The position numbers were made by a program, and so were the translations under genes. A model generated the notes under the pieces. The model saw only the letters and a program-made list of their open reading frames with translations. It searched no databases and had not been told where the DNA came from. A DNA stretch of 64,000 nucleotides. It comes from Bacteroidales bacterium. Its GTDB lineage: Bacteria > Bacteroidota > Bacteroidia > Bacteroidales > GCA-2711565. Every line of letters starts with the position of its first letter. Position 1 is the first letter of the stretch. Positions 1-64,000 of the stretch are shown in pieces. The stretch is taken from NCBI GenBank assembly GCA_028280405.1, contig JANQLW010000060.1:43435-107434 (forward strand), written 5' to 3'.

Positions 1-1349
1 TATTTTTCCAGATTTTGAAGTAATATATGTTTTATACGGGAAATCTGCTTTTTGTCAAAAATAAATTTTACACCCTGGCGTGATTTCAAATAGCGAATAC
101 TTTCCGATTGATCAATAAGGACAAGTACTTTTTCTTCTTTCATTTGTAAAGCATTCACAAAATAATCAACAGAGGTTAAATGAATCCTTTCATTTACTTT
201 GAATTCAATATAAGCCAAATTATCTTCAGCATATTTCTCTAATGCCTCAACCAGTTTTTCTGATTTTTTTTTATGATTTAAAGGAAGCGGATCAATTACT
301 ACTCCTCCACCAATAGTGGTATCTGAAGATGTGTTTCTTAAGATAAAGTGTTCTCCTTTGACAAAGTACCAATCTTCTTTTAAATAGATTTGAGCCACAC
401 GTTTTTCTTTGGATCCCTCAAAATCCTTATCCAGCAATTTAACCTGAACAGACATTTTATTGGTTCCAATTAACAAAATTGCATCAAAGCGCTTTGCATT
501 ATCTTTTATAGCTTCAAGCAAAGTAAGTTTAACATCTATTCTGGAACTTTTAGGTAAATCTGTTTTAGTTAAAATATCACCTAATTGAATGTCTCTTTTT
601 TTAATTCCTGTTATATTAATTGCAACTCTGGAACCTTGTTGGGCAGTATCAACGGTTTTTCCATGACGTTGAATTTGACGAATTCGCACTTCATTATCAT
701 TGGGTAAAAGTTTTATAACATCATTGGTACCTATAGCATCAGCTAAAATAGTACCTGTAGCGACTGCTCCGAATCCACTCACATTAAAAACCCGATCTAC
801 ATACATTCTGAAAAAGTCTTGTTTTTCTTTCAGAATAAGGTCATAATCTTCATCTTGCAAATACTCTTTTAACTCTTTTATCCCATCACCTCTTAAAGAA
901 GAAACCTGAAAGATGGGCTTATCCTCTAAAAAAGTACCTTTTACCAATTCTGAAACTTCCTCCGTACAAAGTTCCAGCATATCATCATCAACCATATCTT
1001 TTTTATTAATGACGACAATACCGTTTTTAATGCCAAGTAAGCTACATATTTTCAAGTGTTCAATGGTTTGAGGCATTACACCGTCATTAGCAGCTACAAT
1101 AAGCATTACAAAATCGATTCCCGACACTCCGGATATCATATTACTAATAAAACGATGATGGCCGGGAACATCGACAAAAGCAAGGTATTTATCATCTTTC
1201 AATGGCAAATAGGCAAACCCAAGATTGATTGTAATTCCACGTTTTTTTTCTTCGGGATGCGTATCGCAATCCATATTTGTGAGTGCTTTAATCAAACTTG
1301 TTTTCCCGTGGTCAATATGTCCTGCCGTACCGATTATAAAATGTTCCAT
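1..1349 (-). CDS. selB: Selenocysteine-specific translation elongation factor SelB (partial, C-terminus runs off the window start)
   Basis: Minus-strand reading from ATG at 1349: [95 protein letters not shown]; translation GTPase P-loop, DIPGH and NKKD motifs. Not in the ORF track because it is open at the edge. Confidence 0.93.
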
Positions 1350-1567
1350 GCTTAGTTTCCAGTAATAAATATATGTATTTGCGAAATTAGGGGATAATTT
1401 GGGAATTGGCAAATAAGGGGGATGTAAATTGGTGTATTTGTAAATTAGTAAATTGGTGGATGGGTAAATTGGATATTGTTATGATCCATTGACAGATAGT
1501 TTTGTTTGGTGGGAAATATCCTAAACATAGGATACTTACTAGTTATTTTATATAAAAATAAAGAAAG

Positions 1568-1694
1568 GGCTATTTTAAAAGTAATCATAATTTTAATTAT
1601 AGTCAGGGCGTGAATTGTTAATAGATTAAGTGTATGAGTTTGATCTTTTGAAGAATCTTTTAAATATATTCACACCCTGACTTTTGAGACTGCC
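1568..1694. repeat. MITE/REP-like hairpin element, copy 1 (gtcagggcgtgaatt ... ttcacaccctgac)
   Basis: Inner arms gtcagggcgtgaat/attcacaccctgac at 1603-1681; weaker outer arms ggctattttaaaag/cttttgagactgcc. Second copy at 7277-7407. Confidence 0.75.
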
Positions 1695-1720
1695 TATTCC
1701 TTAATTTAAATAATCTAAAT

Positions 1721-2839
1721 TTATTTGCCTAGAAGTAAATAAATGTGTCCGTAATTTTTCATTGATTTAAAAAATTTCATCATAGCACGAGAATCCCTTT
1801 TCCCGTTCTCATCTTTAAATTGAGCCAAAAAGTCTTTTTTAAGATTATTATAATCTTTAAAATATTCGCCTTCTCTATATGCAATACTTGCACCTACCAA
1901 TAGATCTGTTTTTCCATCATTATTCCAATCAGTAGCACATATCCAATGCGCTCGTCCGGGCACATATTTTTTCCCCTTCTTATTTTTAACAATCGCAACA
2001 GGAGCGGCAAACTTTTCATTACCCATTCCTTTAAAATAACATAGTCCTACATCCTTAGAGTCAGGGTTATTACCATCTGTTGAAACGATATCCAATACTC
2101 CATCATTATCCCAATCCATAACAACAATAGTCGGATGAGTGGTTTTTAAAGGTTCTCCTTCTGTTGTATATAACAATTCTCTATTTCCAAATTTGAAATT
2201 CTCTTTGGTTCCTACATTTCTATTAAACCAAATATGGTCAAAGCCATAAGTAAAGAGGTCTAAGTCTCCATCATTATCAAAATCAACAAAATGGGGAGTA
2301 GCCTTATATTGTGGTGGAACCCCCTTCAATTTTTCCTGACCTTCTTTTAATTTAAGTGGCCCCTCTTCAATAATAACTCCTTTTTTAAATCCTTTTGAAC
2401 TGCCTTCAAACCAGGTAATATGATTTGGATAATATTTACCTGAAACCAAATCCATATATCCATCATTATTTAAATCCACAAACTGTGGTGTAAAACCAAT
2501 GCATCAGCCAGTTTCAACGAAAAGAGGATTTCCATCTATATCTTTTCCATAAAAGAAATCATCATTAAATTTTGGTTTACTATCCGATCCTATATTTAGA
2601 TAAACTCTGAATTTAGCTTTGGCTTCAAACTCTCCAACAATTAAATCTTTTTTCCCATCTTTATTCCAATCATAAACAGCAGGATGAGCATAACCATATG
2701 CTTCAATTTTTAAGGGACCTGACTCACCTTTTATAATTTGTGGTTTACCTAATTTGTTAATCTTCTTTTTTGCAGCATAAGTAGTTATACTAATGCAAAA
2801 CAAGGCTAATAAAAGCAATACATTTGTTTTTTTCATCAT
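1721..2839 (-). CDS. Putative selenoprotein: secreted FG-GAP/VCBS-repeat protein with in-frame UGA (Sec) at codon 112, Sec-Cys motif
   Basis: ORFs 2504-2839 and 1721-2479 are in the same frame, separated by one TGA at 2504-2506. Read-through gives ...GNPLFVETG-U-CIGFTPQFVDLNNDGYMDLV... Signal peptide at N-terminus and D-x-D-x-DG repeats on both sides of the TGA. Confidence 0.85.
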
Positions 2840-2907
2840 AATTCTGATTTAAATTAATGTTAATATTAACTTAATCCGAAAAGGTGCTTTAATTATAGAG
2901 ATAAGGA

Positions 2908-2923
2908 TCACCAAATAGGGTGA
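2908..2923. promoter_or_regulatory. Palindromic putative operator TCACC-N6-GGTGA upstream of the selenoprotein gene
   Basis: ggaTCACCaaatagGGTGA, 69 nt upstream of the start at 2839; a near-identical palindrome lies at 10750-10764. Confidence 0.45.
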
Positions 2924-3070
2924 AAGGTTCTATAATTTTTAATAAGACATTATAAAATTATAAAAAACCTTAAGTTTGAGAAAAAATATTGATCAAAATT
3001 TTAAAACTCAATTCGGATAGAGTCTAATTTTCAAGAATAACTATCAATTAACTCTCTGAATTGAAAGCTT

Positions 3071-3823
3071 CTAAACAATAATATCTGTTTGTTTTTTAAA
3101 TGAGATTAGTTCCTTATCGCAATCATTCAAACAATCTCCACAATTCGTACAATTTTGTTCCAGAGGTAAAGTATCCATGCTACATGACTTTCTACATTGA
3201 TTACAATATGTACAAGATTTCGCCTTTCTAATTTTGAAGATTGAAATTTTATTGAACAGCTCAAGAATTCCGCCGGTAGCACAGAAATAACGACACCAGA
3301 TATTAGGGATTAACAAACTAAAAACGATCAAGCCCGAAATTATTAAAGTTCTATATATCCACAAATTATCAGCATGTTGAAATGTCAATCCTACTGATTG
3401 AAAGAATTCACCTGTTCTTATAGGAATAGCCCAACGAGGATTACTTAATACAAACAGATAGATCAATGAAGCAGCCAGTACAATGTATTTTCCAGCAGAT
3501 AAATATTTATCAAGTGTTCTACCGATTTTTATTTTTATAAGTTTAAATTTTGCGAAGATATCGGATAATGTTCCGGCCGGACAAGCATATCCGCAAAAAG
3601 CACGGCCAAATATAATGGCACTTCCCAAAATTGCAATCCAAGTGGAAAGCCAAATTTTCTTACCCGGGCATTGTACAACAGGGCATGTTTCACAACTAAC
3701 ATAAGGGATTGCAAAAGGACAACGAAATATACCATAAAAAGCAAACTCCCCAAGAATAACCATAAAGACAGCCCGCATACTCCATCTTACTCTTTTAAAT
3801 ATAACAGCTACTTTAGTCATCAC
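3071..3823 (-). CDS. Membrane-bound 4Fe-4S ferredoxin-type protein (NapH/NosR-like)
   Basis: Hydrophobic segments, CGYACPAG, CRYFCATGG, CTYCNQCRKSC and CTNCGDCLNDC motifs. Confidence 0.75.
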   Translation of the reverse strand: MMTKVAVIFKRVRWSMRAVFMVILGEFAFYGIFRCPFAIPYVSCETCPVVQCPGKKIWLSTWIAILGSAIIFGRAFCGYACPAGTLSDIFAKFKLIKIKIGRTLDKYLSAGKYIVLAASLIYLFVLSNPRWAIPIRTGEFFQSVGLTFQHADNLWIYRTLIISGLIVFSLLIPNIWCRYFCATGGILELFNKISIFKIRKAKSCTYCNQCRKSCSMDTLPLEQNCTNCGDCLNDCDKELISFKKQTDIIV

Positions 3824-4670
3824 TTACTTTATATTTTTGGGTTAAACGTTTTCCTTCATCAGATATAGCAGGAATAAAACCTGCCTTTTCGAAATAATTT
3901 TGGCCTTCTTTTGATAAGATGAAGTCTACATATGCTACAGCTAACTCCATATCTTTAGCATACTTCATAATACCTATTGTAAAAGGAACAGGTACAGCAG
4001 GAATAAACTCTTCAGGTATATCCAATACCTCAACCTTCCCTTTCACATTTGATAAATGAACAATACGTTGTTCGACAATTCCAACATCGGCTTTTCCATC
4101 AATAACTTTATTTACATCCATTTGAACACAATCTCCTTTGTATTCAATATTTTTTGTTGCTTCTTTGATGATCCCGGATTTTTTAAGTATTCCCATAGTA
4201 GCTTTTCCTCCGGGAGGTGAAGCCTTAGGCGATAATGAAATCCGGACACCCGGGCGACTTAGATCTTTTATGCTTTGAATATTTGCAGGATTACCTTTGG
4301 GTGTGATTAAAATATACTTTGTAAAACATAAGGGTTTATAGTTAAGCATCAAGCCCTGTTTTTTTAACTTTTGGGCTAATGCCAGTACCCTGGGGGCAAA
4401 TACTTCTGTTTGTGCACCACCAAATAAAGATTTTCCAAGAGCTGCAGCAAAAGCCCCGGAATAATTTATAGATGCACCATAAATTTCTTCAAACCTTTTA
4501 TTAGCCGGCTCCATAGCTTCTGCCAGTCCTCCGCAGGACCATACTTTTAATTTACTATCTTGAAAACTAGAAGCCGGAATATTATTAGCTTGTACAGACC
4601 CCAAAGCAATGGAGCCCAATAAAGCCGTTCCCGAGCTTTTCAAAAAATTTCTTCTATCTGATTTTTTCAT
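3813..4670 (-). CDS. Tat-exported ModA/PstS-like substrate-binding protein
   Basis: Twin-arginine leader SDRRNFLKSSG; periplasmic binding protein type 2 pattern (KLKVWSCGGLAEAMEPANKRFEE...ILITPKGNPANIQSIKDL...VDFILSKEGQ). Confidence 0.75.
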   Translation of the reverse strand: MKKSDRRNFLKSSGTALLGSIALGSVQANNIPASSFQDSKLKVWSCGGLAEAMEPANKRFEEIYGASINYSGAFAAALGKSLFGGAQTEVFAPRVLALAQKLKKQGLMLNYKPLCFTKYILITPKGNPANIQSIKDLSRPGVRISLSPKASPPGGKATMGILKKSGIIKEATKNIEYKGDCVQMDVNKVIDGKADVGIVEQRIVHLSNVKGKVEVLDIPEEFIPAVPVPFTIGIMKYAKDMELAVAYVDFILSKEGQNYFEKAGFIPAISDEGKRLTQKYKVSDD

Positions 4671-4696
4671 AAGTTTTTAGTGTAAATGATTAATAA

Positions 4697-5536
4697 TTAT
4701 TCTTCCAGGCCGGGAATTCCAGCAGCATCAGCCCTGCATTGTTTGCAATTTGTAAATACGTTTATGTATTTACCGGCCTCAGCTTGCAATTCTTCAATCC
4801 TTGCAGTTGGGGGCCTGCTAATGTGTTTAAAATTACCACGTGGAATTACCGGCGTAATATTATGCGTAAAACATCCCAGTTCCGACATCATCTGAGAGAT
4901 CCTAATGATCTGATCATCATTAATCCCCGGAATTAAAATGCTATTTATTTTCACATGCATACCATAATTAATGGCCATTTCAATTCCATCAATTTGGTTC
5001 TTAAGTAAAATTTCGGCCATTTTTTTCCCTTGAAATCTTGATCCTTTTAGATTGATATATGAATAAATCTTTGAAATTACGTCTAAGTCTAAAGCACTCA
5101 CCGTAACACTTAAATGATGAATTCCTAATTCAACCAGTTCATCCATATAATCAGGTAGATTTAATCCGTTTGTACATAAGCATAACTTGATATCAGGATA
5201 AGCATTTCTGATCATTCTAAAAGTTTCGATTGTTTCCGGGTTGGCTAAGGGTTCTCCGGGCCCTGAGATTCCAACTACAGAATTTTCACCCCGATGACCC
5301 AGAAACTCTCCTGTTTTAATTAATGCCTCCAAAGGGGATAATAGTTTGTCAGCTAGACCCGGGCAGATATGATTGATGTTTGAAGGACAAATATTTCGTT
5401 CACAATAATTACATTTAATATTGCATTTTGGTGCAACCGGTAGATGTATTCTTGCAACTTTATGATGAGATTCATTACTCATGCACGGATGATCAATTGT
5501 TCTTCCATCTTTTATCAAAGGTTTACAATTCGTCAT
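4697..5536 (-). CDS. NifB-like radical SAM protein
   Basis: HPCMSNESHHKVARIHLPVAPKCNIKCNYCERNICPS radical SAM CxxxCxxC, GISGPGEPLANPETIETF, TNGLNLPDYMDEL, C-terminal TNCKQCRADAAG, all as in the NifB core. Confidence 0.85.
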   Translation of the reverse strand: MTNCKPLIKDGRTIDHPCMSNESHHKVARIHLPVAPKCNIKCNYCERNICPSNINHICPGLADKLLSPLEALIKTGEFLGHRGENSVVGISGPGEPLANPETIETFRMIRNAYPDIKLCLCTNGLNLPDYMDELVELGIHHLSVTVSALDLDVISKIYSYINLKGSRFQGKKMAEILLKNQIDGIEMAINYGMHVKINSILIPGINDDQIIRISQMMSELGCFTHNITPVIPRGNFKHISRPPTARIEELQAEAGKYINVFTNCKQCRADAAGIPGLEE

Positions 5537-5751
5537 AACTTTATAATTGTATCAAACTCTACATTATTATTTATTAAGAGATCATCAATATGCTCTTTAC
5601 TTTTATCAAAAAATTCAACACAATAACCGCAATCAGAACTTAGCTCACGCGGTACCGGAATCATTTTATGCTTTATATCACTTTCCTTTAAAACATCCGC
5701 TGCCCACATGGCTTGATTCGTAGAATAAAAAAGGATTATTTGTCGACTCAT
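5533..5751 (-). CDS. DUF3343 family protein (putative Se/S carrier)
   Basis: Short protein with DUF3343 pattern: LFYSTNQAMWAADVLKESDIKHKMIPVPRELSSDCGYCVEF. Confidence 0.8.
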   Translation of the reverse strand: MSRQIILFYSTNQAMWAADVLKESDIKHKMIPVPRELSSDCGYCVEFFDKSKEHIDDLLINNNVEFDTIIKL

Positions 5752-5770
5752 TGAAAAAAGTGTTTTGGTG

Positions 5771-6943
5771 TTAAAGTGTTTTAGTATTTATTTTCTTTGA
5801 AATTTCAGCTAATGCCATAGTGGCTTTATCTATTTCATCCTTTGTGTTAAAAATATTAAATCCAAAGCGGCATGTTCCATTAGGGAAAGTGCCCAATGTT
5901 TGATGGGCAAGCGGAGCACAATGTAAGCCTTGTCTGCAAGAAATTGCATATTTTTCAGACAAAACCTGAGCTAATTCCGATACGGAAATTCCTTTAATAA
6001 AGAATGAGCAAACATTTATACTCTTATCTGTATATCCTACAGTTTGAAATCCTTTAACATTACTTTTTGCACTTTCAACAAAATACTTTAAAAGATTCTT
6101 TTCATGTTGATATATGTTTTCAAGTCCGGTTTCATTGATAAAATCTAAGCCTGCTGACAATCCGGCGATACCGGCAATATTCATTGTTCCACTTTCAAAA
6201 CAATCAGGAAGAAAGCCGGGCTGGACAGTTTGATCAGATAAACTACCTGTACCACCCTGTTTTAAAGGTTTAATTCTTTTATAATCAAAATCATCAGCAA
6301 TTAATAAGCCTCCTACACCTTGTGGACCAAATAATGATTTATGGCCCGTAAATGCATACAAACTAATATTTGCTTTATTTACATTTAAAGGGACCACTCC
6401 TGCACTTTGTGCTCCATCTACAATAAGAATTAAATTATGTTTTTTGGCTAAAGCCCCAATTTCTGAGATTCGCTGTTCACAACTACATACATTAGAAACA
6501 TGATTAAATACAAAGGTTGTGGTTTTATCAGTAATTTCTCTTTCAATATCATTAACATCAACAACGCCATCAGCTTTTGCATGAACAATAGATAAAGTAA
6601 TTATTCCGCTACTTTTTAGCTCATTAAGTGGCCTGATCACACTATTATGTTCCATCGAAGAAGTAATCACATGATCGCCTTGCTTAACAACTCCTTTCAT
6701 CGCAAGATTTAAAGTATCCGTTGCATTATAGCCAAAAATGACATGCATCGGATTTTCCAATCCAAACATTTTCGCCAATTTTTTTCGGGTATTAAAAACA
6801 ATTTGCCCTGCTCCTATTGCAGCTTTATGGCCTCCTCTACCCGGGTTTGCTCCGATATTCATCAAATAATGATTTATTGCTTCAATAACACCGGGTGGCT
6901 TGGGAAATGAAGTGGCTGTATTGTCGAAATAGATTTGTTTCAT
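5771..6943 (-). CDS. Cysteine desulfurase / selenocysteine lyase family aminotransferase class V
   Basis: IYFDNTATSFPKP, GHKSLFGPQGVGGLL PLP-lysine region, SCRQGLHCAPLAHQTLGT. Confidence 0.88.
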   Translation of the reverse strand: MKQIYFDNTATSFPKPPGVIEAINHYLMNIGANPGRGGHKAAIGAGQIVFNTRKKLAKMFGLENPMHVIFGYNATDTLNLAMKGVVKQGDHVITSSMEHNSVIRPLNELKSSGIITLSIVHAKADGVVDVNDIEREITDKTTTFVFNHVSNVCSCEQRISEIGALAKKHNLILIVDGAQSAGVVPLNVNKANISLYAFTGHKSLFGPQGVGGLLIADDFDYKRIKPLKQGGTGSLSDQTVQPGFLPDCFESGTMNIAGIAGLSAGLDFINETGLENIYQHEKNLLKYFVESAKSNVKGFQTVGYTDKSINVCSFFIKGISVSELAQVLSEKYAISCRQGLHCAPLAHQTLGTFPNGTCRFGFNIFNTKDEIDKATMALAEISKKINTKTL

Positions 6944-7051
6944 AATTTTTATTTAAAATTCCGATGACTGAGCTTGTCGAAGTCCTATTTCTAATTCGAC
7001 ACACCTCTCGACAAGCTCAAGGACCCGTTTCGGCAAGCTCAAGGACCTGAA

Positions 7052-7288
7052 TTATCTATTAACTATAAAAGTTTTATAATCTTCAGTTTGAGAAACTTCG
7101 GCAGTCAGGTCGAATTGCTCTAGTGTACGTAGAATATTCTCACTTGCGGTTCCACCATCAACCAGAATTTCCAAAGAAGAGCTATCTTCTTTAATAGCCC
7201 TGCTTACTAACATTACAGGCTGAGGACATGAAAGCCCTCTTGTATCTATTTGTTTCATTTTATTATCTTTTTTAACGGGCTTGTCCAA
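7052..7288 (-). CDS. yedF: Sulfurtransferase TusA/SirA family, YedF-like selenium metabolism protein
   Basis: DTRGLSCPQPVMLVSRAI CPxP motif; located directly beside YedE. Confidence 0.8.
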   Translation of the reverse strand: MDKPVKKDNKMKQIDTRGLSCPQPVMLVSRAIKEDSSSLEILVDGGTASENILRTLEQFDLTAEVSQTEDYKTFIVNR

Positions 7289-7407
7289 AAAGTGTTAAAA
7301 AATTGATTTTTAAGTCAGGGCGTGAATTGTTAATTGATTAAATACATGCATTTTATCTTTTGAAGAATTTTGCAAGTAAATTCACACCCTGACTTTTTGG
7401 ACAGCCT
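7277..7407. repeat. MITE/REP-like hairpin element, copy 2 (gtcagggcgtgaatt ... ttcacaccctgac)
   Basis: Outer arms ggcttgtccaaaaag/ctttttggacagcc and inner arms gtcagggcgtgaatt/aattcacaccctgac. Confidence 0.78.
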
Positions 7408-7421
7408 CGTTGGGTTAATAT

Positions 7422-8486
7422 TTATTTATGTCTTTTAATCATAAAGAATCCAACTAATAAGCAGAATACAATACCTATGATCGTTGCATATTCACCATAA
7501 GGGCCTAATCCCTTAGGAGAACTTGACAGACCAAAGTTATGAGCAAAGCCAGCTCCAACGAGCATTCCAAGCACAAATACTCCGGAATCGGTATTTCCTT
7601 CGCCAGTCAATACAATTTGACGTCCCGGACACCCTCCAGCCAATACAAAAGCTAATCCTGAAAGTACCATACCTAAGAAATTCCAGATATGAAGGTTATG
7701 GGCAATCGGCTGGCCCTCAAATCCCATATTAAACTGACCAAGAATTAAGTTCATTACAAGGACTGTTACAAAAAATGCTGCAAGGCCCGTAAATAAGTGG
7801 AAGTTTCTAATGATAAAGATATCTCTTAAAGAGCCCATGGTACAAAAGCGGCTTCTTTGTGCAAGGTAACCAACGATTAGTCCCGCTCCCAAACTAATAA
7901 GCATAGGTGCATGCATAGCTCCCGGTCCTTTTGAACTAATCATAATTTTACCAAAATCAAAAGCAAACAGAAGAAATATTAACCCGAAAAAGCCCGGAAT
8001 AATGTAGCCTGATAATTTCCCTTCAGATGGCAATGCTCTACCCAGATTAAATCCTTTCTTAAGAAATAATGTTCCTATATAAATTCCTGTCGCCAATCCG
8101 GCAATTCCAAGGATTGCATTCAGATCTCCACCTGCTAATCTTAAAAAAGCTCTCCATGGACAACCCAAGAAAACCAATGCACCTATCATTGCAAAAGCTC
8201 CTAAAAAGAAACGAATGATGGCAGAGGAACCTCCTCTTGGTTTAAATTCTCCTTTAATAACAGAAATAATTAAAGCTCCGAAAAGTATTCCAATAATTTC
8301 AGGCCTTACATACTGAACAACACCGGCTTTATGTAAACCTATAGCACCTGCAATATCTCTTACAAAACAGGCCATACAAAATCCCATATTTGCAGGATTG
8401 CCCAGGTATTGTAAAAATGCAGCTATTCCACCGATAAAAACACCAGCGATAATAATGCCCCATTTTGATGCAAAAAAGTTTTTCAT
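7422..8486 (-). CDS. yedE: YedE family (YeeE/YedE) putative selenium transporter
   Basis: Polytopic protein with GCPWRAFLRLAGGDLNA, RSRFCTMGSLRD and LAGGCPGRQIVLTGEGN motifs. Confidence 0.85.
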   Translation of the reverse strand: MKNFFASKWGIIIAGVFIGGIAAFLQYLGNPANMGFCMACFVRDIAGAIGLHKAGVVQYVRPEIIGILFGALIISVIKGEFKPRGGSSAIIRFFLGAFAMIGALVFLGCPWRAFLRLAGGDLNAILGIAGLATGIYIGTLFLKKGFNLGRALPSEGKLSGYIIPGFFGLIFLLFAFDFGKIMISSKGPGAMHAPMLISLGAGLIVGYLAQRSRFCTMGSLRDIFIIRNFHLFTGLAAFFVTVLVMNLILGQFNMGFEGQPIAHNLHIWNFLGMVLSGLAFVLAGGCPGRQIVLTGEGNTDSGVFVLGMLVGAGFAHNFGLSSSPKGLGPYGEYATIIGIVFCLLVGFFMIKRHK

Positions 8487-8504
8487 AATTTTTAATTTTT
8501 TGTA

Positions 8505-8643
8505 ATGAGTTTATCTAAAAAGTAACCATTAAAATAACTGTCCTCTGTCATGCTGAACTTGTTTCAGCATCTAAACCAGCTATTAAGATGCTGAAACAAG
8601 TTCAGCATAACGGTGGTTGATCATACTTTTTAGATAAACTCAT
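8505..8643. repeat. Nested inverted-repeat element containing the dispersed CTGAACTTGTTTCAG motif
   Basis: Outer arms atgagtttatctaaaaagt/actttttagataaactcat and inner arms atgctgaacttgtttcagcatct/agatgctgaaacaagttcagcat. Confidence 0.78.
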
Positions 8644-8649
8644 CATGGA

Positions 8650-9627
8650 CTAAATTTTAATTTCTAAATTCATAAATATCCCCGTCATATATTTTTGAGC
8701 TGCATCCTTTGGATTCCATCCCTGATAGTTAGGAGCAATCTTAACACCTTTTACCGGAGCGTATTCCAGGCCGATGATCAATATACTACCATCTTTAGCC
8801 AAATTCCATTCCATGTCCATGGCATCAGAAGAACTCAGTTTATCATATCTTCCGAAGATTTTTACTTTTTTACTTGCTTTATATGTTGTGTGGAATGAAA
8901 AACCATCCAAATCTTTATCAGCTGCATTAGTTGTATTTAACTGTTTGTTGTATTCCAAGCCAAAACTGATATCACCGGTTTTGTAACCAGCAAATAATGC
9001 AAGTGATTGTTGGTTTACATTATGTTTTTCAATGAAATCATAATAAGCTCTTAATGTAAGAGCTTTGACAGGATTTACTGTGACTCCTAATCCTACTCTT
9101 AAACTTGAATCTGCAGCTAGTTTTTTATATCCTTCTCCATTACTTAAAATAAAGTCTGCACTAAAAGCTTTTGAGAATTTATAAGCTACTCTAACACCAA
9201 GATCTGCACTTGAATTAAATTTATGTTGATTCTGGAATGTTTTATAAATATATCTGTACCCCCATGCTTTTCTCTGAAGTTCAAACTGAGTAGTTCCTAT
9301 TAAACCAAAGTCTACTTTAAAACCATTTTGTTTATAAGTTAAAAATGCATGCTTTAACAAAGCCGTCATTTCCAATCCGCCGACTTTTGGGTTAGCCACA
9401 TCCAAAGTGATTTTGCCTGAAAAATGCTTACTAAAATTGTATCCATAACCAAAATATGCTCTTTTAATTTCAAATGCATTGGCATTTTCCCCATCAGAAA
9501 ATGAAGAATGGAAGTTTGAAAATATTTTCACATTCACTTTTCCATTTGGTTTAAAATCCTTATCTGCTGCATTAGCTTGAATTCCTGCAAACAATGCTAA
9601 TATTAATAAAATGCTAAGTTTTTTCAT
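8650..9627 (-). CDS. Outer-membrane porin-like beta-barrel
   Basis: Start MKKLSILLILALFAGIQANA (internal Met of the ORF track entry); alternating beta-strand pattern typical of porins, e.g. AYFGYGYNFSKHFSGKITLDV; C-terminal aromatic-poor MNLEIKI. Confidence 0.7.
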   Translation of the reverse strand: MKKLSILLILALFAGIQANAADKDFKPNGKVNVKIFSNFHSSFSDGENANAFEIKRAYFGYGYNFSKHFSGKITLDVANPKVGGLEMTALLKHAFLTYKQNGFKVDFGLIGTTQFELQRKAWGYRYIYKTFQNQHKFNSSADLGVRVAYKFSKAFSADFILSNGEGYKKLAADSSLRVGLGVTVNPVKALTLRAYYDFIEKHNVNQQSLALFAGYKTGDISFGLEYNKQLNTTNAADKDLDGFSFHTTYKASKKVKIFGRYDKLSSSDAMDMEWNLAKDGSILIIGLEYAPVKGVKIAPNYQGWNPKDAAQKYMTGIFMNLEIKI

Positions 9628-9637
9628 TGTCTTTGTA

Positions 9638-10606
9638 TTATTGCTGATTAGTTTTTTTGTAATTAAATGATTTTTCGACTTTATACTCCTTACCATTTAC
9701 TAAACAGTATGGATAAATAAAGAAGTTCAGGGTTTGGATATTTTTACTTCCCTTAACTTCAATATCTCTTCCCATTGTAAACTGAATACGGTCATAATCC
9801 AAATTTCCAAATAAGTATTCTTTTTTATGAGGATGTTTGCATGCTTCAGAAGCATCAACAGGAATCCAGCCTTTTCCATCAATGTAGAATTCAGCCCAAC
9901 AGTGATAACCCTTAACTTTGCTTTCTTTTACATTTTCAGGAAATGGAAATCCCATTGCAAAACGAGCAGGAATATCAATGGAACGGCACATGGCAATAAA
10001 TAAAGAATGAAAGTCAGTACAATTACCTCTACGCTCATCACAAACAAATATTACATCACCATTACCCCAGCCTTCACCGCTTTTATCATATTTTACACAA
10101 GAAACAATATGATCATAAATAGCTTTTGCCTGATTAAACTTTCCATTTACTCCTTTAATAACATCTTGAGCCTCTTTACGAATTTCATCTGTTATTAATA
10201 CTTTGGAACTTTCACCTAAATACATCTCAGCATTTTTCAATTTAGTTGCTTTGCCTCCATTTCTTTCGAAACGACTGGCTTTTACAGTTAGGTTTACATA
10301 ACCTCCTTTTTTAGCATCGGATTTTAGGTATAAGTATTTATTATTAAATTGTTTGTCCTTTTTAATTGAATATTTATAGTCTGTTTCAATACTAACATCA
10401 TTAATTTTTTGATAATTATCAGATTGAGGAATGGGAATCCATAATTCCATTGTATTTGATTGCCCCTCAAGTTGAGGAATTTTTACTTTATATGTAAATT
10501 CAAAATTATTAGATTCAACATTTGATTTTTTGGGACTAATAGCATAGCTATTCATCGTAATTAGTGCAACAGCACAAATAGTAAATACAGTTTTAATAGT
10601 TTTCAT
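9638..10606 (-). CDS. Transglutaminase-like superfamily protein, secreted
   Basis: Signal peptide; catalytic-triad context RRGNCTDFHSLFIAMCRSIDIPARFAMGF...GYHCWAEFYIDGKGWIPVDAS. Confidence 0.85.
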   Translation of the reverse strand: MKTIKTVFTICAVALITMNSYAISPKKSNVESNNFEFTYKVKIPQLEGQSNTMELWIPIPQSDNYQKINDVSIETDYKYSIKKDKQFNNKYLYLKSDAKKGGYVNLTVKASRFERNGGKATKLKNAEMYLGESSKVLITDEIRKEAQDVIKGVNGKFNQAKAIYDHIVSCVKYDKSGEGWGNGDVIFVCDERRGNCTDFHSLFIAMCRSIDIPARFAMGFPFPENVKESKVKGYHCWAEFYIDGKGWIPVDASEACKHPHKKEYLFGNLDYDRIQFTMGRDIEVKGSKNIQTLNFFIYPYCLVNGKEYKVEKSFNYKKTNQQ

Positions 10607-10749
10607 GATTAATTTTATAAAATGAATGAATAATGATTGATTAGTTTATATGTACAGTGTGGAATATACTGAAAATGAATTTTTCATGTATATCCTACAG
10701 CTTAATAAATAAAGGTAGCTTTGCTGTACACAGCTTATAAGGAAATCGG

Positions 10750-10764
10750 TCACCATTTGGGTGA
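10750..10764. promoter_or_regulatory. Palindromic putative operator TCACC-N5-GGTGA upstream of the transglutaminase/porin/YedE operon
   Basis: TCACCatttgGGTGAtcc, 144 nt upstream of the start at 10606; partner of the 2908-2923 site. Confidence 0.45.
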
Positions 10765-10850
10765 TCCTAATAGTGATAGATAATTGTTATTATTTATTAG
10801 AATAACAAATAAATTCAGCGACTGATATTTGGGGGCTCTTTCTTTCATGA

Positions 10851-12260
10851 CTAAAACACTTTTGTGTAAGCTTCCCTTACAATATTAGCAACTTCTTCTA
10901 TCCTATTTTCCTGAAGAGTCAAAACATCAAGATAAATATATCCACTCTTCAAATTCGTTAATATGGGCGTATCATGATTGAGCAATTCATGGAACAATTT
11001 CTTTGCTTTACCTTCCTGGCGTTCTTTTTTCTCTTTAAATTCAAGTTTTACAGAATAACTATCGATTTCAAGATCAGGAAGTGTACCTCCACCGTATTGG
11101 CCTTTACTTTTTGCAATACTGGATTCAATATTGAATTTTTCTAGAGATGATCTCAATTTTTCAGCTGTTTCTGATAAAAGCTCATCTGTCTTATTCAGCA
11201 TATTAAACAATGGATTGTATTTAAACAATTTCTCATCATTCAAATAATAACTGCAAGCTGTTTCCAATATCGTCAAAGTTGTTTTACAAACCCTTAAAGC
11301 ACGCATCATAGGATGCTTACGTAAAACATCAATATATTTCTTCTTACCTGCAATAATACCGGCCTGGGGACCACCCAATAACTTATCGCCACTAAAACAG
11401 ACGATATCTATTCCCTCTGCAATGGCCTGCTTCACATCCGGTTCATTTTTAAGTGCTTTTTCATCTACCTTTCGCAATAAACCTGAACCAATATCATATA
11501 CAAATGGGATATCTTGTTTTTTACTCAGCTTAACCAGCTCATCAATTTCAGCTTCATGAGTAAAGCCCTTTATCACATAATTGGATTTATGAGCCTTGAG
11601 AAACATGGCTGTATTCTCGGTAATGGCATTTTTATAATCATCAACTTTAGTCTTATTGGTAGTACCTACCTCAATCATTTTACAGCCGGAGGCAGCCATG
11701 ATATCAGGAACACGGAAGGAACCTCCTATTTCAATTAATTCGCCCCTGGAAATAATTACTTCTTTATCTCGTGCAAATGTTCTCAGAACAAACATTACTG
11801 CAGCGGCATTATTATTCACAACTAAAACATCTTCAGCACCTGTCAAAAATTTCAGAATTTCAGAAGCATGAACATTGCGTTGTCCTCGAGCTCCTTTTTC
11901 AAGATTAAATTCAAGATTATTATAACCAACTAAAACTTCAGAAATACTTTTTACCATTTCTTCACCTAAAGGGGCTCTTCCAAGATTGGTATGCAAAACG
12001 ATACCGGATGCATTGATTACAGGACATAAACTACGATCACCAACTTTCTTGGTTAATTTAGTAATACGAGCAATAATTATTTCATCATTAGGAAATGGTT
12101 TATCACTAAGAATATCTTGTCGGAATGTGGAAATGGTTTCCCTGCAGGCGTGTTTCACAAGGCTTTCTCCATAAAGAGCAATTAACTCTTTTACTTGTGG
12201 CTGACAAAGGAGTTTGTCAATACCCGGAAGATTTTTTAAAGCTTGTTTCTTTAAATCCAT
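10851..12260 (-). CDS. selA: L-seryl-tRNA(Sec) selenium transferase
   Basis: CPVINASGIVLHTNLGRAPLGEEMVKSI, SGDKLLGGPQAGIIAGKKKYIDVLRKHPMMRALRVCK: SelA hallmarks. Confidence 0.97.
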   Translation of the reverse strand: MDLKKQALKNLPGIDKLLCQPQVKELIALYGESLVKHACRETISTFRQDILSDKPFPNDEIIIARITKLTKKVGDRSLCPVINASGIVLHTNLGRAPLGEEMVKSISEVLVGYNNLEFNLEKGARGQRNVHASEILKFLTGAEDVLVVNNNAAAVMFVLRTFARDKEVIISRGELIEIGGSFRVPDIMAASGCKMIEVGTTNKTKVDDYKNAITENTAMFLKAHKSNYVIKGFTHEAEIDELVKLSKKQDIPFVYDIGSGLLRKVDEKALKNEPDVKQAIAEGIDIVCFSGDKLLGGPQAGIIAGKKKYIDVLRKHPMMRALRVCKTTLTILETACSYYLNDEKLFKYNPLFNMLNKTDELLSETAEKLRSSLEKFNIESSIAKSKGQYGGGTLPDLEIDSYSVKLEFKEKKERQEGKAKKLFHELLNHDTPILTNLKSGYIYLDVLTLQENRIEEVANIVREAYTKVF

Positions 12261-12288
12261 AGTATTGTTTTAGCTGCAAATCCTTTTA

Positions 12289-12382
12289 GCAGAGAGGGCA
12301 GGGATCGAACCTGCCACAGTAAGTTTTATCCGTCTGTTACTGGTTTTGAAGACCAGATGAAACACCAGTTTCGTCCTCTCTG
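12289..12382 (-). tRNA. selC: tRNA-Sec (UCA anticodon)
   Basis: Minus strand: CAGAGAGG acceptor arm (8 bp with CCTCTCTG), CTGGT-CTTCAAA-ACCAG anticodon arm with TCA anticodon, long variable arm, GGTTCGATCCC T-loop. About 94 nt, immediately upstream of selA. Confidence 0.93.
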
Positions 12383-12449
12383 GATTGTTGCAGATAACAA
12401 AAGTATAAATTTTTTTAATAAAAAGACTTAATTTTTTAAAAAGGGTGAA

Positions 12450-12827
12450 GTGGTGTGGGACATTCTAACACAAGAAGAAATGGACAATTGGATGTCACAG
12501 ATTGTGATATCCAATTCTGAAAAAATGGGATTTAGAAAAAAACCAGTGGTTTTTTCTGAACATGGAATAGCTATGTTATCAAGTATATTAAATAGCAAAA
12601 CAGCCATTGCAGTGAACATACAAATTATCCGCACATTTACCCGAATGAGGCAAATGATTTTGACAAATCAAGAAATTCTATCAAAACTGGATCAAATTGA
12701 AAAACAAAGTTTAAAAAATAAAAAAGACATTCAACTAGTTTTTAATTATTTGAAAAAATTGTTAATCCCTGCCGATCAAAAAAACAGAAAACCTATTGGT
12801 TATAAAAGAAAATTGAATAATAAATAA
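12450..12827 (+). pseudogene. 5'-truncated ORF6N-domain (KilA-N/BRO-like) protein fragment
   Basis: DILTQEEMDNWMSQIVISNSEKMGFRKKPVVFSEHGIAMLSSIL... matches the middle/C-terminus of the intact ORF6N gene at 39662-40222 ([43 protein letters not shown]), but the N-terminal LxxREQKVMLDRDLAxLY part is missing. Confidence 0.7.
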
Positions 12828-12830
12828 AGG

Positions 12831-14129
12831 TTAGAACCCAAACCTAGGATTTACAATGGAGCTAAACATGGAACCAAAGGAATAGCTGAACCCTAATAGC
12901 ACCATAAAGTTATACCCGGATTTTACTTGTTGTTGCCTAAGTAATAACTCTTCCAATGAAAGGTCTCCCCCTGCCAGATTGATCTGATTATTCGTAATGC
13001 TATAATTCCCGTTAATATTAAAAGAAAGCCCGCTAATTATTCTAAGATTAGCCCCAATATTGAAGTTCAAAGCATATAAGTCTTTATCCTTTAAATAGGC
13101 TTCATAAGAAAAGTTACCATAGATATTACCCCAGGTTTGATTTACACTGCCTCCAATACTTAATTGATGCTCCCAAACAATTTCGTCAGTTTCATCAAAA
13201 ATTGTTCTTTCAACATAATTAAATTTTGAAAAGCCAATCATATAAGAAACAGTCAATTTCTTTTTTGTAGAAACCTCATAATCAAAAATACTATACTCTA
13301 TAGCCGGTTTGATTGAATAATAAAAATCCCAGTTACTGTATGTAGAACTACCAGCATCTGCAAATGCGCCAACTGACCAATGATCACTAATACTGATTAC
13401 ATTTGTCATAGTAACTTCAGTCGTTTTTGCTATTGATGTAATATCGGTTTCTCCATAAGTAAAAACCGATTTATTATAACTATGACTAAGTCTGAATGAA
13501 AACTTATTTTTCTTTTTAACTTGTTTTACACTGATATTTCCACTTAACATATAGTTTTTGGAAGTTTCCTGTCCATATAAAGAACCATTCATCCCCAGGT
13601 TAAATACCCAGTTATTCCATTTATCTTTTGGAATTACAGGCTTTTTAACAGTTTCTTCTTTTTCTGCATTGGAACTACTATCATTTTGAATCAATTGCTT
13701 TTCCCATAAGTAGCTGTACTTTTCGTAATGCTTAGACCGAAAGCTCATTAATCCTTGAGTAAGGTTTAATAAAACAATATCTCTAATTTCACTTTCTGTA
13801 TCATTAGGAGATACAAAGAAAGTATACTTATGATAAATGTGTTTAAAATCACCTACACCCATATATTCCAGTTCATACTGGATTCCTCCGCTACCTGTTT
13901 GTTGAACTCTGGATTTAATATGAACATCTGCAAATTTCTGATCTCTGACAAAGTCAAAATGATTTAATTCTTTTCTCATATAATCCATATCAATTACGTA
14001 GCTATCAATAAAGAGCTTCATCTTAGGGATAAGTTTAAAAGGATTGGTATCAGTAGTATCATTTTTAACTTCTTGATTATAAGCTAAAGTACTAATGAAT
14101 AGAGTCAGTATTAATAATCTGATCTTCAT
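12831..14129 (-). CDS. Hypothetical secreted outer-membrane beta-barrel protein
   Basis: Signal peptide MKIRLLILTLFISTLAYNQ; repeated amphipathic strands in the second half; ends in GF. Confidence 0.5.
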   Translation of the reverse strand: MKIRLLILTLFISTLAYNQEVKNDTTDTNPFKLIPKMKLFIDSYVIDMDYMRKELNHFDFVRDQKFADVHIKSRVQQTGSGGIQYELEYMGVGDFKHIYHKYTFFVSPNDTESEIRDIVLLNLTQGLMSFRSKHYEKYSYLWEKQLIQNDSSSNAEKEETVKKPVIPKDKWNNWVFNLGMNGSLYGQETSKNYMLSGNISVKQVKKKNKFSFRLSHSYNKSVFTYGETDITSIAKTTEVTMTNVISISDHWSVGAFADAGSSTYSNWDFYYSIKPAIEYSIFDYEVSTKKKLTVSYMIGFSKFNYVERTIFDETDEIVWEHQLSIGGSVNQTWGNIYGNFSYEAYLKDKDLYALNFNIGANLRIISGLSFNINGNYSITNNQINLAGGDLSLEELLLRQQQVKSGYNFMVLLGFSYSFGSMFSSIVNPRFGF

Positions 14130-14322
14130 ATGTTTTTCTGCAATGTTTGGGTAAAGGTAAGGCTGTATAATATTCAAAAAAAACTAAATGTATTGAAATG
14201 TTAAAAACGAGTAATGAAATGATAGGTATTCAAGAATCAAGAAGCAGAAAAATACATAAACCAGTTTTGTACAGCTAAAAAATCAGAACAAAACTCCCGG
14301 ATCTACTAATGAAAATCGGTTA

Positions 14323-15090
14323 TCAGTTTCCTTCAAGCCACTGTTTAAAATCAGCTACTTTCTCGCGACTTACAATAATTTCTTTGTCTGTTTTAATAGC
14401 TTTTGGGTTTATTTTTAAGCGACTGTTTGAGTAAACACTTACATCTTCAATTTCATTAATATTGATGATGAATGTTCTGTTTACCCTAAAGAACATTGAA
14501 TCAGCGATCAGGTTGGTTAAATCTTCAAGGTTATAATCTATAATATATTTTTTATCCTGATTAGTAACTAAGAATACATTCCGGCCTTCAGCAAAGAACA
14601 ATGCAATATCTTCTGTATTTACTGAATGAATATGATTCCCAAGCCTCACTAAAAAGCGATCCTTTACTTTTTTCTGATTAAAAGATTCAGAAACTTTAGC
14701 CACTATTTCTGGGGGAAGTAAGGCAGATTGAAATGATTTAAGCTTGCTTAGTGCTTGAGATAAAGCTGTAAATGTAACTGGTTTAAGAAGATAGTCAACA
14801 CTATTTACTTTAAAAGCATCTATCGCATATTCATCATATGCCGTAGTAAAAATAATAGGTTTACTGATTTTTACCAGATTGAATATTTCAAAGCTTAATC
14901 CATCTGTTAACTGTATGTCCATAAAAATGACATCAACCTCCTGATCTCCATTATTACTAAACCATTTAACCGATTCAGCAACACTAGGTAACTTTGCAAG
15001 TATTTCAATTGTTGGGTCGTATTTTATCAAATACCTGCCAAGTTTTTCCTGAGCTAACTGTTCATCTTCTATAATAACAACTTTCATCAT
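14323..15090 (-). CDS. LytTR-family response regulator
   Basis: VVIIEDEQLAQEKL receiver, VDVIFMDIQLTDG, TTAYDEYAIDAFKVNSVDYLLKP, C-terminal LytTR DNA-binding domain. Confidence 0.93.
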   Translation of the reverse strand: MMKVVIIEDEQLAQEKLGRYLIKYDPTIEILAKLPSVAESVKWFSNNGDQEVDVIFMDIQLTDGLSFEIFNLVKISKPIIFTTAYDEYAIDAFKVNSVDYLLKPVTFTALSQALSKLKSFQSALLPPEIVAKVSESFNQKKVKDRFLVRLGNHIHSVNTEDIALFFAEGRNVFLVTNQDKKYIIDYNLEDLTNLIADSMFFRVNRTFIININEIEDVSVYSNSRLKINPKAIKTDKEIIVSREKVADFKQWLEGN

Positions 15091-15101
15091 ATTTTTTAAG
15101 T

Positions 15102-16127
15102 TTACGATACGAGTTGAAGTTTTGGTAAAGTTAAAATTCTTTTATTTCCATCTTCTTCTGAAATTTCAATTCTTTTTTCACTGTATATGGAATAGGCTCT
15201 TATAATTTCCGATAAATTATTTTGATTAAAGCCTTTGGAAATTCTGTCTTTAGACCTGTATTGTATGTATAAAGTATCATTAACATCTCTTAATTCTATT
15301 TTCAATTTCAGGTTTGCAGAAATAATGGTACTCCTAACAATTTCACCCATTATTATTAATAAAGAGCCTGGGACCACAAGAAAATCAGATTGTATAGACA
15401 TATCAAATTGAATATTTCTGTAAGGTAACTGATTAAATAGATGTTCCAGTTCTTTCAGGGCTCCTACCTCTTCTTCAATCGATATCAATTGTTTGGATTT
15501 ACTTGCCAATACATGGCGGTAAATAGTAGACAAACAATCGATGAATTCATCTGCTTTATCTTTATCATTCTGAATCAATACAATTAAAGATTCAAAGCTT
15601 TCTAATAATAAGCTAGGGTTTATTTCATTCTTGAACTGAGAAAAGTCCTTTTCAATATTCTGCTTTATCAAAATCTCATTTTCCAGATTTCTTGTATTGA
15701 CTTTATACAAATACTGATGGCTAATGAACAGAAAGTTATAAATCAGCATCAATCCACTAAAAATTGCATTAAACCGCACCAATTCCTGCATGATAGGATT
15801 ATATCCAATTACAAATATGAAATACAAATAAATAGATATGGTAACAACGATGATACACAGAAATATTGAGAATACAATTTGTAGCACCATACCAATTGCT
15901 ATTGAAAACATTTGAGGTAATCTATTAAAAAACAGCAACCAGGCCCTTGAGAACTCCTGAACGATATAAGCTAAACCAATACTAAAATACAGTTCTTCTC
16001 CCAGAAACTGCTCCTGTATTTGGGTAACATTATTACTAATCATTAATAATAGCATATAAACTATAATCCCGGTAAAAACAGGGCTTAATAATCTGAACAA
16101 CGGCTGATGAATAAATAATTTCTTCAT
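15102..16127 (-). CDS. Degenerate LytS-type membrane sensor (putative pseudo-histidine kinase)
   Basis: Transmembrane N-half then FKNEINPSLLLESFESLIVLI in place of the QxxPHFLFNxLN phospho-acceptor box. Confidence 0.7.
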   Translation of the reverse strand: MKKLFIHQPLFRLLSPVFTGIIVYMLLLMISNNVTQIQEQFLGEELYFSIGLAYIVQEFSRAWLLFFNRLPQMFSIAIGMVLQIVFSIFLCIIVVTISIYLYFIFVIGYNPIMQELVRFNAIFSGLMLIYNFLFISHQYLYKVNTRNLENEILIKQNIEKDFSQFKNEINPSLLLESFESLIVLIQNDKDKADEFIDCLSTIYRHVLASKSKQLISIEEEVGALKELEHLFNQLPYRNIQFDMSIQSDFLVVPGSLLIIMGEIVRSTIISANLKLKIELRDVNDTLYIQYRSKDRISKGFNQNNLSEIIRAYSIYSEKRIEISEEDGNKRILTLPKLQLVS

Positions 16128-17140
16128 CGTATAATTGGAACTTTAACTGTAAATTTATCTTTCTTATCAATTATAATTTCTTTATTAAAAAGAATCTGAT
16201 ACCTGGCATTTATATTATTCAAGCCAATTTTAAACGAAGGTACTTTCCTGGGTTCTTCTGTAATATTGTTTTGTACACATATATGTTCATCCTCAAAGTA
16301 AATGTTTACCATAAGCGGCTCTTTCTCACTCATCAAATTATGCTTAACCGCATTCTCGATAAGCATTTGCAAAGCTAATGGAGGAATTTTTGTTTCATTA
16401 ATATCATCTGGTAAATCAATTTTACATTTAAACACATTTTCAAACCGGGTTTCCAATAAGAAAATATAAGATTTCACAAAATTTATTTCTTCTTTTAGTA
16501 AAATTAATTTTGAGTTATAACTACTTAGCGTGTAGTTATACATATTGGATAATCTTCTGATAAAGATTTCAGCTTTATTTAAATCCCGGTAAATTAATGA
16601 AGATATAGTGTTTAATGCATTAAACAAAAAATGAGGGCTAAGCTGAGATTTTAAAGCGTTTAGTTGCAAATCAATTTGTTTACGTTCCAGCTTAACCTTT
16701 TGAATTTGTAAGGTAGAGTATGAATAATAAGAATAAAGGGCAAAGTAGACCACTGCAAAAATCTGAACGATTATCAACCATAAAATAGCAAATTTTATGA
16801 CCATGGGTTTATAAATATCAGCAAAATTTACATCACCCTTGGCAAACAAATCATACAAATAAAACAATCCTACAGCAATAACCAATCCGGTAATAAAATG
16901 AACAATCAAACCAATTAATAGTCGATTTGTCATTTGTGTTTGCCAGGGAAATAATTTATCCAGCCTCACGGATGCTCCATAATTTACATAAGTAACCAAA
17001 ATTCCTATTAATGCAGAAAAGGCCAGCTCAACATTTGAAAAATGCTGCTGAGCTTCGGGGTCATTAAACATAAGGTAATAGCTAATAAATATCCCCAATC
17101 CTATTCCTAAGACATTTATAATTAAATGCTTTTTTATCAT
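16124..17140 (-). CDS. LytS-type sensor histidine kinase
   Basis: LNALKSQLSPHFLFNALNTISSLIY H-box and MLIENAVKHNLM N-box after transmembrane segments. Confidence 0.93.
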   Translation of the reverse strand: MIKKHLIINVLGIGLGIFISYYLMFNDPEAQQHFSNVELAFSALIGILVTYVNYGASVRLDKLFPWQTQMTNRLLIGLIVHFITGLVIAVGLFYLYDLFAKGDVNFADIYKPMVIKFAILWLIIVQIFAVVYFALYSYYSYSTLQIQKVKLERKQIDLQLNALKSQLSPHFLFNALNTISSLIYRDLNKAEIFIRRLSNMYNYTLSSYNSKLILLKEEINFVKSYIFLLETRFENVFKCKIDLPDDINETKIPPLALQMLIENAVKHNLMSEKEPLMVNIYFEDEHICVQNNITEEPRKVPSFKIGLNNINARYQILFNKEIIIDKKDKFTVKVPIIR

Positions 17141-17240
17141 ACTGAATAAATATACTGAAAAAATGTATAATCAAAACAATCACTAATCTGCAAGTGAATG
17201 CAAATTAGTAATTGTAAAGTTTAAATATCATATTAAGGAA

Positions 17241-19214
17241 TTATTTACTTATAGCTTTTACAGCTCTTCCATAGTAATAGTCATTTCGAATTTTCTTGGC
17301 ACAATTCATATATGCTTCTCTCAATTTAGCATTTGAACTATTTTTAACTTTTGGAGCAAAGGAGTACAACACACCTGATAAATAAGAATCTGAATTAGCA
17401 GTACTTCTCAGGCTGGCAAATATTTTTATCAACTGTGTATCCGTTAAGTTTTTTTGCTTGGCCAATGATTTATACAATCCGGAAGTATAATGGACTGAAT
17501 TAAAACCTGCTGCCTGTTTTAATAACAAATCAATCATTTTAGAATCAAGCTGTCTGGTTTTCAAAACCTTATTTAATGCCTTCATTTTGTAATTGTCGTT
17601 TCCGATATCATCAACATATTCAAAATATTTATCAAACATTTTATCAGAAGCATTTTCAGGATCAAATAATTCAGAGAGTATTTGTTGTTTATAATAATCT
17701 GAATTTAATTGATCTGAAAAGTTTAATAAAGTCATGCGGTCTTCATCATTTAGATCAACTTTCCTGTTAATCGAAAATATGGCAGAAGTCAGGTAATTGT
17801 CATTATCCATTTTTTCAAGTAATGGTAGTACTTCATCTAAAGTATACACATGGTTATCAGATCTGTTGAATAAACTATTCAATAAGTTACTCTTATAATT
17901 ATCAGAATTCATTTCTGCTGTAGATTCCATAATTTTAGCAAATGCAGCTTTAGAAACATTACCTTTTGTTAATAATGAATTATACAGTAAATACTTGTTA
18001 TAGTCTGATTTAATATTATCAGAAATTTTAATAATTTCTTCCACATTCCGACTTGTAAGTTCTTCACCACGAGTGATAAGGTTAATTGCACTTACCATAT
18101 GATGGTCCGATTTCATTTCTCCAATTAAAGGAAGAATTTTATTTATACTATTACTCTTAACCTCAGAGTTTTTGATAAGCTTTTTAAACATTTCCAGTCT
18201 ATAGTGATCAGAATTTATATTTTTAGATAATTCCAGAACTTTGTCAACATTCGCATCACTTAGTGTCCTGTACTCTATAAAGTTATTCAACATCATTACC
18301 AAATAATGGTCTGAACTTAATTGATCAAAATTGTCAAATATTTTGTACAATTGTTTATCGGTTACATCATCATCTTTAATAATTCTTTTTAACACACTAG
18401 AGACATAATGGTCACTTTTTATTCCTTTAATTGCTTGTAAATAGGCAGTCATGACTTTATCACTACCTGTAAATTTATCCAGATTTTTGATTAATAAATC
18501 TGACACATAATGATCCGATTCAAGATGTCTGTCCAATTGATCAAGAATGGTAACCATACCTGATGATTTAATATTTTTTTCCAATAGTAACTCCAAATAA
18601 TATGCTTTCATATCGTCACTATTAAAACTATCCAGTTCATCCAATACGCCACGTACTCCACCTTTTTTATAAAAACGATCTACTCTCGACTTAGCACCGA
18701 TCTTAGAACTCCTAACTATTTGCGGCAATACTTCTTCTAACCATTCTCTTCCATCCGGTTCAAAATCCTTTTTAGAATGACCTACGTAATATTTGCGAAT
18801 CAGCTTACCTCCCACAGATTCAATAATGATTTTACGGCTGCTTCCAAATGAGGATCTTTTAATTTCAAGATACCCGCCTCTTGAAATAGCCTTAATATCC
18901 TTATCATTATCAGCAATAATAATTTCACCGTCAAATCTTACCTGGTAATTACCTCTCCTTCCTAAATATTGGTACTTATAATTACCAGTCCTGTCTTGAT
19001 CATATAAAGTGATCCCCCTAACTCTAACTCCACCATGATTTTGGCTTACCTCTGGAACAGACATAACCATAACAGTCCTGTCTTGATCATGCAAAGTAAT
19101 CCCCTTAACTCCATCAAGGTTTGGGGTTGCCTTTGAAACAGGAACACTCATAAAGAATGCTATCATGATCAACATACCGAATATTGCTTTTCTAAGTGTA
19201 GCTAATTTTTTCAT
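17241..19214 (-). CDS. Secreted protein with about 13 tandem ~34-aa SD[HN]Y repeats (HEAT/alpha-solenoid-like)
   Basis: Signal peptide plus repeating SDHYVSDLLIKNLDKF..., SDHYVSSVLKRIIK..., SDHYLVMMLNNFIE..., SDNYKSNLLNSLFN... units. Confidence 0.8.
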   Translation of the reverse strand: MKKLATLRKAIFGMLIMIAFFMSVPVSKATPNLDGVKGITLHDQDRTVMVMSVPEVSQNHGGVRVRGITLYDQDRTGNYKYQYLGRRGNYQVRFDGEIIIADNDKDIKAISRGGYLEIKRSSFGSSRKIIIESVGGKLIRKYYVGHSKKDFEPDGREWLEEVLPQIVRSSKIGAKSRVDRFYKKGGVRGVLDELDSFNSDDMKAYYLELLLEKNIKSSGMVTILDQLDRHLESDHYVSDLLIKNLDKFTGSDKVMTAYLQAIKGIKSDHYVSSVLKRIIKDDDVTDKQLYKIFDNFDQLSSDHYLVMMLNNFIEYRTLSDANVDKVLELSKNINSDHYRLEMFKKLIKNSEVKSNSINKILPLIGEMKSDHHMVSAINLITRGEELTSRNVEEIIKISDNIKSDYNKYLLYNSLLTKGNVSKAAFAKIMESTAEMNSDNYKSNLLNSLFNRSDNHVYTLDEVLPLLEKMDNDNYLTSAIFSINRKVDLNDEDRMTLLNFSDQLNSDYYKQQILSELFDPENASDKMFDKYFEYVDDIGNDNYKMKALNKVLKTRQLDSKMIDLLLKQAAGFNSVHYTSGLYKSLAKQKNLTDTQLIKIFASLRSTANSDSYLSGVLYSFAPKVKNSSNAKLREAYMNCAKKIRNDYYYGRAVKAISK

Positions 19215-19397
19215 AACTATTTATATTTTAACATTGTTGAAACAAATATATACTAGGTATTTAAGTAAAAAAAATAGAATGTAGTGAATTGTAAAATGTT
19301 TGTAGTGAACTGTGGTTTAAAATTAGCTCTTCAACTTTTATACAACATTCAATATTCTTCTTGTTACTCTTTAATCAAACTTACTTAATCATAATAA

Positions 19398-19434
19398 AAA
19401 AACCTTTCCAAAAATTTTTGAAAAGGTTTTTTAT
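19398..19434 (-). terminator. Rho-independent-type terminator
   Basis: aaaaaacctttccaaaaatttttgaaaaggtttttt downstream of the SIMPL gene. Confidence 0.6.
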
Positions 19435-19477
19435 TTACTACTTATAATAAAGCTTCTTATAAATCCTTCATTTGAAT

Positions 19478-20179
19478 TTATTTAATTCCAAATCTTACTT
19501 TAAGCTGACTACTAATTTTTATTTTATCATTTCCGGTAGGATGGTATTTATCAGTTAAATAATTATTTACTCTATAATATCCTCCTAATTCAACAATCGA
19601 CAACACCTCTCCCAATTTTTTATCAAGACCTTCCACTAATTTTCTTGCTCTGACTTTTGCATTTTCCAATGCTTCAGCATTTAACTGATCTTCATAATTC
19701 TTGGCTTTAGAGCTGGCAAGCCGTCCAATGGTTATTGAACTAATCCCTCTAATTTTAATATCATTAAAAATTGCATCAACAGTTTTAAATGAGTTTACCT
19801 TTACAGAAAGGCTTCTACTTTGTTTAGCTTTATAGTTACTTCTTAGAAGATTCCCGCTTGGACCACTCCAACGTCTTGTATTACGTTCAGTTTTAATAGC
19901 ATCTCGTGATACTCCTAATTTACGTAAGGCAGATATAAGTTCGGTTTCTACTTCACTAAGGCTAACTTTTTCACGTTTTTTATTAGGATCATAATTTTCT
20001 CTATCATAATAATCGTTTTTATGGTATTCATGAATAGAGATATTTAAAAAGATCTGGTCAGGAGTTATTTCTTTTACCGCCTTACCTGTAACTTCTACAA
20101 ATTTTTCTGATTTTTCATTTTGAGCATAAGTTGTCCCCAAACAAAATAATACAGCTAGTAATAATAATAATTTCTTCAT
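19478..20179 (-). CDS. SIMPL domain (DUF541) secreted protein
   Basis: VTGKAVKEITPDQIFLNISIHE..., LNAEALENAKVRARKLVEGLDKKLGEVLSI. Confidence 0.8.
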   Translation of the reverse strand: MKKLLLLLAVLFCLGTTYAQNEKSEKFVEVTGKAVKEITPDQIFLNISIHEYHKNDYYDRENYDPNKKREKVSLSEVETELISALRKLGVSRDAIKTERNTRRWSGPSGNLLRSNYKAKQSRSLSVKVNSFKTVDAIFNDIKIRGISSITIGRLASSKAKNYEDQLNAEALENAKVRARKLVEGLDKKLGEVLSIVELGGYYRVNNYLTDKYHPTGNDKIKISSQLKVRFGIK

Positions 20180-20306
20180 GTTCTTAAGTATTAAATTAAG
20201 GATTCATATAATAAGGCAAATATATACTAGCTGAGTTTTTTGCAAAAACGAAATGAAGTGAACTGTTGAATGATTGTAGTGAATTGTAGATATAAATATC
20301 TGAACA

Positions 20307-20340
20307 AAAAAAGCAGCTCTCCATTATGGAAAGCTGCATG
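20307..20340 (-). terminator. Hairpin terminator
   Basis: aaaaaaGCAGCTctccattatggaaAGCTGC downstream of the 20388 gene on the minus strand. Confidence 0.5.
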
Positions 20341-20387
20341 TTTATAATAGATATGAATGATAGAATCAATAGATGTTGTTTACACTA

Positions 20388-21989
20388 TTAATTCACGGAG
20401 ATACATTTTACCATTCCTTTTTCGGGAGATGCTAAGAACAAATTATCCTTGCTATCTACGATCATAGGAATATAAGAACATCCTTTAACCAATTCTTCAA
20501 TACCAGCAATTTGTTTAGCTCCATCTTTACTATAAATCTTGACTCTGGTTGGATCTTTCTCAACGGTTACAATAGCACCATTTGACAAGTAAGCAACACT
20601 TACAGGATTACAACATCCCTGGAATTCGTCGATGGCTTTTCCTCTTTGTCCAAAAGCTACAATTTGTTTACCGCTAAAATCATAAGACTGCACTCTGAAT
20701 GCTCCTAAATTAGCAACTAATACTTCGTTTTTATCATTAACGCTAAAATCCAGTATACCACAACATGGACGCATCCCTTTTATTGTAGATTTGTACGCTC
20801 CGTTTGTTTTATCAAAAATGGCAATCTTTGCCTGACGGACATCTGCAATAATCAAATTTTCACCTACTATTCTTGCTCCGGTAGCTGTAATGATATCTTT
20901 AAGTTTAAACGAATTTACCTTTTTACCCTTTGCCGAATATACAACACATTCAACACCTACAGGATTGCGACGTTCAACTTCTCTCCCTCTGTATTTAGTT
21001 TTAACGACTTCTGTTAATCCCGCAAGTATATATACTTTATCATCATCACCCACTGCTAATGCGCTTGGTTTACCAGATAATTCAGTTTTGAAGCTTCTTA
21101 CAGATTTTCCATTAGAAGCCAGAATCTGAACAGAACCATCCTGTTTCAAAGCACAGATATTATCATTTTTAAATACACCTAAATAAGCTATGCCTTTATG
21201 AATTTTTTTATCAAAGCGATTTCCTAATTTATAATTAACGTTCTCAGCTTTAATAATGTTTTCAATTCCAATATCCGTAGTTTTAAGTTGTTCAACTTTA
21301 GCACGTAAGTCTTTAAATAATTTAGAATCCTTAAATTTTGGATCTAGCTTACTCAGTAGTTCTTCAATAGCTTTTGGGCCTTTTCCTCTGGCCATTCCGG
21401 ATACAAGAATTAAAGAATATGGAGATGCTGGGTTTTCATCCACAAACTTTGTTTCCAATTCAACATGTCTTGCCTGAAGTTTATTAGATAAATCAAGATA
21501 TTTATCTAATAGATCACTATCAGGATTTTTACCAGCAGCAAATAGTTTTTCTCGCATTGCTTTAAAGCCATACTCTTTATCAAATGCTTCGGCTACTTTT
21601 TCCTTTTTTGCCTGAAGAATGTTTGCATCTTCCTGAACTTTTCCACCCTTAATCTCGTATTTCTGTGGATTATTAATATCACCTTTAAAGGTCATCTTTG
21701 TATTCTCAAGGTATAGGCCTGCATATAAATATTTATCTCCCTCAATAATGGCTATCTGAGCCTGCATTGGATCTGGATAATCACCTGTAAATATAAATTT
21801 ACCATCTTTAATGTCGGCAGTATCCTGCTTGAGCCCCTCAGAACCAAATATCATTAGTTGAACCTTTCCGTCTTTAATACCTTCAACAGTACCATTTAGA
21901 CTAAATGGAGACTCAGGAGTTTTATTACACGCTGCAAATACAGTGATTACAAGCATAAGTAAAGCCAATAGTTTTTGTTGTGTTTTCAT
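20388..21989 (-). CDS. Lipoprotein with N-terminal DUF4369-like domain and C-terminal NHL/6-bladed propeller-like domain carrying two Cys-Cys motifs
   Basis: Lipobox VFAACNK; DUF4369-like SLNGTVEGIKDGKVQLMIFG; propeller-like repeats with RPCCGILDFSV and FQGCCNPVSVAYL. Confidence 0.7.
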   Translation of the reverse strand: MKTQQKLLALLMLVITVFAACNKTPESPFSLNGTVEGIKDGKVQLMIFGSEGLKQDTADIKDGKFIFTGDYPDPMQAQIAIIEGDKYLYAGLYLENTKMTFKGDINNPQKYEIKGGKVQEDANILQAKKEKVAEAFDKEYGFKAMREKLFAAGKNPDSDLLDKYLDLSNKLQARHVELETKFVDENPASPYSLILVSGMARGKGPKAIEELLSKLDPKFKDSKLFKDLRAKVEQLKTTDIGIENIIKAENVNYKLGNRFDKKIHKGIAYLGVFKNDNICALKQDGSVQILASNGKSVRSFKTELSGKPSALAVGDDDKVYILAGLTEVVKTKYRGREVERRNPVGVECVVYSAKGKKVNSFKLKDIITATGARIVGENLIIADVRQAKIAIFDKTNGAYKSTIKGMRPCCGILDFSVNDKNEVLVANLGAFRVQSYDFSGKQIVAFGQRGKAIDEFQGCCNPVSVAYLSNGAIVTVEKDPTRVKIYSKDGAKQIAGIEELVKGCSYIPMIVDSKDNLFLASPEKGMVKCISVN

Positions 21990-22520
21990 TTGTAATTTGT
22001 TTAGTTAAGGTTATAATACGATTATATGTATTTATAATTCTATACATTTCTTGCAATAAAAAATGGATCATTCATCTTCAAGTAAGACAAATAATATTTT
22101 GATGGGATCGTAAAACAATAAAGCATAATTGGGTGCTAAACAATTAAGCATGCTTTATCTAGCGTCAAAAATAGATTAAGTTTAATCAAGAATCAATCTA
22201 TATTATTAAGATAATAAACATTGACCTTTTCAGATGTATGATAATTCTTAAGGCTAGCAAACGTTCCAGCCATACCATAAACTAAAAAACCCGGAAACAT
22301 CCTAAGATGATCCCGGGTAAAATATATGCATTATCAAATCATTCATATAAAATTTTAGCTGCTACCGGAGCAACACCTTTACTGCTATGCCCAACTCCTG
22401 GTACCAATTGAATCGTCGAGTTGATTGGAGTATTTTAGGTAAAAATACTCCATACCTTCCGGGAAGAGAGGCATGCAGCATTTAGTTACATAGTTGCTAA
22501 AAGCAATTCATCATAAAGTA

Positions 22521-23987
22521 TTATAGATCATTTTGTATTAAATTCGGATTAGCATCAACTTCTGATTGCGGGAATAACCAATTCCAACGACTGGTTCCAT
22601 AAGCTTCATATTTAGTTACGCAGTACGATGATTTATGGTTTGAGTCTTCTCTATCCAAATCTTGCTCTAAACGCTTAAGGTCGAGCCATCTGAAACCTTC
22701 ACCCCAAAGTTCAATGCGGCGCTGAAAATAGATCTCATCAAGAAGGTCCTGGCCAGAATTAGTTGACAGCACATATTCAGGGTCACGATGATTAGCCAAT
22801 ATAAATAATACATCTCGGGCAGCATCTTCCTGACCTAACTTAGCTAAAGCTTCAGCTTCTATTAAAATACCTTCTGAAACACGGGCATGCGGTACGTCAC
22901 CACCACTGTTCGAAACACTCTTGGCAAGAAATTTAGAAGAAGTATAGGGCCTTACCTTGCCTGATGGAGGGGTATAACCATGATCTCCATCTTCCCAGAA
23001 ATTAGCCTTTCTAATATCGGTATCACTCATGGCATGAAATAATCTGTCAAGGATAGCCTTTGGATTATTTCTTATTGTAGAAGCATTAAAATTAGGTGAG
23101 ATCACAGCAAAGAACGAACCGAAAGTATTTGATTGTTCATCAATTCTTATGGTTCCCCATAGCCATTCCTTATTTTCGATATTGTTAAAGCCGGAAGTAT
23201 ATTCATCGGCTGACATCAAGTAATCATTTTTAAATTCCGAAGCATAGGATGCAGCTGCAGCCCAGTCTTCCATCGTTAAAGCAACCCTGGCCCTAAGCAA
23301 TTGAACTGTACGCTGGTCAATATGCGATTTAAAAGCTCTTTCTTTCCCTTCCAGTTTATCATAAGCCAAATCCAAGTCACCTGTTATCTGAGCATAAACT
23401 TCTTCAACGGTTGCTCTCGCTTGTCCTTCGGTACTTTGAGCAGATAATACCAGGGGCACTCCCAATTGAGAATTTGTTTGCCCGCCAACATATTTGCTTC
23501 CATAAAGCTGAATAATAATAGAGTATGCCCAAGCCCTAAGTGCGAGGGCTTCTCCCTCAATCTGCTCAACTAATTCAGGATTATCCGGTATGCTTTCGAT
23601 ATTATCCAGAATCATATTACAGTTACCAATTAACTCATAATAATGTTCAAAAACAAATTCATTCCATCTATGAGTTGCGTTGGTATGAGCTCTCCACCGG
23701 TAAGCATCTCTGATCCTGCTATGCGATCCTGTATGTACATAATCTTCACCCATACCGTCAATACCAATCATAATAGCCTGATGGCCACCATAATTATTAC
23801 CTCCATACCTCTTGAAGATGATATAATAAGCTCCGTTTAATGCCGTATAAGCATTAGCGGCAGAAGAAAAAACAGTCGTAATACCTCCGGCATCCGTCGG
23901 CGCAGTATCCAAAAACTCTTTGTTACATGATACCAAAGATAAAACAATGGCAAATATTGAAATTTTAAATAATTTATATCTTTTCAT
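22521..23987 (-). CDS. SusD/RagB-like nutrient-binding lipoprotein
   Basis: Lipobox LVSCNKEFLDTAPTD, EGEALALRAWAYSIIIQLYG, RRIELWGEGFRWLDLKR. Confidence 0.95.
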   Translation of the reverse strand: MKRYKLFKISIFAIVLSLVSCNKEFLDTAPTDAGGITTVFSSAANAYTALNGAYYIIFKRYGGNNYGGHQAIMIGIDGMGEDYVHTGSHSRIRDAYRWRAHTNATHRWNEFVFEHYYELIGNCNMILDNIESIPDNPELVEQIEGEALALRAWAYSIIIQLYGSKYVGGQTNSQLGVPLVLSAQSTEGQARATVEEVYAQITGDLDLAYDKLEGKERAFKSHIDQRTVQLLRARVALTMEDWAAAASYASEFKNDYLMSADEYTSGFNNIENKEWLWGTIRIDEQSNTFGSFFAVISPNFNASTIRNNPKAILDRLFHAMSDTDIRKANFWEDGDHGYTPPSGKVRPYTSSKFLAKSVSNSGGDVPHARVSEGILIEAEALAKLGQEDAARDVLFILANHRDPEYVLSTNSGQDLLDEIYFQRRIELWGEGFRWLDLKRLEQDLDREDSNHKSSYCVTKYEAYGTSRWNWLFPQSEVDANPNLIQNDL

Positions 23988-24004
23988 AATTTTAAATCTT
24001 TATA

Positions 24005-26860
24005 TTATAATGTGACATTTATACCGAAAGAAATGATTTGAGAAGGTTGGTATTTTTGGCTGATAGTACCCGAATAATTTTGTGTGTTATCCATTCCTTT
24101 GCGATGATTCCAGGTTTTCAAATTTTCCCCGCTAATGTATATTTTTGCTTCACTTATAGAAAGTTTATTAAGCATGCCCTTCGGTAAATTATAAGCCAAA
24201 GTAATATTGGATAATTTAAGGAATGATCCATCTGTTAGCCAACGTGAATCCGTTACATTATAAGTTGATCCTGCTCCCATTACTAATCTGGGAACTTCCG
24301 TAATATCACCGGGTGCTTGCCAACGGTTTAACATATCCAGATGTAAGGCATCACCAGGTGAATTTAAATTCATTAAAGTTCTGTAAGCCCCATCATATAT
24401 TTTACCACCTAAAGCATAAGTCATTAATACTGAAAAGCTAAACCCTTTATATTCCCAAGTGTTCAAGACACTTCCATAAGCATCGGGTATTGCAGATCCG
24501 GAGTAAGCATATTTTGCGTTATTAAAATTATTGGTAAGTGATATTCCGTCAATAACGATCACTTCACTACTTTCTGTATCATCTGCAATCCAGAGGCCTT
24601 CTCCGTTATCAGGATTAACTCCATACCACTGCCTCAACCAATATTCATACCTTGAGACGCCTACAGTATATTTTTTTGTCCCGGTAATTATTTCTTCCTG
24701 AGGAAGTTTTTTGATTTCATTTTTTAACGTCGTGAAATTTATGGCCATGTTCCATCTCAGATCAGATGCCTTTATGATATCTCCGGACAAGAATATTTCA
24801 AGCCCACTATTATCCATCTCACCAATATTTGCTGTGTATTCCTTTAATCCACTGGATAATGGTAAAGGAACATCAAACAATAAATTTGAAGATCCTTTTC
24901 GATAATATTCTATACTACCTCTTAGCCTTTCAAATAGTTCAAATTCAATACCAAAATCAAATGACACGCTTGTTTCCCAGGTTAAATCCTCGTTTCCAAG
25001 AGTTGCACGGGTTACACCACCTTCGGTAGCATTGTTATTTCCAAGGTCGTATAATGCCTGCCATGCATACCAGCCGATACCGGCATCTACACCTAATTCT
25101 CCATAGGATGCTTTAATTTTTAGCTTATCAATAAACGTGAGCTCTTTCATAAAATCCTCACTACTCAAGTACCAGCTTGCTCCAACTGCAAAAAAATCAT
25201 CCCATCTGCTTTTCCTGCTAAAACGTGATGATCCATCTCTCCGATAAGAAAATGAAGCAGAATATTTATAGTCATATGAATAATTGATACGTCCAAAATA
25301 ACTTTCACCCCGATATTTATCAAACTCCGAAGAAAGCTCCGTAATAGTTGTATAATTTATCAATTCAGTATTTCCGGGTGAAATCTGGCCTCTTTTTTCT
25401 CCTTCGAAGTCATCAATATCCCTTATTAATGTTTCATGGCCCAGTAATATTCCAATTTTATGTTTTCCAACCTCTTTATCATAATTCAACAATTGATTAT
25501 AAGTAGCATTAAATACTTTGATAAAGTTTTTAGCAAGTCTACCACCAGGTGCACCATCGCCTATAATAGGATTATCGGATGTAGAATTATAATTATTCCT
25601 GTATTCTAAACTTGCATTCGCAGTAAATTTAAAATCCTTCAAAAATCTAATTTCACCATATACATTTGCCCGAATGCGCTGATTATTATTTAAGATTTTA
25701 TCCCATAAATTTTCTGCAATAAAATTACGCCCGATATCAGCTCCGGCCCCCCTATCATCACCTAAACTATACATTCTATTTCCGTCGCCATCCAAAATAT
25801 ATTCACCGGTAGTTAAATCATGTTGATGAACGGTATATATGGGCCCCATATACCTGGAACCCCGGATCGGATTAATAAAAGAGCTACTACTACCATCACT
25901 TATACCACTGGTTTTTACACTAGCAGCAGATAGTTTTGCACCTGTTTTAAACCATGGGGTTACTTGACTATTAATATTGCTATTTACTGTTAAACGTTTA
26001 AAAGAGGTATTTAAAATATACCCATCATCATCCGTATATCCCAGAGAAACATAGTAATCTGTAAAATCATTTGCACCACTATAGGTCATGTTAACAGTAT
26101 TTCTGATCCCAACACGAGAAATTTGATCAAACCAGTCTGTATCTTCGGCCATTAAAGGGTTTAATTTTGCATTTGGATTTAATTCTCCATCAACCCCAAC
26201 CAATTCATTATTAGGAACATCATAAATATTATACTTTAATTCATCAATGATACCATCTTTACCGGCTTCCAACCCTGATGCCCATCTGCTGGCTTCTTCC
26301 ACAGAAAGGCCTTCATCATCCATATAGAAGTTACGCAGGCCTTCCCACATCAATTCATAGTATTCTTTAGGTTCTAAGCGGTCATATTCAGGGATCCCCC
26401 TGGTTGATAAGCTTTGTGAATAGCTTATTGTTAATACCGGCTTACCTTGTTTCCCCTTTTTTGTAGAAATCATTATGACTCCATTAGCAGCACGATTTCC
26501 ATAAATAGCTGCAGATGCACCATCCTTTAGTACTGTCAAAGATTCAATATCGGCAGGATTAATATTTTGCATACTCCCTAAGTATTCAGCACCATTGAGA
26601 ATAATAAGCGGAGCATTTGATGCATTCATCGATCCAAAACCTCTAATACGAATAGAAGGAGTGGAACCCGGCTGTCCATTAGGAGAATTTATAGTCACAC
26701 CCGGAGCAACACCTTCAAGTGCCTGCATTGCATTTGATACCGGCCTCTTTTCAAGCGCTTCATTATCAACAACAGAAGCAGAACCGGTAAAAGCTGTTTT
26801 TCTGACTGTTCCATAACCAACAACTAAAACTTCATCCAAACTACTGGCTGAAGTTTGCAT
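24005..26860 (-). CDS. SusC/RagA-like TonB-linked outer-membrane protein, N-terminally truncated (no signal peptide, STN or carboxypeptidase-D domain)
   Basis: LDEVLVVGYGTVRKTAFTGS TonB box/plug, NAPLIILNGAEYLGSMQNINPADIESLTVLKDGASAAIYGNRAANGVIMISTKKG. The ORF starts only 8 residues before the TonB box; an out-of-frame ATGAAAAAAAACAAAAAG lies 26 nt upstream. Confidence 0.85.
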   Translation of the reverse strand: MQTSASSLDEVLVVGYGTVRKTAFTGSASVVDNEALEKRPVSNAMQALEGVAPGVTINSPNGQPGSTPSIRIRGFGSMNASNAPLIILNGAEYLGSMQNINPADIESLTVLKDGASAAIYGNRAANGVIMISTKKGKQGKPVLTISYSQSLSTRGIPEYDRLEPKEYYELMWEGLRNFYMDDEGLSVEEASRWASGLEAGKDGIIDELKYNIYDVPNNELVGVDGELNPNAKLNPLMAEDTDWFDQISRVGIRNTVNMTYSGANDFTDYYVSLGYTDDDGYILNTSFKRLTVNSNINSQVTPWFKTGAKLSAASVKTSGISDGSSSSFINPIRGSRYMGPIYTVHQHDLTTGEYILDGDGNRMYSLGDDRGAGADIGRNFIAENLWDKILNNNQRIRANVYGEIRFLKDFKFTANASLEYRNNYNSTSDNPIIGDGAPGGRLAKNFIKVFNATYNQLLNYDKEVGKHKIGILLGHETLIRDIDDFEGEKRGQISPGNTELINYTTITELSSEFDKYRGESYFGRINYSYDYKYSASFSYRRDGSSRFSRKSRWDDFFAVGASWYLSSEDFMKELTFIDKLKIKASYGELGVDAGIGWYAWQALYDLGNNNATEGGVTRATLGNEDLTWETSVSFDFGIEFELFERLRGSIEYYRKGSSNLLFDVPLPLSSGLKEYTANIGEMDNSGLEIFLSGDIIKASDLRWNMAINFTTLKNEIKKLPQEEIITGTKKYTVGVSRYEYWLRQWYGVNPDNGEGLWIADDTESSEVIVIDGISLTNNFNNAKYAYSGSAIPDAYGSVLNTWEYKGFSFSVLMTYALGGKIYDGAYRTLMNLNSPGDALHLDMLNRWQAPGDITEVPRLVMGAGSTYNVTDSRWLTDGSFLKLSNITLAYNLPKGMLNKLSISEAKIYISGENLKTWNHRKGMDNTQNYSGTISQKYQPSQIISFGINVTL

Positions 26861-27012
26861 AATAATAGCTTTTTGTTTTTTTTCATAAATTTGTGGTGTT
26901 AATTTTTAGTAAATATTTGTTAATTAACCTGCTGGCGTCGAAAACTTCAGGTTATTAATAATTTTTATTAAAATACTCAACGGGGAACTTCGGTTCCTCG
27001 TTCTTATTCCCA

Positions 27013-38070: not shown

Positions 38071-38124
38071 TAAAAGATTGAACAATCGAACAATATAACC
38101 ATATAACAATGTAACAATAAAACC

Positions 38125-39594
38125 ATGAAACAATTTATAATAACCCTCGCACTATTTATCAGTCTTGGCTCCCTAAACGCCCAGGACCTTTTCAGCACCT
38201 ACGAACTGGATGTTGCATCTCCAGATCACAAAGTAATCAATTACGATAAAGTAAAATGCAAATTTAAAACTGCTGAAGGAGTTAATATATCTGACAAAGC
38301 ATACTACCATGTTTTACTGTTTGGTAAAAAAGCCAAAACAAAAATGTGGGTTATTGCTGATAAATCTGCCGGATCAAAAGATTATGATATCATGTATATC
38401 GATACAGACTATAATGGAATAGTAGGTGAAGAAGGTGAATTGATCAAAGCAAAAGATGGTAGTTTTGCACCTTTGTTTCTTCTAAAAGATTGGGAAAACC
38501 CTTCAACAAAAGAAGTTGGTGATTTTAAGTTTTACTTTAAAAAGTCGAAGTATAATAAAGTTAGACAAAGCTTATTTGGAGAAGTAAACATACAAGGATA
38601 TAAAACGCAACTATATGCTGAGATCCTCGATCCCAATACACCAAAAACAGCAACCAAGATTTGGGTAGGATTTGAAAAACCAATGACCATCCGTAATTAT
38701 GGAAAGTTTGAGCGTAAATTCTATAAAGGAACCGGCTTATTGGAATGTGCCATGTATGGGAAAACACATGCTAATGAACGTCAGTTAATGATTACCTATC
38801 CGGGAAGTACAAATCTAAGCTGTTGGTATGTTGATATATCTTACTTAGCTAAAGATGAACATCTGGTAACAGAAGTAGAATACACCACAAAAGATGGGAT
38901 TAAAAAGAAACATTTTGGGGAGTTGGATGAACGTTGCTGAGGCTGTTTATATCATGGAGGCGTGTCCTTCCCAAAAGATGCAGCAGCTCAAAAAGCGATT
39001 TTAAGAATCGGTGCACAAGAAGATACCAAATCAATAGCCAAGATTATTCCTTGTGAAGTTGAAGTAGAAATAATAGATGGAAAACCGGAAGCTCCAAAAC
39101 ATTGGAAAGATCTGGGCTGGAAGAATGAAAATTCCATGGAAGAGAACGATAAGATCATGAAAGCTGCTCAGGCCGCAAAAATGGCTAAGTATACTTCAGG
39201 TGTTGAAGAATGTAAGTATATTGTAAGGGATGCCAGCTTTAAAGCAGGCGGAGATGTTTATATTACTATTCAGGTAAAACTAAAAAACGGTTATCATACC
39301 TATGGGCCGAAAGAAGGAACGGGATATATCCACACCAATCTTAAAGTAGATTTGCCGGATGGTTTTAAAATCAAAAAAATTCACTGGCCTAAAGCCAAGA
39401 TGAAGAAAGATGGAGACTATACTTTACCTACTTATGATAAAACATTCTATGTTCAAATCATTGCAAGTACACCTAAAACTGCAAAAACCGGAGATGTTTT
39501 TAAAGCAAGCACAAATGCAAGTTTCCAATATTGTAATGAATTTGGTTGCCAGTTGGGAAATGCGAATAATAATTTTAAGATAACAGCATTTTAA
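38125..39594 (+). CDS. Putative selenoprotein: secreted two-part protein with C-U-G-C motif (Sec codon 272) and DsbD-alpha-like C-terminal domain
   Basis: ORFs 38125-38940 and 38962-39594 are in the same frame with one TGA at 38938-38940. Read-through gives FGELDERC-U-GCLYHGGVSFPKDAAAQKA; C-terminus KAGGDVYITIQVKLKNGYHTYGPKEG...FQYCNEFGCQLGN. Confidence 0.85.
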
Positions 39595-39661
39595 AAGATA
39601 GTATGTTTGGGTCATATTATGACTCAGGGGTGATATCTACAGATATCATCCCTTCTTTATT

Positions 39662-40222
39662 TTATTCATCTTTTCTTTTATATCCTATTCTATTTCTCGG
39701 AACAGGTTCTTTACTCATTAATTGTTTAAGCAACTTAAAAATTGTTAAAATGCTTTGATCATGCTTTTCCAATTTCTCTTTATTTAATAATGAAGTCTCA
39801 TTAATCTTATCCAATTTTAATAAAATCTCATTATAGTCAACCAATTTTTTTCGAAGTTGAGTAAATAACCTGATAATTCTAATATTAACCTGAACAGCAA
39901 TCTCAGAGCCCAAAACACTTGATAACATTGCGATTCCTTGCTCTGTAAAAGCATAGGGTAAATACCTTGCGCCACCCCAATTGGCACTTGAGGTTCCAAT
40001 TTGGAACCTCAAGTTTTCATATTCTTCTTTTGTAAGTTGAAACATAAAATCATCAGGAAATCTACTTAAATTTCTTTTTACAGCTTTATTTAAAATTTTT
40101 GTTTCTACATTATAAAGTTTAGCCAAATCTCTATCCAACATAACTTTTTGTTCCCGGATCAGAAAAATCTTATTTAATAATACCTCATTAGGGATCAGAT
40201 CATTATTTATTTCTTGTTTCAT
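39662..40222 (-). CDS. ORF6N domain-containing protein
   Basis: IFLIREQKVMLDRDLAKLYNVETKILNKAVKRNLSRFPDDFMFQLTKEEYENLRFQIGTSSANWGGARYLPYAFTEQGIAMLSSVL. Confidence 0.92.
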   Translation of the reverse strand: MKQEINNDLIPNEVLLNKIFLIREQKVMLDRDLAKLYNVETKILNKAVKRNLSRFPDDFMFQLTKEEYENLRFQIGTSSANWGGARYLPYAFTEQGIAMLSSVLGSEIAVQVNIRIIRLFTQLRKKLVDYNEILLKLDKINETSLLNKEKLEKHDQSILTIFKLLKQLMSKEPVPRNRIGYKRKDE

Positions 40223-40358
40223 ACTTATTAATACCAAAACAATAAAATTGTCCCTCAATATAACATTTAATTTATTTACGATTGAAATCACACATAAATC
40301 TTAAATCGTCCAATGATAAAATAAACCCCTTAGAAAGTAACTACAAGGGGATAGGCTC

Positions 40359-40388
40359 AGGGGCGACGCCCTTAAGGGCGTCGCCCCT
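40359..40388. repeat. 30-bp perfect palindrome aggggcgacgcccttaagggcgtcgcccct
   Basis: Equals its own reverse complement; GC-rich in AT-rich surroundings. Confidence 0.7.
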
Positions 40389-40578
40389 CTTTTTAACCAT
40401 TAATTCTCATTTATAATATCCAAAATTTGCTCATTTTCAATAATTATCATCCCATGACGATCATCCGTAATTCCATCTGCAAGTTTATAAGGATAAGTTG
40501 GGACTGTACCTTTCATTACCGTTACATAAATCGAACATCGGAAATCTTAAATTTGCAATCAATCGCTCAATCAAAAAA

Positions 40579-40612
40579 CAAGCCCCCTATAGTTAACTAC
40601 AGAGGGCTTGAG
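40579..40612 (-). terminator. Putative terminator downstream of korB
   Basis: aaGCCCcctatagttaactacagaGGGCtt hairpin just after the korB stop. Confidence 0.5.
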
Positions 40613-40630
40613 TATCTTCTTATTTTTTTG

Positions 40631-41665
40631 TTAGATTTCCCATGTATTTCCACCCATTAACATATCATCCACAGACTTCATTGGAGAATGTTCTTTTTCA
40701 TGTTCAATACATTCTACCATCAGATCATCATAGGTTTCTTGTTTTACAGCTCTGATCACACCCATTGCCACAGGGAATTCAGGAGCTGTCATATTACATA
40801 GCATATCATGAATTCCAGGATCTTCAGTGGTTGGATCATGAACTAACAGATCATCTTTAGTAATTCCGTTTTCACCAATCTTAACAACTTTCAGTTGAGT
40901 CCCTTCAAGGATAATACCTTTATCTAATTCTTTACCGAATATCATAGGTTCTCCGGTTTTCAAATGAATTTGGTTTTCATGTTTGGTTTCTCTGGAAGTA
41001 ACCATGTCATGGATCTTATTACTAAAAATCACACAGTTTTGCAATATCTCAACTACTGAAGTACCATCGTGTTTTTGTGCAGCCAACATTACTTCAACCA
41101 TCAGTTTAGGGTTATTATCAACAGCACGTGCATAGAAAGTTCCTTGAGCTCCAATTACCAACTGACCAGGGTTGAATGGCTTTTCAAAAGTTCCCTGAGG
41201 AGAAGTTTTCGTTTTACTACCTTTATCAGTAGTTGGAGAAAACTGTCCTTTCGTTAAACCATAGATCTTATTATTGAATAATATAATATTGAAATCTATA
41301 TTTCTACGTACAGCGTGAATAAAATGATTACCACCAATCGCAGTACAGTCGCCATCACCGGTGATCATCCAAACACTAAGATTTGGGTTTGCTAATTTCA
41401 CACCTGAAGCAATTGCTGCTGCACGCCCATGAATTCCGTGGAATCCATAAGTATTCATATAATATGGAAACCGAGATGAACAACCAATTCCCGACACAAC
41501 CATGAAGTCTTCTTTTCGAACACCGATTTGAGGGAAAACCTTTTCCATTGAAGATAAGATCGCATGGTCACCACATCCGGGGCACCATTTTACCATCTGA
41601 TCACTTACGAAATCCTCTTTTGTTAATTGAGGAAGTCCTTCCATTTTACTTGTATCTAGTGTCAT
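40631..41665 (-). CDS. korB: 2-oxoglutarate:ferredoxin oxidoreductase beta subunit
   Basis: WCPGCGDHAILSSMEKVF, GIGCSSRFPYYMNTYGFHGIHGRAAAIASGVKLANP, TPP motif GDGDCTAIGGNHFIHAVRRN. Confidence 0.9.
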   Translation of the reverse strand: MTLDTSKMEGLPQLTKEDFVSDQMVKWCPGCGDHAILSSMEKVFPQIGVRKEDFMVVSGIGCSSRFPYYMNTYGFHGIHGRAAAIASGVKLANPNLSVWMITGDGDCTAIGGNHFIHAVRRNIDFNIILFNNKIYGLTKGQFSPTTDKGSKTKTSPQGTFEKPFNPGQLVIGAQGTFYARAVDNNPKLMVEVMLAAQKHDGTSVVEILQNCVIFSNKIHDMVTSRETKHENQIHLKTGEPMIFGKELDKGIILEGTQLKVVKIGENGITKDDLLVHDPTTEDPGIHDMLCNMTAPEFPVAMGVIRAVKQETYDDLMVECIEHEKEHSPMKSVDDMLMGGNTWEI

Positions 41666-41667
41666 GA

Positions 41668-43527
41668 TTATTTGTCGTTTAAGATTTCATTGAATTTATC
41701 TTCCAATTCTGAAACTAAAAATGGCAGCCCCTGAATTTTATTATACTGCATGTATTGATATTGAGGGAAGTTCATTTTTAGATATTTTATAAACTGGCCA
41801 TTGTTGATCTCACAAACAACGATCTTTTGATATCTACCTAATAATTCTTCTGTATTTTTCGGTAGAGGCATCATATATCTGAAATGAGCTAAACTTACAC
41901 TCTTACCTTCTTCTCTAAGTTTTTCAACAGTGGTAAGCATTACACCATAAGTACCACCCCAGCTTACAACTAATAATTCTCCTTCATCATCACCAAACAC
42001 ATTCTGATCAGGAATATAGTCAGCAACACGGTTCACTTTTTCTTCACGTAATTGAGTCATTACCTGGTGATTTATTGGATCGTGAGAAACATTTCCTGTG
42101 GGATTATCTTTCTCCAACCCTCCAACTCTGTGACGTAATCCTTCAGTGCCAGGAATAGCCCATTGACGATTTAATTTTTCCTCATTACGATGATAAGGTA
42201 AATAATCAGGATCATTTGCCTCAGCTAATGGAGGAGTGATCGAAGCCAAGTCTGCAACTTTAGGGATTTTGAATACTTCCGAACCATTTGCTAATGACCC
42301 GTCAGTCAAGAAAATAACAGGGGTCATATGCTCAACTGAAAGTTTTGCTGCTTCAAAAGCACCATAAAAACAATCTACTGAGCTCTTAGCTGCCAAAACA
42401 ATTACGGGAGCCTCACCATTACGTCCGTATAATGCCTGTAATAAATCTGACTGTTCAGATTTGGTTGGAAGTCCTGTAGAAGGTCCTCCACGCTGAACAT
42501 TAACGATCACCAATGGTAACTCAGTCATTACCGCGAGTCCGATAGCCTCACTTTTAAGAGAAAGACCAGGTCCTGAAGTAGTAGTTACTGCAAGTGATCC
42601 GGTATATGCAGCACCAATGGCTGAACAAATACCAGCTATTTCGTCTTCTGCCTGAAAAGCTTTACAACCAAATTGTTTGTGTTTAGATAATTCCTGTAGT
42701 ATTTCAGTTGCAGGAGTAATTGGGTACGATCCCAGAAACAGTTCAAGTCCTGCACGTTCAGCAGCAGCTAATAAGCCCCATGCTGTAGCAACATTACCGG
42801 TAATATTACGGTAAGTTCCTTTTTCAAGTTCAGCAGGTTGAACTTCATATGTTTGTACAATGGCTTCAACATTTTCTGCATAATGGTTTCCGGCTCTCAG
42901 CACTCTTTTATTGGCCTCAACAACTAATGGATTAGATTTAAATTTTTCTTCGAAAAATTCATATGTTTTGTCAAGCTCTCTATTAAATAAGTATAATACG
43001 ACACCCAAAGCAAACATATTCTTACTCTTCAGGGCAACTTTATTATCTAATCCTAAATCAGCCACTGCTGCTTTAGTCATGGTAGAAATAGGAGCTTTAA
43101 TTACATTATATCCATCTAATGAATTATCTTCTAAAGGATTCGTTTCATAACCGGCTTTATCAAAACCTTTTTCATTAAAGGCGTCGGTATCAATGATAAT
43201 AGTCGCATTCGGTTTAGTCCACTTTAAGGTGGCTTTTAAGGAAGCAGGATTCATTGCAACCAATACATCACAAAAGTCACCTGAAGTGTGTATAAAGGTA
43301 TGTCCAAAATGAATCTGAAATCCGGATACTCCGGAGATCGTTCCTTGAGGTGCCCTGATTTCCGAAGGATAATCGGGGAAAGTAGCAAAATCGTTTCCAG
43401 CGAAAGCCGCTGAATCTGAGAAGAGAGAACCTGTAAGCTGCATTCCATCGCCCGAATCACCAGCAAACCTTACAACAACTTTTTCCAGTTCTACAACATC
43501 ATTCTTTTTCTTGTTATTAGCCATCAT
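41668..43527 (-). CDS. korA: 2-oxoglutarate:ferredoxin oxidoreductase alpha (gamma-alpha fusion) subunit
   Basis: VVRFAGDSGDGMQLTGSLFS, GNVATAWGLLAAAERAGLELFLGSYPITPATEILQELS, TTSGPGLSLKSEAIGLAVMTELPLVIVNVQRGGPSTGLPTKSEQSDL. Confidence 0.92.
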   Translation of the reverse strand: MMANNKKKNDVVELEKVVVRFAGDSGDGMQLTGSLFSDSAAFAGNDFATFPDYPSEIRAPQGTISGVSGFQIHFGHTFIHTSGDFCDVLVAMNPASLKATLKWTKPNATIIIDTDAFNEKGFDKAGYETNPLEDNSLDGYNVIKAPISTMTKAAVADLGLDNKVALKSKNMFALGVVLYLFNRELDKTYEFFEEKFKSNPLVVEANKRVLRAGNHYAENVEAIVQTYEVQPAELEKGTYRNITGNVATAWGLLAAAERAGLELFLGSYPITPATEILQELSKHKQFGCKAFQAEDEIAGICSAIGAAYTGSLAVTTTSGPGLSLKSEAIGLAVMTELPLVIVNVQRGGPSTGLPTKSEQSDLLQALYGRNGEAPVIVLAAKSSVDCFYGAFEAAKLSVEHMTPVIFLTDGSLANGSEVFKIPKVADLASITPPLAEANDPDYLPYHRNEEKLNRQWAIPGTEGLRHRVGGLEKDNPTGNVSHDPINHQVMTQLREEKVNRVADYIPDQNVFGDDEGELLVVSWGGTYGVMLTTVEKLREEGKSVSLAHFRYMMPLPKNTEELLGRYQKIVVCEINNGQFIKYLKMNFPQYQYMQYNKIQGLPFLVSELEDKFNEILNDK

Positions 43528-43711
43528 TCGTTCATTAAAAACCTTGCAAAATTACTACAATATTTTCTTCACTAACTAAGTTTTTATTGACTTTTTTCGC
43601 TCTTTTTGTGTTTTTTTTAACAATTCTATATTATTTCCTTAATAATTTCATAACCAAGGGCGAAAAAAGTAATTTTTATTCAGTTTTTTTGACTTTTTTG
43701 CAAAATAAATA

Positions 43712-43889
43712 GAACACAGATGACGCAGATTTGCACTGATAGATATTTTTTAATATCATAAAAATTTTGACAATATATAATCTATACATTAATTATATAT
43801 AAATCGAACATTATCTAAGTCTAAAACTAGTTTCAAAAAGAACATATAAAAATCTGCGTTCATCAGTCAAATCTGCGTCATCTGTGTTC
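43712..43889. repeat. Intergenic inverted-repeat element (gaacacagatgacgcagatt arms)
   Basis: gaacacagatgacgcagatttgcactgat ... atcagtcaaatctgcgtcatctgtgttc. Confidence 0.7.
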
Positions 43890-43997
43890 CATCCAATTTA
43901 GAATATATATAAATTAAACACAGCTGTTTTGATTTATAGAATCTGTTTATATTTGCATTATCAATTCATCAAGTATTAATCAAAAAATTAGAAAATC

Positions 43998-44165
43998 ATG
44001 GCTTACAAAATTAATGATGATTGTACTGCTTGTGGTACATGTATTGACGAGTGTCCAGTTGACGCTATCGCTGAAGGTGATATCTATGTAATTGATCCTG
44101 ACGTATGCACCGACTGTGGTTCTTGTGCAGATGTTTGTCCAGTTGAGGCAATCGAACCAGAATAG
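43998..44165 (+). CDS. 2x[4Fe-4S] ferredoxin, 55 aa
   Basis: MAYKINDDCTACGTCIDECPVDAIAEGDIYVIDPDVCTDCGSCADVCPVEAIEPE*; below the ORF-track size cutoff. Confidence 0.95.
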   Translation: MAYKINDDCTACGTCIDECPVDAIAEGDIYVIDPDVCTDCGSCADVCPVEAIEPE

Positions 44166-44188
44166 AAAAGAACACTTATTATACCTTG

Positions 44189-44220
44189 AAAATCTCTCAA
44201 TTGAATTGGGAGATTTTTTT
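44189..44220 (+). terminator. Rho-independent terminator after ferredoxin
   Basis: aaAATCTCtcaattgaattggGAGATTttttt. Confidence 0.65.
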
Positions 44221-44228
44221 GTGATTAA

Positions 44229-44307
44229 GGAAGCCATCCTCCCTTCTCAAAAAATTTTATAACACATTAATCTTCGTAAAACTTTGCTTCTGAGAGGATG
44301 GCTTCCC
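44229..44307. repeat. Hairpin element, copy 2 (GGAAGCCATCCTC arms)
   Basis: ggaagccatcctcccttctca ... tgagaggatggcttccc; related to 36340-36420. Confidence 0.7.
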
Positions 44308-44413
44308 ACCTTAGAAAAAAATATTTATTGTGAAAAAATTAACTGTAACTCCTGCTATATAAGCTATTTAAATAATTTGTACTTTTGCTATGCAGACTAA
44401 ATAAGAATAATTA

Positions 44414-47272
44414 ATGGATAAATTTTCCTACCTAAATAATATTGATCCTGAAATGGTTGAGGATCTTTATCAACAATTCCTGAAAGATCCGAAATCTGTT
44501 GATGAAAGTTGGAAACTGTTTTTTGAAGGCTTTGAATTTTCAAGAATTAATTATAGCCAATCAGACAAAGGTGTAAGGGTATATCCCGACGAATTTAAAG
44601 TCATTAATTTGATTAATGCCTATCGCCAAAGAGGGCATTTATTTACGGAAACCAATCCGGTTCGTAAAAGAAGAACATACAAACCTACACTTGATATTGA
44701 AAATTTCGGGCTCACTAAAGCGGATTTAAAAAAGCAATTTCAGGCCGGAACAGAAATCGGTATCGGCAGAAGCAGCCTGGAGAGTATTGTCAAACATCTT
44801 CATGAAACCTATTGTAAATCGGTTGGAGTTGAGTATGAATATATCAGAAATACTGAAATTCTGCAATGGATGCGCAGTAGAATGGAATCCACAAAAAACA
44901 CTTATCCTTTTACATTAGAAGACAAACACTATATTTTAAGTAAACTCCTCCGAGCAGTTTATTTTGAAAAATTTATTCATAAAAGGTTCCCTGGTCAAAA
45001 GCGATTTTCATTGGAAGGAGCTGAGGCGCTGATCCCTGCCTTAGATGCTATTATGGAACAAGGAGCGGATCTGGGCAATGAAGAGTTCGTAATTGGCATG
45101 GCTCACCGAGGAAGGCTTAATGTATTGGCAAATATTTTAAGAAAACCATTTGGAGATATCTTCAGCGAATTTGGAGGAAAAGAATTTGATGATGAATACT
45201 TACTGGGAGATGTAAAGTACCACTTAGGTTATACCGCAAAAAGAAAAACAACAAAAGGAAAAGAAGTTAAACTTACCCTCTCTCCTAATCCATCTCATCT
45301 GGAAGCAGTCAATCCGGTTGTGGAGGGAATCGTAAGAGCAAAAATAGACCATAATTATAATGGAGATAATAATAAAATTACTCCTATTTTAATTCACGGA
45401 GATGCTTCTATTGCCGGACAAGGCATTACTTATGAAGTACTTCAAATGTCAGGACTGGAAGGTTATCAAACAGGAGGAACAGTTCATCTTGTCGTAAATA
45501 ATCAAATCGGATTTACAACGGATTACCTTCAGGCAAGAACCAGTACTTATTGTACAGATTTAGCCAAAACCGTCCAATCTCCGGTATTTCATGTGAATGG
45601 AGATGATGTGGAAGCAGTAGTTTATGCCATTTTATTTGCCATAGAATTTCGTGAAACTTTCCATAAAGATGTATTCATCGATTTACTTTGTTACAGAAAA
45701 TATGGGCATAATGAAGGCGATGAACCAAGATTTACACAGCCACTTCTTTATAAAGAAATAGCCAAACATGCAAATCCATACAATATTTATAAAAAAGTAT
45801 TAATTGAAAGAGGAGATATATCACTTGAAAAAGCTGAAGTGAAAGAGCAAAGACTAAATGCTCTTTTCGAAAAGAGTTTTGAAGAAGCAAAAAAAATAGA
45901 GAAAACGCATATTTCTTTCTTTTTAAAAGATACATGGGAAGGCATTCGGAAAGCAACAGATGAAGATTTTGAATCCTCTCCGGACACATTTATTAGTGCA
46001 AAAGCCTTTAAAGAAATAGGTGAAAAGATATCCGAAGTACCTGAGGATATTAAGTTGTTCAGGAAAACGAAACAATTACTGGCCATTCGTAAAAAAATGA
46101 TTGAAGAAGGCAAGGAAATAGATTGGGCCGTTGGAGAACAATTGGCTTATGGCAGCTTACTGATCGAAGGTATCCCAATTCGACTCAGTGGACAGGATGT
46201 AGCCAGAGGAACTTTCTCACATCGTCATGCTGTATTGAGGCTGGAAGATTCTGAAGAAGAATATACTCCTCTAAACCACATCAATGATACTCAAGAGAAA
46301 ATTGATATTTTCAATTCCCCATTATCTGAATATGGCGTATTAGGTTTTGATTATGGGTATTCACTGACCAGTCCGCATAGTTTAACGGTATGGGAAGCAC
46401 AATTTGGAGATTTCAACAATGGTGCTCAAATCATTATCGATCAATTTTTAAGCAGTGCTGAAGATAAATGGAATGTCATGAATGATCTGGTAATGTATTT
46501 ACCTCATGGTTATGAAGGACAAGGCCCCGAACATTCCAGTGCACGTATGGAGCGATTCCTTATTCTTTGTGCAGAAAATAATATGCAGATTACTAATATC
46601 ACAACTCCTGCTAATTTTTTCCATGTATTGCGTCGTCAGTTAAAAAGAGACTTTAGGAAACCATTAATTATATTTACTCCTAAAAGTTTATTAAGACATC
46701 CTCAGTGTGTGTCTTCTATGGAAGATTTTACTACAGGCGGTTTTAAAGAAGTTCTTGATGATATTAGCGCTGATCCTGATAAGATTAAAAAACTAATATT
46801 CTGTACCGGGAAAGTATATTACGATTTATTGGCTGAAAAAGAAAAAGTTCAGAATGACAGTATTGCAATTATCAGACTGGAACAGATTTATCCTTTACCC
46901 ATAAAACAATTAAATCAATTTGTAGAAAAATATTCAAATGCTTCTACTTATATTTGGGTACAGGAAGAACCAATAAATATGGGTGCCTGGACCTTTATGC
47001 ATCATAACTTTAAAGAAGTACCTTTGAAAGTAATTGCTCGTCCGGCAAGTGGTTCCCCTGCAACAGGATCAACTAAGTTCCATTACATCCGCCAACAAAA
47101 GATCATTGATAAAGCTTTTGAAGAATGTCAATGCCCGCTGGTAGGCCAGGAATGTAAAATGGCCTGTATAGGTAACAAATGGAAAAGCTTTGAGGAAGAA
47201 ATCAGAAATAAAGAAATAAAAGATATAGACAGTAAATCATTTTCAGCTAACCATAAGCTTAAAAAAAATTAA
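44414..47272 (+). CDS. sucA: 2-oxoglutarate dehydrogenase E1 component
   Basis: [68 protein letters not shown]. Confidence 0.97.
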
Positions 47273-47276
47273 TGAG

Positions 47277-48566
47277 ATGAAAATAGAAATCAAAGTTCCC
47301 AGTCCGGGCGAATCCATCACACAAGTTCAATTGGCATCATGGCTGGTTGAAAACGGAGCATACGTTGACAAAGATCAGGAAATAGCTGAGATTGATTCTG
47401 ATAAAGCCACTCTTAGCATCAGTGCAGAGGAAAGCGGAAAAATTGAAATATTAGTTGAAGCAGGAGAAACCATTGAAGTTGGGAGTGTTATTGCTATTAT
47501 TGATTCGAATGCGAAAGGAAAGGCTACAAGCTCTAAGCTTCAGGCTTCAGGTGCTTCTGCGAAAGAAGTTTCTGGGAGTAAAGCCAATAAATCAAAGAAT
47601 TTGGAAGACGTGGCCTCCAACTTGCAACCCGCAACCCGTAACCCGCAACCAACGATCACTCATATTTCTCCCCTGGCTCAAAAACTTATGGATAAAAATG
47701 ATGTTTCAGAAGCTGAACTTCTAGATTTTTTCAAATCCTTGAGAGTTGGGAAAAAAGATGTAGAATTCTATCTTGAACAAAAAGATCAAATAAAATCGGG
47801 TTCTGCTCCGGTAGAAACTTCTGGCTTTGGAGGCACCCGTAATACCGAACGTAAAAAGATGTCAACTTTAAGAATGAAGCTGGCAGAAAGACTGGTCTCT
47901 GTAAAAAATGATACTGCCATGTTAACTACCTTCAATGAGGTTAATATGCGTGCAATCATGGAAATAAGAAAACAATATAAAGATATTTTTAAAGAAAAAC
48001 ATGGCATTGGGTTAGGATTCATGTCTTTCTTTACAAAAGCTGTTACAGAAGCATTTAAACACTTCCCTGTGGTGAATGCTCAAATTGATGGAGAAGAAAT
48101 CATTTATCATGATTATGCTGATATAGGAATTGCTGTTAGTGCGCCAAAAGGATTGGTTGTTCCGGTTTTACGAAATGCAGAAACCATGAGTTTAGCCGAT
48201 ATTGAAACTAATATCAAGAGCTTGGCAATCAAAGCACGTGACAACAAAATCACTTTGGATGATATGAAAGGAGGAACATTTACTATTACCAATGGTGGTG
48301 TTTTTGGGAGTATGCTTTCCACTCCTATTATTAATCCTCCACAAAGTGCAATCCTGGGGATGCATAATATTGTTGAACGGCCAATAGCGGTGAATGGGGT
48401 GGTTGAAATTCATCCGGTAATGTATGTTGCCTTATCTTATGATCATCGAATTATAGATGGAAAAGACTCTGTCAGATTTTTAGTTAAAGTAAAAGAAATG
48501 CTTGAAGATCCTGTAAAGATGATGTTTTCGGGTAATGACCCTCACGCTCAATTATTAGAACTTTAA
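47277..48566 (+). CDS. sucB: 2-oxoglutarate dehydrogenase E2 (dihydrolipoyllysine succinyltransferase)
   Basis: Lipoyl domain [11 protein letters not shown], peripheral-subunit binding region, catalytic [28 protein letters not shown]. Confidence 0.97.
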
Positions 48567-48580
48567 TTTTTTAAGTAGCT

Positions 48581-50152
48581 ATGAGACAAAAATCAGATTT
48601 TCTGGTCATTGGCTCTGGAATTGCAGGGTTAAGCTATGCTATAAAAGTAGCTGATCATGGCAAAGTAATTATCATTGCCAAAGATAAAGCTGATGAAACG
48701 GCTACCCGTTATGCCCAGGGAGGAATTGCAGCGGTAATGTACTCACCCGACACTTATGAGAAACATATTAAGGATACGATGGTTGCCGGAGATGAACTTA
48801 GCAATCCTGATATTGTAAGAATTACCATTACCGAATCAACAGACCGCGTTAAAGAACTTATTGAATGGGGTACCCAATTTGATAAAGAAGAAAACGGGAA
48901 ATATGATTTGGCTAAAGAGGGAGGCCATTCAGAATTCAGGGTTTTGCATCATAAAGATAGTACCGGCCATGAAATCCAAAGAGCCTTGCTTGAAAAAGTA
49001 AAAAACCATCCGAATATTACGATACTGGAAAATTATTTCACCGTTGATTTAATTACACAGCACCATTTGGGAGTTGAAGTAAACAGAAGATCTGACAATA
49101 TTTGTTGTTATGGGGCTTATTTATTAAATCCTAAAACAGAAGAAATAGATACTATTCTTTCTAAAATAACCTTACTTGCAACCGGTGGTGCAGGTAATGT
49201 TTATGCCACTACCACCAATCCTGAAGTAGCAACCGGAGATGGGGTTGCAATGGTTTATCGTGCAAAGGGCCTGATCGAAAATATGGAATTTATTCAGTTT
49301 CATCCCACATCCTTATACAATCCGGGTGAAATTCCCAGCTTTCTAATTACAGAAGCAATGAGAGGTGCAGGAGGAATACTCAAAACGACTTCCGGAAAAG
49401 AATTCATGCATAAATATGATAAAAGAGAATGCCTGGCACCAAGGGATATCGTTGCCCGTGCAATTGATACGGAAATGAAATTAAGCGGTGATGATTATGT
49501 ATACCTGGATTGTACACATCTGGATAAGCACAGAATCATAAATGAATTTCCTACGATTTATGCAAAATGCTTATCAATAGGAATAGATATTACCAAGGAA
49601 ATGATTCCGGTAGTACCTGCTGCACATTACACATGCGGTGGAATTAAAGTTAATGAACATGGAAAGACTTCCATTAATAATTTATATGCCTCCGGTGAAT
49701 GTGCCTCAACGGGGCTACATGGAGCCAATCGATTAGCGTCAAATTCTTTGCTTGAATCCGCTGTATTTTCACATAGGGCCAGCATTGATTCTATTGACAA
49801 AGTAAAGGACATTGCATATAAGGATGAGATTCCTGACTGGGATGCTTCCGGAGCTGTATATAATGAAGAAATGATTTTAATTACTCAGACTTATAGAGAG
49901 CTGCAATCAATTATGAGTAATTACGTAGGTATAGTTAGATCTGATATTCGTTTAAAAAGAGCATTGGATCGTTTGGAAATTATTTACAGAGAAACTGAAG
50001 AACTTTACAATAAATCGATTCTGTCCGTAACTTTATGTGAATTAAGAAACCTGATTAATATTGCCTATTTGGTTATAAAGATGGCAATGAAACGGAAAGA
50101 AAGCAGAGGCTTACATTATTCAATTGATTATCCAAAACAAAAAAACAATTAA
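48581..50152 (+). CDS. nadB: L-aspartate oxidase
   Basis: DFLVIGSGIAGLSYAIKVA, ATRYAQGGIAAVM, FIQFHPTSLYNPGEIPSFLITEAMRGAGGIL, HYTCGGIKVNEHGKTSINNLYASGECASTGLHGANRLASNSLLE. Confidence 0.96.
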   Translation: MRQKSDFLVIGSGIAGLSYAIKVADHGKVIIIAKDKADETATRYAQGGIAAVMYSPDTYEKHIKDTMVAGDELSNPDIVRITITESTDRVKELIEWGTQFDKEENGKYDLAKEGGHSEFRVLHHKDSTGHEIQRALLEKVKNHPNITILENYFTVDLITQHHLGVEVNRRSDNICCYGAYLLNPKTEEIDTILSKITLLATGGAGNVYATTTNPEVATGDGVAMVYRAKGLIENMEFIQFHPTSLYNPGEIPSFLITEAMRGAGGILKTTSGKEFMHKYDKRECLAPRDIVARAIDTEMKLSGDDYVYLDCTHLDKHRIINEFPTIYAKCLSIGIDITKEMIPVVPAAHYTCGGIKVNEHGKTSINNLYASGECASTGLHGANRLASNSLLESAVFSHRASIDSIDKVKDIAYKDEIPDWDASGAVYNEEMILITQTYRELQSIMSNYVGIVRSDIRLKRALDRLEIIYRETEELYNKSILSVTLCELRNLINIAYLVIKMAMKRKESRGLHYSIDYPKQKNN

Positions 50153-50153
50153 T

Positions 50154-50678
50154 ATGGCATTAGTAAGAGCAGTAAACGGAATACATCCGAAATGGGGGAA
50201 AAATTGTTTTATCGCAGATAATGCAACCATAGTGGGAGATGTGGTAATGGGAGATCATTGCAGTGTATGGTTTAATGGTGTTGTACGAGGCGATGTACAT
50301 TACATCAGGATTGGCAACAATGTAAATATACAGGATGGAGCTGTAATCCATTGCACTTATAAAATAGCTCCTGTAAATATTGGAAATTATGTGTCTATAG
50401 CACATAATGCTATAGTACATGGTTGCACTATTCATGACAATGTACTTATAGGAATGGGTGCCATTGTAATGGATGATGTGGTAGTGGAAAGTAATTCTAT
50501 TATTGCTGCCGGAGCTGTTGTATCTAAAGGCACAGTTGTAGAATCCGGAAGTGTGTATGCAGGCGTTCCGGCTAAGAAAATAAAATCGATTGACAATAAG
50601 CTATCCGAAGGAGAAATACAACGAATCGCTAACAGTTATTCAATGTATGCCAGTTGGTATGACAACGATAATAAGTAA
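50154..50678 (+). CDS. Gamma carbonic anhydrase / hexapeptide-repeat transferase family protein
   Basis: Left-handed beta-helix repeats, WFNGVVRGDVHYIRIGNNVNIQDGAVIHCT, SIAHNAIVHGCTIHDNVLIGMGAIVMD. Confidence 0.92.
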   Translation: MALVRAVNGIHPKWGKNCFIADNATIVGDVVMGDHCSVWFNGVVRGDVHYIRIGNNVNIQDGAVIHCTYKIAPVNIGNYVSIAHNAIVHGCTIHDNVLIGMGAIVMDDVVVESNSIIAAGAVVSKGTVVESGSVYAGVPAKKIKSIDNKLSEGEIQRIANSYSMYASWYDNDNK

Positions 50679-50726
50679 AACGTCATGCTGAACTTGTTTC
50701 AGCATGACAGGAAAAAATAACTACAT

Positions 50727-50758
50727 AAAAAAAGCCCCGACAAAATCGAGGGCTTTTT
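50727..50758. terminator. Bidirectional terminator between convergent genes
   Basis: aaaaaAAGCCCcgacaaaatcgaGGGCTTttt. Confidence 0.65.
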
Positions 50759-50778
50759 AGTATTATCTTTTACTCGAA

Positions 50779-51291
50779 TTACTTTATTCCAAGTTCAGCT
50801 TTTACTTTATCCATCAGATTATCACCTTTTTCGTAGATAACTAACGCTTGAGAACTAATGTCAAATACATAAGTATATCCATTTGCTTCAGCAACTTTTT
50901 TAATAGCAGCTTGTGCTTTTTCAGCAACAGGCTTAACTAATTCAGCTTGTTTTCTTTGTAGATCTATTTGAGCATTCTGTCGGAAATCATTAATTCTTTG
51001 TTGCATATCTAAAAGATCTTTTTCTTTTGTTTGTCTGATAATTTGAGACATAGTAGCAACTTTCTCCTTATATTCAGTTTCTTTAGCCTGATATTCAGTC
51101 ATCATTGACTGCAAAGTTTGTGTTAAATATGCTTCATGGTTTTTAATTCCTTCCTGTACTGTATCAATGCCCGGCATAATCTGCATAAGTTCATTTGTAT
51201 TAATATAGCCAAGTTTAGCATTGGTTTGAGCCATTAAACTTGTAGTGCCTGCTAATAATACGAAGCTGATAACAACTAGTAATTTTTTCAT
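50779..51291 (-). CDS. OmpH/Skp family periplasmic chaperone
   Basis: KLGYINTNELMQIMPGIDTVQEGIKNHEAYLTQTLQSM... coiled-coil, VFDISSQALVIYEKGDNLMDKVKAELG. Confidence 0.93.
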   Translation of the reverse strand: MKKLLVVISFVLLAGTTSLMAQTNAKLGYINTNELMQIMPGIDTVQEGIKNHEAYLTQTLQSMMTEYQAKETEYKEKVATMSQIIRQTKEKDLLDMQQRINDFRQNAQIDLQRKQAELVKPVAEKAQAAIKKVAEANGYTYVFDISSQALVIYEKGDNLMDKVKAELGIK

Positions 51292-51415
51292 GTCGTGATT
51301 TTAATTTAGTTACTATTAAAGAGCCACAAATTTATACAAATAAATTAAAAAGCCCAGCGAATTAAAAACATTTAATATTAAAAAAACCTAAAATTAACAA
51401 ATATTAAGAATTCAG

Positions 51416-51940
51416 CTACTTAGGTTTACTTAACATTCCCAAACGATCTAAAACTTCATCGCTTAAATCGAAAGCCGGATCTGCAAAAAGCACATTCATT
51501 CCACCCGCTTTATCAAAGATGAATCCATAATTTCTGGCTTCTGCAATTTCTTTTACTACGCTTTGAACTTTTTCCTGTATAGGTTGAACCAACTCAATAC
51601 GTTTTTTATACAAAGCTCCTTCAGGGCCGAATTTATCATGCTGAAATTTTTTCAATTCTTTTTCCTTATTAATAATTTCTTCCTCCTTTTTCTTTTTAAT
51701 ATTAGCAGGAAGCAAAGCAGCTTCAGCCTGATAAGCTTTATACAGCTTTTCTATTTCAGCATATTTTTTTTCAATATCTTTTTGCCATTTCATGGATAAT
51801 TCATCCAGTATATCCTGTGCATCGGTATATTCCGGAATATTTTCGAAAATATAGTCAGTATCCACAAAAGCATACTTTTGGGCATGTGCAAAAGTTGTAG
51901 CGCTTACTAATATGATAAGTGCAAGTATAAATTTCTTCAT
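51416..51940 (-). CDS. OmpH/Skp family periplasmic chaperone
   Basis: YAFVDTDYIFENIPEYTDAQDILDELSMKWQKDIEKKYAEIEKL... Confidence 0.93.
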   Translation of the reverse strand: MKKFILALIILVSATTFAHAQKYAFVDTDYIFENIPEYTDAQDILDELSMKWQKDIEKKYAEIEKLYKAYQAEAALLPANIKKKKEEEIINKEKELKKFQHDKFGPEGALYKKRIELVQPIQEKVQSVVKEIAEARNYGFIFDKAGGMNVLFADPAFDLSDEVLDRLGMLSKPK

Positions 51941-51989
51941 AATACAATCGCTTTATATTTAAACATTGTAATTACAAAAATATTGCCAA

Positions 51990-54629
51990 TTAATCGATAG
52001 ATTGATTAATTGAGAAATGGAAATGTGCTCCGTTAGCATCCGGTAATCCCGGAACTTCATCAAATCCATAGCCCCAGTCAAGACCCAGGAATCCAAACAT
52101 CGGCATAAATACCCTGATCCCAAAACCAGCTGTACGGTACACATCAAACGGATCATAGGTTTTTAAAGAACTCCATGCATTACCGGCCTCAAGATAAGCA
52201 GTTGCATAAATAGTAGCTGTTGGCGCTAATGATAACGGATATCTCAATTCTAAAGTATACTTAGAATATAAAGCACCTCCGGTATTTCTGTTTAAAGCAA
52301 AATTTGGAGTTAATGCTTCGTTTTCATAACCACGCATGGCTATGATTTCACGGCCATCAAAATTATAACCACCCGTTAAACCGTCACCACCAAGGTAGAA
52401 TCTTCCAAATGGAGTTAACCCAATATCATTATTGAATTTACCCAAATAACCAAAATCCATACGGGTACTAAGTACCAGTTTATTCACAAGTTCTATATAC
52501 CATTTAGAATGAAACTTAAATTTATAATATTCAATCCATTTAAATTTTTCATCTTCCGTCATATCGGAATAATCCTTACTTGAAAGCAAGGAATAAGGGA
52601 TCGTAGTTTCCAAAGTTAAGCCAACATCAGATCCACCTCTAGGGTAAATAGGAGCTGTCGTTGAATTTCTGTTTAAAGAAATTGCATAATTAATATTATT
52701 ATATCTTCCTGTTCCGGATCCGAAATTAAAAATTTCTCTATAATTATCAAGACGATAGAACAAGAAACTTACTCTGTGCATTAAGGTAAAATAATCATCC
52801 GGCCAACCCAAACGTTTTCCCAATCCTAAAGTAAAACCATCGGTTACAAAAGAAGCTCTGTCTGGATCATCACTACTTCGGCCATTTGAATAAGATGATT
52901 TATAATAAGAAACGCTGAATGAATTCGGTTTTTTACCTCCTAACCAGGGCTCAGTAAAGGAAATACTATAGTTAAAATAACCTTTACCATAGGTTTGAAA
53001 GCGTAATGAAAGTTTTTGGCCGTCACCGGAAGGAATAGGCCTCCAGGTACCTTTTTTGAATATTCCTCTTAAAGAGAAATTATTGAATGAAAGTCCCAAA
53101 GAACCCATGATACGTCCATACCCCCATCCACCGGAAAGTTCAATCTGGTCTGAAGATGTTTCAGTTACCTCATAAACTATGTCAACCGTTTTTTCGGCAG
53201 GATTTGGTTGAGGACTAGGGTTCATAGTTTCCGGATCAAAATACCTCAATTGAGCAAGTTCACGGGATGTTCTGATCAACAGTTCCCTGTTAAACAATTG
53301 TCCGGGCATCGTTTTCATTTCCCTGACGGCCACATGATCATTTGTACGGGTATTCCCTTTGATTAATACTTTATTAAGGGTAGCACGTTCGCCTTCACTA
53401 ATCCTTATTTCAATATCAATAGAATCATTTTCGACAGCGACTTCATATGGGTTTCCCGAATACCATAAATATCCCCTGTTCAGATATAATGAACTCACAT
53501 CACCATCATAAACAGTTTCATTATACTCAAGATACTTTTGTAAATGCTTTTGATTATAAACATCTCCCTTTTGTATTTTCAGAACTCTCTTCAACTCGGA
53601 TGTAGGAAACACTTTATTTCCAACAAATGTTATATTACGAAAGTAATATTTGCGGCCTTCTTCAATGGTTAACTTAATATTCACCATACCATCTTCCGCA
53701 GCATAAATAGAATCCTTAACAATACGGGCATCACGATATCCTAGTGAATGATACTTATCAATAATAGAAACTTTATCTTCTTCATATTTCTCTTTGATAA
53801 GCTTAGAACCTTTAAAAATTCTAAATTTCATATGTTCCCTGAAGAATTTGGTAGTTGAATCAACCATGCCGGCAAAATTCAGGCGTGAAGTAGTTGCCAA
53901 TACATCAAGAATCAGGTTATCCAAACCTTTAAGAGGAGTCACACTTGATTTTTCTTTGGTTTCCTTCATATAAGATTTAATCTTATGATCCGTAACCTGG
54001 ATATTTCCGTCAACATAAATTCTGTATACCTTAACTTTTTTGTTTTTATTCACTGTTATATGAAGGGTTACAGAATTCTTACGATCTTTATCCGGAACCT
54101 GTTTCAATAGAACTTCACAATTCCTAAAACCTTTTTGAGCATAGTGTTTCTTAATATTATTTTTAATTCTGGAAAGTTCATAGTTGGTAATAATTTTGCC
54201 TGTAGTAATTCCTACTTCTTCGATAAGCTTGGTTTTCTCACCTTTACGAACTCCTTTAAAAACAACTTTTCTTAAGCGGGGCCGTTCAGTTAATACAAAA
54301 TTAAGAAAGATATTGCTTCCTTCTATTTTAGTAATAAAGATCTGAACATTGTCAGCAACGCCAAGATCCCATAATTTTTTAATGGCTGAAGGAATCGCAT
54401 CTCCGGGAATTTTAATCTTTTTGCCAATTTCGAGGCCAGACACCATGACAATCACATTTCGATCCAGTGTTTTAGTATCACTCACCGTAATACCGGCAAT
54501 TGTAAAATCTTTAGGGCGATTCATATTTACACCTAATGCTCTTAAAGCATCTCTCTCCTGAGCATAAAGGCCACTGCTTATCACACAAATAAATATGATT
54601 GCACCGATAATTATTTTAGAAATTTTCAT
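51990..54629 (-). CDS. bamA: Outer membrane protein assembly factor BamA
   Basis: POTRA repeats, ITEPWLGGKKPNSFSVSYY, YLGGDGLTGGYNFDGREIIAMRGYENEAL; likely start at MKISKIIIGAIIFICVISSGLYAQ (the ORF opens at 54680). Confidence 0.94.
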   Translation of the reverse strand: MKISKIIIGAIIFICVISSGLYAQERDALRALGVNMNRPKDFTIAGITVSDTKTLDRNVIVMVSGLEIGKKIKIPGDAIPSAIKKLWDLGVADNVQIFITKIEGSNIFLNFVLTERPRLRKVVFKGVRKGEKTKLIEEVGITTGKIITNYELSRIKNNIKKHYAQKGFRNCEVLLKQVPDKDRKNSVTLHITVNKNKKVKVYRIYVDGNIQVTDHKIKSYMKETKEKSSVTPLKGLDNLILDVLATTSRLNFAGMVDSTTKFFREHMKFRIFKGSKLIKEKYEEDKVSIIDKYHSLGYRDARIVKDSIYAAEDGMVNIKLTIEEGRKYYFRNITFVGNKVFPTSELKRVLKIQKGDVYNQKHLQKYLEYNETVYDGDVSSLYLNRGYLWYSGNPYEVAVENDSIDIEIRISEGERATLNKVLIKGNTRTNDHVAVREMKTMPGQLFNRELLIRTSRELAQLRYFDPETMNPSPQPNPAEKTVDIVYEVTETSSDQIELSGGWGYGRIMGSLGLSFNNFSLRGIFKKGTWRPIPSGDGQKLSLRFQTYGKGYFNYSISFTEPWLGGKKPNSFSVSYYKSSYSNGRSSDDPDRASFVTDGFTLGLGKRLGWPDDYFTLMHRVSFLFYRLDNYREIFNFGSGTGRYNNINYAISLNRNSTTAPIYPRGGSDVGLTLETTIPYSLLSSKDYSDMTEDEKFKWIEYYKFKFHSKWYIELVNKLVLSTRMDFGYLGKFNNDIGLTPFGRFYLGGDGLTGGYNFDGREIIAMRGYENEALTPNFALNRNTGGALYSKYTLELRYPLSLAPTATIYATAYLEAGNAWSSLKTYDPFDVYRTAGFGIRVFMPMFGFLGLDWGYGFDEVPGLPDANGAHFHFSINQSID

Positions 54630-54672
54630 TCCCGCGTATTTATTATTAGAATCCTTCTTTAACATTCGTTTC

Positions 54673-55425
54673 TTATACATTTAAAAGTTGCTCACTTGTT
54701 TTCCCAAATCTGCGTTCTCTGCATTGATAATTTAAAATTGCCTTATATAAGTCCTCACGTGTAAAATCAGGCCATAAAGTATCTGTAAAATAGAATTCAG
54801 CATAAGCAATTTGCCAAAGAAGAAAATTACTGATTCTATATTCACCGCTTGTTCTGATTAAAAGTTCCGGATCAGGCATTCCGGCAGTATTCAAGTGATC
54901 ATTTATAAGTTCCTGATCAATCTGATCTATATTTAAAATTCCGTTGTTTACTTTATTGACAATAAGTTTAACAGCCTCTGTTAGTTCCCATCTGGCACTG
55001 TAGCTCAGCGCAAGATTTAAAGTCATACGATCGTTTTCAGAGGTATTTTCAATAGTCTTCAACAATTGATTTCTGCTTTCTTCCGGAAGGCTTTCAATAT
55101 CCCCAATAGCATTTAAGCAAATATTATTTTTGTTCAGTGTTGGAGTTTCCTTTTCTATTGTATTTACCAATAGGCTCATCAAAGCATCCACCTCACTTTT
55201 TGGTCTGCTCCAGTTTTCTGTAGAAAAAGCATAAAGTGTTAAATACTCTATTCCAAGTTCAGCAGCACTTTCAGCAGCTTCACGAACTGCATTTACTCCA
55301 CTTTGATGCCCAAAGGTTCTGTCCCGACCTTGCTTTTGAGCCCATCTTCCATTACCATCCATAATTATGGCTATATGTTTTGGTAATTGTTTAAGATTTA
55401 TTTTTTTCTTCAAGCTCATTTTCAC
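54673..55425 (-). CDS. uppS: Isoprenyl transferase (undecaprenyl diphosphate synthase)
   Basis: HIAIIMDGNGRWAQKQGRDRTFGHQSGVNAVREAAE, YLTLYAFSTENWSRP, DPELLIRTSGEYRISNFLLWQIAYAEFYFTDTLWPDF. Confidence 0.97.
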   Translation of the reverse strand: MKMSLKKKINLKQLPKHIAIIMDGNGRWAQKQGRDRTFGHQSGVNAVREAAESAAELGIEYLTLYAFSTENWSRPKSEVDALMSLLVNTIEKETPTLNKNNICLNAIGDIESLPEESRNQLLKTIENTSENDRMTLNLALSYSARWELTEAVKLIVNKVNNGILNIDQIDQELINDHLNTAGMPDPELLIRTSGEYRISNFLLWQIAYAEFYFTDTLWPDFTREDLYKAILNYQCRERRFGKTSEQLLNV

Positions 55426-55433
55426 ATCAACTA

Positions 55434-56225
55434 TTAAAAATTATTACAAACTTCTTTGATCACATTAAATTTGTAGGTAATCGAAAAACCAAAAAAACAA
55501 TACCAGTCTTTGGTTTCAGGATTCCCACGCTGTTCATAAGGTTTATGCGACAATGTAGGATCAGATGCTCTGAGTGCATCTGTTACCGGACTAGTAGTAG
55601 CATCTAAATAATAAGTGGTACTGATATCATCCAAATAGTCAGTAAAAGTTTTACGCATGCCCCATTCTATTCCTACTCCTATTTTTTCACTTAAACTGTA
55701 TTTAAATCCAATACCGAAGGGGATGACTAAACTTCTGGAAGAATATGGAGTTCTTCCGTCAAAATTTACCAATTGCCCTTCAGTACCATAATTTTTCAAG
55801 CTATTCCCATCTGTATCTTTCGGATTAAAGAAAAAGAAACCCACGCCTCCAAAAATATAGGGAGTATATTTCATTTTCTGACTACCTGTTTCATAAGGCA
55901 AAAAATTGAATTCAGTAACTACTGAAAATTCAGTAATTGCCGACTTAAACAAAAGATCTCTGGTTCCTGGGGCGACAGCAACTCTCAATTGATCAGCTGC
56001 CTGAACATTTCCTCTCAATAAATTTGCTCTGAATGCCCAGCGATTATTAATATTGTATCTGGCAATAAGGCCAAATGCAGGACGGCTACGATCAAAATGC
56101 TGATCCGGATTTATATCTCCGAGGTAATAGGATGAACCAACAAATACTCCGGTCTCCAGAGTTTGAGAATACACTCCAACTGAGAAGGTTAGCATTAATA
56201 AAATAAGTATTTGTTTTCTACGCAT
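55434..56225 (-). CDS. DUF6089-like outer-membrane beta-barrel protein
   Basis: Signal peptide, ETGVFVGSSYYLGDINPDQHFDRSRPAFGLIARYNINNRWAFR; next to uppS/bamA as commonly seen in Bacteroidota. Confidence 0.75.
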   Translation of the reverse strand: MRRKQILILLMLTFSVGVYSQTLETGVFVGSSYYLGDINPDQHFDRSRPAFGLIARYNINNRWAFRANLLRGNVQAADQLRVAVAPGTRDLLFKSAITEFSVVTEFNFLPYETGSQKMKYTPYIFGGVGFFFFNPKDTDGNSLKNYGTEGQLVNFDGRTPYSSRSLVIPFGIGFKYSLSEKIGVGIEWGMRKTFTDYLDDISTTYYLDATTSPVTDALRASDPTLSHKPYEQRGNPETKDWYCFFGFSITYKFNVIKEVCNNF

Positions 56226-56279
56226 AATTTAGCCTGCAAAATTACATTTTTTTTCGAGATATAAAATCGTGAAACCCCA

Positions 56280-57158
56280 TTAATTTCTGATATCTAAGCC
56301 CCATTTCAGTTTATCCCTGATCGTTGTAAAAAAATCTTTATCCAACATTTGGATAATATTGATTTTAAATGATTCCCTTTTAATATTTAATTCGATGGAT
56401 CCATCTAGTGATTCTCTTCTTGAATCAAGGCTCACCAGATATTGATGATCCCTGCCTTCCAATTTAATTTTTATCCTGCTGTCATCCGGAATTATTATGG
56501 GCCTAACCGTTAGATTATGAGTTGCAATAGGGGTAATTACAAAATTTTCAGAACCCGGAGTTACAATTGGACCTCCACAACTTAAAGAATAAGCAGTTGA
56601 GCCTGTAGGTGTAGCAATAATCAAACCGTCTGCCCAATAAGAATTCAGGATTTTATCATCCAGGTAAACATGTACTACAAGTAAAGCATTGGAGTCTTTT
56701 CGGCTCACTGCAATTTCATTCAAGGCATAATTGGTATCGCCAAACATATTATTTACCGTTTCCAGGCTAAGCAATGTTCTTTCCTCCAATCTGAAATCTT
56801 TATTCGCCAGGCAATCAAAAGCTTGATCAATTTCATTTTTCGACACACTGGATAAAAAGCCCAGGCGCCCCAGGTTCACACCTAAAACAGGAATTCCTGA
56901 ATCTCTGATCAAAGTTACCGTATCCAAAAAAGTTCCATCTCCACCTACAGATATCAGATAATCTGCATTATTTTTTAAATCGCAATGTGATTCAAACAAA
57001 TCAAAAGTGCTGTTGAATTTTACCAATGGCTTTATAATATCATAAAAAGGAGAATAGATCATAACCTCTGCCCTGATCGCTTCCAGTTTACTAATTACTT
57101 GCTGAATATAAGGCATCGAAGCCTCATCGGGAGATTTACCAAACAGCGCAATTTTCAT
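56280..57158 (-). CDS. nadK: NAD kinase
   Basis: LISVGGDGTFLDTVTLIRDSGIPVLGVNLGRLGFLSSV, NEIAVSRKDS, DGLIIATPTGSTAYSLSCGGPIV. Confidence 0.97.
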   Translation of the reverse strand: MKIALFGKSPDEASMPYIQQVISKLEAIRAEVMIYSPFYDIIKPLVKFNSTFDLFESHCDLKNNADYLISVGGDGTFLDTVTLIRDSGIPVLGVNLGRLGFLSSVSKNEIDQAFDCLANKDFRLEERTLLSLETVNNMFGDTNYALNEIAVSRKDSNALLVVHVYLDDKILNSYWADGLIIATPTGSTAYSLSCGGPIVTPGSENFVITPIATHNLTVRPIIIPDDSRIKIKLEGRDHQYLVSLDSRRESLDGSIELNIKRESFKINIIQMLDKDFFTTIRDKLKWGLDIRN

Positions 57159-57363
57159 CTGTTTATAATTTTATTTTTTATTTGTCAGATGGAACATCCA
57201 TGCTATCATCATTCCTTTGTGTGAAAATTTATTCTCATGGATGTTTCATTTTATAAATTTTCAGGTTTCCGATTACAAGAATACGAAATTAATGGGAACC
57301 ATTTTTCAATTTAACAAATATTAATATTTGTGAATGAATTCGTTCGAAGCCAAGCAATACCGA

Positions 57364-58776
57364 TTATATAGGAGCTCTTACGTGAAAATACAAAGCTGCT
57401 TTATTTTGTTTATTTATGGTGAATTCTGTTCGCAAAACAACATCATAATAGGTCACAAAGTCGAGGCCTATGCCATAGCCATACTGAACTGTATTATTCA
57501 AAGGATTTAAATTACTTTTATAGCGATCATGAGTATATGAACAATCAAAAAACAAATTCAGGTAAAATGAATAATACATCTTGCTGAACTTTTCCGATTT
57601 TATGTATTTAATAGTTTTGACTTTTCTGGGAATCAATTCAAATTTCAGGTTTGATCTTAACAAGCCATAATTTTGTCCATCAAAGATATTCAGTTCATAG
57701 CCTCTCACATAGTCATAATCGTAACCCAAACCACGCTGTAGAGAATAAGGTTGAAATTGTTTTGTAGAGATTTTTGTTAGTAAAGAACTTGCAAAATACC
57801 AGCGAGGTTTAAGTTTCCAGAATTTGCGAATACTGCTTTTTACATATAGAAAATCAACACCATCCTCCTGAAGTAAGCCTAAACCTGTTTTTCTGAGCTC
57901 CACATCAAAGTAATAGCCACTTAAAGGATAAGGTTTATAATCTCTATAGTCCTGAATATACTTATAGGATACAGAAAAATGCTGAAGCTGCTCCTGCCCG
58001 TTAATGCTAAACTCAGGATATTTTATAACCACACTATCCATTAAACTTACTTTTTGATAATTAAGCTCAATGTATTGCTTATGATGAATACCCGGCCTAT
58101 AAAACAATCTGAAATATGACTCGGTTTTTTTCTCAGGAAAAAGTTCATCATTCCGATAATAAATAAGTTTGTTATTGATGCTTTGTACTCCAATTTCATG
58201 TTTGCGGGCATGACTCATCCCAATTTCAAATCCTAAATTCTGTGCTTTATTAAAAGAAGGCAGCTCATAAAACAGCCCAAATTTTTGTTCATGGCCTAAG
58301 CGAAGTAAGACTTTCAACTTATCTTTTCTACCTGTAAAATTCCACCATACGAGATATACGCCGTAATTTAATCTGGAAAAATCTTTATCTTCCCACCAGG
58401 CATTAAAATTACGATCGGCAATTTCCAATAATGGATAGGGCCAAACATACCACCTTTCCAATAAATCAATATGAACATCGACTAAAGATGAATCCTTGCT
58501 ATAAGTTGGCTTTAGTGTTACAAAATTAAAAAGAGAAGTATTCATCAAATTTTGCTGAGCTTTTTCAAATACTGATTTAACCTCACTCAATTTAAGGGTA
58601 TCCTGCCGGGCAAACTCAATTTCCCTCAGTAAAGTTTGTCTGCGGGTAATTTTATTACCTGAAAACTCAATTGACTTGATAACAGTTTTCCGATTAGCAT
58701 TTTGAGCTTCCGTATTAAACCTGGAAAAGAGGATAAAAAAACAAAAAGTAACAAGAAAGTACTTACAAAACCACAT
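57364..58776 (-). CDS. POTRA/BamA-TamA-like outer-membrane protein
   Basis: Single POTRA-like domain (VIKSIEFSGNKITRRQTLLREIEFARQDTL) followed by a 16-strand-like barrel. Confidence 0.7.
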   Translation of the reverse strand: MWFCKYFLVTFCFFILFSRFNTEAQNANRKTVIKSIEFSGNKITRRQTLLREIEFARQDTLKLSEVKSVFEKAQQNLMNTSLFNFVTLKPTYSKDSSLVDVHIDLLERWYVWPYPLLEIADRNFNAWWEDKDFSRLNYGVYLVWWNFTGRKDKLKVLLRLGHEQKFGLFYELPSFNKAQNLGFEIGMSHARKHEIGVQSINNKLIYYRNDELFPEKKTESYFRLFYRPGIHHKQYIELNYQKVSLMDSVVIKYPEFSINGQEQLQHFSVSYKYIQDYRDYKPYPLSGYYFDVELRKTGLGLLQEDGVDFLYVKSSIRKFWKLKPRWYFASSLLTKISTKQFQPYSLQRGLGYDYDYVRGYELNIFDGQNYGLLRSNLKFELIPRKVKTIKYIKSEKFSKMYYSFYLNLFFDCSYTHDRYKSNLNPLNNTVQYGYGIGLDFVTYYDVVLRTEFTINKQNKAALYFHVRAPI

Positions 58777-58777
58777 C

Positions 58778-59440
58778 TTAAATATTCAAATAATTCATAA
58801 AGGAATCAAATCGATCTTTGAGGTCATCCAGTTCTTCACTATCGGCATAGGAAGCTTTAACGAAATAGTCATACCTCATAAAAGTTTGCAATATGGCTCC
58901 TATTTCCATAGTATTAACTTTCAGGGCTACTTCAATTTGAGTGGAATCTGTTTTAGAAGTTACACACAAACTTAAGATTTTAGCATCATTTGATTCTACG
59001 ATTTGAGCAATCTGGCTCAATGAATAATCTCTGGTATTTAATTCCAAAACAATAACACCCCCTGGTGTTTCCACCGAAGCAATTTTCGACATATTTTGTG
59101 TAAGGGTTTGAGTTGTAATGGATCCCAGATAACGATTCTTTTTATCTAATACCGGAATCAGGGTTAACTTATGTTCAGCTATTATCTTGATAATTTCAAA
59201 CAAATGTTGATCTTCATAGACATAAAGTGCAGGTACTGATAATTTATGATTCCCCAGAACTTCTTCAAAATCGTTTAATGTAAATATATCATCATCAGAT
59301 ATCAGGCCCAGAAACTCCACATTATTTACAATAGGGAGATGAGAAACTTTGTTTTCTTCCATCCAGTTCAGAGCATAAGCTCCGGTATCAGAAGTTTTAA
59401 GAGGTGCTATATCTTGAGTTAGCATTGATTTGGCAAACAT
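58778..59440 (-). CDS. CBS-domain pair protein
   Basis: Two CBS-like repeats (ALNWMEENKVSHLPIVNNVEFLGLISDDDI; IKIIAEHKLTLIPVLDKKNRYLGSITTQTL) and ACT-like C-terminus. Confidence 0.85.
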   Translation of the reverse strand: MFAKSMLTQDIAPLKTSDTGAYALNWMEENKVSHLPIVNNVEFLGLISDDDIFTLNDFEEVLGNHKLSVPALYVYEDQHLFEIIKIIAEHKLTLIPVLDKKNRYLGSITTQTLTQNMSKIASVETPGGVIVLELNTRDYSLSQIAQIVESNDAKILSLCVTSKTDSTQIEVALKVNTMEIGAILQTFMRYDYFVKASYADSEELDDLKDRFDSFMNYLNI

Positions 59441-59451
59441 ATATTCAGGCT

Positions 59452-64000: not shown

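Follow-up and report, generated by a model that had tools for sequence, protein, structure and literature searches.

The closest described relative of the locus studied here is the selenium gene cluster of Lin et al. (2015; PMC5322559), in which a YedE equivalog, a TusA-domain carrier, a TIGR01977/SclA-like enzyme and a DUF3343 protein adjoin selA and selB. No dedicated high-affinity selenium transporter is yet known in prokaryotes (PMC13188914). The Sao ("selenocysteine-assisted organometal") transporters also place a binding protein in a selenium context, in this case a selenoprotein with ABC partners (PMC13188914). In the literature, NifB and its product are assigned to diazotrophs (PMC5601070) and, recently, also to the nitrogenase-like methylthio-alkane reductases, in which MarB works with MarHDK (PMC12552129).

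Here we examine a window of 64,000 nucleotides (the whole stretch of DNA analysed) from a member of the Bacteroidales. We tentatively read the locus as a selenium-utilisation island (selA, tRNA-Sec, YedE, TusA, desulfurase, DUF3343, selenoprotein, selB) that has acquired a separate module, comprising a NifB-like protein, a Tat-exported substrate-binding protein (SBP) and a NapH-like membrane protein; taken jointly with the whole mechanism proposed below, this reading has, in our judgement, slightly less than an even chance of being correct.

A three-gene module within a selenium locus

All of the genes lie on the minus strand, and from the transglutaminase gene to selB the set, the order and the single direction are those of the original prediction, which had viewed the locus as a selenium supply operon:

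12290..12382, minus: tRNA-Sec (Rfam RF01852, 60.2 bits; ARAGORN)
10851..12260, minus: selA, selenocysteine synthase, 469 aa (open reading frame and translation; position behind tRNA-Sec)
9638..10606, minus: transglutaminase-like protein, periplasmic, with signal peptide, 322 aa (PF01841, 5.7e-29)
about 8650..9627, minus: porin-like outer-membrane protein (PF13609, 3e-7)
7422..8486, minus: YedE-family putative selenium transporter (TIGR04112, 485.9 bits, over the cut-off of 200)
about 7052..7258, minus: TusA-like carrier, a short "YedF" (PF01206, 9e-13)
5771..6943, minus: TIGR01977-type cysteine desulfurase, selenocysteine lyase-like (437.8 bits, over the cut-off of 377)
5533..5751, minus: DUF3343 protein, selenium/sulfur carrier-like (PF11823, 1.8e-20)
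4697..5536, minus: NifB-like radical SAM protein, stand-alone domain (TIGR01290, 275.9 bits)
3813..4670, minus: Tat-exported binding protein of ModA/PEB3 fold, the SBP (PF13531, 7.6e-47)
3071..3823, minus: NapH-like polytopic 4Fe-4S protein (PF12801 and NapH models)
1721..2839, minus: secreted VCBS/FG-GAP selenoprotein, UGA at 2506-2504 (PF13517, 7.9e-22 across the UGA)
1..1349, minus: selB, running off the window edge (GTPase start; homologous to the reading frame that ends locus L107)

With selA and tRNA-Sec upstream, the cluster is flanked by selA and selB. The porin reading frame as listed, from the ATG at 9696, overlaps the preceding gene; a start at 9627, which yields a signal peptide, is more likely. 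Intergenic distances are 10 bp from transglutaminase to porin, 163 bp from porin to YedE, 163 bp from YedE to TusA and 108 bp from TusA to desulfurase, followed by 19 bp to DUF3343, -4 bp to the NifB-like gene, 26 bp to the SBP gene, -11 or -8 bp to the NapH-like gene and 231 bp to the selenoprotein gene. Tight packing is limited to the five genes from the desulfurase through the NapH-like protein, and those upstream of the desulfurase possibly form several transcription units; the gaps there held no terminator-like sites, and nothing convincing matched the Bacteroidetes promoter pattern in the gaps.

YedE, TusA, desulfurase and DUF3343 together represent the known kind of selenium cluster (PMC5322559), as had been proposed, with two departures. 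The protein called YedF has the TusA half of that family and lacks the DsrE half (TIGR03527, 42.4 bits against a cut-off of 110), and the supposed selenocysteine lyase passes the TIGR01977 desulfurase model but misses the SclA cut-off (NF040779, 343 versus 525). The NifB-like, SBP, NapH-like, porin and transglutaminase genes have no part in the published description of the cluster. Absent from the window, as originally reported, selD is found on another contig of the same genome (G000, contig C51, 89201-90118; 443 bits), where it contains one in-frame TGA and is itself a UGA-containing selenoprotein gene. The genome thus has Sec machinery (selD, tRNA-Sec). For a bacterial SECIS element after the UGA of the window selenoprotein, folding energy gives no support (z +0.9); a small GU-loop hairpin is present at the usual distance from this UGA.

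The module recurs in distantly related bacteria

A profile of the SBP was used to search 398 genomes from the phylum of a Deltaproteobacteria MAG. Orthologs were recovered from 15 of these at 1e-97 or better, clearly set apart from the next match at 1e-26; all of the further orthologs come from this second phylum and, with the window, bring the total to 16. The SBP clade has support of 100/99. A scan of the genome contigs with the SBP alone found one locus only and pointed to the second phylum.

In every one of the 16 genomes the SBP and NapH-like genes are adjacent and overlapping, with a NifB gene adjacent in 11. In these 11 the triad recurs as a unit, with overlapping reading frames and 33-58% identity, and the module is thus conserved in distant bacteria. 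This bears on the view that an ordinary selenium locus has by chance come to lie beside passengers, namely a molybdate-type SBP, a NapH and a NifB remnant. The SBP does score close to, though under, the ModA cut-off (59.6 versus 62.5), and YedE and the transglutaminase are missing from the other sampled genomes of the order. For the triad itself, however, chance is refuted by recurrence as a unit with invariant cysteines and retained ligands; it survives only for the placement next to selenium genes, and as a whole this account is very improbable. We found no description of the SBP-NapH-NifB set in the open papers searched.

All 16 module genomes encode a NifB

The window NifB-like protein keeps the radical SAM cysteines (C38/C42/C45) and the K-cluster ligands (C18, H31, C119, C264, C267), all of which are invariant in the 11 module copies, and its best PDB match is the NifB structure 6y1x (3.5e-72). 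Its TIGR01290 score falls under the cut-off of 343.65, with a match to model positions 10-277 of 441 that excludes the C-terminal part, which stand-alone NifBs also lack. The "plug" glutamate of NifB is missing from the copies of the window, G820 and G545. A NifB search of 399 genomes of the phylum to which the window belongs recovered, outside the genome of the window, only longer NifBs (mostly >420 aa; shorter ones are fragments), so the module is rare there. A short, stand-alone NifB was rejected as a marker for the module, since other genomes of the second phylum carry short NifBs without the SBP.

In the NifB tree, the window, G820 and G545 copies form a clade encoded upstream of the SBP, a second clade of seven members is encoded downstream, and the G747 copy is separate; nif-cluster NifBs from the same genomes branch apart from the module NifBs. 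By this tree and the gene order, NifB was recruited into the module on at least two occasions, to different flanks of the SBP gene.

Some NifB is encoded in all 16 module genomes. Within the second phylum the figures are 15 of 15 for module genomes versus 94 of 383 for the others (p 1.7e-9, with related genomes counted as independent). The five genomes whose module lacks its own NifB all possess a nif cluster and have exactly one NifB each, beside NifDK/EN-type genes. Conversely, the seven genomes without a full nif set all have NifB in the module (p 0.029, again treating relatives as independent); the modules lacking NifB come from about three lineages. PF00148, the NifDK family, is absent from five genomes (G000, which is that of the window, G754, G755, G801 and G747), all of which carry a module NifB. 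Because NifB is present in every module genome, and in the module itself where nif is missing, we infer that the SBP and NapH-like protein need the product of NifB, which would make the SBP a periplasmic redox protein with a NifB-type cluster.

The NifB fold, the radical SAM motif, the K-cluster ligands and the idea of using a NifB-type cluster outside N2 fixation are shared with NifB assembly and with MarB and MarHDK (PMC12552129). Unlike in nitrogenase and MarHDK, five module genomes lack a NifDK-family client, and the client proposed here has a periplasmic binding-protein fold.

The SBP and NapH-like protein have conserved cysteines

By sequence, the SBP shares its fold with ModA/PEB3 solute-binding proteins (2h5y, 4kd5, 9wgd, PEB3). 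It differs from them in its Tat signal, its fixed NapH-like partner, three invariant cysteines and replacement of the putative oxyanion-binding serines. The twin-arginine signal and C46, C115 and C181 are invariant in all 16 SBPs; the window SBP has no other cysteine, and all three are absent from the five closest SBPs outside the module. The invariant Gly48 and Ala75 map, by alignment, to the molybdate-binding serines of ModA (S12 and S39 of the E. coli protein). Alignment to ModA/PEB3 suggests that the cysteines cluster in the cleft; this placement rests on the alignment because an AlphaFold2 model built from two sequences reached a pLDDT of only 34.6. Such a set could equally bind a plain [4Fe-4S] cluster, Cu(I), As(III) or selenotrisulfide.

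The SBP had been proposed as an uptake receptor. Several features argue against this role: the window operon encodes no ABC permease or ATPase partners, export is by Tat rather than Sec, the three cysteines are invariant, and the partners that recur across loci are the NapH-like and NifB-like proteins. It also differs from the Sao binding proteins, having cysteines, no UGA and no match to a Sao model.

The NapH-like protein has 16 invariant cysteines, four of which (C35, C44, C47, C52) lie in a loop predicted by hydropathy to face the periplasm. It shares two CxxxC motifs and a C-terminal 2x[4Fe-4S] domain with NapH/MauN/NosR, but has the extra four-cysteine loop and an SBP as partner, scores far under the NapH cut-off (59.6 versus 234), and is seen without NapG or NapC.

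The link to selenium is moderate

YedE is encoded by 12 of the 15 module genomes of the second phylum versus 169 of 383 others (p 0.006, kin genomes counted as independent), and YedE/YedF genes lie within about 10 kb of the module in three of the 15 (G938, G755, G545; chance about 5e-4). YedE, YedF, double-cubane, selB or selD genes are near the module in six of the 15 loci, and nine have no recognised selenium gene within about 10 kb. Co-occurrence with selD is uninformative, as selD is near-universal in the second phylum (50 of 55 controls; 65 of 70 genomes overall). We therefore grade the link between module and selenium as moderate.

Among 149 genomes of the order, the full-length transglutaminase is found only in the genome of the window, which is also the only one with YedE above its cut-off; the outcome named beforehand as refuting, orthologs mostly in genomes without Sec or YedE, thus did not occur for this protein. 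In G747, a full-length relative (26% over 324 aa) directly precedes the SBP gene; in G877 the copy near the SBP gene is interrupted by an in-frame stop. Four of the 15 other loci have an outer-membrane barrel gene ahead of the module. Homology of the window porin to the Alginate_exp porins adjoining the module elsewhere was rejected on comparison; since they are unrelated, the window protein is not a conserved selenium porin. The envisaged route from the outer membrane to SelA is thus partly supported: the transglutaminase recurs beside the module, whereas an unrelated porin takes the place of the window porin elsewhere, and the SBP does not resemble an uptake receptor.

A fuller version of that route would be a selenium (or sulfur) uptake relay, in which the substrate passes a porin and a transglutaminase-modified periplasm, is captured by the SBP cysteines, released by the NapH-like protein, imported by YedE and handed by TusA/DUF3343 to SelD, with NifB ancillary. 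The contiguous selenium-associated genes of the window, YedE/YedF near the module in the three genomes named above, the transglutaminase distribution, cysteines able to bind selenium species and the missing prokaryotic transporter all fit such a relay. It leaves unexplained the tight NifB dependence and Tat export, and with them the most informative gene of the cluster; nine of 15 loci lack a nearby selenium gene, and the porin is not conserved. We consider it unlikely, though not markedly so.

Formate dehydrogenase or HdrA genes adjoin the module in four other loci (FdhA/HdrA or HdrA; G877, G842, G932, G795), and a double-cubane reductase gene (NF040772, about 470 bits where scanned) lies beside the G755 module, with homologs in G801, G747 and G545. 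These neighbours would suit a module with a redox role in anaerobic, low-potential metabolism, tied to selenium only via selenoprotein partners or neighbouring selenium genes. The window, however, has no double-cubane or activase gene and surrounds the module with a full selenium set, and the double-cubane proteins have their own published connection with selenium loci (PMC10418091). We rate this explanation somewhat lower still.

Proposed mechanism and implications

In the mechanism that we favour, the NifB-like enzyme would build a NifB-co-type (8Fe) iron-sulfur cluster, which the three SBP cysteines would receive in the cytoplasm. Tat would export the folded holo-SBP, and the NapH-like protein would feed it electrons across the membrane via its ferredoxin domain and periplasm-facing cysteines, so that the holo-SBP could act as a periplasmic reductase or carrier. 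As to the substrate, our guess is a selenium or sulfur species that is small and can be reduced (selenite/Se(0), or methylated selenide/sulfide); a released selenide-level species would then enter through YedE and pass to TusA/DUF3343/SelD, and the porin and transglutaminase may serve the outer-membrane and periplasmic side. There is precedent in ferredoxin-fed L-cluster proteins, which reduce N2 without ATP (PMC13245594), and in methylthio-alkane reductases, which cleave C-S bonds with an [Fe8S9C] cluster (PMC12552129). Drawn as it is from sequence comparison, the explanation as a whole (a NifB-type cluster on a Tat-exported SBP, driven by the NapH-like protein, with selenium or sulfur as substrate) seems to us nearly as probable as not. 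Its stricter form, a nitrogenase-independent NifB supplying a carbide/8Fe cluster to a three-cysteine Tat-SBP of a fold unrelated to NifDK, with a NapH-like donor and a role in selenium (or sulfur) acquisition, is possible yet distinctly less probable.

The triad hints at an undescribed use of a nitrogenase-type metal cluster outside the cytoplasm. If the proposal is true, NifB would have a conserved partner that belongs neither to diazotrophy nor to the methylthio-alkane reductases and that occurs in genomes without NifDK-family proteins; nitrogenase-cofactor biology would thereby gain a second branch, and a nitrogenase-type cluster would be located outside the cytoplasm. Together, YedE, the exported protein with its cysteines, the electron donor in the membrane and the transglutaminase would also provide a concrete candidate for a periplasmic step in selenium uptake.

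Organization of the selenium locus

The original prediction described a minus-strand row of genes as a selenium supply operon, with the porin, transglutaminase-like and binding proteins as plausible parts of an uptake route from the outer membrane to SelA. ORF calls and family scans of the window show this row as described, flanked upstream by tRNA-Sec and selA and downstream by a UGA-containing selenoprotein gene and selB. Genes for a desulfurase, a DUF3343 protein, a NifB-like protein, a ModA/PEB3-fold binding protein (SBP) and a NapH-like polytopic 4Fe-4S membrane protein form a packed unit (gaps of 19, -4, 26 and -11/-8 bp); the transglutaminase and porin genes form a separate pair, 10 bp apart, with 163 bp between the pair and YedE. 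Two labels were narrowed: the gene called YedF encodes the TusA half only, the rest of YedF being missing, and the lyase-like product is a TIGR01977 desulfurase-family protein that falls below the cut-off for selenocysteine lyase (SclA). The core of the operon is a known kind of selenium cluster. selD, which the original prediction did not find in the window, lies on another contig of the same genome. It is itself a selenoprotein gene with one in-frame TGA (L094:9259-10221; G000:C51:89201-90118), and UGA-containing selD likewise occurs in most tested genomes of the second phylum discussed below. The UGA-containing selenoprotein gene downstream of the row encodes the following product:

1721-2839, minus strand: secreted VCBS/FG-GAP repeat protein, in-frame UGA at 2506-2504, motif ETGUCIGF

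Because a text search of a 2026 review of the prokaryotic selenoproteome (PMC13188914) found no VCBS, FG-GAP or propeller family, this protein may represent an unlisted selenoprotein family.

Among 149 genomes of the same order, YedE above the family cut-off and a full-length copy of the window transglutaminase were each found only in this genome; partial transglutaminase matches occur within longer proteins in three others, and a member of the same genus (G118) has neither gene at those thresholds. NifB matches elsewhere in 399 genomes of the phylum are all longer NifBs or their fragments. Given this rarity of YedE, the transglutaminase and the short NifB, the whole gene set looks to have been acquired together.

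A conserved NifB-SBP-NapH module

Searching 85,488 species genomes with the SBP as query returned one relative (58% identity), from a Deltaproteobacteria MAG. Its 16-kb contig carries porin, NifB-like, SBP and NapH-like genes in that order. The same contig encodes YedF, selD and a protein of the 2-hydroxyacyl-CoA-dehydratase type accompanied by its activase; YedE is present in the genome too. A profile built from these two SBPs and run on 398 genomes of the MAG's phylum identified 15 orthologs at 1e-97 or better, the next match being at 1e-26. All 15 neighbourhoods were fetched and annotated by comparison with the window proteins. The SBP and NapH-like genes are adjacent, with a few-base overlap, in 16/16 loci, and a NifB-like gene adjoins them in 11 of the 16. 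NifB-SBP-NapH is a conserved set, for which we found no match to any described system.

The 16 module SBPs form one clade (support 100/99), and without exception they share the twin-arginine pair as well as Cys46, Cys115 and Cys181. These are the only cysteines of the window SBP, and none of the three is found in the five closest non-module SBPs. When the SBP is aligned to ModA, Cys46 maps within the first ligand loop and Cys181 next to the one holding E. coli Val152; the E. coli ligand serines S12 and S39 align to Gly48 and Ala75 of the window SBP. Of the 16 invariant cysteines in the NapH-like proteins, some form two CxxxC motifs and others belong to a 2x[4Fe-4S] domain; a further four sit in the loop that follows membrane helix 1 and that, judging from hydropathy and charge, probably lies outside. 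In all 11 NifB-like copies the radical-SAM triad is intact, and so are the K-cluster ligands described for NifB (PMC9692996), here C18, H31, C119, C264 and C267. The "plug" glutamate is found in most module copies and is missing from those of the window, G820 and G545.

Apparent dependence on NifB

At least one NifB is encoded by 15/15 module genomes, vs 94/383 others (p = 1.7e-9). Five module genomes, including that of the window, have no PF00148 (NifDK-family) protein, and there the module NifB is the sole NifB; G545 and G820 have a weak nitrogenase-like pair only. The five genomes whose modules lack a NifB gene (G877, G795, G932, G655 and G882) all have a nif cluster, with a single NifB beside NifDK/EN genes (5/9 vs 0/7, Fisher p = 0.029; about three events when counted by lineage). 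In a phylogenetic tree, module NifBs are not one lineage: those of the window, G820 and G545 form a clade (100/99) with the gene upstream of SBP, a seven-member clade has it downstream, and that of G747 stands alone. The nif-cluster NifBs of module genomes branch elsewhere. Different NifBs have been recruited repeatedly, on different sides, and are missing only where another NifB exists; this pattern is as expected if SBP and NapH need the product of NifB. The Tat pathway serves proteins that take up their cofactor and fold in the cytoplasm, and the predicted Tat export of SBP is consistent with such a need. In G754, a genome without a NifDK-family protein, a gene for a NifX/NafY-family (PF02579) protein (L099:5187-5597, minus strand) lies 2 kb away from the module.

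Links to selenium and other neighbours

The selenium gene set is complete in the window. Elsewhere, the module is adjoined by YedE and TusA (G938) or by YedF and two double-cubane reductases (G755), or has nearby a double-cubane homolog (G801), the same with an activase and a transglutaminase (G747) or with YedF and selD (G545), or selB-like and formate dehydrogenase-type genes (G932). Double-cubane proteins have been associated with selenium loci previously (PMC10418091; dehydratases and activases are listed as neighbours in PMC5322559). YedE occurs in 12/15 module genomes vs 169/383 others (p = 0.006), and YedE or YedF lies within about 10 kb of the module in 3/15 (chance ca. 5e-4). The selenium link is real, but not exclusive, since 9/15 loci have no such gene beside the module.

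Double-cubane-type reductase genes adjoin the module at four loci (NF040772 confirmed in L100; homologs in L103, L104 and L110). None of these four genomes has a full nif cluster, and no such genes were seen beside the module in nif-bearing genomes, a split that may reflect phylogeny or a functional alternative. HdrA-type genes flank the module in L097, L098, L106 and L107, at some of these loci accompanied by formate dehydrogenase-type and FlpD/MvhD genes; at L107 they are followed by a selB-like gene.

The porin and transglutaminase had been suggested as plausible parts of the same process. For the transglutaminase this is reasonable, because the family recurs by SBP: directly upstream in G747 (26% over 324 aa to the window copy) and 3 kb away in G877, where the copy (52% to that of G747) has an in-frame stop:

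L097:4172-4900, minus strand: transglutaminase copy with in-frame stop, pseudogene or assembly error

Porins related to Alginate_exp (PF13372) lie directly upstream of the module in G820, G795, G932 and G545; the window porin proved unrelated to them by comparison.

Proposed mechanism

We propose that the desulfurase, DUF3343 and TusA proteins mobilise sulfur or selenium, the role of their families, and that the NifB-like protein, judging from its ligands, would build an 8Fe-type cluster. This cluster would be passed to the three cysteines of SBP, which carries a Tat signal and would then be exported, and the NapH-like protein would send electrons outward to it. The outcome, at a guess, might be periplasmic reduction or cleavage of selenium or sulfur species, feeding YedE. 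Such chemistry has precedent, since L-cluster proteins show ferredoxin-fed reductase activity without ATP (PMC13245594) and C-S bonds are cleaved by a nitrogenase-like enzyme that carries an [Fe8S9C] cluster (PMC12552129). The NifB-SBP-NapH module is of more interest than the uptake route of the original prediction.
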